DNA of 64,000 bases, from positions 1-64,000 of the forward strand of contig NZ_JQGK01000016.1 of NCBI RefSeq assembly GCF_000743525.1, written 5' to 3'. Below the pieces are notes generated by a model. It was not told where the DNA came from. It saw nothing but the letters and a program-made list of their open reading frames with translations, and searched no databases. The DNA comes from Sulfurospirillum sp. SCADC (GTDB lineage: Bacteria; Campylobacterota; Campylobacteria; Campylobacterales; Sulfurospirillaceae). Of the stretch, positions 1 through 64,000 are shown one piece after another (the first letter of the stretch is position 1; the number at the start of each line of letters is the position of its first letter). The position numbers and the translations under genes were made by a program.

Positions 1-901
1 ATTCACCGTTAAAAAAGTGGAAACATGTTTGTGAAACGGCTGGAAACTTTGAGTGAAATTTACATTCATATAGACTTGCTAAGATTTTTTCTTCCCAATA
101 CTCTCTTCTTATTGGAAGGTCATTTATAATATGTTCTGGTCTTGCTGCTTTACCATCAAAATAGTTATCAAAATTTTCACCATTTGTTTGTTTTTTAAAT
201 GATATTTTTGATATATAGTTTTTGTTGATTGCTTCAAGTGTAGAAGTTTTAGAAGCAGAGTCTTTAACGAACTGAATAACTTTCAATAAATCAGTATAAG
301 TAACTTCTTTTCTTTCTTTTGACCAAATTAAAATATGATGTAAAAGAGCAAATAAAAATGTTTCTTCAGAGCCTAAAGTAAGATTGAATTTTTCAAGAAT
401 CAATTTTTTTGATTTACTATACAATTCTTTTTCAGTAGTTTTTTCAAAAGATATCCTACTTAAAAAATCTCTGACATCAATGTTGAGATTAGTATCTAAT
501 TCATTAATTTTTTCAGCCCAATGTTCTAAAGTATCTTTATCAATTTTTTTATTTTCAAGTTTCTTCAAATAGCCATTGGAAATATTCGAGTTATGTACCA
601 ATTTAAAATTTGATGTTTTATCTGATTTGTACAACTCTACAAAATTCTTTAGTATATTGGTTTTAGTAAAAAAGCTAGCATCAATATCTTTTGAAGAAGT
701 TTTTAATTGTACATATTCATTTTTGTGAATAATATCTAAGTCTTCTAATCTTTCTAAGCCAATTTTTTTACTTAAATCTTGTTCATTTAATTCTTGTAAA
801 ATAGAATAACATGAATATAAAAATTGAAACTCAAACCCACGAATTGCAATTGAACCACCAAAACGGTTATCAAATAAATTAGATTTTTCTTCTTTTTGCA
901 T
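1..901 (-). CDS. Cap4/DUF4297-like nuclease domain protein, partial (C-terminus off the left edge)
   Basis: An open frame on the minus strand starts at ATG 901-899 and runs without a stop through base 1, giving about 300 residues. Near the N-terminus are RGFEFQFLYS (21-30), then RLEDLDI (51-57) and EYVQLKT (62-68). This is the layout of a PD-(D/E)xK fold with Asp56 and the QxK pair Gln65/Lys67, as in the dsDNA nuclease domain of DUF4297/Cap4 effectors. In that family the nuclease is usually fused to a sensor or STAND/SAVED module; here the downstream part is outside the window. No good ribosome-binding site precedes the ATG. Base composition is far more AT-rich than the chemotaxis genes and the gene abuts a tRNA, so transfer is likely. 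The family call rests on motif reading only. Confidence 0.6.
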   Translation of the reverse strand, partial: MQKEEKSNLFDNRFGGSIAIRGFEFQFLYSCYSILQELNEQDLSKKIGLERLEDLDIIHKNEYVQLKTSSKDIDASFFTKTNILKNFVELYKSDKTSNFKLVHNSNISNGYLKKLENKKIDKDTLEHWAEKINELDTNLNIDVRDFLSRISFEKTTEKELYSKSKKLILEKFNLTLGSEETFLFALLHHILIWSKERKEVTYTDLLKVIQFVKDSASKTSTLEAINKNYISKISFKKQTNGENFDNYFDGKAARPEHIINDLPIRREYWEEKILASLYECKFHSKFPAVSQTCFHFFNGE

Positions 902-1001
902 TATTATGTCTTAATGTTAAATTTCAAAGAATGAGAGTACGAGGGCTTTTACCCAGCCTATTTGATTAGTTAAATTCTATCTAAAAATCCGTCTATAAAG
1001 C

Positions 1002-1013
1002 TTTACATGTAAA
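1002..1013. repeat. Highly iterated palindrome TTTACATGTAAA (first of 13 exact copies)
   Basis: Exact copies start at 1002, 5032, 5714, 10707, 12745, 15774, 20835, 21464, 23244, 31197, 31835, 56833 and 63262. Further copies of the core TTACATGTAA start at 1893, 13657, 19029, 21248, 21326, 25400, 26192, 28773, 29636, 42124, 47219, 50624, 53638 and 61585. All were counted by hand. Most lie within genes, where the usual reading is Leu-His-Val or Thr-Cys-Lys/Asn. Confidence 0.9.
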
Positions 1014-1177
1014 GATAAAAAACAGTTTTCACCTTATGCTTTGCTTTCCTAGTTATCTACACAATTTTACTAAATTGTTAAGCGAAGAACAGAATTAAGT
1101 TTCCTTTCAAGGATATGATGATTAGAAGAAATTTTTGGGGCAATAAAGACACGCAATAAGCAGTCGAAAAACAGAAA

Positions 1178-1318
1178 ATGTCTCCTTCTTATAGAGATTT
1201 AGAAATAGTCAATAAACTTAAAAGATACAAAAGACTGTTAATGAGATTAGGATATGGTTTGAAAGGTGCTTCATTTTCTGAGGGTACACATCGTGGTACA
1301 TTTGAGAAGATGACTTGA
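1178..1318 (+). CDS. Possible small ORF, 46 codons, unknown
   Basis: ATG at 1178 and TGA at 1316-1318 enclose 46 basic residues beginning MSPSYRDLEIVNKLKRYKR. No ribosome-binding site is evident and no family is recognised. It lies between the island nuclease and tRNA-Ala, so it may be a remnant of island DNA or simply chance. Confidence 0.2.
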   Translation: MSPSYRDLEIVNKLKRYKRLLMRLGYGLKGASFSEGTHRGTFEKMT

Positions 1319-1322
1319 AGAA

Positions 1323-1398
1323 TGGTGGAGCATAGCGGGATCGAACCGCTGACCTCGACGCTGCCAGCGTCGCGCTCTCCCAGCTGAGCTAATGCCCC
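1323..1398 (-). tRNA. tRNA-Ala(GGC)
   Basis: The reverse strand folds as a 76-nt tRNA. The acceptor arm GGGGCAT pairs with ATGCTCC, the D arm is GCTC/GAGC, and the anticodon stem CGACG/CGTCG encloses the loop CTGGCAG with anticodon GGC. The T arm is AGCGG/CCGCT with loop TTCGATC, and CCA is encoded. Its 3' end faces the AT-rich island at 1-1322, the usual side for tRNA-targeted integration. Confidence 0.97.
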
Positions 1399-1446
1399 AC
1401 ATAAAGTGGAAATGAGATTCTAACCAAGCGTAGCTTAAGAAAAGCT

Positions 1447-1965
1447 CTAAGCGGCGATCTTTTTTGTTTTTTCTGCTTTGATGCTCTCATACGCTTCATG
1501 AATCTGTTGAAATTTCGTTGTGGATGCTTTTACCGTTGTTGCGTCTTCATGAGTGATGGTGTCGGGGTGAAACATTTTGGCGAGGGTGAGGTATTTTTTG
1601 CGAATGGAGGCTAGGCTCTCAGTCTTTTTAGCGTTGAGCAAGCCATAAGGATCGCTTTGTACCTCCATGCAAGGGCGGATCAACCTTTTTTTGACAAGCC
1701 GAATGGGTTTTTGGGAAGCGTGTAGGAGCTTTTCGAGGAACGAAGGATTGTGGGTTTGGGAACTAAGGGCACAGGCGTAGTATAAAGAGGTGAGGAATGC
1801 TTGACGTTTTTCACTGTTTTGGGGTGTAACGAAGTTAATCAGGGTCTCATTGACCCAAAAGGATCGACCGAGTATATGCGTCAAAATATGACTTACATGT
1901 AAATAGTGTGAAGAGTTCTCTGCAACGTGAATGGTAATGCTGTCTGATTTGAGATGCAGTTTCAT
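1447..1965 (-). CDS. J-domain (DnaJ-like) protein, 172 aa
   Basis: The C-terminal third (about residues 105-165) is a J domain with helix II basic residues and the HPD motif at 133-135, which stimulates the ATPase of a DnaK-type chaperone. There is no Gly/Phe linker, zinc finger or substrate domain, so this is a class III J protein. The first 100 residues are unassigned; such N-terminal domains usually choose the client. A GGAGG-like site precedes the ATG at 1965. It is transcribed alone, away from the chemosensory operon. A core palindrome copy (1893-1902) lies in its 5' half. Confidence 0.8.
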   Translation of the reverse strand: MKLHLKSDSITIHVAENSSHYLHVSHILTHILGRSFWVNETLINFVTPQNSEKRQAFLTSLYYACALSSQTHNPSFLEKLLHASQKPIRLVKKRLIRPCMEVQSDPYGLLNAKKTESLASIRKKYLTLAKMFHPDTITHEDATTVKASTTKFQQIHEAYESIKAEKTKKIAA

Positions 1966-2083
1966 GATTCCTCCTTTGCTTAAAGAATCTAAGCAAAACT
2001 AATTCCTTATTTAGTGCCCTTTCTTCGCCAGTATTAACACTTTTTTAATATTCTTTAAGTTATATTTTCGGGTAAAGCGAATA

Positions 2084-2102
2084 TGACCGTAATGTGACCG
2101 TA
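2084..2102. promoter_or_regulatory. Direct repeat TGACCGTA x2, 11 bp apart, upstream of the chemosensory operon
   Basis: TGACCGTA occurs at 2084-2091 and 2095-2102, one helical turn apart and about 50 bp before the GTG start at 2149. Same-face direct repeats are typical of response-regulator or other activator sites. No consensus -35/-10 pair is clear between them and the gene. Confidence 0.4.
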
Positions 2103-2148
2103 TCATATTTATGGTAGGATGTATTTGAAATATTAACAAGGAGATGAT

Positions 2149-2535
2149 GTGAGTAAACGAGTCATTTTAGTGGATGATTCCAAAACGATTCTTGCAACGG
2201 CACAGATGGCGCTTGAAGAGATGGTTAACCGAGGAATTATTCAGCTTGCTACGTATCTCAATCCTGCTGAATTACGCGATGCCCTTTTGAAGGGAAGCGA
2301 AGATTATGATCTTTTAATCAGTGACATCAATATGGCGCAAATGAGTGGACTGGATCTTGCGTCTGAATTAAAAGCCCATGATAAATTTAAAAATCGCCCC
2401 ATTTTAATTTTAACAACAGAAAGTTCTCCTGAGATGAAAGCTCGCGGTAAGGCTATCGGCGTAACAGGCTGGATGGTCAAACCTTTTAGCGATGACAAAT
2501 TGGTCAAAGCGATTAGCATGGTATTGGGACTATAG
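2149..2535 (+). CDS. CheY-like single-domain response regulator, 128 aa
   Basis: The whole protein is one receiver domain. The acidic pocket Asp9/Asp10, phospho-acceptor Asp59 (SDIN), Thr89 and Lys111 (VKPF) are all present, so it should accept phosphate from CheA. There is no output domain, so it acts by binding a partner. It starts at GTG 2149, 8 bases after a strong AAGGAG. It is the first gene of the chemosensory operon and is followed 2 bases later by cheW. It is probably the dedicated CheY or phosphate sink of this system rather than the flagellar CheY, but that is inference. Confidence 0.88.
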   Translation: MSKRVILVDDSKTILATAQMALEEMVNRGIIQLATYLNPAELRDALLKGSEDYDLLISDINMAQMSGLDLASELKAHDKFKNRPILILTTESSPEMKARGKAIGVTGWMVKPFSDDKLVKAISMVLGL

Positions 2536-2537
2536 CA

Positions 2538-3032
2538 ATGGAGCAAAAAAAACACAACGATAGAACGAGCAATCGTTTCTTGACGTTTTACTTAGAAGAG
2601 GAGGTCTATGGTGTGCACATCTCGGATGTGAAAGAGATCATCGCGATGATGAAAACCACTCCTGTGCCTAAAACCCCCAAGTTTATTCAAGGGGTGATGA
2701 ATTTAAGAGGCAATATTATCCCCGTGGTGGATATGCGCCTTAAATTCGATATGCCTTCTATCCCTGCGCACATGTATACCGCGATTGTTATCATCAAACT
2801 TGGGGAAAAACAGATTGGTTTTATTGTTGACAAGGTGGAAGAGGTTATCAATGTGGAAGAGGAACATTTAAGTATTCCCCCCGAATTTGGCGGTCACATC
2901 GATACCAGATTTATCAAAAATATGGCGCAATACAAACAAAAAGTGGTCATGATCTTGGACCTACTCGCTTTGTTTGGTGAAGAGGAACTCACTATGGTGC
3001 AAAATTTAAGTAAAACAGCCAGCGAAGCGTAA
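2538..3032 (+). CDS. cheW: CheW coupling protein, 164 aa
   Basis: This is a single CheW domain of usual length, with the conserved core GVMNLRGNIIPVVDMR (about residues 54-69) that packs against receptor tips and the CheA P5 domain. It has no receiver, so it is not a CheV. It lies between the CheY-like gene and the receptor, with 12 bases before the receptor ATG, and should couple that receptor to the CheA encoded downstream. Confidence 0.93.
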   Translation: MEQKKHNDRTSNRFLTFYLEEEVYGVHISDVKEIIAMMKTTPVPKTPKFIQGVMNLRGNIIPVVDMRLKFDMPSIPAHMYTAIVIIKLGEKQIGFIVDKVEEVINVEEEHLSIPPEFGGHIDTRFIKNMAQYKQKVVMILDLLALFGEEELTMVQNLSKTASEA

Positions 3033-3044
3033 AGGAGAAGTGTC

Positions 3045-5024
3045 ATGAAAAATGCAACATTAGGATATAGGATTTCACTAGGATTTGGGGTTTTAATCGC
3101 CATCGTATTGATTATTGGGCTAACAGGTATTCTCTCAATGCGCAGCGCTTCTTCGGATGCGACACGTCTTTCAGCGGTGTATGTGCCAGAAGTCACATTG
3201 GCAAGTCATGTGATGCAAAATTTTAGCAATGCACGCTATAACACTTTGAGTTTTATCTCCATTGATGATGAAGTGGCTTTAAGCAAAGCAAAAACCAATT
3301 TTGCAGATCTTCAAGCCGACCTTCTTAAAGTTGAAGAGCTTGGCAAAAAATACAATCTTAAAATATTATTGGAACATCAAAAAGCAGCGGCGAAAGCATT
3401 GGCTGAGTATGTCACCACAGTAGAGCAAAATGAGAAAATTTTAGCCAAGAAAAAATCGTTCGATGAAGCAACCGTTTCCAATGCCGCACTGCTTCTTAAA
3501 AGCGTTGAGTTGTACCGCCAGACACAAGAAGAGCATCTTTTTAAAGAGATGAATGATCGTATTTCACCTCTTGAATTAAAACAACGTTATGAAAAACTTG
3601 CAAAAATGGATGAAATTTTAAGCGTTGGCACCTACTCTAGGGTGTATGGACAACGTGCTCAGGTGAAGAGAGATCCATCGCTGCTTGAAAGTGCTATTAA
3701 AAAATTTGATCTCATGTACCAAGAAGTGAATGCTCTTAAATTGCAAACAACGGACAGTGCCGCTTTAGGGCATCTAAATGCCATTGAGTCTGCTGCTAAA
3801 GTCTATGAAGAGTCTTTAAAAGGCTTTGTTACGGTTATGCAAGAGACGAATGAAGTGCAAAAGAGACGTTTACAAGTTGTCGGTGAGCTTTCCTTCGCGA
3901 TTGATGCTATTACGGAAGAGGGTTTTAGCTCCATTATCACGATAGCAGAAGAGACCAGTAGTTCACTTTCAACCGCTTCTTTTGCGATGATTGTGGGTGT
4001 GATTGTAGGGTTAATCATTAGTATTATTCTTGCGTTCTTCTTGATTCGAAGCATTGTGAAAGTGGTCGTTGACTCTGTGAAATCGCTCTCTGAGGGAACC
4101 GCGCAAGTGGTGAGTGCCAGCGAGCAAATTAGCTCCGCTTCGGTCTCTTTGGCAGAAGGGGCTAGTTCGCAAGCGAGCAGTGTGGAAGAGGTGAGTGCGA
4201 CCATCGAGGAAGCCACCGCCAGCAACAATCAAAATGCAGACAACAGTCGTGAAGCCAATCTGTTAGCGCAACACTCCAATGATGCCGCACGCATCGGCAA
4301 TCAGCAAGTGGGTGACCTGATGGCTGCGATGGAGAAGATCACTGATTCGTCTCAAAAAATTGCCAAAATCATTAAAACAATCGATGAAATCGCCTTCCAA
4401 ACCAACCTTTTAGCGCTCAATGCAGCCGTTGAAGCAGCGCGTGCGGGTGAGCATGGTCTTGGCTTTGCTGTGGTTGCAGAAGAGGTTAAAAACCTTGCAG
4501 AACGCAGTGCGGGAGCGGCGAAAGAGATTACAGGCATTATCGAAGCGAGCATCGATCAAGTGAAGATGGGAACGGAAGTGGCAAATCGCACGAAAGAGTC
4601 ATTTACCGAGATATTAACGAGCATTAAAAAAACTTCTGATTTGATTGGTGAGATCGCCATTTCTGCTAAAGAGCAAGCCGAAGGGATGAATCAAATCGCA
4701 ACAGCGATGGGCTCAGTCGATCAGATCACCCAACAAAATGCTTCCGCTTCTGAAGAGACCGCAGCAGCAGCAGAAGAGCTCAATGCCCAAGCGCTTTCGA
4801 TGCTCGAGAGTGTGGCGGAGATCGCAGCGCTGGCAGGGTATGATATGGGGAAAGAGGCTTCCAAAGCGGCGTCTTTGAAACGTGTTTCAACTTCAAGCCT
4901 CAGTATGCCTCCAAAGCGTTTAGCGATGGCGCCTAAACGAGCAAAGCCAACCTTTAATGCTGCCGCAAAACGCAGTAATGAAGAGGTTTTCCCTTTGGAT
5001 GAGGATGATTTAAAAGAGTTTTAG
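3045..5024 (+). CDS. Methyl-accepting chemotaxis protein of the accessory system, 659 aa
   Basis: Transmembrane helices are at about 10-30 and 312-337. They flank a largely helical periplasmic domain of about 280 residues with no Cache signature. The cytoplasmic part is a classic signalling helix bundle; the hairpin tip (about 447-485) reads [20 protein letters not shown] and continues into the conserved AGEHGLGFAVVAEEVKNLAE. An unusual tail follows the bundle, basic and then acidic, ending DEDDLKEF. The usual NWETF docking pentapeptide is absent, but the tail resembles the ends of two other proteins of this operon (8193-9104 and 12116-13408). Start: ATG after AAAGGAGAAG. It is the only receptor in the operon. 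Confidence 0.93.
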   Translation: MKNATLGYRISLGFGVLIAIVLIIGLTGILSMRSASSDATRLSAVYVPEVTLASHVMQNFSNARYNTLSFISIDDEVALSKAKTNFADLQADLLKVEELGKKYNLKILLEHQKAAAKALAEYVTTVEQNEKILAKKKSFDEATVSNAALLLKSVELYRQTQEEHLFKEMNDRISPLELKQRYEKLAKMDEILSVGTYSRVYGQRAQVKRDPSLLESAIKKFDLMYQEVNALKLQTTDSAALGHLNAIESAAKVYEESLKGFVTVMQETNEVQKRRLQVVGELSFAIDAITEEGFSSIITIAEETSSSLSTASFAMIVGVIVGLIISIILAFFLIRSIVKVVVDSVKSLSEGTAQVVSASEQISSASVSLAEGASSQASSVEEVSATIEEATASNNQNADNSREANLLAQHSNDAARIGNQQVGDLMAAMEKITDSSQKIAKIIKTIDEIAFQTNLLALNAAVEAARAGEHGLGFAVVAEEVKNLAERSAGAAKEITGIIEASIDQVKMGTEVANRTKESFTEILTSIKKTSDLIGEIAISAKEQAEGMNQIATAMGSVDQITQQNASASEETAAAAEELNAQALSMLESVAEIAALAGYDMGKEASKAASLKRVSTSSLSMPPKRLAMAPKRAKPTFNAAAKRSNEEVFPLDEDDLKEF

Positions 5025-5077
5025 TGTTCCCTTTACATGTAAAGCGTCGTGTAAAAGATCTGTGACAAAGGTGTTCA

Positions 5078-5347
5078 ATGTATATAGATGGCGATGTGCT
5101 AGAACTGGATATTGAGATGGATTTAGAAGAGGTGAAAACGCTTCAAGAGTTCATCAAAGATCGTTTGGGGTATATTGAAGAGATTGTCTTATTGCGTTCT
5201 CGCGATGGGGTACCTTCGACTTCGGCACTTTTTGCGTTGCTTTTTTGGATCAAACAGACCAAACCTTCTCTTAAGATCGATTTTATCGACTCAATGCGTC
5301 TTGACCTTGAGTCGTACGGTATGATGAATTGGATAACGCATGAGTAG
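5078..5347 (+). CDS. Small STAS-like protein, 89 aa
   Basis: The length and alternating strand/helix pattern, together with its place between a receptor and cheA, suggest a STAS domain of the anti-sigma-factor-antagonist type. The central stretch VLLRSRDGVPSTSALFALL fits the strand-loop-helix that carries the phosphorylatable Ser in that family; Ser residues lie at about 41, 47 and 49. It overlaps the cheA start by 8 bases, so translation is probably coupled. STAS genes occur in some accessory chemosensory operons. A phospho-dependent partner switch is possible but unproven, and the family call is moderate only. Confidence 0.5.
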   Translation: MYIDGDVLELDIEMDLEEVKTLQEFIKDRLGYIEEIVLLRSRDGVPSTSALFALLFWIKQTKPSLKIDFIDSMRLDLESYGMMNWITHE

Positions 5348-7361
5348 AGAAAAACTAAGACAAATTTTCATCGAAGAGGCAAACGAGATCATCGAAAAGA
5401 TGGATGTCGATATTATCAATTATGAAGAATCTCCGAATGATAAAGCACTGCTCAATGAGATTTTTAGAGGTGTGCATACCCTCAAAGGCAGTGCCAATGC
5501 CTTTAATTTTGCGCGACTTGGGGAGTTTGTTCACCATTTTGAAGATGTCCTTGACTACTTTAGAACCAGTGATATAACGCCAAGCAGTGTCGATGTGGAT
5601 CTTTTTTTAGAGAGTGTCAATGTCATCAAAGAGACGCTGCTGTGCGAAGTGGATGAGAGTGCACAATTGCCTGTGGAGTACACGCCATGCCTCGCAAAGA
5701 TTCAGCAAATTCTTTTACATGTAAACGACATCAAAGCCCCTGAAGAGAGCTCGAGTAATGACCTTTCACTGGAGTTTGGCAACGATACTTTTTTTCAAGT
5801 ACCCAGCGCAGACAGTGAAGATTTTTTAGCAGAACTGCGCCCCAATGAAACCCTTTTTAAGATCATTTTGCGCTTTGATGAAGATATTTACCTGCGTGGA
5901 TTTGACCATTTTTTATACTTCAAAAACCTTTTACATGTAGGCAGAATTTTAGCCTCATTTTGGCGAGTGCCTGAGTACAATTCTGAAGAGCTTTTGGATG
6001 TTGAACGCAACGTCATTAAAGAGGTGACGCTCTATCTAGCAAGTGAAAAAGATGCTGAGAGTATTGCGGATATTTTTGCTTTTTTAGAAGAGAATGAGTA
6101 CGTCGTTGAGGAAATTCACGCCAAAGTCGTTGCCTCCCAGAGTGTTGAAACAGCCAAAAGTGTGGTTGTGCCTGAAGAGAAAGAGGAGATCAAACGAAGT
6201 ACGGTTGTTGCTAAAAACTTTCTCAAGATCGATGCTCTGAAACTGGACGAACTCTTTGATTCGATTGGCGAGCTTGTGATTGCCCAAAATTATCTGGGTG
6301 AAAATACCAAAATTAAAGCGATTGCCGATGCTGAGGTGACCAAAACGATTGAAAACCTCTCCAAGATCACGCGCCTCATTCAAAACCGTGTGATGAGCTT
6401 GCGGATGATCCCGATTCGTGATACCTTTGATAAGATGAAACGTGTGGTGCGAGACTCTTCTAAAAAGGTCAATAAACCGATTCATCTCATGCTGGAGGGC
6501 GAAGAGACCGAAATCGATAAAACGATGGTGGAAGCGCTTTCGGACCCTTTGGTGCACATCATTCGCAATGCCATTGATCATGGGATTGAAAGCCGTGCTG
6601 AAGAGCGCCTCAAAGTGGGTAAAAGCGAAGAAGGTATGGTGAATCTGCGAGCGTATCACCGTGGTGGTAATATCATCATTGAAGTCAAAGACGATGGACG
6701 GGGCATTAATAAAGCCAAAGTCTACGCTAAAGCACTCGAGCGTGGGCTTGTTCAAAAAGATGAAGAGCTCAGCGATGCGCAGATTTATGGGCTTATCATG
6801 CAACCAGGGTTTTCGACCGCCGATGTGATCAGCGACATTTCGGGGCGTGGTGTTGGACTTGATGTGGTTAAAACAGCCATTGAAGCGGTGCGCGGTAAGA
6901 TCGATATTAACTCCGAAGAGGGAAAAGGAACGACGTTTTCCATTGTTTTACCTCTCACACTTGCGATTATTGATGGCATGATTGTCCGCTCGAATGAGAA
7001 GATTTTTATCATCCCAACGCTCTGCATCACCGAGTCCTTTAGACCCAAAGAGGCAAGTGTTCACAGTGCAGGAGGCAAAGAGGAGTTTGTACAATTACGC
7101 TCCGAACTTTTACCCGTCGTGCGCCTTTCTCGTGTGCTCGAATTAGATGATGCCTTGCCAAATCCTTGGGAATGTACGCTGGTTTGCATTGAAAATGCCA
7201 GAGGTAAGTTTGCCCTTTTGGTGGATGAATTGGTGGGCAGACAGCAAGTGGTCATTAAAACATTGGGTGGATTTTTGGCCAAAACAGAGGGAGTCAGTGG
7301 AGGCGCTGTGATGGGCAATGGCGAAATAGCGCTCATCTTAAACGTTGAAGAGTTGTACTGA
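5340..7361 (+). CDS. cheA: CheA chemotaxis histidine kinase, 673 aa
   Basis: The N-terminal Hpt domain carries phospho-acceptor His46 in VHTLKGSAN. A middle linker/P2-like region follows, then the dimerisation helices (FLKIDALKLDELFDSIGELV). The ATPase domain has its N box in HIIRNAIDHGIE, VKDDGRGI and the G box GRGVGLDVVKTA. A C-terminal CheW-like P5 domain completes the protein. There is no fused receiver, unlike the CheAY of the phylum's core flagellar system. The stop codon overlaps the cheR start. Two palindrome-type sites lie in the linker: an exact copy at 5714 and a variant ending GTAGG near 5930. Confidence 0.96.
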   Translation: MSREKLRQIFIEEANEIIEKMDVDIINYEESPNDKALLNEIFRGVHTLKGSANAFNFARLGEFVHHFEDVLDYFRTSDITPSSVDVDLFLESVNVIKETLLCEVDESAQLPVEYTPCLAKIQQILLHVNDIKAPEESSSNDLSLEFGNDTFFQVPSADSEDFLAELRPNETLFKIILRFDEDIYLRGFDHFLYFKNLLHVGRILASFWRVPEYNSEELLDVERNVIKEVTLYLASEKDAESIADIFAFLEENEYVVEEIHAKVVASQSVETAKSVVVPEEKEEIKRSTVVAKNFLKIDALKLDELFDSIGELVIAQNYLGENTKIKAIADAEVTKTIENLSKITRLIQNRVMSLRMIPIRDTFDKMKRVVRDSSKKVNKPIHLMLEGEETEIDKTMVEALSDPLVHIIRNAIDHGIESRAEERLKVGKSEEGMVNLRAYHRGGNIIIEVKDDGRGINKAKVYAKALERGLVQKDEELSDAQIYGLIMQPGFSTADVISDISGRGVGLDVVKTAIEAVRGKIDINSEEGKGTTFSIVLPLTLAIIDGMIVRSNEKIFIIPTLCITESFRPKEASVHSAGGKEEFVQLRSELLPVVRLSRVLELDDALPNPWECTLVCIENARGKFALLVDELVGRQQVVIKTLGGFLAKTEGVSGGAVMGNGEIALILNVEELY

Positions 7362-8191
7362 TGGTTGAACGGCTCGTTTTAAAGCATAAAGAGTTTACGC
7401 TTTTTCAAGCATACATTTATCAACACATCGGTATTAGTTTGGGCGATCATAAGATTTATCTGGTGCAAGCAAGGCTTGCAAAAAGGGTCAAGCAATTAGG
7501 GCTTGAGAGCTTTGGGGCGTATTATGACTATTTAGTCGCCGATAAAAAAGGAGGCGAGCTAGAATACCTCTCTTCGCTGATTTCAACCAATGTGACCTCC
7601 TTTTTCAGAGAAGCCAAACAGTGGGAGTTTTTAAAAAAAGAACTGCCTGCCATTTTAGAGCGCTCAGGTGGCAAACTTCGCATCTGGTCTGCGGCGTGCT
7701 CAAGTGGCGAAGAGCCTTACAGTATTGCGATGTTTCTTATGGAACATCTTCCCAATTATACGCAGTATGATATAAAGATCCTTGCAACCGATGTTTCAGC
7801 GAAAGTGTTAAAAATAGCGATGAATGGGCTTTACAGCCAAAAAGCAATTTTTTCGTTAAACGAGCGCTATGTACGCAAATACTTTAGCGAAGAGATGGTT
7901 GAAGGGGAAGTGTGTTACCGCATTCGTGATGTGGTGAAACAGCGGATTTTATTTCGAGAATTTAACCTTGTTACAGGAGATTATTCGCTTTTTGATGCGA
8001 AAGTTCTGAACATTATTTTTTGCCGTAACGTGATGATCTATTTTAACAAACCAACCCAAAGTGCCCTCGTAGATCGATTTTATACGATTTTGCCAAAAAA
8101 TGGGTATCTGTTTATAGGAAGTTCCGAAGCGCTGACCGATATGAAAAAAGATTTTAGATCTAAGAGTGCTTCAATTTATCAAAAGGCTTAA
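7361..8191 (+). CDS. cheR: CheR receptor methyltransferase, 276 aa
   Basis: It has an N-terminal helical domain, then the SAM-binding methyltransferase fold with RIWSAACSSGEEPYS (about 107-121) and IFCRNVMIYF near the end. NVTSFFRE (77-84) is the usual CheR motif before the active site. It adds methyl groups from SAM to receptor glutamates. Full length. It starts at ATG 7361, overlapping the cheA TGA by one base, so the two are translationally coupled. Confidence 0.96.
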   Translation: MVERLVLKHKEFTLFQAYIYQHIGISLGDHKIYLVQARLAKRVKQLGLESFGAYYDYLVADKKGGELEYLSSLISTNVTSFFREAKQWEFLKKELPAILERSGGKLRIWSAACSSGEEPYSIAMFLMEHLPNYTQYDIKILATDVSAKVLKIAMNGLYSQKAIFSLNERYVRKYFSEEMVEGEVCYRIRDVVKQRILFREFNLVTGDYSLFDAKVLNIIFCRNVMIYFNKPTQSALVDRFYTILPKNGYLFIGSSEALTDMKKDFRSKSASIYQKA

Positions 8192-8192
8192 T

Positions 8193-9104
8193 ATGAGTAT
8201 GCAACGAAATTTCGAGGATGTGAGCGATACGGTTTTACTTGAAGAGGTCAAGCGACGATTCGATCAAAAAAACAGTACGCTCGAAGAGATGGAATTTTTA
8301 ACGAAAAAGCTTTACGTGCTCAATGAAAAACTCAAAGAGCATGACTCCATCAAAGGGGAGTTTCTCTCTCTAATCAAAAATGTCTTCAATAATCCTTTAA
8401 GCTCACTGCTCAATCTCTCTTCGATGATGCGCAAAAATGAGGATTCGCCTAAGACACAGACGATGAAACTGCTTTTGGATATGGAGCTTCGTAAGCTTGA
8501 TTTTCAGCTCAACAACATTTTCACTGCCGCGGAGATTGAAGCAGGAGAGATCGCCAATTATTGGAGTGAAATCGATTTGCGTTTGATTATCGAAGAGGTC
8601 AAAGAGTCGTTTGCGTATTTGATTGAAGAGAAAGAGCTTCACTTTAGCTCAGACATTGAGCTGGATCGTTTGATCGTCAGCGATGCCAAAAAGCTGCACA
8701 CCATTTTTGCCAACCTCATTTCCAATGCGTGCGAATACTCGTTTGCGACACACAATGTCAGGATAAGTGCGCGGATAGAAGAGGATCAACTGCTGATCAG
8801 CATCGCCAATACGGGAGATGTTATTATCAAAGATCCTAATAAAGAGCTCTTTAGTCGGTTTAAAAAAGTAGGTGTGCATGAGAACAAAGCTAGGACATCG
8901 ATCGATGGGCTGGGTCTGGGGCTTAGCATCGTCAATGCACTGGTGGAATCTTTGGATGGAGAGATCACGTACAGCTCAAATGAGAATTTAACCCAGTTTA
9001 ATCTTCGCCTTAAACTTCAAGACACCTCCAAGGCTGAGGCGCTGATGAGTGAGAGTGCGAATGAATTTATGTTTGACGATACGCAAGAGATGAAAGAGTT
9101 TTGA
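8193..9104 (+). CDS. Degenerate histidine kinase (phospho-acceptor His replaced by Asn), 303 aa
   Basis: A helical N-terminal part leads into a HisKA-like segment FLSLIKNVFNNPLSSLL, where the family reads FLxxxSHELRTPLxxIL. The acceptor position is therefore Asn63 from the chosen start. The ATPase domain looks intact, with the N box HTIFANLISNACEYS and the G2 box GLGLGLSIVNAL. The protein may bind ATP yet cannot autophosphorylate at the usual site, so it may act as a scaffold or allosteric partner of CheA. The tail ends TQEMKEF, like the receptor of this operon. An earlier ATG at 8166 lies inside cheR; 8193 follows the cheR stop and is preferred. It is placed between cheR and cheD. Confidence 0.78.
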   Translation: MSMQRNFEDVSDTVLLEEVKRRFDQKNSTLEEMEFLTKKLYVLNEKLKEHDSIKGEFLSLIKNVFNNPLSSLLNLSSMMRKNEDSPKTQTMKLLLDMELRKLDFQLNNIFTAAEIEAGEIANYWSEIDLRLIIEEVKESFAYLIEEKELHFSSDIELDRLIVSDAKKLHTIFANLISNACEYSFATHNVRISARIEEDQLLISIANTGDVIIKDPNKELFSRFKKVGVHENKARTSIDGLGLGLSIVNALVESLDGEITYSSNENLTQFNLRLKLQDTSKAEALMSESANEFMFDDTQEMKEF

Positions 9105-9571
9105 TGTTACCGCGTAAATTTATCCATGTTGGAGAAATTTTTGTGGGCATCAAACCTACCGAGATTGTCACCGTGCTGGGCTCTTGTGTGAGTGTCTGCG
9201 TGTACGATAAGGTCGAGCTCATTGGTGGGATGAATCACTACTTGTTACCACTGTGGAATGGCAATGGGCTAGAGAGCCCCAAATACGGTAATGTCGCGAT
9301 TCCAAAATTGATTGAAAATATGGAAAATATAGGTTGTCTACGGCGCAACATGGAGGCAAAGATCTTTGGAGGAGCGAATATTCACCGTGCTAATTCAGAA
9401 GGACAACTCATCGGACAGAAGAATGTTCTGATTGCCAAAGAGATCTTAAGGCAATGCAGCATTCCCCTAAGAGCCGAAGATACGGGTGGCAATAATGGCA
9501 GACGCATTATGATGATCAGCGATGCGAACCGCATTATCTTAAAATACGTGCAAAACGAGATCATGGAATGA
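9104..9571 (+). CDS. cheD: CheD receptor glutamine deamidase, 155 aa
   Basis: It matches CheD throughout: FIHVGEIFVG at the start, catalytic Cys28 in LGSCVSVCVYD and His45 in GMNHYLLP. Family members deamidate receptor Gln to Glu and bind CheC-type phosphatases; a CheC/CheX-like gene lies at 14539-15138. ATG 9104 overlaps the TGA of the preceding gene (ATGA), and the 3' end overlaps the cheB ATG by 4 bases. CheD is not part of every chemosensory system in the phylum. Confidence 0.94.
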   Translation: MLPRKFIHVGEIFVGIKPTEIVTVLGSCVSVCVYDKVELIGGMNHYLLPLWNGNGLESPKYGNVAIPKLIENMENIGCLRRNMEAKIFGGANIHRANSEGQLIGQKNVLIAKEILRQCSIPLRAEDTGGNNGRRIMMISDANRIILKYVQNEIME

Positions 9572-10590
9572 TTCGTGTCTTAATTGTGGATGATAGCGCC
9601 ACAGCCCGCCACACTTTACGAGAGATCCTAGAGAGTGATGCTAGATTACAGGTGGTAGGATTGGCTGCGGATGCTTACATTGCGCGCGATATGATAGTGG
9701 AGTTCAAGCCTGACGTGATTTGTTTGGATGTAGAGATGCCACGCATGGATGGTGTGACGTTTTTGCAAAAGCTGATGTTGCACTATCCAACCCCTGTCGT
9801 CATGGTCTCTTCCCTGACGCGCAACAGTGCCAATACGACCTTGGATGCCCTTGAAGCGGGAGCGATCGATTATGTGACAAAACCCCATTCGCATATTTAC
9901 GATGGTAAAGAGGAAATTAAAGAGGAGTTGATTCAAAAAGTGGTCAATGCTTCGCATGCACGCGTGCAAAAGAAGATCCCCACGATGAAAACGAATCCTC
10001 ATCATGTGAGCTTGTCGGAGACCACACATAAGGTGATTGCCATCGGAGCCAGTACGGGTGGAACAGAGGCGCTTAAAGTCGTTCTTGGATCGCTTCCTTC
10101 TACTATGCCTGCGATTTTAGTGGTACAGCATATGCCGCAGAGCTTTTTGGAATCGTTTGCGATGCGGCTCAATCAACTCTGTGTCCTCGATGTAAAAATT
10201 GCCCGTCATGGGGAGTTTTTGCAAACCGGAACGGCATACATCGCCCAAGGTGGAAAACACATGGTACTCAGGCGCTCGGGAGCGAGTTATTTTATTGAAA
10301 TTGGACTAGGATCGAAGGTCAGTGGGCATTGCCCCAGTGTGGATGTGTTGTTTAACTCTGTTTCCAAGGTGGCAGGAAGTAACGCGATTGGCGTCATTTT
10401 GACGGGTATGGGAAGTGATGGTGCACGAGGGCTGTTGCACATGCACGAAGCAGGGGCTAAAACCATCGCGCAAGATGAAGAGAGCTGCGTGGTGTACGGG
10501 ATGCCCAAAGAGGCGGTTAAGTTTGGTGGTGTGGATGAGAGTTTGCCTCTTGATGAAATTGCACATGCGATGATTAAACTGTTGTCGTAA
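9568..10590 (+). CDS. cheB: CheB methylesterase with receiver domain, 340 aa
   Basis: The N-terminal receiver has the Asp-Asp pocket (VDDSATAR) and the phospho-Asp in CLDVEMPRMDG. The C-terminal methylesterase has the Ser of GASTGGTEAL, the His of VVQHMPQSF and the Asp region ILTGMGSDGARG, the Ser-His-Asp triad. It removes receptor methyl groups when phosphorylated by CheA. The receiver is notable because the core CheB of Campylobacter relatives lacks it. It overlaps cheD by 4 bases. Confidence 0.96.
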   Translation: MIRVLIVDDSATARHTLREILESDARLQVVGLAADAYIARDMIVEFKPDVICLDVEMPRMDGVTFLQKLMLHYPTPVVMVSSLTRNSANTTLDALEAGAIDYVTKPHSHIYDGKEEIKEELIQKVVNASHARVQKKIPTMKTNPHHVSLSETTHKVIAIGASTGGTEALKVVLGSLPSTMPAILVVQHMPQSFLESFAMRLNQLCVLDVKIARHGEFLQTGTAYIAQGGKHMVLRRSGASYFIEIGLGSKVSGHCPSVDVLFNSVSKVAGSNAIGVILTGMGSDGARGLLHMHEAGAKTIAQDEESCVVYGMPKEAVKFGGVDESLPLDEIAHAMIKLLS

Positions 10591-10599
10591 GGAGAAAAA

Positions 10600-12123
10600 A
10601 TGGCTACGCATCCGTTGTATCAACCTCGTCTGATTTCAGCACTATTGATCGGAGAAATTGCATACGATGCAGTGTTTGTCAATGGCGCCAAGAAGCTGTG
10701 TGACTCTTTACATGTAAACATCTCTCCATGCGAAATTGACACGATGTTGGAAGAAAAAAAGATCGATCTGATCTTTGGATCACTCTCTTCGCGTAATGAA
10801 CATCTCTATCTTCCTGTCTTAAAACGTGTGAGAGAACGCAATAAGCGTGTGAAAATAATTCTTTTTTTACAAACCGATCAGCTAAGTAAGATGGATGAGA
10901 TTTTAGCGCTCCACTGTGAGCGGTATTTGAGTATGAAACATGAAAGTGAGGCGGTGATGGAGCATTTTAAAGAGTGTATTCAAACATTTTTAGATGACAG
11001 CTATCTTGCAGAGCGTCACTATTTTCAAACATTGATTGATTTTTCGATTGTTTCCCAAACCGATTTGGAGGGGAATATCACCTATATGAACGATAATTTT
11101 TTGAAAGTTACAGGGTATGAACGTGACGAGTTAATGGGGCAAAATCATCGCATCCTCAAACATCCGCAAACGGCACCTGAGGTCTTTAGCGATATGTGGA
11201 AAACGATCACCCAAGGCGAAGTCTGGCGTGGGCAACTCATCAATCGCAACAAAGATGGCAGTGACTTTTGGGCGGAAACGATTATTATTCCCTACAAAAA
11301 GCAGGCGAGTGGGAAAATTCTTCAGTATCTTGCCATTCGCCATGACATTACCAACTTCTTACAACAAGAACGTGTTGCCAATGAGATCAGTCGTAAGGTA
11401 CAAGAACAAGCACAGCTTGCCGAAGCCAAAGATGCTTTCTTGGTGCTCTTTACGCATGAGCTCAAAACACCACTCAATGCCATTTTGAACTTTTCACAAT
11501 ACCTCTATAAACACATGCCTCATATTGATGAGGTGCCCCAAGCCAAGCGTGTTTACCTTTTGGAGCAGATTTATAAAAGTGCCTCTTCGATGCTGGAAAA
11601 TGTCACCAATATCTTAGATCTTGGAAAACTGCGCCATCAGAAATTGCACTACAATTTGACGCTTTTTAACGTCAAAGAGGCTATTTTAGATGTGCTTGAA
11701 AAGCATGCTGCTTTGGCGATTGAGCATAAACGCATGCTCTTTTTTCAAAGTGATGAAAGCGGTCCTTTTATCACAAGCGATGAGTACCGATTTAAGCAAA
11801 TTCTCTCAAACATTCTCTCCAATGCGATCAAATATGGCAATTCGATTGTTGAAGTTTTTTTGTCATCCGATAGTGAACGCATCGAGATTGTGGTACAAGA
11901 CGATGGCAAAGGGATTAAAGATAAAGAAGAGGTGTTTGAACTCTACACCCAAAGTGCGTCAGGAACGGGGAGTATCGAGAAAAAAGGGACGGGCATTGGG
12001 CTTCATTTTGTGAAGCTTTTATGCGAAGGGCTGAAGTTGGAGTATAAAATCGAAGATTCTCCACTGTTGGGGGGCGCAAAATTTAGTTTAACCAAGCGAT
12101 TAAAGGAGCAAAAAAATGTATAA
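10600..12123 (+). CDS. PAS-domain sensor histidine kinase with receiver-like N-terminus, 507 aa
   Basis: It is soluble, with no membrane helices. Residues 1-140 resemble a receiver fold without a clear acidic pocket. A PAS domain of the Aer type follows (about 147-255, ITYMNDNFLKVTGYERDEL, then GEVWRGQLINRNKDG), which often holds FAD or senses redox state. The HisKA has an intact His in FTHELKTPLNAIL, and the ATPase domain has ILSNILSNAIKYG and GTGIGLHFVKLL. The following response regulator overlaps its end by 8 bases and is the likely partner. An exact palindrome copy (10707-10718) reads SLHVN. Confidence 0.87.
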   Translation: MATHPLYQPRLISALLIGEIAYDAVFVNGAKKLCDSLHVNISPCEIDTMLEEKKIDLIFGSLSSRNEHLYLPVLKRVRERNKRVKIILFLQTDQLSKMDEILALHCERYLSMKHESEAVMEHFKECIQTFLDDSYLAERHYFQTLIDFSIVSQTDLEGNITYMNDNFLKVTGYERDELMGQNHRILKHPQTAPEVFSDMWKTITQGEVWRGQLINRNKDGSDFWAETIIIPYKKQASGKILQYLAIRHDITNFLQQERVANEISRKVQEQAQLAEAKDAFLVLFTHELKTPLNAILNFSQYLYKHMPHIDEVPQAKRVYLLEQIYKSASSMLENVTNILDLGKLRHQKLHYNLTLFNVKEAILDVLEKHAALAIEHKRMLFFQSDESGPFITSDEYRFKQILSNILSNAIKYGNSIVEVFLSSDSERIEIVVQDDGKGIKDKEEVFELYTQSASGTGSIEKKGTGIGLHFVKLLCEGLKLEYKIEDSPLLGGAKFSLTKRLKEQKNV

Positions 12124-13408
12124 CGTATTGATTGTTGACGATAATGATAACAACAGGCTCACACTCAATCTTTTGCTTGAAGAGGTAGATGGCATCGAAA
12201 TCTTTGAGGCAGAAGATGGGCAGGTTGCCGTCGAAATGTGTGTTAAAAACCATTTTGACCTAATTTTTATGGACATTATGATGCCCAATCTGGATGGTTT
12301 TGAGGCGACACAATTCATTAAACAAGTCAATAAAAAAAGTATGATCATCGCCCTTAGTGCCCTCGATGATGATACCTCCAAAAACAGAATGCTCTCTTTG
12401 GGAGCGGAGGATTACCTCACCAAACCGCTGAATGCGGAGCATTTTTTACAACGAATCAGACAGTATTTACGCATTATTGCCCTGCGCAATAAACAGATTC
12501 ATAAATTCTCAAGTGCGCTGAATCCTTTTAATGCGCATGTTTTTCACCGAAACATTACTTTTCGCATTGATGACGAAGAGGCATTGGCGCAGTTTTGGGA
12601 CTATTGGCTCAATGGTGAGAAAAGTATCATCAACCTGAGTGACTGTGTCCGCCTTATTTACGGCTTTGGTTTATGGCTGTTAAAACATGAATATGCGTGC
12701 AGTATTGTCGTGGAAGAGAGCGAAGAAAAACTCTACATGATGCTTTTACATGTAAAGCCACTGAGTGGCAATATCATCAAAAATATTTTGCTCAAACATT
12801 TTGCCAATGCCAAGTATATTCTCTCCAATGACATGCTCACGTTTCAGCTGGATAAAGAGATCACGCGTGAAAGTTCTGCTGGTAGTGTCGCGATGAGTGA
12901 TGAGACCAAGAAAATCCTCTCCAAAACGCACGATAACGTGCAGAGTGCAGTGGATTATATTAACGCTACGGCGATCTCCTTCCTTTCCAAAATTGATGGC
13001 TTAGAGATCATTAATGACGATACGGACAAAGCCATTTTGGCATTTGAAAAAGAGCCCAATAAGCGCAATTTATCGGTTATTTATGAGAATTTCCAAGAGT
13101 ATGCCGATATTTTAGCGGAATTGATGGAGTTTGAACACTTAGGTTTTGCGGTGCGAACATTGATTGATTTTCTAGGAACGCTTACCGAAGAGCAATTTGA
13201 TACCGACAAATCCAAACGTCTTTCAGCGATGCTGCTCAATCTTCTGCATGACCTTGCTTCGTGGAGAGAAAATGTGTTTATCACCCAAGTGGCACGCGAT
13301 ATTCACTATCTTGATTCATCCCTTTTAAGTTCGTGTATTCAAATCGAAGCTATCTTTGATGAGAAGAGCCTCGACCCGAGTCATGATGATGATATAGAGT
13401 TCTTTTGA
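12116..13408 (+). CDS. Response regulator with unknown two-part C-terminus, 430 aa
   Basis: The N-terminal receiver (about 1-120) has VDDNDNN, phospho-Asp in IFMDIMMPNLDG and Lys in LTKPL. The remaining 300 residues match no output domain I know. A middle alpha/beta region (about 140-245) is followed by a helical region (about 275-410) that could be a four-helix Hpt-like bundle, though I see no HxxKG motif. The last residues are acidic and end DDDIEFF, similar to the tails of the operon's receptor and degenerate kinase. Last gene of the operon, ending at the 13479 terminator. An exact palindrome copy at 12745 reads LLHVK. Confidence 0.75.
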   Translation: MYNVLIVDDNDNNRLTLNLLLEEVDGIEIFEAEDGQVAVEMCVKNHFDLIFMDIMMPNLDGFEATQFIKQVNKKSMIIALSALDDDTSKNRMLSLGAEDYLTKPLNAEHFLQRIRQYLRIIALRNKQIHKFSSALNPFNAHVFHRNITFRIDDEEALAQFWDYWLNGEKSIINLSDCVRLIYGFGLWLLKHEYACSIVVEESEEKLYMMLLHVKPLSGNIIKNILLKHFANAKYILSNDMLTFQLDKEITRESSAGSVAMSDETKKILSKTHDNVQSAVDYINATAISFLSKIDGLEIINDDTDKAILAFEKEPNKRNLSVIYENFQEYADILAELMEFEHLGFAVRTLIDFLGTLTEEQFDTDKSKRLSAMLLNLLHDLASWRENVFITQVARDIHYLDSSLLSSCIQIEAIFDEKSLDPSHDDDIEFF

Positions 13409-13478
13409 TGTTAACATTGGGTTTTCCTCGGTGGAAAGTCCGCGCACCCTTAGTGCTTTGAGCGTTTGTAAAATCAGG

Positions 13479-13513
13479 TTTGTTTATGCCCCAAAGTACA
13501 GGGCATAAACAAA
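13479..13513. terminator. Bidirectional terminator hairpin
   Basis: A perfect 13-bp stem (TTTGTTTATGCCC at 13479-13491 with its complement at 13501-13513) closes a 9-nt loop. It lies between the ends of two convergent operons, the chemosensory genes on plus and the diguanylate cyclase on minus. Confidence 0.85.
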
Positions 13514-13516
13514 GTC

Positions 13517-14536
13517 TCATTTATTTGATTGGTGATGGATTTTGTAGGTATTTCGACCTTCTGCTTTGGCAACATAAAGGGCAAGGTCGGCATTTTTGAT
13601 GAGCTGATTAAAATCAACACCATGATTGGGGAAGAGGCTAATACCAATACTGGTCGTTACATGTAAATCAAAGTTTCGAATGCGAATGGGTTGTGTGATG
13701 GCTTGAATCAGCTTGGTGGCAATGTGATTGAGATTTTTTTCTTCTTCAATATCATCGACTAAAATAATAAACTCATCCCCTCCAAAACGTGCAACGGTAT
13801 CGCTTTTCCTTGTTGCCAGCAGCAGTGATTTTGCCACATGAATCAAAATCATATCGCCCACATCGTGTCCAAGGGTGTCGTTAATCTCTTTGAAATTATC
13901 CAGATCTAAAAAGAGCACACCAAATTTCTTACCGCTGCTTTGATTGTTTTCGATCAAAAGTTGCATGCGTTGTGTGAGCAGTGTTCGGTTGGCTAAGGAG
14001 GTGAGATGATCATAATGTGCTTGTTTGTAGATGATCTCTTTTTGTTTCATCAGTTTGTTTTTAGCCGTTTCGAGTTTTCGAATCGTCGCATTCGCAATCC
14101 TGTTTGCGTTGGCAAGCTCTTCGCTCTCTTTATTGCATTTGGCTTTCTCTTCCATCAAACTGGTTTGATCGTAAATAAGCACGGTCACCTGTTTTTCCTC
14201 AACGCAGTAAGGAATAATCGTAATGTCTTGCTGCATAAACTCAAAAATGGACTTGGTTGTGGTCGAATTTTTCATCGGAAAAAGGTAGTGATTTGCATCT
14301 GCCGTAAAAAAAGAGGGGCCTTTGAGCGTGAGTGCTGCTTTGATGTGGCGCTTCAAAGATTTGAGGCGTTCAGGGGAGAACTCAAACAGATCCAGAATAT
14401 TTTTTCCGATGACCTGTTCCGCATCGATGTCGTTGTGCACGGTAAACCATTTGTTGGCGTAGTAGATCTTAAGATCAGCATCCATTGTTACGATGCCCAC
14501 ATTGATAGAATCAATAATTTTTTCGCAGTTGATCAT
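13517..14536 (-). CDS. PAS-GGDEF diguanylate cyclase, 339 aa
   Basis: An N-terminal PAS domain (about 1-120) is joined by a coiled coil (about 130-170) to a GGDEF domain (about 175-335). The active motif ARFGGDEFIIL is intact, and the inhibitory I-site RKSD sits five residues before GGDEF, so product inhibition is likely. It makes c-di-GMP from GTP. No membrane helices. It is last of three minus-strand genes, after a receiver and a CheC/CheX-like protein, so the cluster probably links chemosensory phosphorylation to c-di-GMP. The stop abuts the shared terminator. Confidence 0.93.
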   Translation of the reverse strand: MINCEKIIDSINVGIVTMDADLKIYYANKWFTVHNDIDAEQVIGKNILDLFEFSPERLKSLKRHIKAALTLKGPSFFTADANHYLFPMKNSTTTKSIFEFMQQDITIIPYCVEEKQVTVLIYDQTSLMEEKAKCNKESEELANANRIANATIRKLETAKNKLMKQKEIIYKQAHYDHLTSLANRTLLTQRMQLLIENNQSSGKKFGVLFLDLDNFKEINDTLGHDVGDMILIHVAKSLLLATRKSDTVARFGGDEFIILVDDIEEEKNLNHIATKLIQAITQPIRIRNFDLHVTTSIGISLFPNHGVDFNQLIKNADLALYVAKAEGRNTYKIHHQSNK

Positions 14537-14538
14537 GG

Positions 14539-15138
14539 TTATATCTTATCAATGGTATGTTTGAGATGATCGAGCATTTCGTTGTTCAGAAGAATAAACA
14601 TATGCCCCAAGATATTCTCTTTTTCGATGTCAAGGGCGGTTTTGATGACAATGACATTGTCATAACCTTCGATTTTGTCGTATTTGTCCATCTCAGAAAT
14701 TTCGCGTTTTTCGATGGAAGGGACTTTAAAAATGGTCTCGCCATGAATAATTTCACAAAATTTTCCAATACACGCGGAAGTGATAATGTTGGTCAGTTCT
14801 AAAATAGACGATTTAATATCCCCTTCATCGCTCATCTCTTGTTTGAGCAAAAGGTCACAAAACGCACGAGCAGAGTAGCTATTAAAGACAAACAGGACTT
14901 CGCCGTTAAATGAGCCTAAAAAGCGTTGCTTTGTCAGGTAAAATTCGTATCCTTCTTCCAGAACTTCGATGATTTTATCGTCTAAATTATGGATGGCAAT
15001 GTTGGAAATATCAGGAATGTGTAGTTTGGCATGGTTGTCGAGCATATCGCCAATTAAAGAGGCGGAGAGTCCAAAAGAGACGTTAATCAACTCTTTTAAA
15101 ATATCTTCTTGTTGCGGGTTAAAATAGGGCGTTGTCAT
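14539..15138 (-). CDS. CheC/CheX-family phosphatase-like protein, 199 aa
   Basis: Two related halves carry the family's helix motifs: DILKELINVSFGLSASLIGD near the N-terminus and SILELTNIITSACIGKF in the middle. CheC proteins have Glu-x2-Asn in these helices to hydrolyse CheY-phosphate; here EL-IN and EL-TN match. The length fits CheC more than CheX. It lies directly after a receiver gene, with the stop TAA touching its ATG, and before the diguanylate cyclase. It is the likely signal terminator for a receiver of this locus and a possible partner of the CheD at 9104-9571. Confidence 0.8.
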   Translation of the reverse strand: MTTPYFNPQQEDILKELINVSFGLSASLIGDMLDNHAKLHIPDISNIAIHNLDDKIIEVLEEGYEFYLTKQRFLGSFNGEVLFVFNSYSARAFCDLLLKQEMSDEGDIKSSILELTNIITSACIGKFCEIIHGETIFKVPSIEKREISEMDKYDKIEGYDNVIVIKTALDIEKENILGHMFILLNNEMLDHLKHTIDKI

Positions 15139-15519
15139 TTAAAATACCAACTTTAAGAGGGTTGTACGAAATTCTTGTTCATCAACAGGTTTTGAGATCA
15201 GCGCCGAAGCACCAAGGCTTAAAACTTTTTCTTTCGTGCTTTTTTGACGATCCGCTGAGATCATCACCACCAGTGCATCTTTGTTGATGGCGCGGATAGC
15301 TTCCAGCGCTTCAAACCCATCGATAATAGGCATCGTAATATCTAAAAAAACAACATCAGGGCGGTGTTGGTCGTAAAGGACAATCGCCTCTTCGCCATTG
15401 CATCCTTCGATGATTTCCGCACTTTCAAGGATTTTTTTTGGAATCATTTCGATCAGCCATCGCCGTGATATTTTTGAATCATCCACGACTAAAAAAATCA
15501 TTTTATTTGATAAGCCCAT
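15139..15519 (-). CDS. CheY-like response regulator, 126 aa
   Basis: A single receiver: VVDDSKISR at the N-terminus, phospho-Asp in VFLDITMPIIDG, Ser in MISAD and Lys in ISKPV. The frame stays open upstream to 15648, but the start is placed at ATG 15519 because GAGGATTATGAG precedes it and homology begins there. First of a three-gene minus-strand unit with the CheC-like protein and the diguanylate cyclase. Its probable kinase is CheA or the PAS kinase of the facing operon. Confidence 0.9.
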   Translation of the reverse strand: MGLSNKMIFLVVDDSKISRRWLIEMIPKKILESAEIIEGCNGEEAIVLYDQHRPDVVFLDITMPIIDGFEALEAIRAINKDALVVMISADRQKSTKEKVLSLGASALISKPVDEQEFRTTLLKLVF

Positions 15520-15580
15520 CTCATAATCCTCATAGTGTAATTCTATAGCCCAATATGGTACAAAAAATATCTTTAAAAAA

Positions 15581-16564
15581 CTATATGAGATATTTTTTGC
15601 TCTCTTCTTTACTCGCATAAGGTGTCGCATGAAGAGTGCGTTCGCCAAGACTCAGTGCATAGGTTTGCTCTGGAATGGCTTTGGTAAAACTGAGCACCAT
15701 GCGGCACGCAAGCGCTTCATCCAAAGCCGAAGCATTTTTAGAAAGAAGCGAGCTTGGTGCACTCATCTCTTCGTTTACATGTAAAAGATTAAACTTGGGA
15801 TTGTGCAAAGAATCTATAAAATCGTTTTCGTGCTCATTGCGCCCAATGACCAGTTTTGCACCATCCGGAAGTCTAAAATGCCTTCCATTTTTGAGCACGT
15901 CAATGTCCTCTTTGACAAAGGTGTCGTGCGCGATGAAATCACGCATACGGGCACTAAATTGCACATCGGTCAGCAGACATCCGCCTGCAGGGGTGGGAAA
16001 ATCTTCCCAGCCGAGCTCTTTGGCAAGGGCAAGTTGTGCATGGCGCCCTCTGCCATTGAGTCCTAAAAGTCTGCTTCGATCAACCCAGCCTTCACGCTCA
16101 GGTTTGGTCTCTTCCATCACTTGTGCACACAGAGGGCGCAGGATGATGTCCTCATCGATGTCATTGGCGATCTTTTTGACAAGACGCAAGGCGTCTTTAT
16201 TTTGACTCATAGGACGTTGTCCGACCACTTCACCGGTTGCGATAAACGAAGCGCCATAGCGCGGAAGCAGGGATTTTGCGACCGTGAACATAAATCCATG
16301 ACAGTCGATGCACGGATTGAACTGTTTGCCATAGCCGTGTTTGGGGCTAAAGAGAATTTTTTGGATATATTGATCGCGAACATCGATCACTTCGAGGGTT
16401 GCGCCTGCAATCGTGGAGCGGCGTTTAAGCGTTTCATAATGGTCTTCTTTGATACCAAATCCAATGTTAATGTGCAGAGCAATGACCTCAATGCCCTGAT
16501 CACTTAAGAGTTTCATTGCGAGCATGCTATCCAGCCCACCACTATAGAGTACTAATGCTTTCAT
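15581..16564 (-). CDS. PP-loop ATPase, ThiI/MnmA-like tRNA-thiolation family, about 327 aa
   Basis: The N-terminus has the PP-loop YSGGLDSMLA, used to adenylate a substrate. CIDCHGFMF and GGCLLTDVQFSARM give conserved cysteines, as expected for sulfur-transfer enzymes acting on tRNA. The C-terminal 100 residues resemble the extra domain of ThiI-like proteins sometimes annotated as argininosuccinate-synthase-domain proteins. The exact substrate cannot be told. The first ATG (16579) lies 15 bases upstream; 16564 is chosen because MKALVLYSGG is the usual start and an AAGGTG lies at a usable distance. It overlaps the end of dnaG by about 23 bases. Confidence 0.7.
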   Translation of the reverse strand: MKALVLYSGGLDSMLAMKLLSDQGIEVIALHINIGFGIKEDHYETLKRRSTIAGATLEVIDVRDQYIQKILFSPKHGYGKQFNPCIDCHGFMFTVAKSLLPRYGASFIATGEVVGQRPMSQNKDALRLVKKIANDIDEDIILRPLCAQVMEETKPEREGWVDRSRLLGLNGRGRHAQLALAKELGWEDFPTPAGGCLLTDVQFSARMRDFIAHDTFVKEDIDVLKNGRHFRLPDGAKLVIGRNEHENDFIDSLHNPKFNLLHVNEEMSAPSSLLSKNASALDEALACRMVLSFTKAIPEQTYALSLGERTLHATPYASKEESKKYLI

Positions 16565-18200
16565 ACGGAACCAATTCACCTTGTTTTAATTTCATCATTT
16601 TTTCTTGTATCTTGCGGATCAAAAACTGCTTTTTATCGTAACTGAGTTCACGCGCGGTTTTGATCTCTTGGAATTTTTCATTGTAGTAATGGTACAAAAA
16701 AGCGACCATCGAGGCAATGAGTGATTTTTCATCGTAAATTTTAATATCTTCCCAAAGCAAAATGCGTCTGAGTTTGGGGTGCTCAAACTGATTTTCCAAC
16801 AGAAGCGTAAACTCTTCGTGATGGGTTTTGAACATCGAACTATCGATGGTGTCGAGCACCGTGTCGATCAGATTGGGCTGGCTGAGGATCGTTTTGATGA
16901 TGGTCAGCTCCAACATGTCTTCAAACACTCGCTCTTTTTTATCGAGACGTTGGGGTTTATGGCTTTGGATTTTGACCAAATTGTGATGCAGTCCTAGTTT
17001 TTCGGAGAGCATGCCTGTGTAACTCTCTTGAATCGCTTGAGGCAGTGTTTTAAGGTAACTCATCGCCTCGGTTAGGGCTTGTTGTTTGGCTAACGGGTCT
17101 TTGAGATTGTACTTTTTGACCATGCGCTCTAGTGCAAATTCGATGAAGGGCTGAGGGGTTCGAAAGAGATGATTGAGCGCGTCCATCAACCCATTTTGCA
17201 CCATATCGGCAGGGTCCATACCATTGCCAAAGAGGACAACGCCTCCTTTAATACCATGCGCACTTAAGAGAAATGAAGCTTTGAGTGCGGCATTAATGCC
17301 TGCATCATCCCCATCGTATGCCACAATTACTTCCGGATCACCCCTTGTGATGAGGGGAACATGCTCGTTCGTAAGGGCGGTTCCAAGCGTTGCCACGGCA
17401 TGCGTAAAGCCTGCTTGATGCAGCATAATGACATCAAGATACCCTTCGGTAATGATGATGGATTTTTTCTTATAAATGCTCTCTTTAGCAAGTTGATAGC
17501 CATAAAGCAGTTGGGATTTGTTAAAGTGTTTGGTTTGAGGCGAATTGACATATTTGGCTGGGTGATTGGAGAGGGTACGTCCGCCAAACCCAACCAATCG
17601 GTTGCTGGGGGAATAGATGGGAAACGTGACACGCTCGATAAAACGCGCATAGGGTTGATTGTTTTCCCCCACACCTGCGACACCGTACTCCATACTTTCA
17701 CTCATCGCGTAGCCTCGACTGCTTAGAAAATCCAGTGTGGCAAAGGAAGCAGGTGCATAGCCGATCTCAAACTTCTCCATGGAGGCTTCGGAAATGCCTC
17801 GTTTTACCAAATACTCTTTGGCAAAAGGTGTTTTGTCTAACTGTTTGACGTAGAAAAGATTGAGCGTTTCCATCAACTTTCGATCCTCTTTTTTCACCCC
17901 GTCACTGGTGGTGTAAGAGAGTGAAAAGTTGACCATATTGGCGAGTTTTTCGATGGTTTCAGGGTAGGAGAGCTTTTCATATTCCATCACAAACTTGATG
18001 CTATCGCCTCCTGCGCCACAGGCAAAACAGTGGTAAATTTGCTTCGAGGGGCTCACCACAAGGCTTGGACTGGTATCGTTGTGAAATGGGCAGACGCACT
18101 TGTAGTTTGCACCATTTTTCTTCAGCTCCAAGTACGAGCCTACGATGTCGACAATATCAAGGCGTTGTTTGAGATTCTCTATGGATGTTTTGTCTATCAT
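16542..18200 (-). CDS. dnaG: DNA primase DnaG, 552 aa
   Basis: The N-terminal zinc-binding domain (about 35-65) has CPFHNDTSPS and HCFACGAGGD. The TOPRIM catalytic core has the Glu of ITEGYLDVIML and the acidic pair in VAYDGDDAG. The C-terminal part is the helicase-interacting region, and overall length is normal for the phylum. It makes RNA primers at the replication fork. Transcribed divergently from the TPR gene at 18266; the PP-loop gene follows with overlap. Confidence 0.97.
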   Translation of the reverse strand: MIDKTSIENLKQRLDIVDIVGSYLELKKNGANYKCVCPFHNDTSPSLVVSPSKQIYHCFACGAGGDSIKFVMEYEKLSYPETIEKLANMVNFSLSYTTSDGVKKEDRKLMETLNLFYVKQLDKTPFAKEYLVKRGISEASMEKFEIGYAPASFATLDFLSSRGYAMSESMEYGVAGVGENNQPYARFIERVTFPIYSPSNRLVGFGGRTLSNHPAKYVNSPQTKHFNKSQLLYGYQLAKESIYKKKSIIITEGYLDVIMLHQAGFTHAVATLGTALTNEHVPLITRGDPEVIVAYDGDDAGINAALKASFLLSAHGIKGGVVLFGNGMDPADMVQNGLMDALNHLFRTPQPFIEFALERMVKKYNLKDPLAKQQALTEAMSYLKTLPQAIQESYTGMLSEKLGLHHNLVKIQSHKPQRLDKKERVFEDMLELTIIKTILSQPNLIDTVLDTIDSSMFKTHHEEFTLLLENQFEHPKLRRILLWEDIKIYDEKSLIASMVAFLYHYYNEKFQEIKTARELSYDKKQFLIRKIQEKMMKLKQGELVPYESISTL

Positions 18201-18222
18201 GACTAAATTATAGCAAGTTTGG

Positions 18223-18228
18223 TATAAT
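18223..18228 (+). promoter_or_regulatory. -10 element TATAAT for the TPR/rnhA/rnc/aroC unit
   Basis: TATAAT lies 38 bases before the TTG start at 18266, in the short gap between dnaG and the TPR gene. No good -35 is seen, which is common for sigma-70 promoters of this phylum. Confidence 0.6.
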
Positions 18229-18265
18229 AGACATCTTTACAAACTTACATGCGAAGGTTTACGTT

Positions 18266-19312
18266 TTGGATAATTTTTTTATAGCGTACCGTGATCCTCT
18301 TTTTGGCGTCATTATCTTGTTTGCGATTGTCTTTGTGATCTCGTTTTCCAACTATTGGTGGGGTGTTTTTAAGAGCAAAGAAGAGAAGCAAAGTATCGAT
18401 AAATTTGTTAAAAAATTTGAAATTGTCACCGATGAAAATGAGTATAAAAAGCTCCTCGAAGACGCTTCCATTCCTCTCGAATCCTTAGCCCTGCTTGCGC
18501 ATGCGTATGGCAAAGGGGGCGATTATGAAAAAGCGATCAACATCTATCTGGTCACGCTCAAACGCGTTAAAGGCAAAGATGAGAAGCAGTACCTTCTCTC
18601 TACGTTGGGCAAAACCTATTTTAAAGCAGGCTTCCTTCGCCGAAGTTCCGAAGTCTTTTTAGAGTCACTGCACCTGCATCCACGCAACGAGGAGTCTCTG
18701 AAGTATTTAACGGTTGCTTACGAGCAACTTCAAGAGTACACCAAAGCCGAAGAGGTGCTAGACTCCTTGGAAGAGTTGGGTGCCAAAGTTGGGGTGCAGC
18801 GAGCCTATTTGAAAGCACTGAGTACGATTAAAGACAGTCGTCTTAAAGAGGGTGAAAAAGTTGAAAAACTGCTCGAACTCTCCGCTACAGCACCTTTTTT
18901 AAAGCGAAAACTGTTTGAATTCATGTTGGAAAACGGCATCAAAATTGAGCAGAACTTTTTTGAAACCTTGCCGTTTCGGGGCATGATGGATCTGTTGTGG
19001 TATGTGGATTTTAGGGTCTACGACATTCTTACATGTAAAGATCCTCTCGTGCAGCAAATCGCGATGGCACGGGGGCTTACACCCTATGTTGAGCCCAAGA
19101 GCGAAGCGCTGTTTGCACTGGATGTTTTAGGTAAACTTCACAGTGTGGGGTATACGAACGCAAGCATCAGTTTTGAGTACCTCTGCTTTGAATGCAAACA
19201 CGTTTTCCCGATTCATTTTTACAGGTGTCCGCACTGCCAAAGCATCGATACCGTAACGATTCAAACCAACCTGATTAAAGCGGATCATGAAGAAAATATC
19301 TCTTTTCTGTGA
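18266..19312 (+). CDS. Membrane-anchored TPR protein with C-terminal zinc ribbon (LapB-like), 348 aa
   Basis: One N-terminal transmembrane helix (about 12-32) anchors it with the bulk in the cytoplasm. TPR repeats fill about 70-220. The C-terminus has two Cys pairs, CFECKHVF and CPHCQSID, forming a rubredoxin-like zinc ribbon. This order of anchor, TPR and ribbon is that of LapB/YciM, which controls LpxC turnover and LPS assembly in enterobacteria; that function here is only inference. It starts at TTG, shortly after GAAGG. The 3' end overlaps rnhA by 26 bases. Confidence 0.75.
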   Translation: MDNFFIAYRDPLFGVIILFAIVFVISFSNYWWGVFKSKEEKQSIDKFVKKFEIVTDENEYKKLLEDASIPLESLALLAHAYGKGGDYEKAINIYLVTLKRVKGKDEKQYLLSTLGKTYFKAGFLRRSSEVFLESLHLHPRNEESLKYLTVAYEQLQEYTKAEEVLDSLEELGAKVGVQRAYLKALSTIKDSRLKEGEKVEKLLELSATAPFLKRKLFEFMLENGIKIEQNFFETLPFRGMMDLLWYVDFRVYDILTCKDPLVQQIAMARGLTPYVEPKSEALFALDVLGKLHSVGYTNASISFEYLCFECKHVFPIHFYRCPHCQSIDTVTIQTNLIKADHEENISFL

Positions 19313-19718
19313 TGGTTCCTCCTTAGGCAATCCTGGGGCGGGTGGGTATTGCGCGATTTTACGGTTTGGCACGAGCGAGCGCATCGTCAGTGGCGGAATG
19401 GCAAACGCTACGAACAATCAGATGGAACTTTTGGCGGTCATCGAAGGCTTGGCGGCGCTTAAAGAGCCGTGCGATGTGACACTCATTAGCGATTCGAGTT
19501 ATGTCATTAAAGGGATTAACGAGTGGCTTGAGGGGTGGAGGCGCAAAAACTTTGCGAAGGTGAAAAACCCTGAATTGTGGCAACGTTATCTTGATGTCTC
19601 TAAAACGCATAAAGTGCGTGGCATTTGGGTTAGAGGACACGACGGGCACACTGAAAATGAGATGTGCGATAAAATCGCCAAAGAAGAAGCAACCAAAATT
19701 AAATTGATGGAGTCATAA
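19287..19718 (+). CDS. rnhA: Ribonuclease HI, 143 aa
   Basis: It degrades the RNA strand of RNA-DNA hybrids. Catalytic acids are seen in [12 protein letters not shown] (Asp), [11 protein letters not shown] (Glu), LISDSSYV (Asp) and NEMCDKIA (Asp). RGHDGH carries the mobile active-site His. Length is normal. It overlaps the TPR gene upstream and precedes rnc by 2 bases. Confidence 0.96.
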
Positions 19719-19720
19719 TT

Positions 19721-20404
19721 ATGCAAAAAAGATTAGAAGCGATACAGAAGCGCTTGGGTTATCAGTTTAGGGATCAAAACCTGATAATCGAGGCACTGAC
19801 ACACAAAAGTTCCAAACAACCCTACAACAACGAGCGCCTTGAATTTTTAGGTGACGCCGTGCTCGATCTCATCGTGGGTGAGTATTTGTACCACGAATTC
19901 ACTGAAGTGGCGGAGGGCGAACTCTCCAAACTGCGCGCTTCCTTGGTGAATGAAAAAAGTTTTGAGAAGCTTGCACGACTGCTGCATTTGGGCGAATACA
20001 TCTACATCTCTTTAGCCGAAGAGAACAACAATGGACGTGAAAAACCCTCTTTGCTCTCCAACGCATTTGAAGCGATCATCGGCGCTCTTTACCTTGAAGC
20101 AGGGCTTGAAAAAGCGAGGGATTTGGCGGTGGCCCTTTTGGAAGAGGCATACCCCAAAATCGATATGGACGCCATTTTTAGAGACCATAAAACCACGCTT
20201 CAAGAGCTTACGCAAGCCCATTTTGGCATGACGCCAGAGTACCGTTTGGTGCGCTCTTTTGGACCGGATCATAAAAAAGAGTTTGAGATCGCCGTGAGTG
20301 TGAGAGGTCGTGATCTCTCCATCGCGAGTGGCAAAAGTAAAAAAGAGGCGCAACAAAAAGCGGCGATGTTGGCGTTGGAGATTTTGAAAAAGGAAACGCG
20401 ATGA
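19721..20404 (+). CDS. rnc: Ribonuclease III, 227 aa
   Basis: The RNase III domain has the signature [14 protein letters not shown] (about 38-51), with catalytic Glu/Asp and a second acidic cluster in [17 protein letters not shown]-terminal double-stranded RNA-binding domain starts near 155 and ends [16 protein letters not shown]. It processes rRNA precursors and other duplex RNA. Clustered with rnhA, and overlapping aroC by 4 bases. Confidence 0.97.
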
Positions 20405-21474
20405 ACACCTTTGGCAAGCGTTTTTGTTTTACAACCTTTGGTGAGTCGCATGGAAAGGCGATTGGATGTGTGATCGATGGCGTTCCTGCAGGGTTAGCCA
20501 TCGATGAGGCGTTTATTCAAAGTGAGTTAGATCGTCGCAAACCGGGGCAAAATAAGTTTGCTACCGCCCGTAAAGAGGGCGATCAAATCGAGATCTTAAG
20601 CGGTGTTTTTGAAGGGCTTAGTACGGGCACACCCATCGCGATGGTCATTTTCAACGAAAACCAAAAAAGCGGTGATTACGAGAGTGTCAAAGACCTTTTT
20701 CGCCCAGGGCATGCTGATTTTACCTATTTTCACAAATACGGCATTCGAGATTACCGTGGTGGTGGACGTAGTAGTGCCAGAGAAACGGCAGCGCGTGTAG
20801 CCGCAGGTGCGATTGCCAAATTGCTTTTAAAGGCTTTACATGTAAAGGTTCAAAGCGGCATTTGTGCCATTGGTGGCATTGAAGCCAAAAATTATGATTT
20901 TGCACGTGTCAGTCAAAGTGAGATTTATGCGCTTGATGCCAGTGTCGAAGAGGCGCAAAAGGCGGCGATTTTAGAGGCTAAAAATGCGCATGATTCTGTG
21001 GGTGGCGTCGCATTGGTGCAGGTCATTGGCGCTCCTGTTGGATTGGGTGAGCCGATTTATTATAAACTTGATGCTCTTTTGGCGGAAGCGATGATGGGTA
21101 TTAACGGCGTTAAAGGCGTGGAGATCGGTGAAGGGTTTAGCGCTTCAACACTCAGAGGCTCAGCCAACAACGATGCGATCACACAAGAGGGTTTTGCCAC
21201 CAACCACAGCGGCGGCATTTTGGGCGGTATGAGCAATGGCGATGCCATTACATGTAAAGTCTATTTTAAACCCACACCGTCTATTTTTATCGCCCAAGAG
21301 ACGATTGATACCAAAGGCAATGCGCTTACATGTAACCTCAAAGGAAGGCACGATCCGTGCATCGCAGTACGTGGGAGTGTCGTGGCAGAATCCATGGCGG
21401 CTTTGGTCATCGCTGATCTGCTTTTATTAAATCTTGGATCGAATATCGAACAGATCAAACGCGTTTACATGTAA
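20401..21474 (+). CDS. aroC: Chorismate synthase, 357 aa
   Basis: It makes chorismate from EPSP using reduced FMN, the last common step of aromatic synthesis. All three family signatures are visible: [14 protein letters not shown], the region [19 protein letters not shown], and [10 protein letters not shown]. Full length. Three palindrome sites lie inside the gene, plus one at the very end that supplies its last codons and stop. Confidence 0.97.
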
Positions 21475-21475
21475 A
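21464..21475. repeat. Palindrome TTTACATGTAAA forming the aroC stop
   Basis: Read in the one frame that contains a stop (TAC ATG TAA), the motif encodes the final Tyr-Met and the TAA of aroC. Within coding DNA this frame can occur only at a gene end. Confidence 0.85.
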
Positions 21476-21481
21476 GAAGGA

Positions 21482-21502
21482 GTGGCTACGCAATGTAGCC
21501 AC
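21482..21502. terminator. Hairpin between convergent aroC and feoB
   Basis: A perfect 8-bp stem (GTGGCTAC/GTAGCCAC) with the 5-nt loop GCAAT lies between the aroC stop and the feoB stop. No strong T-run follows on either side, so the terminator call is moderate. Confidence 0.5.
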
Positions 21503-21508
21503 ATGCTC

Positions 21509-23731
21509 TTATGTGAAGAGTAATAACGTACGATAAGTAATAAACGCCAATACCCACGCAGTGATAAAGGTAAAGAGCACTAAATAAACCGTGTATTTGA
21601 GACTCTCTGCCTCTTTATAAAAGACGGCAGTTGCAGCAAGGCATGGTAGATAGATCATAACAAAGACGATAAATGCCATTGCGGATGCAAAGTTCATATT
21701 TGAAGCGATAATCTCGCGAAGGGAATTGTCTTCTTCTGTCACTTCATCGCCCAAGGAGTAGAGCACGCCCAGCGTTGAGACGATGACCTCTTTGGCGGCC
21801 AATCCACTAATCGTAGCAACCCCCATCTTCCAGTCAAAACCAAGCGGTGCAAAAAATGGTTCAACCACTTTTCCCATCAATCCAAGGTAGGTATTTTCCA
21901 TCAATTTTTCATGTTTTTCATTTTCAAGAGCGGCAATCGTATCTTCGAGGGAACCTGAATCTTGAGCACTCAGCTCAGCGGTTGTCTCTTCCGTAGGTTT
22001 CGTTTCCTCGGTTGCCTCTTTGTTTGGCGCTACCGTTTCAGCGGAAGCGGCATCATCCAGTTGTGCTTGAAGCGCTTCGATCTTGGTTGTATACTCCTCT
22101 TCGATCAGACTATTTTGAGGGTAAGAGCTGATAAACCAGATGAGCATGGACGCCAAAAGAATGAACGTTCCCGCTTTTTTGATGTACATCGCAGACTTCG
22201 AGTAGACCACGAACCAGAGCAGTTTGAGGCTTGGAAGACGGTATTTTGGCATCTCCATAACAAACGGCTCATCTTCACCTTTAAACGCAGTGACACGTAA
22301 AATTTTAGCCGCGATAAGCCCTAAGAGTGCACCTGTAATGTAAATGCCAAAAAGCACATTGCCTGCCATCTCTTCTTCAAAGAAAGCCCCTGAAAAAAGG
22401 ACAAACACAGGAAGACGTGCGCCACAACTCATAAAACCGATGATAAACATCGTCAGCAGTCGGTCTTTTTTGTTTTTAAGCGTACGTGCTGCCATATACG
22501 CAGGTACAGAACATCCAAAACCGGTGACGAGCGGAACAAAGCTTTTACCGTGAAGTCCAAATTTATGGAAGAAGCCATCGAGTAAGAACGCGGCTCTTGA
22601 CATATAGCCGGTGGTTTCCAAAAGCGCTATGCCTAAGAAAAGGATCATAATGTTTGGTAAAAACATAATAACACTGCCTACACCTGCGATGATACCATCC
22701 ACAATCAGTGATTTGAGTGCTTCATTGCTGATCGTCTCTCCCACGGTATCACCCAACCAGCCAAAGCTATCTTCGATCCATCCCATAGGGATTTCACCGA
22801 GGCTAAAGGTGAGTTGAAACAGTCCCCACATGAGGAAGATAAAGATAGGAATTCCAAAGAGTTTGTGAATTAAAACGGCATCAATAGCTTGGGTAAAATT
22901 TTTACTTTTAGCGTTGGTCACACGGAGCACTTCGGCACATAACCCTGTGGAAAATGCGCTGTGTTGGCGGTTGATGACCTCTTCGATCTCTTCGCATTGG
23001 CAGTACATGTAAACATGGCCTAGCGCGTTGTTGAGAATTGGCTGAAGCTCAACGTAGAGCGGATGTTCGTGCATGTACGCATACATCTCTTTTTTCTGCC
23101 ACAAAAGCCCAACGGCAATTTGGCGGTTTGTCAGTGCATTGGTTGCGTGAAAATGTTTGTCATCTAAAAATTTCACGATGGTTTGTAACTGCTCTTCGAC
23201 TTCATCGCTGTAGATCATTTTAGGCGCAACGAGGGGATTTTTGTTTACATGTAAAATCTTCTCTACCAAAAGATCAATGTTGGTTTTGGTTTTGGAAGAG
23301 ACGCGAATACATGGGATAGAGAGGATTTTGCTCATCGCATCGGCGTTGATGTCAATCCCTTCTTTGATCGCTTCATCGTCCATATTAAGAGCAATGATCA
23401 TCTTCTTTTGAAGTTCCATGAGTTCCGTGGTGAGCATTAAATTGCGCTCTAAATTGGTAGAATCGAGGACATTTAAGATCAGGTCGTATTCGGCTGTGAG
23501 CAAAAAGTCTTTGGTCACTTTCTCATCGGCGGAGAAATCTTCAAGTGAATAAAGACCAGGAAGGTCGATAAATTCGATTGAAAAATCCTCGGTACTGAGA
23601 TGCGCGGTTGCTTTTTCAACGGTCACGCCTGCAAAGTTTCCGATTTTAAGATTGGAGCCACTGATGGCATTGGCAAGGTGACTTTTGCCGACATTGGGTT
23701 GTCCGACAAGGGCAATAACAATTTTTTTCAT
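21509..23731 (-). CDS. feoB: Ferrous iron transporter FeoB, 740 aa
   Basis: The N-terminal G domain has G1 GQPNVGKS (8-15), G3 DLPGLYSL and G4 NMDD. A cytoplasmic helical domain follows, then membrane Gate domains with multiple helices (from about 290, including GCSVPAYMAARTL). An insert of about 60 residues rich in Glu, Thr and Ala lies between membrane segments (about 575-640), longer than in many FeoB proteins. It imports Fe2+ across the inner membrane. It directly follows feoA, with stop and start sharing one base. With the p19 system next door broken, this is the intact iron importer of the region. Confidence 0.97.
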   Translation of the reverse strand: MKKIVIALVGQPNVGKSHLANAISGSNLKIGNFAGVTVEKATAHLSTEDFSIEFIDLPGLYSLEDFSADEKVTKDFLLTAEYDLILNVLDSTNLERNLMLTTELMELQKKMIIALNMDDEAIKEGIDINADAMSKILSIPCIRVSSKTKTNIDLLVEKILHVNKNPLVAPKMIYSDEVEEQLQTIVKFLDDKHFHATNALTNRQIAVGLLWQKKEMYAYMHEHPLYVELQPILNNALGHVYMYCQCEEIEEVINRQHSAFSTGLCAEVLRVTNAKSKNFTQAIDAVLIHKLFGIPIFIFLMWGLFQLTFSLGEIPMGWIEDSFGWLGDTVGETISNEALKSLIVDGIIAGVGSVIMFLPNIMILFLGIALLETTGYMSRAAFLLDGFFHKFGLHGKSFVPLVTGFGCSVPAYMAARTLKNKKDRLLTMFIIGFMSCGARLPVFVLFSGAFFEEEMAGNVLFGIYITGALLGLIAAKILRVTAFKGEDEPFVMEMPKYRLPSLKLLWFVVYSKSAMYIKKAGTFILLASMLIWFISSYPQNSLIEEEYTTKIEALQAQLDDAASAETVAPNKEATEETKPTEETTAELSAQDSGSLEDTIAALENEKHEKLMENTYLGLMGKVVEPFFAPLGFDWKMGVATISGLAAKEVIVSTLGVLYSLGDEVTEEDNSLREIIASNMNFASAMAFIVFVMIYLPCLAATAVFYKEAESLKYTVYLVLFTFITAWVLAFITYRTLLLFT

Positions 23732-23961
23732 TAGGCGACCTCGACTTCGATGAGTTTTGCTTCATCGAAACGAAGCGCTACTGCGCTAAAGCCAAGAGTA
23801 ATTTTAATCGTATTTTTTTGAAGGCTTGTCTCGACGACTTCGACCTCTTTACCTACACCAAGACCTAGGGAAAAGAGGCGTTTTTTCAACGAATGTTGTG
23901 CGTATATATGGGTGATATGCGCTTTTTGATTTTTAGTGATTTGAGATAAATCCATAAGCAT
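23731..23961 (-). CDS. feoA: FeoA, SH3-like partner of FeoB, 76 aa
   Basis: A single FeoA domain of usual length with the hydrophobic beta pattern and GLGVGKEVEVVE in the middle. It binds the cytoplasmic part of FeoB and is needed for iron uptake in studied species. GGAATGC-type spacing with AAAGGAA precedes the ATG at 23961. It forms a two-gene unit with feoB. Confidence 0.93.
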   Translation of the reverse strand: MLMDLSQITKNQKAHITHIYAQHSLKKRLFSLGLGVGKEVEVVETSLQKNTIKITLGFSAVALRFDEAKLIEVEVA

Positions 23962-23991
23962 TCCTTTCTAAATCCAATTTCATAAGAGCGC

Positions 23992-24018
23992 ATTATATAG
24001 ACAGTAACCTTATGTCTA
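23992..24018 (-). promoter_or_regulatory. feoAB promoter with candidate operator
   Basis: On the minus strand TATAAT (23992-23997) lies about 30 bases before feoA. Directly upstream is an inverted repeat TAGACA...TGTCTA (23998-24003 and 24013-24018, 9-nt spacer), placed where a repressor would block RNA polymerase. AT-rich DNA at 24020-24050 could hold a Fur site, but I cannot assign one firmly. Confidence 0.45.
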
Positions 24019-24071
24019 AATAAAAACGATTATTAAAATATAAATAAAATGGAACTGCTTTCTCGATGCAG

Positions 24072-24432
24072 TTATAACGTGAGGTGTCGTTTAGCCGTAA
24101 TGTCAATATCATCTTTTAAAAGCGGATAGTGAAATTTGGACTGCGCTTCAAACGCGGCGATTTTACTCGTATCGTCGATGGAATTGATGGCAATAATGGC
24201 AAGCGTATCGGGATATTGCTCTTGCATGCGATCCAAAAGTGGCACCGCTTCGGTACACGAAACGCAGCACCACGATTTTACCTGCGTACTGCGCTAAATG
24301 AATGTCATCACCATTCAAGGTTTTGGCGGAGAGTTCAGGTGCTTGGGCATTCATCTTCGCTTTTTGAGGCACGGCGTTGCAGCCATGCAAAAGTAGTGCG
24401 AAAAAAAGCAAGGCAATCAAAACATTACGCAT
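24072..24432 (-). pseudogene. TlpA/ResA-like thioredoxin lipoprotein, frameshifted
   Basis: The start MRNVLIALLFFALLLHGCN gives a signal peptide with lipobox LHGC, followed by a normal TlpA start (APELSAKTLNGDDIHLAQYAGKIVVLRF). The frame then runs into unrelated residues and stops early. The matching C-terminal half continues in another frame: WCCVSC, then TEAVPLLDRMQEQYPD, and onward to TAA at 24072-24074. A deletion of about 20 bp between two short TGCGTTTC-type repeats would explain both halves and would remove the start of the CxxC active site. In Campylobacter such genes end the p19 cluster. Overlaps the chimera upstream. Confidence 0.75.
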
Positions 24433-24742
24433 GAGGTGCCTCTTCCATTTTGCCATGACGAAGGTGGATGATGCGATCCGCATAACGCCCAAGTTCAGGA
24501 TTATGGGTGATCAGAATGATTGTTTTGCCTTCGATCTCGATACCAAGTGCTCCACCTTTGGGCAAAACAATGATGTTGGAGCCGTAACTGCGAAGCTCAA
24601 GTGCGACCTTATCGCCAATACCAAGCGTAATGTTGAGCATTGAAGCAACCAGTATGGAGACTAAAAAGATGGTCAAAAAGGCGAGCATCTTTTGGGTTTT
24701 ATTGCCCCAGAGGGCACTTTTAAGGAGTGTGTATTCCATCAT
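24425..24742 (-). pseudogene. Chimeric remnant: ABC permease N-terminus joined to ABC ATPase C-terminus
   Basis: About 105 codons remain. The first 65 residues (MMEYTLLKSALWGNKTQK, then a membrane helix and RSYGSNIIVLPKGGAL) are the beginning of a MacB/FtsX-type permease. After GIEIEGKT the reading becomes IILITHNPELGRYADRIIHL, the H-loop and C-terminus of an ABC ATPase. The rest of the first permease, the second permease and most of the ATPase, expected here by comparison with the Campylobacter p19 cluster, are missing. A single in-frame internal deletion is the simplest cause. The start overlaps the TGA of the DUF2318 gene. Confidence 0.8.
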
Positions 24743-26151
24743 TTGTTCACGTCTCCTAACGCTTGGTAGCCTTGTGCTCTCCAATGCGATTCACTGGCGG
24801 TATCCACGTAGCGCTCAGGGTTTTCTTTAAATTTTTCATACGTGTCACTGTTTTCAAAGTAGTACGTTTTTCCACCAAAGACGTAGGTTTTTAGTGCTTT
24901 GAGGTTAATCAGTTTCGCGCCACTCACAGGATCGGTGACCGTTTTTTCGACAACCTCAGAGAAGTAGTTCACCCCTTTGAGAATCGTCTCAAGTTTGAAT
25001 GTGATCTCTTTGCCATCAAAATGATAGGGGAAAGGAATGGGGTTGCAGCCACCCTCTTTACCGACGGATGGGATAAAAATACGTACATTGCACGCGATAC
25101 AAATGAGTTCATCGCCTTTTTTAACATAGCCCATATCGCCGCAAATCATACACGCGTCAAACACCGCAACGGGCGCGTCTTTGTCTTTGTAACGGTTGAG
25201 TAAAAAGAAGCGAATTTTATTGCCCTCGTCGGTAATGTAGGCAAAACGGTGCAGGTCGTTGTCGCGCAACAGCTCCATCGGGATTTTAAATTCACCGTTT
25301 ACGGGCTCTAAAATCGTCGGTGTCGAAATGGTTGGCGGACGTGAAGCGACCAAATCGTAATAGAGTAAAAATGTACTCATGGTAAGCACGATAAGCATGT
25401 TACATGTAAAGATTTTTTGCAGATGGGATCTTCTTGCACGAATGCGCCTAGAGGCGATGACGCCCACTGCTTCTTTACGCTCTTTAGGCGGTTGTTGGCG
25501 CAGAAAAAGAGCGCTTAAGCCAATGACGAGGGCAAGGTAAAGGTAGGTAAAAAATGACGAGTAGTGCAACACTTTAGCCACTGCGGAGAGAAGCCATGTG
25601 GAAGTTGGGAGCAGACCCAAACGCATTAAGGCTATACCCAGTTCGCCCAAAACAGTGACCAGCAAAAAAAGTGTGGTCAATGCAATGGCAACATTTCGAA
25701 CGCTAGGGCTGAGCGTTTCCGTGACCTTTGCCATAAGCCAGTAAAGCAGCAAAAGCAACCCTGCGCTCAAGACCACAATGCCCAAAGAGACGATGGAAAG
25801 CGTGTCTAAAAGCGCACCCTTCAGCAGTGGAAAATCGCGACTCAGTGTGCCATACTCGATGCCAAAAGAGATCGCAAGCAGTGCCATGAGCGCCAGTTTG
25901 AGGCTCTTAAAAGGAAGCAGACACACTGCCCAGCCCAGAAGCAATAAAACGGCGATAACACCGTTGGCATAAAGCTTGAGTGTGGTATCCCAAAGGTAGA
26001 GATTGGCAAATTCAAAGAGGCCAATTCCTATCCAAATACCGATAAAAGAGGCTAAAAAAGTGGCTTTGAGGCTCGGGTGTTTGCTCCATAAAGCGCTCAA
26101 AAGCGTCAAGCCCAGTAATGCTTGCATCACGTGGATAAAATAAATTGACAT
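24739..26151 (-). CDS. DUF2318 membrane protein of the P19/FTR1 iron system, 470 aa
   Basis: Roughly eight membrane helices fill residues 1-215, with another near 250-268. The C-terminal domain outside the helices has two Cys pairs, CMICGDMGY and CIACNVRIF, typical of DUF2318, and ends with a YHS-like segment (TYVFGGKTYYFENSDTYEKF). The equivalent in Campylobacter (Cj1660) lies between p19 and ABC genes and is thought to serve electron or metal transfer for periplasmic iron handling. The frame is intact although both neighbours are broken. A palindrome core (25400-25409) encodes part of the linker helix. Confidence 0.85.
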   Translation of the reverse strand: MSIYFIHVMQALLGLTLLSALWSKHPSLKATFLASFIGIWIGIGLFEFANLYLWDTTLKLYANGVIAVLLLLGWAVCLLPFKSLKLALMALLAISFGIEYGTLSRDFPLLKGALLDTLSIVSLGIVVLSAGLLLLLYWLMAKVTETLSPSVRNVAIALTTLFLLVTVLGELGIALMRLGLLPTSTWLLSAVAKVLHYSSFFTYLYLALVIGLSALFLRQQPPKERKEAVGVIASRRIRARRSHLQKIFTCNMLIVLTMSTFLLYYDLVASRPPTISTPTILEPVNGEFKIPMELLRDNDLHRFAYITDEGNKIRFFLLNRYKDKDAPVAVFDACMICGDMGYVKKGDELICIACNVRIFIPSVGKEGGCNPIPFPYHFDGKEITFKLETILKGVNYFSEVVEKTVTDPVSGAKLINLKALKTYVFGGKTYYFENSDTYEKFKENPERYVDTASESHWRAQGYQALGDVNK

Positions 26152-26175
26152 TGCGTCGTGTCCTTCAACAAAAAC

Positions 26176-26216
26176 TTGCGTCTTTTTTTGTTTACATGTA
26201 AGAAAAAGAGACGCAA
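26176..26216. repeat. 41-base near-palindrome with TTACATGTAA at its centre
   Basis: Outer arms TTGCGTCT (26176-26183) and AGACGCAA (26209-26216) pair perfectly, T- and A-runs pair partly, and the core TTACATGTAA forms the apex. It lies 25 bases upstream of the DUF2318 gene and after p19, where it could act as a terminator or RNA-stability hairpin. Confidence 0.6.
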
Positions 26217-26229
26217 ATTTTGGGTCAAA

Positions 26230-26253
26230 AAGAAGAGCACCAAGGCTCTTCTT
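26230..26253 (-). terminator. Hairpin just after p19
   Basis: A perfect 9-bp stem AAGAAGAGC/GCTCTTCTT with a 6-nt loop lies a few bases beyond the p19 stop. On the minus strand it is followed by TTTT, so it may terminate part of the p19 transcript before the DUF2318 gene. Confidence 0.55.
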
Positions 26254-26259
26254 AGGGGT

Positions 26260-26794
26260 TTAGTCTTGAATACCTGTGTATTTAAATTTATAGCTTGTGG
26301 TGAACGGTTCAAACCATTTACCAACACCGGTTGCAGCATCGGCATGTCTTCCAAAACCTTGTTTGGAAGGGTTGTCGATGGTAAATTTCACTTCGTAGTT
26401 ACCGACACCGAGCATTTTGATATTCGCTCCGTAGTGAGGACCATCGGATGCAACCATTGGCATGAAATTACCTTTTTTGCTTTTGCCTGTATCGAGGTTT
26501 TTGATCTCATAACTGACGGTTAAGTAAGGAACCCATTCACCAGCTGCAAAACCGTTGGTATTTCCCTCTGTTGCGCTGATGTCTGCTTCAAGATGCACAT
26601 CGGCTTGTGAAGGTGCGAGGGTCGATGCCTTTTGGTTCCATATCGATTGGTTTAAGGTACACAGCCGCAATCGCCATGTGATTCATCACCACCTCTTCGC
26701 CAATAGGTTACTCTTTAAACTCAGCCTCTGCAGCATGGGCTAACATAACGGCTACGCTCAGTGCTAAGACTGATTTTGCCAACATTTTTAACAT
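26260..26794 (-). pseudogene. p19: p19 periplasmic iron-binding protein, nonsense plus frameshift
   Basis: A GGAGG site and ATG at 26794 begin a signal peptide (MLKMLAKSVLALSVAVMLA) and EAEFKE, then an in-frame TAA. The same frame continues PIGEEVVMNH and AAVYLKPIDMEPKGID, all P19-like. At GACCCTCGCACC one extra C shifts the frame; the rest (LAPSQADVHLEAD to the end KFKYTG) reads on normally in the next frame. Two independent lesions make it a true pseudogene. Intact P19 is a dimeric periplasmic protein binding copper and iron and works with the FTR1 permease. The region 3' of the shift keeps conserved stretches such as MPMVASDGPHYGANI. Confidence 0.88.
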
Positions 26795-26843
26795 AGTTCC
26801 TCCTTAAAAAATTTAGATCTCAAAATCGTTCTCCTTTTTTTGA

Positions 26844-26868
26844 GATTCAAGCTTTTTTCGCTTGAATC
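26844..26868. other. Hairpin spanning the FTR1 stop codon
   Basis: GATTCAAGC (26844-26852) and GCTTGAATC (26860-26868) form a perfect 9-bp stem with a 7-nt A/T loop. It covers the last codons and stop of the permease gene and sits before p19. It could attenuate transcription or protect the upstream message. Confidence 0.5.
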
Positions 26869-28739
26869 ATGATGTATAACGAGCCAAAAACGAGCCCCAA
26901 AACAAGCACGGCTTGGGGAATCAGGCTTTGCATGTACGGATAAAGTCCAAGCCATGTCATCGTTGGAAACCCTTCAATGAGGGTAGGTTGAAACACTTTA
27001 CCTTCCACGAGTTCCATAATGCCTTTGCCGGTAAAAACAATTGCCATGTAAAAGATGATCGCGCTGGTGATCATGAAAAAAGGCTTAATCGGAATCCTGA
27101 TCGCTCCTGCTTTGAGAAGGAAAAAGAGAATGACAAGCGCAATGACACCGATGCCAAATCCTGCGGCTAACATGCTGTACCCTAGCGGTGTTTTCGCATC
27201 AAAAATAAGTGCTTGGTAAAAAAGCACGGTCTCTGCACCTTCGCGGTAAACCGCTAAAAAGACCGTAAACCAAAGGGCTCTGATCGAACCAGAGCTGAGG
27301 GATTCTGAGACTTTCTCCGCAATGTAGTGGCTCCATTTTTTCGCGTGCGCATTGGAGAGAAGCCAAAAGCCCACGTAGTACAGCAGTCCTACGGCGACGA
27401 GCATCGTGACACCTTCTAGCATTTCGCGCGATTCTCCTGGATTTTGAAAGATCAAATTCATCACAAAAGCGGTCACAAAACTAAGAATAATCGCGCTCCA
27501 TAAAGCGCTGTAAACGATGTTAAGACGTGTTGTGTTGCCACTTTTGATCAAATAGGCGATGACAGCGGTGACGACGATGAGTGCTTCAATGCCTTCACGT
27601 AAAATGATGATCAACGCGTAGAGAAATTGACTCCATGGTGAATCCGAACCCGAGAGTTTTTCAGCCCCCGAAGCCACTTGCGTATTTAATGAATCCATCT
27701 CGCTTAACACACTCTCAGGGCTGCTTTGGTTTTTCATCAACGCTACGATCTTGCTAAAAGAGCCTTCGATGCTTGTTTTAAGCGTGCTATCGCCCGCGCC
27801 AATTTTGACTTCCATCCCGCTGGCTTCAAAGATGTCAAAATAGAAATTTTGAACCAATTGCATCGCTTTTTTCGCTTCACCTGTGCGGTAGAGTGTGTGC
27901 GCTTCAGCCAATTTTGCTTTGAGGTTTGCCATCACAGGCGCAAAATCTTCTTTAACTTCTTCAATCGCCTCTTCTTTAACGCTCACAACTGCGAGTTTAG
28001 CCGCGTCTGTTGGTAGTTCAAGAAGGCTGTGCCAGATGTTGCTTTTGAGACGTTCCAGCTCCTCTTTGGTGTGAATCTCTTCATCCACCGCGCGAATGAC
28101 ACGCCCCATCTCTTGCTGAATCTGGCTATCGCGCCATTTGGAGATGTATTTACGTACCGCCGTTTCGATCATGCCGTTGCGATACTCTTCAAATTTGACC
28201 GAAGTGATGATAAATTTTGTCTCTTCTTTATCGCCTTTTTCAAAAGCAACTAAAGCTTTGGCGTATTTGGTTTCGATATGGTTGTAGAGCGTTTTCCACT
28301 TAATGTCTAATGTAGGCTCGGGTGTTTGCGTTGCAACTTCAACATGGCTGTCATCGCTTTTTTCACCCACAAGGCGTGTTCCTTTTTCCAGTTTAGGCAG
28401 CACTTCTGCCATTTCAGCGGAAAGATTGTCCATCACAGCTTTGACTTCAGTGATAGAAGCGCCATCGTTAATCAGCTTACGAATCGAGACAAATTGTGCT
28501 TCCATGGCATAGGATTTTTTACCCGAAACATTGATGCGAATCGGTCCTTCAAGGTTTTCAAAAAGCTCAAAATAGGCACTTTGCGCCACTTGCTTTGCCT
28601 CTTCTTGCTCGCCTTTTTCATAGAGCGCTAAACTCTCTTGAAAGGTTTGGTTGATTCGGTTCATAATATCTGCATAATTGGTTGTAGCAGCCGAAAAAAG
28701 CAAGGAGGGGAGAAATCCCATCAAAAACAGGCAGAGCAT
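26847..28739 (-). CDS. FTR1-family iron permease with periplasmic domain, 630 aa
   Basis: A signal peptide (about 1-17) is followed by a periplasmic region of about 350 residues with three related helical repeats (for example NYADIMNRINQTFQESLALY and MANLKAKLAEAHTLYRTGEA). The C-terminal 260 residues hold about seven helices with the two REGxE iron motifs of FTR1: LREGIEALIV and YREGAETVLF. This matches Cj1658, which moves iron across the inner membrane with P19. The frame is intact, but its partner p19 is broken. The AT-rich upstream DNA contains TATAAT (minus strand, near 28810) and could hold a Fur site. Confidence 0.88.
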   Translation of the reverse strand: MLCLFLMGFLPSLLFSAATTNYADIMNRINQTFQESLALYEKGEQEEAKQVAQSAYFELFENLEGPIRINVSGKKSYAMEAQFVSIRKLINDGASITEVKAVMDNLSAEMAEVLPKLEKGTRLVGEKSDDSHVEVATQTPEPTLDIKWKTLYNHIETKYAKALVAFEKGDKEETKFIITSVKFEEYRNGMIETAVRKYISKWRDSQIQQEMGRVIRAVDEEIHTKEELERLKSNIWHSLLELPTDAAKLAVVSVKEEAIEEVKEDFAPVMANLKAKLAEAHTLYRTGEAKKAMQLVQNFYFDIFEASGMEVKIGAGDSTLKTSIEGSFSKIVALMKNQSSPESVLSEMDSLNTQVASGAEKLSGSDSPWSQFLYALIIILREGIEALIVVTAVIAYLIKSGNTTRLNIVYSALWSAIILSFVTAFVMNLIFQNPGESREMLEGVTMLVAVGLLYYVGFWLLSNAHAKKWSHYIAEKVSESLSSGSIRALWFTVFLAVYREGAETVLFYQALIFDAKTPLGYSMLAAGFGIGVIALVILFFLLKAGAIRIPIKPFFMITSAIIFYMAIVFTGKGIMELVEGKVFQPTLIEGFPTMTWLGLYPYMQSLIPQAVLVLGLVFGSLYIMIQAKKA

Positions 28740-28850
28740 CTTAAACTTTGGAATGACCTTTGATGTATGACGTTACATGTAAATAAAACTAGTTTACAAA
28801 TTAATAATTATAATAGAATAATAATACTACAATTCTTTGAGAAGTATAAA

Positions 28851-28879
28851 ATGTGTGTTAAATGATTTTTAACACACAT
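28851..28879 (-). terminator. Strong hairpin between rnhB and the FTR1 gene
   Basis: A perfect 12-bp stem (ATGTGTGTTAAA with its complement) closes a 5-nt loop. It separates the rnhB transcript from the iron-uptake transcript, both on the minus strand. It is followed on that strand by a T-rich stretch. Confidence 0.65.
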
Positions 28880-28915
28880 AGAAAAAAGAGATGAAAACGA
28901 AGTTTTTTGAAGAGT

Positions 28916-29052
28916 CCAGTGGTTAGTGCAGGCAAAGAGCTTTGTTGTTTTTGATCTGTCGAGAATGTATGAAGCAAGCCTTATTCTGCCAACAAAGTTG
29001 GCAAGCTTCAGTGCCCCAGTGGCTAACGTAGGGAAAAGAGCTTTGCTTTTTT
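28916..29052. repeat. Imperfect direct repeat, two copies 100 bp apart
   Basis: Copy one (28916-28951) and copy two (29016-29052) share CCAGTGG, then a variable stretch, then AAAGAGCTTTG and a T-run. The internal AGAGCTTTG...TTT pattern recurs in both. Origin unknown. Confidence 0.45.
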
Positions 29053-29063
29053 CCCGTGTCAAA

Positions 29064-29618
29064 TTAAAATGAAAACAATGAAGGTTGCGAGAGTGATTTG
29101 AGTTTGAAGGATTTTCGGTGAATGTCGCAGTAGCCAAAGGCTTTGATTTTTTCGACATGTAAAGCACTGCCATAGCCTTTGTGTTTTTCAAATTCGTACT
29201 GTGGATAGGTGGGTGCGATCTCGTACATGTAGCGGTCACGGCTGACTTTGGCTAAGATGCTTGCTGCACTTACTTCTGGAACTTTGGCATCGGCTTTGAC
29301 CATCGTTGTGATGCCCGAAACACCAAAATTGCAGTTGCCATCCATTAAAATCTCATGCTCCGAAAAGTGCGCTTTGATCGTTTCTATGGCGTATCTGAGG
29401 CAAGCACTGAGTCCTTTGGCATCGACCATAGCATGGTCGCAAAAGACAATTTTAAATTCGGCTTTACTTTGAAGGATCTCAAAAAAGGCTTCGCGCTGTT
29501 TTTCAGTGAGTTGTTTGGAGTCATTGAGTCCTATGACGGGCTCTTTTAAAATAGTGCCGGCTACGACGAGCGGTCCTGCTAAACATCCCCGTCCAGCTTC
29601 ATCAATACCACATAACAT
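29064..29618 (-). CDS. rnhB: Ribonuclease HII, 184 aa
   Basis: The signature GIDEAGRGCLAGP near the N-terminus carries the catalytic Asp-Glu, and LMDGNCNFG supplies the third Asp. YPQYEFEKHKGYG is the typical C-terminal family motif. It removes single ribonucleotides and RNA from hybrids, complementing the rnhA product encoded at 19287. Length is slightly short but complete. A palindrome core lies just upstream of the start (29636-29645). Confidence 0.96.
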   Translation of the reverse strand: MLCGIDEAGRGCLAGPLVVAGTILKEPVIGLNDSKQLTEKQREAFFEILQSKAEFKIVFCDHAMVDAKGLSACLRYAIETIKAHFSEHEILMDGNCNFGVSGITTMVKADAKVPEVSAASILAKVSRDRYMYEIAPTYPQYEFEKHKGYGSALHVEKIKAFGYCDIHRKSFKLKSLSQPSLFSF

Positions 29619-29674
29619 TGCATTCCTTTTAATCCTTACATGTAAACGAAGTTTAGTGTAGATTTGCTAAAATA

Positions 29675-29842
29675 GTAGACTTCTTCCCTAGCCCATTGAA
29701 AAAAGAGTATCGCTTATAGCACATCACTTTTTAAAACTAAAAACATCGCCATAGCTTCGGCTATGACTCAATTTTGAGTTTCAAAAATTAACGTACTCTA
29801 AGCAAACTCTTCATTTTTTCAAGGGTTAGGAAAGAAGTCTAT
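29675..29842. repeat. Large imperfect inverted repeat with two inner hairpins
   Basis: The outer arms (about 29675-29719 and 29797-29842) match over some 40 bases when one is reversed and complemented; both begin TAGACTTCTT and contain a TTGAAAAAA run. Inside are CATAGC/GCTATG with a UUCG-type loop (about 29750-29765) and ACTCAA/TTGAGT (about 29766-29779). It fills most of the gap between divergent rnhB and the phosphatase gene. It could be a small non-autonomous mobile element (MITE) or a structured leader/terminator. Confidence 0.6.
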
Positions 29843-29857
29843 TGAAGGAGTTAAGAC

Positions 29858-31108
29858 ATGTTCCATGAAAAAGAAGACCTTGAAAAAGCGTTCAATAAAG
29901 AGCTTTTTGTGATCAAAAATGACCTGTACTATCAGCAAATTGATTTGACGAAAAACAAGAAAAAGGAACTTTTGCGTGTCGACATCTCGTACAAACCGCA
30001 CAGCACGCTCAGTGGCGACACCTATTCCCTTCGTAAAACCAACGATGGAAGGTTGGTGGGGTTTATTGCCGATGCGATGGGAAAAGGGCTCTCTGCGGCG
30101 ATGAGTGCGATGGCGATCACCCGATTTTTAAACTATTTTTTTGATGAGCTCGAAGAGGAAGAGGGATTTGTTTTTGATGTCTGGATCACCAAGACGCTAA
30201 AATTTTTGCAAAAAAATCTCTTTGATGAAGAGATCATGAGCATTTTGTTGGTGGAGTATGATATTCACAAATCCGTTGTCAAATACGCATCTTGTGGCAT
30301 GCCAGCCTTTTTTATCATCAGTGAAAAAGGTGAGTTTCAATCAATCCGCAGTAACAATCCTCCTTTAAGTATTTTCACACAAAGTGTGCGCAGTAACACC
30401 CTTCCTTCCGTTCCGATTGCGAAGATGCTCTGCTACAGCGATGGACTTAGCGAGAGTCTCCTGCGTGATGGAAAACTCTATGCTTCGTGTTTGAAAGAAG
30501 ACTTTGTTGACTCCATATGCGTTAAAGATTTTCGGGATAAAGTGAAAGAGCGCATTGGCAAGGGAGATGATGATCTGACCTACATTTACATCCAAAAATT
30601 GGAGATTTTCAAAACGTTTAAGGTGCTTCGCATTCCCAGTACTTACGAAGCGATCGATGAAGCACTGCTTGGCATTACGCAGTATCTAAAAGCGCATCAT
30701 ATTGATAGTAAAACATCGAGTCAGATTATGCTAACCCTCTCAGAGCTTCTGCTCAATGCTTTGGAACATGGCAGTTTTGGGGTCGATAAAGCACGGAAGA
30801 ATTATCTGATGGAGCATAATGTATTTGATGAGGAGATGCTGCGGCTTGAGAAAGTGCATCAGCGCAAAAAGATCAAGATCGTCTATGGCATCATTCCGAA
30901 TGGCAGGCGCGAACTTTTTGAGGCGACGATTAGCGACCAAGGCGAAGGGTTTGATACGATGGTGCTCAAAAACATTGTCCTCAATGCGGAGAAGTTTAGC
31001 GGACGGGGGTTTGTCATTATTCGCAAACTTTTGGATCATTTTTATTTCAACAAAAAAGGCAATGCCATTACGATTCAAAAATTCATCACTCCGACGTTAG
31101 AGTTGTAG
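29858..31108 (+). CDS. SpoIIE/RsbU-type phosphatase fused to RsbW-like kinase domain, 416 aa
   Basis: The N-terminal two-thirds is a PP2C-like SpoIIE domain with metal-binding Asp in LSGDTYSL and ADAMGKGLSAAM, plus CYSDGLSES and GDDDLT near its end. From about 255 the C-terminal part is a HATPase_c_2 domain (LSELLLNALEHGSFG as N box; DQGEGFD and FSGRGFVIIRKL as G boxes), as in anti-sigma kinases. One protein thus holds both the phosphatase and the kinase of a partner-switching system. The expected STAS partner could be the small protein at 5078-5347 or another elsewhere. No membrane helices or receiver. GAAGGAG precedes the ATG. Confidence 0.85.
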   Translation: MFHEKEDLEKAFNKELFVIKNDLYYQQIDLTKNKKKELLRVDISYKPHSTLSGDTYSLRKTNDGRLVGFIADAMGKGLSAAMSAMAITRFLNYFFDELEEEEGFVFDVWITKTLKFLQKNLFDEEIMSILLVEYDIHKSVVKYASCGMPAFFIISEKGEFQSIRSNNPPLSIFTQSVRSNTLPSVPIAKMLCYSDGLSESLLRDGKLYASCLKEDFVDSICVKDFRDKVKERIGKGDDDLTYIYIQKLEIFKTFKVLRIPSTYEAIDEALLGITQYLKAHHIDSKTSSQIMLTLSELLLNALEHGSFGVDKARKNYLMEHNVFDEEMLRLEKVHQRKKIKIVYGIIPNGRRELFEATISDQGEGFDTMVLKNIVLNAEKFSGRGFVIIRKLLDHFYFNKKGNAITIQKFITPTLEL

Positions 31109-32173
31109 TGCCCACTCCCAAAAAGGGGCGATGGAGAAGCTAAAGCCTCCGATGTCTTTGGCACTTTCACTGCTCAGGGTGACGACTTCAATACGCTTTA
31201 CATGTAAAGCCCAAAAGGTCGGTAAAAGCTTTTGAAGTTTCATCTCAATCGCTTCAGTGGTCGCAAACCCAACGCAGACAATGGCAAGCGATTCTTCTGG
31301 GAGAAAAAAGTCAATTCCCTCTTCGTAAAAGACGGTTTTACCGCGTTTAATGAGCTCCAAAAAGACCATATTTTCAAAACGCTTCAAAAAATCTTTCTTA
31401 AACGTCAGGGCGTCTTTGAGCGCAAAATCAATCGGATAGACTTTTTTAGCGTAGCTTGGTTGGTTGAACTTCTCGACAAAGAACAGCAATTTTTGATCGA
31501 CCAACTCAGAGGTGATGGCATAGAGTTTGTCTTTGGAAATTTTGGTAAAACTCTTTAAATGGTTGTAAATCTGAAAGAGCGAAATTTTGCTTCCTTGCAG
31601 TTCACACAACCGTTTGTAGATCAAAAAAGTGGTCGTGTCATTGAAGATAAGATGCAACATCATCTGCATCTGCCGTTGATAATCTTGCTCGACACTTTGC
31701 ACGATGTGCGGGTAGGTGCCGTGGTTGGTGAAGAGATTGAAGAGATGCTCAATATTCGAGTGTTTTTTATCAAACGAGATAAACTCCTCAAAATCTAAAG
31801 GGTAAAGTGTCAGAGAGTCAAAGCCCAAAAGTGTTTTACATGTAAAGGTGGTTGTGAGAAGGATCTCCTCTACACTCGGAAGCTCAAACGAGAAGTCAAA
31901 ATGCTCGATGACAAGGAGTTTGATGCGGTTTTTTTGCACAAAAAGAGGCAAGTGTTCCGCCACCAAATGAGACTCCACGCGATCATCGGAAAAATCAATG
32001 TAGAGGTAGCTTCCTTTGTCATAATGGCTTAAATGATCAATAATCAAATGCGTTTTACCACTCTTCCTCGGCCCATACAAAATGGTTTTTTTGTGCGTGA
32101 TAGATAGTTTTCGATCCAAAAAGAGACTGTTTTTAAAATTCATTTCGTAAAAAAATTGGAGTGTTTGCATCAT
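31097..32173 (-). CDS. AAA family ATPase (AAA_14/DUF4143-like), 358 aa
   Basis: Walker A is GPRKSGKTHL (about 35-44), and a Walker B-like strand reads KLLVIEHFDF. The C-terminal half resembles the DUF4143-type domain that follows such ATPases, with a nuclease-like EEGIDFFLPEESLAIV region. These proteins are common in prokaryotes, often of unknown role. A second ATG 3 bases downstream (32170) is better spaced from AAAGGAAA. It converges with the phosphatase gene, overlapping 12 bases at the 3' ends. Two exact palindromes lie within it (31197 and 31835). Confidence 0.75.
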   Translation of the reverse strand: MMQTLQFFYEMNFKNSLFLDRKLSITHKKTILYGPRKSGKTHLIIDHLSHYDKGSYLYIDFSDDRVESHLVAEHLPLFVQKNRIKLLVIEHFDFSFELPSVEEILLTTTFTCKTLLGFDSLTLYPLDFEEFISFDKKHSNIEHLFNLFTNHGTYPHIVQSVEQDYQRQMQMMLHLIFNDTTTFLIYKRLCELQGSKISLFQIYNHLKSFTKISKDKLYAITSELVDQKLLFFVEKFNQPSYAKKVYPIDFALKDALTFKKDFLKRFENMVFLELIKRGKTVFYEEGIDFFLPEESLAIVCVGFATTEAIEMKLQKLLPTFWALHVKRIEVVTLSSESAKDIGGFSFSIAPFWEWALQL

Positions 32174-32254
32174 TTTCCTTTGGGGAAAGTTTATTATCTT
32201 CCTTATTAAAAGGAAATAAAATGAATATTCGTACGCTAAAAAGCCCTATATTTC

Positions 32255-32283
32255 TTGACTTCTTATATCTATTGTTGTAAAAT
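32255..32283 (+). promoter_or_regulatory. Sigma-70 promoter of the S10 ribosomal operon
   Basis: TTGACT (32255-32260) and TAAAAT (32278-32283) are separated by 17 bp, 57 bases before the rpsJ ATG. This is the best consensus promoter seen in the window and fits a highly expressed operon. Confidence 0.8.
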
Positions 32284-32339
32284 CACAGTCCTTTAATTAG
32301 GTCATCTTCAAGGTGGCAAGTTCTTTACAGGGGTACCAA

Positions 32340-32651
32340 ATGGAAAAAATTAGACTTAAACTCAAGGCGTATGACCATAGAGTTTTAGACAGATCTGTTG
32401 CAGCTATCGTCGAAGCTGTCAAACGAACTGGAGCCGAGATCGTCGGACCAATTCCTATGCCTACAAAAATCAAGCGCTATACAGTGCTTAGATCTCCGCA
32501 CGTAAACAAATCTTCAAGAGAGCAATTTGAGATGAGAATCCATGCACGTATGATCGACATCGTGTCTGCGACGACTGATACAGTTGATTCACTCATGAAA
32601 CTTGACTTGGCACCTGAAGTCAATGTTGAAGTTAGAGCTATGGGTAAATAA
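32340..32651 (+). CDS. rpsJ: 30S ribosomal protein S10
   Basis: The 103-residue product [17 protein letters not shown] is a full S10, with the conserved [17 protein letters not shown] loop. S10 belongs to the 30S head and, as NusE, to antitermination complexes. ATG 32340 follows AGGGGTACC; the frame is open 27 bases further upstream but those residues are not S10-like. First gene of the ribosomal superoperon. Confidence 0.98.
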
Positions 32652-32660
32652 GGGGTAATG

Positions 32661-33239
32661 ATGGAATATATTATTGAAAAAATCGGCATGAGCCGAACAA
32701 TCGCAGTACCAAGCGTTCCTGTCACGTTACTCAGAGTCTTAGAAGCAAAAGTATGTGAAGTTAACGCTGAAAAACGTGCTTTAGTTTCATATGTGAGTGG
32801 CAAAAAAATGAACAAAGCTATTGCGGGTCAGCAAAAGAAATATAACCTTTCTGCTGCATTCAACCGTTTCGTAACACTCGATGTTGCAAACGCTGAAGCT
32901 GGGGATTTAGATACAGCACCTTTGGGTGAAGCCAAAACACTGAAAGTCTCTTTGAGTACTAAAGGTAGAGGTTTTACAGGTGTTATGAAACGTCACAATT
33001 TTAGTGGTGGACCAGGTGCTCACGGTCACCGTTTCCATAGAACTACGGGCTCAATCGGTAACTGCGAATGGCCAGGTCGTGTTCAAAAAGGCAGAAAAAT
33101 GCCAGGTCATTATGGTAACACTCAAGTGACTGTAAAAAATGAGATCGTTTCATTTGACGCACAAAATGGTATCTTAGCTGTTAAAGGCTCCGTGCCAGGT
33201 GCAAATGGATCATTAGGTAAAGTAAGGATTGTTAAATGA
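32661..33239 (+). CDS. rplC: 50S ribosomal protein L3
   Basis: Full-length L3 (192 residues), with the conserved core [18 protein letters not shown] and the [13 protein letters not shown] loop that reaches the peptidyl-transferase centre. Two ATGs are in tandem; the second (32661) has better spacing from GGGG. The 3' end overlaps rplD by 4 bases. Confidence 0.98.
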
Positions 33240-33850
33240 GTAGCGCAATCGTATTAAATGAAAAATTAGAAAATGTTGGTGCATTGGCTCTTCCTTCAAG
33301 TTTTGAAGAGATCCATTCACATAACCTATATCTTTATGTCAAATCATACCAAGCTGCGCTTCGTTCCAACACTGCTCACTCTAAAACAAAAGGTGAAGTA
33401 AGTGGTGGTGGTAAAAAACCATGGGCTCAAAAAGGTCGTGGTGGTGCACGTGCTGGTAGTAGAAGAAGTCCAGTATGGGTTGGCGGTGGTGCTGCATTTG
33501 GCCCAAAAGCTAACAAAAACTATGATTTGAAAGTTAACAAAAAACAGAAAAAATTAGCACTTGAATTCGCATTGAATGAAAAAGCGCTTAATAACGCACT
33601 TTTTGTTGTTGATTCTTTAACCGTAGAATCAGGTAAAACTAAAGATGCAGCAAAAATCGTAAAAACACTTGGAACAAGAGACGCATTAATCGTTAAAGAG
33701 TTGGTTGATGAGAATACATTGTTAGCGTTTAGAAATCTTCAAAACTGCTACCTTGTCGAAGCGAATGAGCTTAATGCGTATTTAGCAACTGCGTTCTATG
33801 CGGTAATCATAGAAAAATCAGTGCTTGAAACAATCACAAAAGAGGGCTAA
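33236..33850 (+). CDS. rplD: 50S ribosomal protein L4
   Basis: The 204-residue L4 has the extended loop [20 protein letters not shown] that lines the exit tunnel. In enterobacteria L4 represses its own S10 operon; no matching leader structure is evident in the short rpsJ leader here. ATGA overlap with rplC. Confidence 0.98.
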
Positions 33851-33852
33851 GA

Positions 33853-34134
33853 ATGGCTGATATTACTGATATTAAGGCAATCCTTTATACTGAAAAGAGC
33901 TTGAGCCTTCAAGAGAATGGTACTGTGGTTATCCAAACTTCCGTAAGAATGACAAAAAATGGTTTAAAAGAGGTATTAAAACAATACTTTGGTTTCACTC
34001 CATTAAAAATCAATTCTCTTAGAGTTATGGGAAAAGTTAAGAAGTTTAAAGGCATTGAAGGCAAACGTAATGATTTTAAAAAGTTTTATGTTCAGTTGCC
34101 AGAGGGCGCTAAACTAGAGAATGTGGAGGCGTAA
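33853..34134 (+). CDS. rplW: 50S ribosomal protein L23
   Basis: The 93-residue L23 begins [16 protein letters not shown] and has the VNSLRVMGK-type strand (here [15 protein letters not shown]) that contacts 23S rRNA near the tunnel exit, where trigger factor and SRP dock. Two bases after rplD. Confidence 0.97.
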
Positions 34135-34136
34135 TC

Positions 34137-34967
34137 ATGGCAATAAAATCATTTAAACCCTATACCCCCAGTCGTAGATTTTTAACAGGACTTGATTCAG
34201 GTGACATTACGGCAAAAGCCAGTGTTCCTTCACTCCTTGTTAAAATTGCTGCAACGGCAGGTAGAAATAACAATGGTAGAATCACTTCTCGTCATAAAGA
34301 AGCGGGTGCTAAAAAACTGTACAGAATTATTGACTTCAAACGAAGAAAATTTGATGTAGAGGGAACAGTAGCTGCTATTGAATATGATCCAAACAGAAAC
34401 TGTAGAATTGCGCTGATCAATTATGCCGATGGTGACAAAAGATATATTCTTCAACCATCAGGTCTAAAAGTAGGCGATAAAGTTCAATCAGCTGAAGCGG
34501 GACTGGATATTAAACCCGGTAATGCAATGAAACTTAAAAGTATCCCTGTGGGTACGATCTTACATAACGTCGAACTCAAACCTGGTAAAGGCGGACAAAT
34601 GGCACGTAGTGCTGGTGGTTACGCTCAACTTATGGGTAAAGAGACTCAGTATGTTATGGTAAGACTTCCAAGTGGTGAGATGAGACAAATTTTGGCTGAG
34701 TGTATGGCTACGGTTGGTGTTGTCGGAAATGAAGATTGGGCTAACGTCGTCATCGGTAAAGCGGGTCGTAACAGACACCGTGGTATTCGTCCTCAAACTC
34801 GTGGTTCTGCTATGAACCCAGTCGATCACCCACACGGTGGTGGTGAGGGTAAAACCAACTCAGGACGTCATCCAGTAACGCCATGGGGACAACCAACTAA
34901 AGGTAGAAAAACTCGTAAGAAAAAAGCGAGCGACAAACTGATTATTTCTAGAAGAAAAGGAAAATAG
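34137..34967 (+). CDS. rplB: 50S ribosomal protein L2
   Basis: Full-length 276-residue L2. The C-terminal signature [14 protein letters not shown] carries the conserved His needed for peptidyl-transferase assembly. [19 protein letters not shown] lies in the N-terminal RNA-binding part. Directly followed by rpsS with no gap. Confidence 0.98.
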
Positions 34968-35249
34968 ATGGCTAGATCGCTAAAAAAAGGTCCTTTTGTT
35001 GACGCTCATTTGTTGAAAAAAACGGTTGAAGCAAAAGAGACAAAATCAAACAAGCCGATTAAGACATGGTCTCGTAGAAGTACTATTATTCCTGATATGA
35101 TCGGTTTGACATTCAATGTCCATAACGGTAGAAACTTTGTTCCAGTTTACGTTACAGAGAACCATATCGGTTATAAAATGGGTGAATTCGCACCAACTCG
35201 TACGTTCAAGGGTCATAAAGGCTCTGTTCAGAAAAAAATTGGTAAGTAG
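34968..35249 (+). CDS. rpsS: 30S ribosomal protein S19
   Basis: The 93-residue S19 opens [18 protein letters not shown] and contains [16 protein letters not shown] and GHKGSVQKK. It forms the 30S head with S13. Confidence 0.98.
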
Positions 35250-35256
35250 GTAGACT

Positions 35257-35589
35257 ATGAGTAAAGCAATATTAAAATTTATCAGATTATCTCCTACAAA
35301 AGCAAGGTTAATTGCACGTGAAGTTCAAGGAATGAATGCTGAGCTTGCTATGGCAAGTTTAGAGTTTATGCCAAACAAAGGTGCAAAAATCATCTCTAAA
35401 GTGATCGCTTCTGCTGTTTCTAATGGCGGATTTGAACCTCAAGAAGTCGTGGTTGCTTCTTGCCGTGTTGACGCAGGTCCGGTACTTAAACGTTTTCTGC
35501 CAAGAGCAAGAGGTAGTGCAAGTGGCATTAGAAAACCAACTTCTCATGTATTTGTTGAAGTAGCAAAAGCTGCAAAGAAGGAAGACTAA
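35257..35589 (+). CDS. rplV: 50S ribosomal protein L22
   Basis: The 110-residue L22 starts with the [17 protein letters not shown] motif. Its beta-hairpin loop ([20 protein letters not shown]) reaches into the exit tunnel. One base separates its stop from the rpsC ATG. Confidence 0.98.
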
Positions 35590-35590
35590 G

Positions 35591-36304
35591 ATGGGTCAAA
35601 AAGTAAATCCGATTGGTTTAAGACTTGGTATTAATAGAAACTGGGATTCACGTTGGTTCCCAGGTAAACAAACCTTAGCGACAAGCATTGGTGAAGATTA
35701 CAAAATTAGAACATTTTTGAAAAAAGAGCTTTACTATGCAGGTGTGAGTCAAATCTTGATCGAGCGTACTGCTAAAAAGCTTAGAGTGACTGTTGTTGCA
35801 GCACGTCCTGGTATCATTATTGGTAAAAAGGGCTCTGATATTGAAAAATTAAGAGTTAAATTAACCAAATTGATTGATAAAGATGTGAATGTCAACATTA
35901 AAGAAGAGAGACGCCCTCAAGCTTCTGCTCAACTGTGTGCAGAAAACGTTGCAATGCAACTTGAGCGCCGTGTCGCCTTTAGAAGAGCAATGAAAAAAGT
36001 GATTCAAGGTGCACAAAAATCAGGGGCTAAAGGTATTAAAATTTCTGTCTCTGGACGTCTTGGTGGCGCTGAGATGGCAAGAACGGAATGGTACTTAGAA
36101 GGACGCGTTCCTCTTCATACGCTAAGAGCAAAAATCGATTACGGTTTTGCTGAAGCACACACAACATACGGTGTTATTGGTGTTAAAGTATGGATCTTCA
36201 AAGGTGAGGTTCTTGTAAAAGGACTTGTTCCTGAAAAAGAAGAAGCACCTGAGAAAGAGAATTCACGCAAGCCAAGAGCGCGTAAAGAGAGAGGTAAAAA
36301 CTAA
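35591..36304 (+). CDS. rpsC: 30S ribosomal protein S3
   Basis: A 237-residue S3 with [14 protein letters not shown] at the start and the KH motif [40 protein letters not shown] is in the C-terminal domain. The tail (about 210-237) is Lys/Glu/Arg-rich. Overlaps rplP by one base. Confidence 0.98.
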
Positions 36305-36729
36305 TGTTAATGCCTAAACGAACGAAATATAAAAAGCAGATGAAAGGCCGCAACCGCGGTGAAGCCAGCAGTGGCGCATCAATCTCTTTTGGTGAAATCG
36401 GTCTTAAAGCCGTTGAAGCAGGACGTATTGATTCACGCCAAATTGAGGCTGCGAGGATTGCGTACACACGACATGTGAAGCGTCAAGCAAAGACATGGAT
36501 TCGTGTATTCCCAGACAAACCATTAACGGCTAAACCTATCGAAACACGTATGGGTAAAGGTAAAGGTTCTGTTGATAAGTGGGTTATGAATATTAAGCCT
36601 GGTAGAATTATTTTTGAAATGGCCGGTGTTTCTGAAGAGTTAGCGCGCGAAGCATTAACCCTTGCAATGCACAAATTGCCTTTCAAAACCAAGATTGTAA
36701 CTCGAGAGAGCGAAAATGAAGTATATTGA
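36304..36729 (+). CDS. rplP: 50S ribosomal protein L16
   Basis: The 141-residue L16 begins [19 protein letters not shown] and includes [14 protein letters not shown]. It is required for late 50S assembly near the A site. It overlaps rpmC by 14 bases. Confidence 0.98.
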
Positions 36730-36904
36730 TTTAAACGGCAAAAGCGCGTCAGAGCTTTTAGAGTTGTTAAAAGAGAAAAAGGTTCTTTTGTTTACATTAA
36801 GACAAAAGTTAAAAACAATGCAACTTACTAATCCAAATGAGATTAAAGAAGTTAGAAGAGATATCGCACGTATTAATACGGCAATTTCTGCTCAAAACAA
36901 GTAG
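36716..36904 (+). CDS. rpmC: 50S ribosomal protein L29
   Basis: A 62-residue two-helix L29, with [17 protein letters not shown] and the family motif [12 protein letters not shown]. It sits at the tunnel exit. It starts within the end of rplP. Confidence 0.97.
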
Positions 36905-36913
36905 GGGTAACTA

Positions 36914-37165
36914 ATGGCTTTAAAACGAGAGATTCAAGGCGTAGTTGTTCAGAAAACTGGTGATAAAACCATCACCGTTTTGGTAGAGAGACGTGTAATG
37001 CACCCACGATATCGCAAGTTCGTTAAACGTTTCAAAAAATACCTTGTCCATGACGAGAGCAACCAAGTCAAAATCGGCGACACAGTAAGCGCTATTGAGT
37101 GCAGACCACTTTCAAAAAGAAAGTCTTTTAGACTGAATGTGATTGTTAAAGTGGGAGTTGAATAA
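36914..37165 (+). CDS. rpsQ: 30S ribosomal protein S17
   Basis: An 83-residue S17 with [18 protein letters not shown] and the signature [18 protein letters not shown]. It binds 16S rRNA early in 30S assembly. Its stop overlaps the rplN ATG by one base. Confidence 0.97.
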
Positions 37166-37533
37166 TGATACAAAGTTTTACAAGATTAGCTGTTGCTGAT
37201 AACAGTGGTGCTAAAGAGATTATGTGTATTAAAGTTCTTGGTGGTAGTAAACGTCGTTATGCAACCGTAGGCGATGTTATCATCGCGTCTGTCAAAAAAG
37301 CGTTACCAAGTGGTAAAGTTAAAAAAGGACAGGTGGTTAAGGCGGTTATCGTAAGAACAAAAAAAGAGATCCAAAGAGAGAATGGCTCATTGATTCGTTT
37401 TGATGAAAATGCTGCTGTTATTCTTGATAACAAAAGAGAGCCAATCGGTACACGTATTTTCGGACCAGTCGGTCGTGAAGTTCGTTATGCTAACTTTATG
37501 AAAATCGTATCTTTGGCACCGGAGGTACTATAA
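37165..37533 (+). CDS. rplN: 50S ribosomal protein L14
   Basis: A 122-residue L14 that opens [19 protein letters not shown] and includes [20 protein letters not shown]. It forms an intersubunit bridge. One-base overlap with rplX. Confidence 0.98.
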
Positions 37534-37769
37534 TGGCGACGAAGATGAAAATTAAAAAAGGCGATACTGTTAAAGTAATCGCAGGCGACGATAAAGGTAA
37601 AGAGGCAAAAGTACTTCAAGTAATGCCTAAAACTTCACAAGTCGTTGTTGAAGGTTGCAAGGTAGTAAAAAAAGCCATTAAGCCAAGTGAGAGCAACCCT
37701 AAGGGTGGTTTTTCAAATATTGAGAAACCAATTCATGTCTCAAATGTGGCTAAAGTAGAGGGTAAATAA
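37533..37769 (+). CDS. rplX: 50S ribosomal protein L24
   Basis: A 78-residue L24 with the KOW motif [20 protein letters not shown] at the N-terminus. It is shorter than the enterobacterial form (about 104), as usual in this phylum. It starts 23S rRNA folding. Confidence 0.97.
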
Positions 37770-38314
37770 TGAACAGATTGCAAGAGAAATTTAATGCTGA
37801 AGTTCAACCAGCATTGGTTAAAGAGTTTAATATTGCTAATCCTATGTTGTCACCTAAAATTGAAAAAGTCGTTATCAGCGTTGGTGCTGGTGAAGAAGGT
37901 AAAGATACGAAGTTATTACAAAATATCGTCGATACCATCTCTTTAATCGCTGGTCAAAAAGCGGTTGTTGCGAATGCTAAAAAATCAGTTGCTGGTTTTA
38001 AAGTACGTGCTGGTTACCCGGTCGGTGTTAAAGTAACACTTCGTAAAGAGAATATGTACGCATTTTTGGACAAACTTATCTCTGTAGCACTTCCAAGAGT
38101 AAAAGATTTTAGAGGGCTTCCACGAGTAGGTTTTGACGGACGTGCAAACTACAACTTTGGTCTTAATGAGCAATTAATGTTTCCTGAGGTTGAGTATGAT
38201 AACATCATGAAAACTCACGGAATGAATATTACGATCGTAACAACTGCTAGCAATGATAAAGAAGCATTTAAACTTCTTGAACTCATTGGTTTGCCGTTCG
38301 CAAAAGGTAAATAA
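37769..38314 (+). CDS. rplE: 50S ribosomal protein L5
   Basis: A 181-residue L5. [14 protein letters not shown] and [10 protein letters not shown] are typical. It binds 5S rRNA and contacts P-site tRNA. Confidence 0.98.
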
Positions 38315-38315
38315 T

Positions 38316-38501
38316 ATGGCTAAAAAATCGATGATTGCAAAGGCTGCAAGAACGCCTAAGTTTCAAGTAAGAGCATACACACGATGTCAAATTTGCGGAC
38401 GTCCGCATTCTGTTTACAAAGATTTTGGTATCTGCAGAATTTGTCTTCGTAAAATGGCAAATGAGGGTCTTATTCCAGGCCTCAAAAAAGCAAGCTGGTA
38501 A
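38316..38501 (+). CDS. rpsN: 30S ribosomal protein S14, zinc-binding type
   Basis: A 61-residue S14 starting [16 protein letters not shown]. It keeps four zinc-ligand Cys in CQICGRP and CRICLRK, so it is the short C+ form. The frame is open upstream within rplE, but ATG 38316 just after the rplE stop is the real start. Confidence 0.97.
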
Positions 38502-38512
38502 GGAAATAGACT

Positions 38513-38908
38513 ATGATTAATGATCTAGTAGCAGATTCTTTAACAAGAATCAGAAATGCATCAATGCGTAAACTTGATGTGACTAAATTAATGCATTCAA
38601 AACTGGTTGAAGCGATTTTAGTTATTTTCCAAAACAAAGGTTATATCGAAAGTTTTAACGTTGTTGAAGAGGGTCCTAAGAAATTTATCAATGTTGTTTT
38701 GAAGTATGATGCAAGAGGCACCCAAGTCATTAATGAAGTGAAAAAAATCTCAAAACCTGGACGTAGAGTCTATAAAGGTCGCGATGAAATTAAACGCTTC
38801 AAAAATGGTTATGGTACGATTGTGGTTAGTACATCAAAAGGTGTTCTCAGTAATGATGACGCACACAAAGCAGGTCTTGGTGGCGAAGTTATCTGTAGTA
38901 TTTGGTAA
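38513..38908 (+). CDS. rpsH: 30S ribosomal protein S8
   Basis: A 131-residue S8, with [15 protein letters not shown] at the start and the C-terminal signature [20 protein letters not shown]. In enterobacteria S8 represses the spc operon by binding near rplE; no matching site was recognised here. A gap of 75 bases precedes rplF. Confidence 0.98.
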
Positions 38909-38983
38909 TTAGCTGTTCTTTTATGGTATTCGATATCCATTCTAAGATTGTAAGCTTATCGTAGACAAGTAAAAGGAAATAAA

Positions 38984-39520
38984 ATGTCTCGTATTGGTAA
39001 AAAGCCTGTTAAGATTCCTGCTGGCGTTGAAGTGTCAGTCAATGGTGATTTAATAGAGTTTAAAAAAGGCAGTGTTCAAAAAGTATTGGACACCAAGGGA
39101 AATGTTGACGTAAAAGTTCAAGATGGAGAGCTTGTATTTATTTCAAAAGGTGCTGATCGTCAAAGCAGCGCTTTTTGGGGAACATACAGGGCCCTTGGTC
39201 AAAATGTTATCACAGGTTTAACCGAAGGTTTTAAAAAGCAACTTGAAATTAACGGTGTTGGTTACAGAGCTGCCGTTAATGGTAATGTTCTTGAGCTTCA
39301 ACTTGGATTTTCGCACCCAATCAATTATGAATTTCCAAAAGATATTCAAATTGCTGTTGAGAAAAACGTGGTGACTATTCAAGGTGATGACAAGCAAGTA
39401 GTTGGTCAGATTGCTGCCGAAATTAGAAGTTTTAGAGCTCCAGAGCCTTACAAAGGTAAAGGTGTTAAATATTCTGATGAAACTATTATCCGTAAAGCCG
39501 GAAAAACTTCCAAGAAGTAG
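38984..39520 (+). CDS. rplF: 50S ribosomal protein L6
   Basis: A 178-residue L6 opening [17 protein letters not shown], with the second-domain signature [16 protein letters not shown]. It lies near the factor-binding site. AAAAGGAAAT precedes the ATG. Confidence 0.98.
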
Positions 39521-39529
39521 GGGTAAGAG

Positions 39530-39886
39530 ATGAGAGCAAATATTTTAAAACGAAAGCTTGCATTAAGAGTTAAACGTAAAAAAAGAGTAAGAGCAGATAT
39601 TTCTGGGACTGAACAAAGACCAAGAATCTCTTTCTTTAAATCAAATAGATTTCTTTATGCGCAAGCAATAGATGATATTAGTGGTGTTACGTTGGCAAGT
39701 GTCGATGGCAAAAAATTAGGGTTCAATGCTAGCAAAGCAAGTGCAACAGAAGTTGCAAAAGTTTTTGCGGAGACGCTCAAGGCTAAGAACTTAACTCAAG
39801 TTGTTTATGATAGAAATGGTTATTTGTATCATGGGGTAGTTGCTGCTTTTGCAGACGGCCTTAGAGCAAACGGCATAGTGCTATAA
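39530..39886 (+). CDS. rplR: 50S ribosomal protein L18
   Basis: A 118-residue L18 with the basic N-terminus [20 protein letters not shown] and [18 protein letters not shown]. It binds 5S rRNA with L5. Confidence 0.98.
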
Positions 39887-39910
39887 GAAAAAGAAGAGGA
39901 TAACGATTCA

Positions 39911-40354
39911 ATGGAAAAATACAACAGAGAAGAGTTTGAAGAAGTCATCGTTAACATTGGCCGCGTAACAAAAGTTGTTAAAGGCGGTAGACGTTTTAGA
40001 TTTACAGCACTCGTTGTTGTTGGAAATAAAAAAGGTCTTGTTGGCTTTGGTTTTGGTAAGGCTAAAGAGGTTCCTGATGCTATTAGAAAAGCAGTTGATG
40101 ATGCGTTTAAAAACATTGTCAAAGTAAATATCAAAGGTTCAACCATCGCTCATGATGTTGAAGTTAAATTTAATGCAAGTCGTATTATTCTTAAACCAGC
40201 AAGTGATGGTACCGGCGTAATCGCTGGTGGTGCAACGCGCCCCGTCGTTGAACTTGCAGGTATTAAAGATATTTTGACAAAGTCATTGGGTTCAAACAAT
40301 GCTTCTAACGTGGTAAGAGCAACAATTAAAGCTCTTAGCATGATTAAAAGCTAA
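39911..40354 (+). CDS. rpsE: 30S ribosomal protein S5
   Basis: A 147-residue S5 that has [20 protein letters not shown] and [17 protein letters not shown]. It is a proofreading-related 30S protein. It is followed directly by rplO; rpmD (L30), which sits here in many bacteria, is absent, as is usual in this phylum. Confidence 0.98.
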
Positions 40355-40373
40355 GTGAAGAGAAGGATTCAAA

Positions 40374-40778
40374 ATGGCATTAGATAATCTTACACCAGCA
40401 GAAAATTCTACTAAAAAGATCAAACGCGTAGGTCGTGGTCAAGGTAGTGGTATGGGTAAAACTGCAAGCCGTGGTAATAACGGTCAAAAATCTCGTACAG
40501 GTTACAAGCGTAAAAGAGGTTTTGAGGGTGGTCAACAACCCCTTCAAAGAAGATTACCAAAAGTTGGTTTTACTTCTAAAATCGTGAAACCTTATATCAT
40601 TAATGTTGATAAAATTAAAGCAGTTGCAGAACTAGCTGAAATTACCGTTGATGCGATTAGAGCTGTACATAAAATTGGAAGTAGTGTTCTTAAAGTGAAA
40701 TTGATTGGTGCAGGTGCAAAAGAGCTTTCTGCTAAGATCAAAGACGAAAACGTCATTTTTACTGGAATGAGTAAATGA
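40374..40778 (+). CDS. rplO: 50S ribosomal protein L15
   Basis: A 134-residue L15 with the Gly-rich N-terminus GRGQGSGMGKTASRGNNGQK and the motif RRLPKVGFTS. A four-base overlap (ATGA) leads into secY. Confidence 0.98.
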   Translation: MALDNLTPAENSTKKIKRVGRGQGSGMGKTASRGNNGQKSRTGYKRKRGFEGGQQPLQRRLPKVGFTSKIVKPYIINVDKIKAVAELAEITVDAIRAVHKIGSSVLKVKLIGAGAKELSAKIKDENVIFTGMSK

Positions 40779-42037
40779 GCCAAGATCTCACGAAGAAGAT
40801 TTTAGTTACATTAGGCTTTATATTTGCATACAGGATACTGGCATACGTGCCAGTTCCTGGTGTCAATATAGCTGTAATTAAAGAGTTCTTCGACTCCAAT
40901 AGCTCAAATGCCCTTGGAATGTTTAATATGTTCAGCGGTAATGCTGCACAACGTCTTAGTATTATATCGTTAGGTATTATGCCTTACATCACCGCGTCTA
41001 TTATTATGGAACTTCTTGCAGCAACTTTCCCAACACTTGGTAAAATGAAAAAAGAACGTGATGGTATGGTGAAATACATGCAGATCATTCGATATGCAAC
41101 GATTGTTATTACGATTGTACAAGCCATTGGTGTTTCCGTTGGTCTTGGAGGGTTAAGTGGTCGTGCTGGCGAGAGTGCTATTATGATCGATATGACAACC
41201 TTTACAGCCATTGCGGCTGCGAGTATGCTTACGGGTACCATGTTACTCATGTGGATTGGTGAGCAGATTACACAGCGTGGTATTGGTAATGGTATCAGTT
41301 TGATTATTTTTGCAGGTATCGTTTCAGGAATTCCGAGTGCGATTGGTGGAACCATTAACCTTGTCAATACGGGAGAGCTCAATTTCCTTGTTGTCATTGG
41401 TATTTTGGTGGTCATCTTAGCCACGGTTGGTTCTATTATTTATGTGGAGATGGGTGAGCGCCGTATTCCGATTTCCTATTCGCGAAAAGTCGTTCTTCAA
41501 AATCAACACAAACGTATTATGAACTATGTGCCTATTAAAATGAATCTGAGTGGTGTTATTCCTCCTATTTTTGCAAGTGCAATTTTGATGTTCCCATCAA
41601 CGATTATGCAAGCAAGCACCAACCCGATTGTTCAATCTATTCATGATTTCCTCAACCCAAACAGTTATGTCTTTAATGTACTGACATTTTTGTTCGTCAT
41701 TTTCTTTGCCTATTTTTACGCATCGATTGTTTTTAATGCAAAAGATATTTCTGAAAACCTTAAAAAACAGGGTGGCTTTATTCCCGGTGTTCGACCAGGA
41801 GAGAGTACCGCACTCTTTTTAAATGAAGTAGCAGGTAGATTAACTCTTTGGGGATCTATCTATTTAGGGCTTATCTCTACGCTTCCATGGGTTTTGGTAA
41901 AAGTGATGGGTGTACCATTCTACTTTGGTGGAACTGCAGTGTTGATTGTTGTTCAAGTGGCACTCGATACCATGCGTAAAATTGAAGCACAAATGTATAT
42001 GAACAAATATGAAACACTTAGTGCGGTAGGTCTTTAA
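40775..42037 (+). CDS. secY: Preprotein translocase subunit SecY, 420 aa
   Basis: Ten membrane helices of the Sec channel are visible. The signatures FNMFSGNAAQRLSIISLGIMP and QQ/Q-RGIGNGISLIIFAGI are present, and the cytoplasmic loop with QGGFIPGVRPGE lies near the C-terminus. It forms the protein-conducting pore with SecE and SecG. Translation is coupled to rplO and map follows 4 bases later. Confidence 0.98.
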   Translation: MSQDLTKKILVTLGFIFAYRILAYVPVPGVNIAVIKEFFDSNSSNALGMFNMFSGNAAQRLSIISLGIMPYITASIIMELLAATFPTLGKMKKERDGMVKYMQIIRYATIVITIVQAIGVSVGLGGLSGRAGESAIMIDMTTFTAIAAASMLTGTMLLMWIGEQITQRGIGNGISLIIFAGIVSGIPSAIGGTINLVNTGELNFLVVIGILVVILATVGSIIYVEMGERRIPISYSRKVVLQNQHKRIMNYVPIKMNLSGVIPPIFASAILMFPSTIMQASTNPIVQSIHDFLNPNSYVFNVLTFLFVIFFAYFYASIVFNAKDISENLKKQGGFIPGVRPGESTALFLNEVAGRLTLWGSIYLGLISTLPWVLVKVMGVPFYFGGTAVLIVVQVALDTMRKIEAQMYMNKYETLSAVGL

Positions 42038-42041
42038 GGAG

Positions 42042-42800
42042 ATGGCAATTACGATTAAAAAAGCTCAGGAAATTGCAAAACTTTCTGTTGCGAATAAGAT
42101 TGTTGCCAAAACGTTAGAGTATCTTACATGTAACATTCATCCAGGGCTTAGCTTAAAAGAGCTCAATGCCATGGGTGAGTCTTACATTCATAGCCTTGGT
42201 GCACGTCCTGCCTTTAAAGGACTCTATGGTTTTCCAGCCGGTGTGTGTACCTCTGTCAATGAAGTCATTATTCATGGCATCCCTACTGATTATCAACTTA
42301 AAGAGGGTGATATTGTAGGACTGGATATTGGTACAGAAGTTGATGGCTGGTATGGCGATTCTGCTGTAACCGTAGGGGTCGGAGCAATATCAAAAAGTGA
42401 TGAGAGTTTGATTGCATGTGCCAAAGATGCTCTCTATTATGCCATTGATATTATTGAGCCAGAGATGCGCTTTAAAGAGCTAAGCCATGCGATTGAGCAA
42501 TTTATTCTTCAAAAAGGGTATGTTCCTTTACATGGATTTTGTGGACATGGTATTGGTAGAAAACCGCACGAAGAGCCAGAAATTCCTAACTATTTAGAAG
42601 GGATTAACCCTAAAAGTGGTCCTAAAATCAAAAATGGTATGGTGTTTTGTATTGAGCCAATGATCTGCCATAAAGAGGGGACTCCAAAAATTTTGGCGGA
42701 TAAATGGTCAGTTGTTTCTGCGGATGGGTTAAGAGGAAGCCACTATGAGCACACCGTTGCGGTCGTAGATGGCACAGTAGAAATTTTGTCTCTATCTTGA
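42042..42800 (+). CDS. map: Methionine aminopeptidase, 252 aa
   Basis: It removes the initiator Met from new proteins using two metal ions. The ligand pattern is seen in [17 protein letters not shown] (two Asp), [17 protein letters not shown] (His and nearby Glu), the Glu of IEPM, and HYEHTVAV. Full length for type I. The only palindrome core inside the ribosomal superoperon (42124-42133) lies in this non-ribosomal gene. Confidence 0.97.
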
Positions 42801-42816
42801 GATTATAGGAGGTAAA

Positions 42817-43035
42817 ATGGCAAAAGATGACGTGATTGAAATAGATGGTAAAGTGATAGAAGCACTTCCCAACGCAACCTTTAAAGTTGAAGTTCAAAAT
42901 AGCCATGTGATTTTATGTCACATCGCCGGTAAAATGAGAATGCATTATATTAAAATAATGCCGGGAGATACCGTAAAAGTAGAGTTAACTCCGTATAGTT
43001 TGGATAAAGGACGTATAACGTACAGATATAAGTAA
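42817..43035 (+). CDS. infA: Translation initiation factor IF-1, 72 aa
   Basis: A single OB-fold of usual length, with [20 protein letters not shown] at the start and [18 protein letters not shown] at the end. It binds the A site of the 30S subunit during initiation. AGGAGG precedes the ATG. Confidence 0.98.
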
Positions 43036-43198
43036 TTTATTAGCTTAAATTCTGTATAATTTATCCCTTTTGTAAAGCTGTGTGAAGAATAATCGAAAAA
43101 GGAACCACTGTTTTTTCGATTGTTGGTTTGAGATACATCATCAAACCTGTGACAGTTTAACTCAAAGTTCCAGTGGAAAAAAAGTTCAGGAGTCACGA
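43036..43198 (+). promoter_or_regulatory. Leader with internal promoter between infA and rpmJ
   Basis: TATAAT occurs near 43056 within GTATAATTTATC, so the alpha-operon genes may have their own promoter. The 100 bases that follow contain short inverted repeats (CCACTG/CAGTGG and TTTGAG/CTCAAA) that could fold into an autoregulatory leader, as S4 does in other bacteria. Confidence 0.4.
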
Positions 43199-43312
43199 AT
43201 GAAAGTACGACCTTCTGTAAAGAAGATGTGCGATAAGTGCAAAGTGATCAAACGAAAAGGTATCGTTAGAGTCATTTGCGTAAATCCAAAACACAAACAG
43301 AGACAAGGATAA
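43199..43312 (+). CDS. rpmJ: 50S ribosomal protein L36, zinc-binding type
   Basis: A 37-residue L36, [20 protein letters not shown] and onward, with three Cys and one His (CDKC, C, H) for zinc. ATG 43199 follows AGGAG. Two bases separate its stop from the rpsM ATG. Confidence 0.97.
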
Positions 43313-43314
43313 GC

Positions 43315-43683
43315 ATGGCAAGGATTGCAGGTGTAGACCTTCCAATGAAAAAGAGAGTAGAGTATGGTTTAACCTACATCTACGGTATAGGTTTGACAAG
43401 TTCTAGAGCTATTTTAACAGCAACTGGAATTTCGTTTGATAAAAGAGTTCATGAGCTAAGTGAAGATGAAGTTGCTGCGATTCGTAAAGAGATCCAAGCA
43501 GACTTTCAAGTAGAGGGTGATCTTCGTAAAAAAGTGGCTATGGATATTAAAGCTTTGATGGATATGGGAAGCTATAGAGGTCTTAGACATAGACGTGGCT
43601 TGCCAGTTCGTGGACAAAAAACAAAAACGAATGCGCGTACCCGAAAAGGTAAAAAACGTACCGTTGGCGCTAAAGCTAAATAA
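43315..43683 (+). CDS. rpsM: 30S ribosomal protein S13
   Basis: A 122-residue S13. [20 protein letters not shown] is the N-terminus and [20 protein letters not shown] the C-terminal signature. ATG 43315 is chosen over an upstream in-frame ATG inside rpmJ because homology starts here. Confidence 0.98.
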
Positions 43684-43704
43684 CGAAGTCTCAAAGGGAA
43701 ACAG

Positions 43705-44097
43705 ATGGCAAAAAGAAAAGTAGTACGTAAAAAAGTTGTTAAGAAAAATATTGCTAAAGGTATCATTTATATCTCTGCAACATTTAATAACACTGTCGTA
43801 ACTGTAACTGATGAGATGGGAAATGTTATTGCGTGGAGCAGTGCAGGAAGTTTGGGCTTTAAAGGTAGTAAAAAATCTACTCCTTATGCAGCACAACAAG
43901 CCGTCGAAGATGCACTCACTAAAGCAAAAGAGCATGGTCTCAAAGAAATCGGTATCAAAGTTCAAGGCCCGGGCAGTGGTCGCGAGACAGCGGTAAAAAG
44001 TGCTGGTACAACAGAAGGTATTAAAGTGTCTTTCCTAAAAGATATTACACCTCTTCCACACAATGGCTGTAGACCTCCAAAAAGAAGAAGAGTTTAA
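43705..44097 (+). CDS. rpsK: 30S ribosomal protein S11
   Basis: A 130-residue S11 with [20 protein letters not shown] and the C-terminal signature [18 protein letters not shown]. It forms the platform of the 30S subunit. Confidence 0.98.
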
Positions 44098-44173
44098 TTC
44101 TAATCTTTAGAATAGAATGTCTTTAAGAGAAACAAAATAATTTTTTCGTTTATGCAATAGATTAGGAGAAAAA

Positions 44174-44800
44174 ATGGCAAGATATAGAGGACCAGTCGAG
44201 AAGCTCGAGAGAAGACTTGGTGTCAGCTTAGCCCTTAAAGGTGAGCGCAGACTTGCTGGTAAAAGTGCGTTAGATAAGCGACCATATGCACCAGGTCAAC
44301 ACGGACAAAGAAGATCAAAAATTAGCGAGTATGGACTCCAATTAAGAGAGAAACAAAAAGCTAAATTTATGTATGGAGTTTCTGAAAAACAATTCAGACG
44401 TATATTTGACGAAGCAGCTCGTAAAGAGGGAAACACAGGTATTAACCTTGTTCTCCTTATCGAAAGAAGACTTGATAATGTTGTTTACCGTATGGGATTT
44501 GCAACAACAAGACGCTTTGCACGTCAATTAGTTACCCATGGACACATTTTAGTGAATGGCAGCAGAGTTGACATTCCTTCGTATGTTGTACGTGCAGGTG
44601 ATAAAGTAGAGGTTTGTGAAAAATCTAAAAATAACCCACAAGTTAAAAGAGCGCTTGAATTAACACAACAAACGGGCATTGCCCCATGGGTTGATGTTGA
44701 GAGAGAAAAAGCAATGGGTATTTTTACACGCATCCCTGAGAGAGAAGAAGTAGTGATTCCGGTTGAAGAAAGATTAATCGTTGAGCTATACTCTAAATAA
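44174..44800 (+). CDS. rpsD: 30S ribosomal protein S4
   Basis: A 208-residue S4 that begins [19 protein letters not shown], with the S4 RNA-binding domain [20 protein letters not shown] and [15 protein letters not shown]. It starts 30S assembly and often represses this operon. A 76-base gap precedes it. Confidence 0.98.
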
Positions 44801-44815
44801 TAAAGTAGGTAGTAT

Positions 44816-45829
44816 ATGAAAAAAATCAATACATCAGCTTACATGCCAACTGAAATTGAGGTAGAAAATATTGCGGCAAACAAGGTTCAAATTAGTGCAT
44901 ACCCATTTGAATCTGGTTTTGCAGTAACCTTGGCACATCCTTTACGTAGATTGCTTTTAAGCAGTACTGTAGGATCTGCCCCAACGGCTGTAAAGATTGA
45001 AGGCGTAACCCATGAATTTGATAGCATGCGCGGTATGCTTGAAGATGTTGCTCTTTTCATCATTAACCTTAAAAATATTCGTTTTAAAATCAAAGGTGAT
45101 GAAAAACGTGTAGAGGTTAACTACTCATTTACTGGACCAAAAGAGATTAAGGGAAGCGATTTAGCGAATGCTCACATTGAGATTGTTACACCAGATGCTT
45201 ATTTGGCAACGATCAATGAAGATGCAGAGTTTAACTTCTCTTTAATCCTTGAAAAAGGAATCGGCTATGTTCCAAGTGAGAACATTAGAGGATTGGTTGG
45301 AGAAGATTATATTGCACTCGATGCTTTCTTTACACCTGTAAAAAGAGCTGTGTACGATATTGAGAATGTTTTGGTTGAGGACAATCCTAACTATGAGAAA
45401 ATTGTTTTCACAATTGAAACAGATGGACTTGTTTCTCCAATCGAAGCTTTTAAAAATTCACTGGAAGCAATGTATTCACAAATGTCCGTTTTTAATGGCA
45501 TTTTGGATATTGCAGTGGCTCCAAAAAGTGAGAGCTCTAATGAGAACGTGGAGCTTGGTAAGCTATTACAGAGTATTGAAGAGTTAAATCTAAGTGCTCG
45601 TAGCTTCAACTGTTTAGACAGAGCTGAGGTTAAATTTATTGGCGAGCTTGCTTTGATGAGCGAGTTAGAACTCAAAAACCTCAAAAATCTAGGCAAGAAA
45701 TCGTTAGAAGAGATCAGACAAGTTATGGAAGAGAGTGGTTATCCGGTTGGATATAATTTCTCTGACGAGACGGCAAGTTTGCTCAAGAAAAAAATTGAAG
45801 ATTTAAAATCTGAAGCCAACGAGGGTTAA
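44816..45829 (+). CDS. rpoA: RNA polymerase alpha subunit, 337 aa
   Basis: The N-terminal domain (about 1-230) has [19 protein letters not shown], which dimerises and binds beta/beta-prime. The C-terminal domain (about 255-320) with [14 protein letters not shown] and [12 protein letters not shown] binds UP elements and activators. Full length. Confidence 0.98.
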
Positions 45830-45832
45830 TTT

Positions 45833-46183
45833 ATGAGACATAAGCACGGATACAGAAAGCTTGGTCGTACTTCATCACACAGAGCGGCGTTGTTGAAGAA
45901 CTTGGCTATAGCTGTCATTAAATATGAGAAAATCGAGACAACAGTTCCTAAAGCAAAAGAGCTTAGAGGATTTGTTGAAAAATTGATTACGCAAGCTGGA
46001 GTTGGTGGCGATCATGCTCACAAAACTGTTTTTGCTGCACTTCAAGATAAAGAGTGTACTAAAAAATTGGTTAATGAGATCGCACCTAAATATGTTGAGA
46101 GAAATGGTGGTTACACCCGTATTATAAAAACACGTATCAGAAAAGGCGATGCAGCGCCTATGGCGTTTTTAGAGCTCGTCTAA
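45833..46183 (+). CDS. rplQ: 50S ribosomal protein L17
   Basis: A 116-residue L17 with [20 protein letters not shown] and [20 protein letters not shown]. It is the last gene of the superoperon, immediately before a strong terminator. Confidence 0.98.
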
Positions 46184-46198
46184 ATCTCACTTTTTTGC

Positions 46199-46221
46199 CT
46201 TGGGAGCGGCTTGCTCCCAAG
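46199..46221 (+). terminator. Terminator of the ribosomal superoperon
   Basis: CTTGGGAGC (46199-46207) pairs with GCTCCCAAG (46213-46221) over 9 bp with the loop GGCTT. A T-run follows a little later (TTAAATTTTTTT), and another precedes it. Confidence 0.8.
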
Positions 46222-46331
46222 CAATACTTCGTTAAATTTTTTTACCCTAAACACTTCTTCCCCCACTAAAAATTAAGTCACTTTTAACTCAAACTATTGT
46301 TAAATTAGATACTTTTGCTATAGGAGAATCT

Positions 46332-46613
46332 ATGATACCATTTAGTGACGAAGAGTTGCTTCCCGTTGTCGAAAAATCACTTGAAAAAATTAAGCCGATG
46401 CTTGCATTAGACGGCGGTGGACTGACATTATTAGGTATTAAAAGCGGACGTGTTTTTGTTCAACTTCAAGGTGCCTGCCAAGGGTGTGCATCCAGTGGAC
46501 AAACACTCAAATACGGCGTAGAGCGCCAATTAAGAATTGATATTCATCCCGAACTTGAAGTTGTCAATATTTTACCTGGGATGGAACATGAGTTTGAAGC
46601 AATTGGAGAGTAA
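46332..46613 (+). CDS. NifU/NfuA C-terminal-domain iron-sulfur carrier, 93 aa
   Basis: A single NifU C-terminal domain with the CxxC pair in GACQGCASSGQTL (about 54-66) that holds a transferable [4Fe-4S] cluster. It lacks the A-type domain of full NfuA. It lies at the head of a short run with a TPR protein and murE; TATAGGAG precedes the ATG. Its stop overlaps the next start. Confidence 0.9.
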   Translation: MIPFSDEELLPVVEKSLEKIKPMLALDGGGLTLLGIKSGRVFVQLQGACQGCASSGQTLKYGVERQLRIDIHPELEVVNILPGMEHEFEAIGE

Positions 46614-47176
46614 TGAACGCTTATATTACCAAAGGGATTGAAAAATTTTACGCCAAAAATTTCCAAGAGGCAATGCTTCAGTTTGCATTAGCGCTGAGTG
46701 TTGATCCCAAATCAAAAGAAGCTCGTATTGGGGCTATTTTATGCGATATGGCAATGCACAATGAAGAGCAAGCCATGGCGCTTTTTGAGTATTATATCTT
46801 AACCAAAGAAAATGGTGCGGAAGATTGTGAAGAGGTGATGGAAGAGATCATTAACTCCGTGGAAGAACACAGTGAAAAAATAGCGCATTTGTTTAAAGAG
46901 AGTGATTTTGAAGCGCGTATTAATGCCGAAAACGGCATCAAATATGAAGATTTTATGACACTGATTGAAGCGCGTGGTAGCTTTAAAGAGGCATTTGAGG
47001 ACATTATGTTCTCCACCAAAGTTATTATCTCAAAAAAAGAAGATTTTGTTGATTTTTTAGCCAGATTGATTGAAAATGGTTTTATCGAGATGTCCTTGAA
47101 TTATCTTGAGAGTGCCGTCACACTTTTCCCAAACGATGAGCAGCTTTTATCGCTGATTAAAAAAGCACAAAAATAG
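46613..47176 (+). CDS. Small helical TPR-like protein, 187 aa
   Basis: The N-terminal TPR pair (ITKGIEKFYAKNFQEAMLQF and ALSVDPKSKEARIGA) is followed by helices rich in acidic residues, and a final TPR-like segment (GFIEMSLNYLESAVTLFPND). There is no signal peptide. Its position between the Nfu protein and murE is kept in related genomes as far as I recall; function unknown. Confidence 0.65.
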   Translation: MNAYITKGIEKFYAKNFQEAMLQFALALSVDPKSKEARIGAILCDMAMHNEEQAMALFEYYILTKENGAEDCEEVMEEIINSVEEHSEKIAHLFKESDFEARINAENGIKYEDFMTLIEARGSFKEAFEDIMFSTKVIISKKEDFVDFLARLIENGFIEMSLNYLESAVTLFPNDEQLLSLIKKAQK

Positions 47177-47185
47177 AGAATCATC

Positions 47186-48499
47186 TTGAAAATAGAACTT
47201 CCAAATCATAATACATTTTTACATGTAACCGACAATTCAAACGAATGTGATGCCTCAAGCATCTTTGTTTTAACCAAACTGAACGCGATGTATGAGCAAA
47301 GTGCGCGTGATCATGGCTGCACTCACATCATCTCGCCCAAAGCGTGCTTGGATCTGCTTGGTATCCGTGATGCGATTAAAATCATTGGCATTACGGGTAC
47401 GAATGGTAAAACAACCACAGCGGCTGCTATCTACTCGATCTTGCTGGATCTTGGCAAAAAAGTGGGTTTGCAAGGAACACGAGGGTGTTTTATCAACGAT
47501 CATCGCATCGAAGAGAAAAGCCTTACCACACCGCCCATTTTACAGACGATTCATAACCTCAAACTCGCCGTAGACGCAGGCTGTGAGTATTTTGTGATGG
47601 AAGTGAGCTCGCATGCCATTGTGCAAAACCGCATCGATGGGCTTCCTTTTGCTTTGAAAATTTTGACCAATGTGACGCAAGATCATCTCGATTTTCATAA
47701 AACGATTGATGAATATATCGCCGTTAAGAGTCGTTTTTTTGACGATGAGAGTGTCAAGTTGATCAACAAAGATGAGAGTAAAATCCGTTTTAACCGTACC
47801 AATGCAATGACTTATGGCATTGAACATCCTGCAACCTATAAAATTTTGGCGTATTCGCTCAAAGAGGGCATCAGCGCGGCGGTTGCCAAGATTGATAAAG
47901 TGTATGAGTTTGAATCCCCTTTGCATGGCTTTTTTAATCTCTACAATATTCTTGCTGCGATCAGTGCGGTGGATATGCTAGGGGTTGCTTCTATGGAGGC
48001 GATTTGTGAAGCGGTAGAACACTTTGGTGGCGTGGAAGGTCGTATGGAGGTGGTGAGTCACGATCCTTTAGTGATCGTTGATTTTGCCCATACTCCCGAT
48101 GGCATGGAGAAGGTGCTTGATAGTATGAAAGAGCGCGACCTTGTCGTGGTTTTTGGAGCAGGAGGCGATAGAGATCGCACGAAACGCCCAAAAATGGGAG
48201 CCATGGCACAGCGTTATGCTAAAAAAATTGTCGTGACCAGCGATAACCCACGCTCCGAAGATCCCCACAGTATTATCGCTGAAATTTTGACGGGAATGAG
48301 TCCTAGTGAATCTTTACATGTAGAAGTCGATCGCCACAAAGCGATTGAAAAAGCATTGAGGATGCAAGCTTCTGATGAAGTGCTTCTGATCCTTGGAAAA
48401 GGGGATGAAACCTACCAAGAGATCCAAGGTAAAAAATATCCTTTTGATGATCGCAGCGTTGTTCGAGAGCTCATCGCTCAATGGGCTAAGCAAAAATAG
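47186..48499 (+). CDS. murE: UDP-MurNAc-tripeptide synthetase MurE, 437 aa
   Basis: It adds meso-diaminopimelate to UDP-MurNAc-Ala-Glu in peptidoglycan synthesis. The ATP loop is ITGTNGKTTT and DNPRSEDP is the meso-DAP recognition motif (an Arg in DNPR, not the Lys-type sequence). It starts at TTG 47186. A palindrome core (47219) encodes residues 12-14, LHV, and a variant near 48312 encodes SLHVE. Confidence 0.97.
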   Translation: MKIELPNHNTFLHVTDNSNECDASSIFVLTKLNAMYEQSARDHGCTHIISPKACLDLLGIRDAIKIIGITGTNGKTTTAAAIYSILLDLGKKVGLQGTRGCFINDHRIEEKSLTTPPILQTIHNLKLAVDAGCEYFVMEVSSHAIVQNRIDGLPFALKILTNVTQDHLDFHKTIDEYIAVKSRFFDDESVKLINKDESKIRFNRTNAMTYGIEHPATYKILAYSLKEGISAAVAKIDKVYEFESPLHGFFNLYNILAAISAVDMLGVASMEAICEAVEHFGGVEGRMEVVSHDPLVIVDFAHTPDGMEKVLDSMKERDLVVVFGAGGDRDRTKRPKMGAMAQRYAKKIVVTSDNPRSEDPHSIIAEILTGMSPSESLHVEVDRHKAIEKALRMQASDEVLLILGKGDETYQEIQGKKYPFDDRSVVRELIAQWAKQK

Positions 48500-48543
48500 G
48501 GTAAAATAAACAAATTTCTTAATCCAGAAGAGGTACAAAAGCG

Positions 48544-48909
48544 ATGACGCTTGAGATGCTATACAGCAAAATTCACAGAGCCACGGTTACAGATGCAAAT
48601 TTGAACTATGTCGGCTCGATTACAATTGATAAAGAGTTAATAGAGGCTTCCAACCTTCATGTAGGGCAAAAAGTTGAAGTCGTAAACATTAATAATGGTG
48701 AGCGCTTTACCACCTATGTGATTGAGGGAAAAGCAGGCGGAAAAGATATTTGCCTCAATGGGGCAGCGGCTCGCAAAGCCCATATTGGTGATAAAATCAT
48801 CATCATCGCCTACGCGCATATGAGTGAAGAGGAGCTTAAAACTTTTAAGCCGACGGTTGCTTTGGTGGATGAATATAATACGTTAGTCGAAGTAAGAGAT
48901 TACATCTGA
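48544..48909 (+). CDS. panD: Aspartate 1-decarboxylase proenzyme, 121 aa
   Basis: It makes beta-alanine for pantothenate. The self-cleavage site is YVGSITID, between Gly24 and Ser25, which yields the pyruvoyl group. [19 protein letters not shown] is a family core. Ends one base into the next ATG. Confidence 0.97.
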
Positions 48910-49226
48910 TGTTTGAAAATTTTGATCTTTCCAAAGTAGGCGCGATGCTTGAAGAGGCGCAAAAGCAAGCTCAAAAAATGCACGAAGATGCAAGCAATAA
49001 GCAATTTACCGCTAAAAGTGGCGGTGGCATGGTGAGTGTGAGCATGAATGGTAACGGTGAAGTCATTGATATAACGCTCGATGATTCACTGCTTGGGGAT
49101 AAAGAGTCATTGCAGATTTTACTGATCAGTGCGATGAACGATGTCTCCAAAATGGTAGAAGAGAATAAAAAACTAGCGACGACTCAGATGCTCTCTGGCA
49201 TTGGGGGATTTGGCGCGAACACTTAA
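48909..49226 (+). CDS. YbaB/EbfC nucleoid-associated protein, 105 aa
   Basis: Typical YbaB: an N-terminal helix with EAQKQAQKMHEDA, then beta strands with GGGMVSVSMNGNGEVIDITLD. These dimers bind DNA. Usually found next to recR or dnaX; here it follows panD with one shared base. Confidence 0.9.
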   Translation: MFENFDLSKVGAMLEEAQKQAQKMHEDASNKQFTAKSGGGMVSVSMNGNGEVIDITLDDSLLGDKESLQILLISAMNDVSKMVEENKKLATTQMLSGIGGFGANT

Positions 49227-49236
49227 GGAGTAGTAT

Positions 49237-50322
49237 GTGAAACGTCTAGGACTCTTTCTTCTCTTAATAACCGGGGCTCTTTGTGCAGCCGATGTGCCAG
49301 CATCTACACCAACTCCTGCTTCTAAAGCAGAGTTTGTTTATCCCGATTTTTCACAATGTTATGAAAAAAACAGACACTCCATTGTCTCTTTTGGCACAAC
49401 GCGTGCTATTGCTATTAGTGAAAAACAAGCCGTTGCGTATTCGAAAGAGAAACCGAGTGTTCCGTATGTTCGGTTTGATTACTACTCCAATCTCTATCTG
49501 TTCGATTCTCCAAAACCTTTGGTGCCTGTAAAACTAAAGTCCACCAGTGAACTCAAGCTGGGGGAATGGCTTGTCAGTATGACCGATAACTCCCTCATCG
49601 CTGTTAATGCGTCTAAAATTGGAAACAGTGCGAATGAGTTGTTTGAATTTGGTGGCGTGGGTGAAGTGAGTACCCTCGTGGGTGGGCTTTGCTGTGAAAT
49701 GTATGGACTTGGTATTGGCGATAAATTTTTTATTGGCTCCGAAGCATTGAAGCTTTTTATCGATGGTAAGACCGCTTCATTCCAAGAGTTAGGTGTACGC
49801 ATTGTGGATGGGAATGAGAGCGTCATTGTCGATTTTGTGGATTCCAATATGAAAGAAGCGAAACTCAAAATGGGCGATGTGATTACACGCTTGAATGGAA
49901 AATCTGTGAAAAACGTTGCCGAGTTTGCAGATGCCCTCAGAGGTCTTAAAGATTTGAGCAAAGTCAGTGCGCAACTTCAGCGCAATAATGCTTGGATGGA
50001 AGAGAATTTACTAGCACCTAAACCGCTTCCTAAAAAAGAAGAAGCCAAGAAAAAAATGCCGACTCCTCAGGTTAAAAAAGTGAGCTATTTGCAGAGCAAG
50101 GGATTTACGTTTGATACAAATCTTCGCATTAAAGAGATCACTCGGGGCTCTTTTGCTGAACAAAGTGGTCTTAAAGTGGGAGATCGTTTAATGCAAGTAG
50201 AGCAGCAGCCCGTTGAACGTCTTACCGAAGCGGATGCGTATCTCTCCAAGACACGTAACCGCGATGTAAGTCTTTTATTTGAGCGTGATGATTTCCAATT
50301 TTTTGTAACATTGAATCGATGA
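49237..50322 (+). CDS. Secreted protein with two PDZ-like domains, 361 aa
   Basis: A signal peptide (KRLGLFLLLITGALCAADVP) leads to a domain of about 190 residues, weakly like an inactive trypsin fold. A PDZ domain follows at about 185-245 (KMGDVITRLNGKSVKNVAEF), and a second near 280-350 (IKEITRGSFAEQSGLKVGDR). No catalytic Ser-His-Asp set is evident. It starts at GTG 49237, after AAGGAG. Probably a periplasmic adaptor or regulator; the family occurs across the phylum without known function. Confidence 0.75.
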   Translation: MKRLGLFLLLITGALCAADVPASTPTPASKAEFVYPDFSQCYEKNRHSIVSFGTTRAIAISEKQAVAYSKEKPSVPYVRFDYYSNLYLFDSPKPLVPVKLKSTSELKLGEWLVSMTDNSLIAVNASKIGNSANELFEFGGVGEVSTLVGGLCCEMYGLGIGDKFFIGSEALKLFIDGKTASFQELGVRIVDGNESVIVDFVDSNMKEAKLKMGDVITRLNGKSVKNVAEFADALRGLKDLSKVSAQLQRNNAWMEENLLAPKPLPKKEEAKKKMPTPQVKKVSYLQSKGFTFDTNLRIKEITRGSFAEQSGLKVGDRLMQVEQQPVERLTEADAYLSKTRNRDVSLLFERDDFQFFVTLNR

Positions 50323-50332
50323 AAGGGATCTT

Positions 50333-51193
50333 TTGAGTTCTAAAACATTAGTCGAAAAATTTGAACGATTTTTAAAAGCAAAACTTCCTGTGGTGGAGAG
50401 TTTTCATCCCCATTTTAACCATGCTTTTGGCGAAATGCTTGATGTGGGTGGAAAGCGATTTCGCCCCTTATTACTGCTCAGTGTGGTTGAAAGCTCCCAA
50501 CCTCTTTTGGTGGAAAATGCTTTACATGTAGCCCTTGGTTTGGAGATGATGCACACCTATTCGCTGATTCATGATGATCTGCCGTGTATGGACAATGCGC
50601 CTCTTAGACGCGGACATCCAACCTTACATGTAAGCTATGATGAGACCACCGCGGTGCTTATCGGAGATGCCCTCAACACCCATGCGTTTTATCTTTTAGC
50701 CAACGCTCCTCTGAGTGCTGAGATCAAGGTAAAGCTGGTCTCCATTTTGTCGAATAATGCGGGAATTCATGGTATGGTTTTAGGTCAAGCCATTGACTGT
50801 TTTTTTGAAGATAAACGTTTGAATGTCGAAGAGTTGACATTTTTACACCTTCATAAAACAGCCAAACTCATTGCGGCCTCCCTAATAATGGGAGCGGTGA
50901 TCTGTGAATTGGACAAAACGACTCAAGAAGCACTCTATCAGTTTGGTCTTAAACTGGGACTTTTGTTCCAAGTACAAGATGACATCATCGATGCAACGCT
51001 CTCAAGCGAAGAGGCTGGCAAACCAACGCACAATGACGAACATAAAAACTCATTTGTCAATCTGCTAGGATTGGAATCGGCTCAAGAGATAAAACAAAAA
51101 CTTCTTGTGGAATTGGATGGTGAATTAGAAAAGCTTGATGCAGCTTTGTCTCACAGACTCAAAAGCATTGTCGAAGCATATTTTAAAGGATAG
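50333..51193 (+). CDS. ispA: Polyprenyl/farnesyl diphosphate synthase, 286 aa
   Basis: Prenyl-chain elongation enzyme with both Asp-rich motifs: LIHDDLPCMDNA (about 78-89) and FQVQDDIIDATL near 215. GGKRFRPLL is the usual substrate site. Length suits farnesyl synthase. It starts at TTG after AAAGGGATC. Two palindrome sites lie within it (50520 variant and 50624 core), reading ALHVA and TLHVS. Confidence 0.9.
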   Translation: MSSKTLVEKFERFLKAKLPVVESFHPHFNHAFGEMLDVGGKRFRPLLLLSVVESSQPLLVENALHVALGLEMMHTYSLIHDDLPCMDNAPLRRGHPTLHVSYDETTAVLIGDALNTHAFYLLANAPLSAEIKVKLVSILSNNAGIHGMVLGQAIDCFFEDKRLNVEELTFLHLHKTAKLIAASLIMGAVICELDKTTQEALYQFGLKLGLLFQVQDDIIDATLSSEEAGKPTHNDEHKNSFVNLLGLESAQEIKQKLLVELDGELEKLDAALSHRLKSIVEAYFKG

Positions 51194-51200
51194 AGATACG

Positions 51201-53195
51201 ATGGAAAATAAAAAAATATTGAAAAAACAAGCCGATACGATCCGTTTTTTGGCAGCCGATATGGTACAACGTGCGAACAGTGGACATCCAGGTGCGCCTA
51301 TGGGATTGGCGGACATCGTTACCATATTAGCACGACATATCACGCACAATCCCAAAAATCCAAAGTGGTTGAACCGTGATCGTTTGGTTTTTAGTGGTGG
51401 ACACGCTTCGGCATTGGTGTACTCTTTTTTACATTTAAGTGGTTATGACATTAGTTTAGAAGACCTTCAAAACTTTAGACAACTCGGCAGTAAAACACCC
51501 GGTCACCCCGAATACGGCGATGTGCCTGGCGTTGAAGTGACCACAGGCCCTTTAGGTCAAGGAATTTCCAATGCTGTGGGGTTTGCTATGGCGGCTAAAT
51601 ATGCCGCAACCGTTCTCAATCAACCTAAAGTAGAAGTGATTACGCATAAAGTCTACTGTTTGTGTGGCGATGGCGACCTTCAAGAAGGTATCAGTTATGA
51701 AACGTGTTCTTTAGCTGGACATCTTGCTTTGGATAATTTAGTCGTGATTTACGATAGCAATGCAATTACGATTGAAGGCGATACTTCTATCGCGTGGAGC
51801 GAAGATGTGAAACACCGTTTTGAAGCGCAAGGGTGGGAAGTCTCTCGCATTGATGGGCATGATTTTGATGAGATTAATGCGGTTTTAGAGCAAGCAAAAG
51901 AGCAAACAAAGCCTTACCTCATTATCGCAGATACGACCATTGCTAAAGGTGCATGCCAGATGGAAGGAAGTCATCATGCGCATGGTGCCCCTTTGGGGTG
52001 TGAAGAGATCAAAAACTCTAAAATCAAAGCAGGGTTTGATCCTGAAAAAAGTTTTAATGTCGATGAAGATGTGTATGCGCGCTTTAGTTGTGCCCTTGAA
52101 AAAGGTGATCTGGCAGAAGCAAACTGGAATGCACGCATTAAAAACGATTTAAGCAGCGAGCAAAAAGCTCTTTTAGATGCACTTTTAAACCCTGATTTTT
52201 CAAAGATTGAATGGCCTAATTTTGATGTGGATGTCGCAACACGCGATAGCAATGGAAAAATTCTTAACGCGATTGCGCAAGCGATTCCAGGTTTTATTGG
52301 CGGCAGTGCCGATCTTGGCCCTTCCAATAAAAGTGAGCTGACAGGACTAGGTGATTATCCTCTGGGACGAAATATTCACTTTGGTATTCGCGAACATGCG
52401 ATGGGGGCGATTATCAACGCGTTTGCTTTGTATGGCTTGTTTATTCCTTTTGGCGCGACCTTTTTTATCTTTAGCGATTATATGAAGCCCTCTGTCCGTT
52501 TAGCAGCCCTTATGAAACTGAAGAATTTTTACATCTGGACGCACGATAGTATCGGTGTAGGCGAAGATGGACCAACGCATCAGCCGATTGAACAACTCAG
52601 TCAATTTAGAGCACTTCCAAACTTCTACGTTTACCGACCATGCGATGGTAGAGAAAACGTGAAAGCATGGAAAAAGGCTCTGAGTATGCAAGCGCCTGCG
52701 GCATTTGTCTGCTCGCGCCAAAAGCTTCGAGCACTTAAAGACGATCGTGCATATGGCGATGTGGAGAATGGTGGTTACCTTTTAAAACGACGCGAAAATG
52801 CACAAGTGACTTTGATGGCGAGCGGAAGCGAAGTCTATCTTGCATTGGAAGTGGCATGCTACCTTTCGATGTTTGGCATCCCAAGCAATATGGTCAGTGT
52901 GCCGTGTTTTGATCTTTTAAATGAGCAAGATGAGGCGTATATTCAAACGATCATTGAGCCACAAACCAAAGTCATCGCCATTGAAGCGGGGGCTGGGATT
53001 GAGTGGTACCGCTATGCGGATAAAGTCATCTGTATGGAGCGTTTTGGCGCGAGTGGTCCGGCGGAGCTCTTATTTGAGAAATTTGGCTTTACAGCACAAA
53101 AAGCAACTAAGAGTGCATGTGAATTTTTAGGGCTTGACTATGAAGCGCTTAAAGCTGAATTAGAACGCGATCATGAAAAAAAACATTGTATTTGA
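51201..53195 (+). CDS. tkt: Transketolase, 664 aa
   Basis: Two-carbon transfer enzyme of the pentose phosphate pathway, using thiamine diphosphate. GHPGAPMGLADI is at the N-terminus; GDGDLQEGISYE with a later Asn holds the cofactor; GIREHAMGAIINAFAL starts the Pyr domain; a DSIGVGEDGPTHQP motif contacts substrate. ATG 51201 lies just after the ispA stop; the frame is open further upstream inside ispA. Overlaps gph by 23 bases. Confidence 0.97.
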   Translation: MENKKILKKQADTIRFLAADMVQRANSGHPGAPMGLADIVTILARHITHNPKNPKWLNRDRLVFSGGHASALVYSFLHLSGYDISLEDLQNFRQLGSKTPGHPEYGDVPGVEVTTGPLGQGISNAVGFAMAAKYAATVLNQPKVEVITHKVYCLCGDGDLQEGISYETCSLAGHLALDNLVVIYDSNAITIEGDTSIAWSEDVKHRFEAQGWEVSRIDGHDFDEINAVLEQAKEQTKPYLIIADTTIAKGACQMEGSHHAHGAPLGCEEIKNSKIKAGFDPEKSFNVDEDVYARFSCALEKGDLAEANWNARIKNDLSSEQKALLDALLNPDFSKIEWPNFDVDVATRDSNGKILNAIAQAIPGFIGGSADLGPSNKSELTGLGDYPLGRNIHFGIREHAMGAIINAFALYGLFIPFGATFFIFSDYMKPSVRLAALMKLKNFYIWTHDSIGVGEDGPTHQPIEQLSQFRALPNFYVYRPCDGRENVKAWKKALSMQAPAAFVCSRQKLRALKDDRAYGDVENGGYLLKRRENAQVTLMASGSEVYLALEVACYLSMFGIPSNMVSVPCFDLLNEQDEAYIQTIIEPQTKVIAIEAGAGIEWYRYADKVICMERFGASGPAELLFEKFGFTAQKATKSACEFLGLDYEALKAELERDHEKKHCI

Positions 53196-53829
53196 CCTAG
53201 ATGGCACGCTTCTAGATACTTTAGAAGACATTGCCATCAGTGCTAATTTTTCGCTCGTTTCGCTTGGATTTGAAGCACAAGAGTGTGAAAAATACCGTTA
53301 TTTCGTGGGCGAGGGTGTTTCCAAATTGTTTGAAAACATCTTTGCCTCCAATCCTCAAAGCCCTGAGTTGATTCAAGACGCTGTCTCGTTGTTTGAAAGC
53401 CATTATGCCAAGCAATTTAACCAAAATACCACGCTTTACGAAGGTATTAGTAAAATGCTGACTTTCTTGCAAAAACGTGGTTTTAAGATGTCAATCCTCT
53501 CTAATAAACCCGACTCCTTTACCAAAATGTGTGCGATGAAATATCTGCGCGAATGGAAGTTTGATCTTGTGTTGGGCGCACGTGATGGAATTCCACGAAA
53601 GCCCGATCCAACGGCTGCTTTCGAGATCTGTGAGCATTTACATGTAACGCCTGAAGCGTGCTATTATTTAGGCGATACGATGATTGATATGCAAACGGCA
53701 AATCGTGCAGGGATGATCGCGGTGGGTGCTTTATGGGGATTTAGGGAAGAGGCGGAACTAAGAGAGCATGGGGCAAAATACCTTGTCAAAAACCCCAGCG
53801 AGGTGATTAAGCTTCTCGCTGAGGTGTAA
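53173..53829 (+). CDS. gph: Phosphoglycolate phosphatase-like HAD hydrolase, 218 aa
   Basis: HAD fold: motif I FDLDGTLLDT with both Asp, motif II SNK, Lys of RKPDP, and motif IV YLGDTMIDMQTA. The helical cap fits the Gph/PGPase group, though related HADs act on other small phosphates. It starts inside tkt and is the last gene before the convergent receptor cluster. Confidence 0.88.
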   Translation: MKKNIVFDLDGTLLDTLEDIAISANFSLVSLGFEAQECEKYRYFVGEGVSKLFENIFASNPQSPELIQDAVSLFESHYAKQFNQNTTLYEGISKMLTFLQKRGFKMSILSNKPDSFTKMCAMKYLREWKFDLVLGARDGIPRKPDPTAAFEICEHLHVTPEACYYLGDTMIDMQTANRAGMIAVGALWGFREEAELREHGAKYLVKNPSEVIKLLAEV

Positions 53830-53832
53830 CGC

Positions 53833-55695
53833 TTAAGATTTAAATTTCCCCAGTTCATTATTCAGGTTCTCTGTCATTGTGTGAAGATGCTCGGAGGCTT
53901 GAGAGACATTGTCGATGCTCGTGACGTTCTCTTTTGAGATCACATTGATCTTCTCGATCTCTTCGACCATTCCTTTAATTTGCGTTGCGGTATGGATAAA
54001 ATTATCCACCGTTGCGTGGGCATCTTCAATCGTCTTTTGAACCGTAGTATCAATCGTGTTCATACCATTTTGAAGTTCCATGGAGATAGCAGCAAGCGCA
54101 TTGACCTCGGTTGCATTGTGGGCGATGTCGGTGTTTGCGTCCATGATGGATTGTACCACGACGTTGATCGTTGCATCGATTTCCACCAGACTTTTTTGGG
54201 TACGTTCGGCGAGTTTTCGCACTTCATCGGCAACGACGGCAAAACCACGTCCATGCTCCCCTGCACGTGCCGCTTCAATCGCCGCATTAAGGGCTAAAAG
54301 ATTGGTTTGATCGGCAATATCACGGATGATGCTGAGCACCTCTTTGACCTCATTGGCATTGTGACTGACGGTATTAAGACGATCCGCCAAGCTTTGCTCT
54401 TTAACAGCGGTCTCTTGCATCGTTTTTTCTAAATGTTCGGCTTGATTTTTAACGGTATTGATGTCTTGTTGTGTTTTGCGCAGTGTCTCTTGCGAAGTGG
54501 TTGCTTTTTGAACCGATGCCTCAATCGCATTGGTGAGGGCAATACCGCTCTCTTTGGTTTTGCTTACGATTTTGGCTTCTGCATCCACATTTTTGACAAC
54601 CTCTGAAGCCGTACGTGAGAGCTCTTCGGAGATGGAAGCGTTTTCATTACTAATCTCTTTCGATTTTTTAACAATATCATGGAGCTTCTCAATAAATTTG
54701 TTGATATTACCTGAGACTTGACCAAACTCATCACGACTGGCTGCTTGAAGCCTTTGTCTCAGATCACCTTCACTGCTTGAGAGATCTTTGACCACATTGT
54801 TGAGGCGATCCAAGGGTTGAAGAAGCAGTTTAATCAGAAAAGCCATAATCGCGATAGAGAGAATGAGCATAATCAGACCCATAACAAAAAGTTCTTTAAC
54901 TTGGCTATTAAGAAAGGCATAAGCGGTCTCTTTATCAAACGCAATACCTGGAGTCCAGTTGGTTTCAACGGATACTTTAAAGGCAAACAGTTTATTGATT
55001 CCATCTTGTGTGTATTCAATTAACCCTTCTGGTTGACCTGTAAAATAAGGTTTGAGGTTAGATTCTTTGCCCAAACGATCGGCTTTAGGATGGGCGATAA
55101 CGGTCTTTTTCGTATCCAAAAGCATTCCATAGCCACCGTTTATTTTAACATCGCTCACCGCTTTGACAACGCGGGTTAAATCAAACATGGTAGCAACCGC
55201 ACCAATAATTTTCCCATTTTTAACAATCGGTGCTGTCACAGCAATTAAATTGATAGGCTCAGCCGTACCGATATAAATATCCGTAACACTCGCTTTTTGT
55301 GCTGATACAGCAAGGGTATACCATGGACGCTTTCGAGGATCAACTTTCTGCATCGTATTGGTACCATAAATCATAACGCCACTTTCTTCAAACCCTAAAA
55401 AACTATCTTTTCCGCCCGTTGTTTTAGTCGTTTCTTGCAAAATAGCTTTGATTTGTGCTTCGCTCATCTCTTCCATATTACTCAGCATTCTAGCCGAACT
55501 GCTCAGAATATTTTTTTGCCCTGATAGCCACAGATCGATGTAATCGGTCAGTGAGCTTGATGCCATCATGAGGTTCGCCTCAACTTGTTTAATACTGTTT
55601 TTCTTGGTATCGATATAGCTTACCACACCAAATGCGCTAAGACTGATACAGATAAGAAGAGCGATAATCAGGGTGACTTTTGTTTTGAATTGCAT
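53833..55695 (-). CDS. dCache chemoreceptor (MCP), 620 aa, first of three paralogues
   Basis: Membrane helices at about 8-28 and 275-297 flank a dCache_1 periplasmic domain with [13 protein letters not shown] follows, then a signalling bundle whose tip reads [20 protein letters not shown]. The ligand pocket lacks the first Tyr and the last Asp of the amino-acid motif (Val and Met in their places), so its ligand is likely not a simple amino acid. The end NNELGKFKS has no CheR pentapeptide. ATG 55695 is preferred over 55725 because AAGGAG precedes it and paralogues start there. Confidence 0.95.
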
Positions 55696-55763
55696 CAAGG
55701 ACTCCTTTTGTGAGCGTGTTTGCATGTAAAATACTTCAATTGCATTGAGAATACTAAAATGTA

Positions 55764-55821
55764 ATTATAGCGTCTCTTTTGAGACGAAAACGAGACTTTA
55801 ATAGAATTATCGTCTCGTTTT
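55764..55821 (-). promoter_or_regulatory. GAGACG palindromes overlapping the promoter of the first dCache receptor
   Basis: Minus-strand TATAAT lies at 55764-55769. Next to it are CGTCTC/GAGACG (55771-55786) and AAAACGAGAC...GTCTCGTTTT (55787-55796 and 55812-55821, perfect 10-bp arms, 15-nt spacer). The second palindrome covers the -35 region, a classic operator position. Confidence 0.6.
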
Positions 55822-55852
55822 GGCTGAAATATGAGGATTATACTCTTTTGAG

Positions 55853-55879
55853 ATTATAGATATGTTACTAAAATGTCAA
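55853..55879 (-). promoter_or_regulatory. Possible second promoter, TTGACA and TATAAT
   Basis: On the minus strand TTGACA (55874-55879) and TATAAT (55853-55858) are separated by 15 bp, two short of ideal. A transcript from here would run through the GAGACG palindromes as a leader of about 150 bases. Confidence 0.4.
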
Positions 55880-55881
55880 TA

Positions 55882-55913
55882 AACGTCCAAAGAGACGAGT
55901 CTGATTGGACGTT
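55882..55913 (-). terminator. Hairpin after the second dCache receptor
   Basis: Perfect 9-bp arms AACGTCCAA (55882-55890) and TTGGACGTT (55905-55913) with a 14-nt spacer, just beyond the stop at 55926. No long T-run follows. Confidence 0.45.
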
Positions 55914-55925
55914 CAAATCAGTGGA

Positions 55926-57806
55926 CTAAGACTTGAATTTCCCCAATTCGTTGTTGAGGTTTTCCGTCATGACATGTAAATGTTCCGATGCTTGAGAGAC
56001 ATTGTCAATGCTGGTGACATTCTCTTTTGAAATCAGATTAATTTTGTCGATTTCACTTACAATATGTTGAATTTTTTGAGCCGTTTCCACGAAACTTTCA
56101 ACCGTCACATGCGTATCGTTTGCCGTGACTTGAATAATAGAGGCAATGGCATTCATCTCTGATTGTAGCTCAACCGAGATGGACGCTAAGGCATTGACTT
56201 CCGTTGCATTGGTTCCAATTTCAGTATTGGCATCCATGATGGATTGCACCACAACATTGATGGTCGCATCAATTTCAACCAAACTTTTTTGCGTACGTTC
56301 CGCCAGTTTTCGCACTTCATCTGCAACGACCGCAAACCCTCGCCCATGTTCCCCCGCACGTGCCGCTTCAATGGCAGCGTTAAGCGCTAAAAGATTCGTT
56401 TGATCGGCAATATCACGAATGATGCCTAAAACATCTTTGACTTCGTTGGCATTGTGACTGACGGAGTTGAGCTTTTGGGATAAATCTTGCTCTTTAAGCG
56501 CGGTTGCTTGCATCGTATTTTCAAGGTACTCGACTTTGGCTTTGACATTGCTAATGTCGGTTTGCGTCTGTTGCAAAACTTTGTGGGAGCTTTTGGCTTT
56601 TTCCACGGAGTTCTCAATCGCTTGAGTCAGTGCTAAGCCCTCTTGTTTGGTGCCTTCAACAATTTTGGATTCCATATCTACATTTCGTACAACTTCGGTA
56701 GCCGTACGCGAGAGCTCTTCTGAAATCGAAGCGTTTTCTGCACTAATCGTTTTTGATTTGTTGACAATTTCATGCAGCTTCTCTATGAATTTATTGATGT
56801 TGCCTGAGACCTGCCCGAACTCATCATTTTGCTTTACATGTAAACGTTGTCTTAGATCGCCATCACTGCTGGAAAGCTCTTTAACAACGTTATTAAGCGT
56901 GTCAAGGGGTTTAAGTAATTTTTTAATAAGGACGATCATAATGCCAATGGAAAAGATCAGCATGAGAATACCCATGACCAAAAGCTCTTTGGTTTGTTGC
57001 TCCAAAAAGGTATACGCAGCCGCTTTTTCAAAGGTAATCGCTGGGGTCCAACCGGTTTCATCAGCACGTTTAAACGCAAAGACTTTCTCGACTGTATTGA
57101 ACGTGTAATTAACAATACCCTCTTTGTCCTGGGCTGTTTTTTGATGTAATGCAGGGAGGAGGGATGATAGCTCTTTGCCCAATAACTCTTTATTCGGATG
57201 GGCAATAATGATCCCTTTGGTGTCGAGTAAAAGACCATACCCTCCATTAAAGTTAATGTCAGCGATGACTTTAAAGAGTGCATCTAAATCGATGTTTGTA
57301 GCAACAACGCCTACAAGCGTTCCTTTATCAAACACAGGTGCCATAATGGCAACCACATATTTTTTACTACTTGAGCTTATGAAAGCATCACTTGCGCCTG
57401 CTTTTTGAGTCGTTTTGGCACTGACATACCAAGGACGTGTGCGTGGGTCAAAATTGGCGGCAGCAGATGTATTGCTTCCGTACACCATGCGCCCGTTTTC
57501 AAATCCTATAAAGGAGTCAAGCCCTTTGAGCGTTTTGGTAAGTTCCCTAAGGCGTTCTTTGAGCTCTTTTTCATTGAGGGATGCGGCTACAGAGAGTGAG
57601 CGTGCCGTCGCATCCACAACCTCTTTTTTAGAAGCAATCCATAGATCGATGTAATCGGTCAAAGAGCGCGAAGCCATTTGAATGCTGGTCTCAACTTGGG
57701 CTACACTGTTTTTTTTCGTCCCTTGATAACTTATGTAGCTAAAAAGCGTAAGACTCACAAACATCAGTAGTGCAATACTAAAAGTCACTTTTGTCTTAAA
57801 CTGCAT
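55926..57806 (-). CDS. dCache chemoreceptor (MCP), 626 aa, second of three paralogues
   Basis: Same plan as its neighbours: two membrane helices, dCache with [13 protein letters not shown], and a signalling bundle nearly identical to the others, ending NNELGKFKS. At the positions of the amino-acid motif it has Phe for Tyr (twice) and Asn for the final Asp, so ligand choice should differ. ATG 57806 (second of two) has the better distance from GGAGGGG. An exact palindrome copy (56833) lies just after the HAMP region and reads RLHVK on the coding strand. Confidence 0.95.
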
Positions 57807-57852
57807 CATGCCCCTCCTGTTTAAAGTGTGTTTAAATCAAGTATAACGCGTT

Positions 57853-57873
57853 AGCGTTGCAAAAGCGTTGCAA
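57853..57873 (-). promoter_or_regulatory. Direct repeat AGCGTTGCAA x2, 11 bp apart, upstream of the second receptor
   Basis: Copies lie at 57853-57862 and 57864-57873, one helical turn apart and about 50 bases before the start. TTATAC on the minus strand near 57841-57846 may be the -10. Candidate activator site. Confidence 0.4.
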
Positions 57874-57912
57874 TTTATTCAAAAAGGGGTAAAACAAAAA
57901 GGAGTTATGCAG

Positions 57913-57949
57913 AAACTGCCCATGTTGTCTTCCATCACATGAGCAGTTT
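57913..57949 (-). terminator. Hairpin after the third dCache receptor
   Basis: AAACTGCCCATG (57913-57924) pairs with CATGAGCAGTTT (57938-57949) with one mismatch and a 13-nt loop, shortly beyond the stop at 57964. Confidence 0.5.
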
Positions 57950-57963
57950 TAAACAGAGCGCGG

Positions 57964-59826
57964 TTAGGACTTAAATTTTCCCAGTTCGTTGTTGAGGTTT
58001 TCGGTCATAACATGTAAATGCTCACTCGCTTGTGAAACATTGTCGATGCTTCCCACATTCTCTTTAGAGATCACATTGATCTGTTCAATCTCTTCAACAA
58101 TTTTTTTAATCTTTGTGGAGGTCTCAATAAAGTCATTGACGGTGTAGTTGGAGGCATCGATGGTTTCATGAATGATGGTTGCCACCGTGTTCATCCCCTT
58201 TTGAAGATCGGCAGTAATAGACGCTAACGCTTGCACCTCTTGAACATTTTGAGCAATGTCGGTATTGGCATCCATGATGGACTGGACAACGACATTGATC
58301 GTTGCATCAATCTCCACCAACCCTTTTTGGGTACGTTCGGCGAGTTTTCGTACTTCATCCGCAACTACCGCAAATCCACGTCCGTGCTCTCCTGCACGCG
58401 CAGCTTCAATGGCGGCATTGAGTGCAAGCAAATTGGTCTGATCGGCAATATCACGAATGACGCCCAAGACATCTTTGACTTCATTGGCATTGTGGCTTAC
58501 ACTATCAAGCCTTTGGGCTAAGCTTTGCTCTTTAATTGCAGTGGCTTGCATCGTGCTTTCAAGCTGTTCGACTTTGCTTTTGACTTCAACGATGTCATGC
58601 TGTGTTTGGCTCAGGGCTTCTTGGGAACTTTTAGCTTTGACGACCGAGGTTTCAAGGCTTTTGACCAAGGCAATGCCCTCTTCTTTGGTGGTCTCCACAA
58701 TCTTCGATTCAGAACCAACGTTTTTCACAACCTCGGCGGCGGTGCGTGAGAGATCTTCGGAGATAGAGGCATTTTCATTGCTGATACTTTTTGATTTTTT
58801 GACGATTTCATGCAGTTTTTCAATAAATTTATTGATATTGCGCGATACTTGCGCAAACTCATCGTTAGACGAAGCTTCCAGTCTCTGCCTTAAGTCACCT
58901 TCGCTACTGGAGAGCTCCTCAACGACCGTGTTAAGGTTGTCCAGTGGTTTAAGAAGGGTTTTAATGAAAAACAGCATCAGTGCAATCGAAAGCGCTAACA
59001 TCACTATGCCTGCGATAAAAAGCTTGCTCATCTGTTGATTTAAGAAGCTGTAGGCGACCTCTTTATCAAAGCTAATGCCCGGTGTCCATTGTGCCTCTTT
59101 TGACGCATGGTAGGCAAAAATCTTCTGAATGCCATTAAATTCATACTCCACAAGGTCGTCTGCTTTTCCCAATTGAGAAGCAAACGTGGACTCTTTTCCC
59201 ATTTTTTCTTTATCGGGGTGGACAATGTAGCTGTTTTTACTATCAAGCAACATGCCATATCCTCCGTTAAAATTGACATCATTGATGGTTTTCACCAAGG
59301 TATCGAGCGTAATGTCGATTCCAAAAACACCGATAAAACTCTTTTCGCGGTAAATGGGTGCCATGATGGTAATCATCTGGGCTTTGGATGTCGAACCAAT
59401 GTAGACATCGGTGATGCCAAGCTTCCCACTCTCTTTGGCCTGTTTGTACCATGGTCTCTGCCTTGGGTCATACTCTTTGGGCTGTTTTTTATCGCTTCCC
59501 CATGTCATAGTTCCATCTTCTAAGCCCACATAGGAGTCAAAAGCTCCCAGCATTTTACTGGTTTCGGAGAGTTTTTCAGTGAGGTCAGTGGGTGTTAAGA
59601 GATCCACATCTTTGAGCGAACGTGCCATACTTTCTGTGGCGCTTTTTTTCGAAGATAACCATAAGTCAATATAATCGCTTAAGGATTTTGATGCCATTTT
59701 GAGGCTGGTTTCGACTTGTAGGGTGCTGTTTTTCTTGGTATCGATATAACTAAAAAGGCTAAAGATACTTAAGCTAAAGAGCATACACAGTGAAATGATA
59801 AGAGTAATTTTGGCTTTGAACGACAC
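57964..59826 (-). CDS. dCache chemoreceptor (MCP) with full amino-acid-binding motif, 620 aa
   Basis: Membrane helices at about 7-27 and near 275-297 enclose a dCache_1 domain. Tyr119, Arg124, Trp126, Tyr127, Tyr142 and Asp171 match, with identical spacing, the Y-R-WY-Y-D motif of dCache_1AA amino-acid sensors such as PctA. The residues read YDPRQRPWY, then DVYIG, then GIDITLD. HAMP, helix bundle and tip follow, as in the two paralogues. It likely senses amino acids. The end is [16 protein letters not shown] lies 35 bases upstream. Confidence 0.95.
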
Positions 59827-59860
59827 AGAAAACTCCTTGAAGTGTCAGATAGTGAAACGC

Positions 59861-59866
59861 ATTATA
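59861..59866 (-). promoter_or_regulatory. -10 TATAAT of the third dCache receptor
   Basis: TATAAT on the minus strand, 35 bases before the ATG at 59826. The upstream 200 bases to the aminotransferase gene hold no frame and no clear -35. Confidence 0.55.
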
Positions 59867-60043
59867 ACAGTCTTTCTTGAGAAGAAAAATCAGATGACTG
59901 TATAAGTTTAAGGCACTAAAACGATTTTGAAAAGACTTTTTTCATGTAAAGGCAAAGCAGGAAAAGAAGGGGAACCGCTAAAGAAACAACAAGCAAGATT
60001 TTGTTACAATGGTCTCTAAAACTATATTCGATGAGGATCTCTT

Positions 60044-61152
60044 ATGTTACTTTTGACACCAGGACCGACTCCCGTTCCTGAAGCAGTTCGTATGGCGATG
60101 GCAACACCCACCATTCATCACAGAACACCTGAATTTGAGGTTATTTTTGGAAAAGCACGAGGCTATTTAAGCACGCTTTTTAATATGGAAGAAGTTTTGA
60201 TGCTTGTCGCTAGTGGCACAGGAGCCATGGAAGCCTGCGTGCTTCATTTGTGCCAAAGCAAAGCGATTGTCGTCAATTCGGGTAAATTTGGCGAGCGTTT
60301 TGGCAAAATTTGTGCCGCATACAACAAACCGTTTGTCGAAATTAAAAATGAGTGGGACACACCTGTGAGTGTCGATGCCATCATTGAATTGGTTCAAAAC
60401 GATGCCAGCATTGATGCGGTCTTTATGCAAGTGTGTGAGAGTGCCGGTGGACTTCGTCATCCTGTTGAAGAAGTTGCCAAAGCGGTCAAAGCGATTCGTC
60501 CTAACATCATGGTTATTGCCGATGGCATTACCGCGGTGGGGGTTGAAAAAGTCGATACAACGAACATTGATGCCTTGATCTCTGGCAGTCAAAAAGCGTT
60601 GATGCTTCCTCCGGGACTTGCGTTTATTGGTTTGAGTGCCAAATCGCTAGAGATCATCGACAACGGAGGGGTTGGTTACTACTTTAACCTCAAAACGGAA
60701 CTGAAAAACCAACGTAAAAATACGACCGCATGGACGGCTGCAACGACATTGGTGATCGGTCTTGTGGCGATGTTTGAACTCATCGATGCTGAGGGTGGTT
60801 TGGATAAACTCTATGCCGATACAGCCAAAAGAGCCGATGCAACCAATAAAGCATTGCAAGCGTTGGGACTTCACATCTACCCCAAAGTACCAGCAAAAGC
60901 GATGAGTGCGGTGTTACACGATGATGCAAGCAAAATTCGCAAAATTTTGAAAACCAAATACGGTGTCAATATGGCAGGCGGGCAAGATCACATCAAAGAG
61001 ACACTTTTTCGTATCAACCATATGGGATTGATCAACGTTTACGAAACGGCTTGGACGCTCAATGCGGTCGAGCTTGCGCTTGCTGAACTAGGAAAGCGTG
61101 CGTATGATGGCACCGCCAATCGGGTCTTTTCCCAAGAATTTTACCAAGGTTA

Positions 61153-61153
<1 letters not shown>
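60044..61153 (+). CDS. Class V aminotransferase (serine/alanine-glyoxylate type), 369 aa
   Basis: PLP enzyme beginning LLLTPGPTPVPEAVRMAM, a motif of the alanine-glyoxylate / serine-pyruvate group. The PLP Lys is in SGSQKALMLPPG (near 187) and the preceding Asp in VIADGITAVG. The family is also annotated as soluble hydrogenase small subunit or aspartate aminotransferase in this phylum. It overlaps hisZ by one base. Substrate cannot be told from sequence. Confidence 0.85.
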
Positions 61154-63259
<2,106 letters not shown>

Positions 63260-63261
63260 TC

Positions 63262-63273
63262 TTTACATGTAAA
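63262..63273. repeat. Palindrome TTTACATGTAAA between purA and fliJ-like gene
   Basis: An exact intergenic copy 2 bases after the purA stop and 10 bases before the next ATG, where it could pair as a small hairpin over the ribosome-binding region. Confidence 0.8.
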
Positions 63274-63283
63274 GGTATTTTGG

Positions 63284-63718
63284 ATGAAAAGTCAGTTCTC
63301 AAAGATCGCTAAAATTCGTAAACAAAAGCGCGATACGATTGAGAAAGAGCTGATGAAAAGCCAAAATAAAGAGCGCATGTTGGCGCATAAAATCACGACG
63401 CTGTATGAAGATATTGCCGCTGTTCAGATGCCAAAAGAGGGTTTGGTCACCATGCTTTTGATGGTCAATGAGCAAAAAAATATCTTAAGTCGTGAAAAAA
63501 AGCGGTGTGAGCAAGAGCTTTACACCGTTCAGCGCGCAACAAAAAAACTTCACATCGAATACCAAAAAGCGCACGTTGAATATGAAAAAATAAAATACCT
63601 CGAAGAGCAAGAGTTGCAAGTGTTGATGGATAAAATCAAACGCGAAGAACAGCTTTACTTAGATGAAATATCAACGATGTTGTTTGCAGGTCAACTCTCT
63701 AAAAAAGGTCACGAATGA
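63284..63718 (+). CDS. FliJ-like flagellar export chaperone, 144 aa
   Basis: An almost wholly helical, charged coiled-coil protein of FliJ length starting MKSQFSKIAKIRKQKRDTIE. FliJ activates the flagellar export gate and escorts FlgN/FliT. In Campylobacter a fliJ-like gene also follows purA. No signal peptide. It overlaps the following gene by 4 bases (ATGA), as expected for a coupled pair. Confidence 0.75.
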   Translation: MKSQFSKIAKIRKQKRDTIEKELMKSQNKERMLAHKITTLYEDIAAVQMPKEGLVTMLLMVNEQKNILSREKKRCEQELYTVQRATKKLHIEYQKAHVEYEKIKYLEEQELQVLMDKIKREEQLYLDEISTMLFAGQLSKKGHE

Positions 63719-64000
63719 AGCATGTGTGGATCATGTTGGTAACAACACTGCTAGGGGCAGAGACGATTGATTGTACTCAAATTTTTGAGAACCGTAAAGT
63801 AGAATTACTGCGTGAAGTAGAGAAGATCGATGAGGCGCGCCAATCGTTTGAAGCCTTACAAGCTGCCACGAATGCCCTTTTTGAGAAACAAAAAAATGTA
63901 CTGAAAGAAAAAGAGAGCGCACTCGCCAAGACCAAAGAGCAGATCGACGCCAAAGAGAAACAGATCACTTTGATGCTAGAAGAGAATAAAAAGCTTTTAG
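63715..64000 (+). CDS. MotE-like periplasmic coiled-coil protein, partial (C-terminus off the right edge)
   Basis: ATG 63715 begins a signal-like segment MKHVWIMLVTTLLGAETIDC, followed by a long charged helix (from about 25 to the edge) with heptads. Family relatives pair with FliJ-like genes and include MotE, a stator chaperone. The frame is open at base 64000, so the end is not seen. Moderate call, based on context and the coiled coil. Confidence 0.6.
   Translation, partial: MKHVWIMLVTTLLGAETIDCTQIFENRKVELLREVEKIDEARQSFEALQAATNALFEKQKNVLKEKESALAKTKEQIDAKEKQITLMLEENKKLL

Follow-up and report, generated by a model that had tools for sequence, protein, structure and literature searches.

The closest described system is the p19 operon of Campylobacter jejuni (CJJ81176_1649-1656, Cj1658-1665), which encodes FTR1, P19, an inner-membrane protein, two permeases, an ATPase and two thioredoxins (PMC6083913). 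The first six genes of the operon are kept in order in all 33 species examined, and the substrate of its ABC permeases and ATPase is unknown (PMC6083913). The window, i.e., the whole stretch of 64,000 nucleotides from Sulfurospirillum sp. SCADC which was analyzed here, contains an operon of this type. Its FTR1, P19 and FtrD-type components (Pfam FTR1, Iron_transport, and FtrD-like) are also common to the FtrABCD iron uptake system, from which it differs in that its p19 gene is broken. FtrABCD is not known to have an ABC permease pair.

Four genomes of the same genus (G001, G005, G006, and G007; loci L030 to L033) served as intact references. In these relatives the genes for FTR1, P19, FtrD, permease 1 (425 aa), permease 2 (387 aa), the ATPase (220 aa), thioredoxin 1 and thioredoxin 2 follow each other, and feoA and feoB are located downstream. 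The gene order equals that of the C. jejuni p19 operon (PMC6083913). Compared to the latter, permease 2 and thioredoxin 2 are gone from the window, as are the greater parts of permease 1 and of the ATPase, and the p19 and thioredoxin 1 genes are broken. By descent the locus is a p19 operon: the syntenic remnants adjoin the same neighbors, feoA and feoB, and can be aligned at base level with the four congeners. It is not a working p19 operon with six genes in order, since p19 is broken, the ABC genes are deleted and full-length genes remain for FTR1 and FtrD only. The ferrous importer genes feoAB, which adjoin the decaying operon, have open frames.

Within the genus, the p19/FtrD cluster was found in only 5 of 24 genomes, and patchy presence is therefore common here. 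Where an FtrD protein was found in the Campylobacteraceae and relatives (22 loci), permease 1, permease 2 and the ATPase were full-length in every case.

The permease-ATPase chimera and its joint

The features of the chimeric ORF are the following:

24425..24742, (-) strand: permease 1-ATPase chimeric ORF, interpreted as a deletion scar
24533..24742, (-) strand: retained N-terminal part of permease 1 with N-terminus, TM1 and the start of the periplasmic domain (alignment to relatives, hydropathy)
24522..24532, (-) strand: joint with the one remaining copy of the 11-bp direct repeat GAAGGCAAAAC (alignment to four congeners)
24425..24521, (-) strand: retained C-terminal part of the ABC ATPase with the H-loop ITHN and the tail (alignment to relatives)

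The ORF has a length of 104 codons from ATG 24739, or of 105 from the upstream ATG, plus the stop codon. The tandem ATG is located at 24737-24742, and the translation reads M-MEYTLLKSALWGNKTQKML...GIEIEGKTIILITHNPELGRYADRIIHLRHGKMEEAPHA-stop. About 74 N-terminal residues of a MacB/FtsX-type permease are followed in frame by about 35 C-terminal residues of an ABC ATPase, including the H-loop. This arrangement had been proposed in the original prediction, and both halves do match the cluster of the four congeners: the matches are of 88-91% to permease 1 over residues 1-76 and of 89% to the C-terminus of the ATPase over residues 68-104. The two counterparts lie about 2.8 kb apart in these relatives, whose full genes also bear out the proposed collapse of two permeases and most of an ATPase. 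The start and stop overlaps with both neighbors survive as predicted, although the downstream neighbor, thioredoxin 1, is itself broken. The FtrD stop codon overlaps the ATG-ATG of the chimera, the stop codon of the chimera in GCGTAA overlaps the ATG of thioredoxin 1, and the same layout is found in the relatives.

With about 74 of 425 residues remaining, and without the full periplasmic domain and the C-terminal FtsX membrane domain, the chimera does not belong to the MacB/FtsX-type ABC permeases. It is not an ABC ATPase either, since only the H-loop and the tail are left; Walker A (GPSGSGKT), the signature (LSGGEQ) and Walker B (ILLADEP) are all located in the deleted part of the gene. A Pfam search with the chimera alone reached no family.

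Alignment with the intact clusters mapped the ends of the deletion, as had been proposed, and revealed the 11-bp repeat at the joint. The same 2779 bp, which hold permease 2, the motif-bearing part of the ATPase and the larger portion of permease 1, are missing from the window in each of the four comparisons, and the bases on both sides of the joint align one-to-one with the intact relatives. The repeat GAAGGCAAAAC, which codes for EGKT in both parent genes, is exact at both ancestral ends in L030 and L031; in L032 and in L033, one of the ends differs from it by a single base. A direct repeat at both ancestral ends and a single copy at the joint are the marks of a repeat-mediated deletion. Few other repeats of 11-13 bp are present in the intact cluster, and a homology of 11 bp or more at the ends occurs in about 5e-6 of random deletions in the region. 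Because of these odds and of the base-for-base alignment of both halves, chance is excluded as the source of the chimera; the same odds make slippage or short-homology recombination by far the likeliest mechanism. A search across the genome for another copy of the ABC genes found none, the lost DNA having only matches of 67 bp or less.

We infer, with a probability of about 0.9, that one repeat-mediated deletion left the chimera behind as a scar, within an operon which is being lost as a whole. The two copies of GAAGGCAAAAC would have been located in the permease 1 gene, toward its 5′ end, and in the ATPase gene, toward its 3′ end. By slipped-strand mispairing or short-homology recombination, one of them would then have been removed together with the intervening 2768 bp. 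The ATPase frame seems to have been kept by chance, the probability of joining the frames in register being 1/3. The frame, which is open without an internal stop, and the kept translational overlaps count against a scar. These statements refer to one genome of the species. The locus resembles bacterial pseudogenes born by deletion through slipped mispairing at short direct repeats, in which one repeat copy and the intervening DNA are lost and a chimeric ORF is left. There is no difference in principle, except that the joint here happens to be in frame, and as a pseudogene the chimera is ordinary and of low novelty.

If a product is made, it would consist of one TM helix and an ATPase tail lacking the ATP-binding motifs. 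The helix is predicted at about residues 17-38, with the Kyte-Doolittle hydropathy peaking at 2.4 over residues 19-37, and is followed by what is left of the permease periplasmic domain, about 30 residues. In MacB/FtsX permeases the N-terminus lies inside and is followed by TM1 and a large periplasmic domain, so that the ATPase tail of the chimera would face the periplasm. Judged from the sequence, translation and membrane insertion are possible, but a function is unlikely because the motor motifs are gone, the tail would be periplasmic after TM1 and the surrounding operon is broken. A role as transporter subunit in the known way would be impossible. The chimera is most likely an ordinary pseudogene and not a new small protein.

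Further lesions in the operon

Beyond the original prediction, a second deletion and small lesions were found in the remainder of the operon. The features are, in the order of their coordinates:

24083..24098, (-) strand: second deletion joint, 628 bp lost (alignment to relatives)
24088..24434, (-) strand: thioredoxin 1 pseudogene (alignment to relatives; weak AhpC-TSA match only, Pfam)
24739..26151, (-) strand: FtrD-like membrane Fe-S protein with YHS domain, 470 aa, ORF intact (Pfam; window-branch N/S 0.08)
26260..26794, (-) strand: p19 periplasmic iron-binding protein, pseudogene (Pfam and alignment to relatives)
26847..28739, (-) strand: FTR1-type iron permease, ORF open (Pfam; window-branch N/S 0.05)
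28790..28844, (-) strand: upstream element at the expected place, Fur-box-like candidate (conserved in four relatives)

The thioredoxin 1 gene is frameshifted by a 20-bp deletion near 24259-24273, with which most of the WMMGC-type active-site stretch is gone. It also lacks its 3′ end, which was taken by the 628-bp deletion together with nearly all of thioredoxin 2. At the joint of the latter deletion a microhomology of about 5 bp (AAACG) is present. In one of the four congeners (G007, L033:7552-8092) thioredoxin 1 is frameshifted by its own 2-bp deletion, whereas the p19 cluster is otherwise intact; this is damage to the same gene, independent of that in the window.

In the p19 gene, codon 29 is a nonsense codon, TAA (context 26702-26716). 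About 30 codons further on, one inserted base causes a +1 frameshift (context 26612-26629). The usual ATG of ftr1 is lost in the window, and an in-frame ATG remains four codons downstream. Of the 40 positions of the upstream element which are invariant in the four relatives, 7 are changed; this number exceeds the all-site rate but does not exceed the synonymous one (p 0.13), and it suggests lost constraint, no more. The core of the operon appears to be lost by now as well, because of the p19 lesions, the loss of the ftr1 start and the degraded upstream element. A search of the literature for described p19 decay in Sulfurospirillum found nothing specific. The intergenic region between rnhB and ftr1 (28749-29063 in the window) is unlike that of L030, L031, and L033 and resembles that of L032.

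Selection, order of loss and alternative readings

On the window branch, ftr1, p19 and ftrD together show 90 synonymous and 17 nonsynonymous substitutions, compared to 142 and 25 in the relatives (p 0.86). The ratio is the same, so that selection acted on the core along nearly the whole branch, and the lesions found in it arose recently. Given such strong purifying selection, either the operon was lost only recently or its core persisted longer than the ABC/thioredoxin part. The remnants, i.e., both halves of the chimera and thioredoxin 1, show 22 synonymous and 15 nonsynonymous substitutions on the same branch, which differs from the core (Fisher p 0.005); the comparison with the same stretches in the relatives gave only p 0.07. 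The N/S of the remnants, about 0.2, lies under the neutral value. This is expected with the deletion falling late on the branch, but it would also fit weak constraint and to that extent speaks against a scar. Constraint on the ABC/thioredoxin part may have ended somewhat earlier than on the core. An order in which it would have been lost first, and p19 later, is suggestive but not proven. Dating the deletion by the N/S of the 104-aa remnant alone was dropped, as the signal was too weak (p 0.06-0.08).

It is possible, if rather doubtful, that the operon was first cut to an FTR1-P19-FtrD module which still took up iron, only the ABC/thioredoxin part being dispensable, and that the chimera is the scar of this step. 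Purifying selection on the core equal to that in the relatives fits such a reduction, as does the occurrence of FtrABCD systems without an ABC permease pair; the two disabling lesions of p19, the missing start of ftr1 and the degraded upstream element speak against it. The reduction is compatible with the loss of the operon as a whole, as an earlier stage of it, and the two differ on whether the core is working today. The locus has a modest value as a natural experiment, since the permeases and the ATPase of the p19 system are lost in a lineage in which traces of selection persist on ftr1, p19 and ftrD. It gives a hint that, of the two halves of the operon, the ABC/thioredoxin one may be losable before the FTR1/P19/FtrD one. 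A combined course, in which a translated single-pass membrane microprotein arose by the deletion and persisted for some time next to a reduced FTR1-P19-FtrD iron importer, the ABC genes and thioredoxins having been dispensable in this lineage before p19 was lost, is very improbable.

A new functional protein, namely a small single-pass membrane protein with a soluble tail which modulates, e.g., FTR1/FtrD or another ABC transporter, is very improbable. The open frame with its preserved start and stop overlaps and the credible TM helix would agree with it, but the ATP motifs are lost, the tail would lie in the periplasm, the adjoining genes are broken, the remnants are less constrained than the core and an in-frame joint is expected in one third of cases anyway. 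Moreover, the fusion occurs in one genome only: a match spanning the joint was sought in 44 genomes of the family and found in none of the 43 others, and the short form is absent from the 22 further loci. A short form conserved in relatives, which would have spoken against a collapsed transporter, was thus not found. An assembly or sequencing artefact, with intact ABC genes collapsed or lost in the draft, is the weakest reading of all. The assembly is indeed a draft of 38 contigs, and the single-base lesions of p19 could be sequencing errors, but the 11-bp repeat is too short for an assembly collapse, errors do not typically comprise two separate deletions and a further one of 20 bp, and the lost DNA is found nowhere in the 99.99% complete genome.

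Among the other loci with a p19 cluster, two identical stretches of 15,347 bp (L007 and L019) were found on one contig of Campylobacter gastrosuis (NZ_JANURM010000001.1, 12768-28114 and 224094-239440), which are either a recent duplication or an assembly artefact. In a Sulfurospirillum MAG, a second relative of the ABC ATPase (36%) is located downstream of the p19 cluster (L024:12740-13390), between thioredoxin 1 and a partial match to thioredoxin 2.
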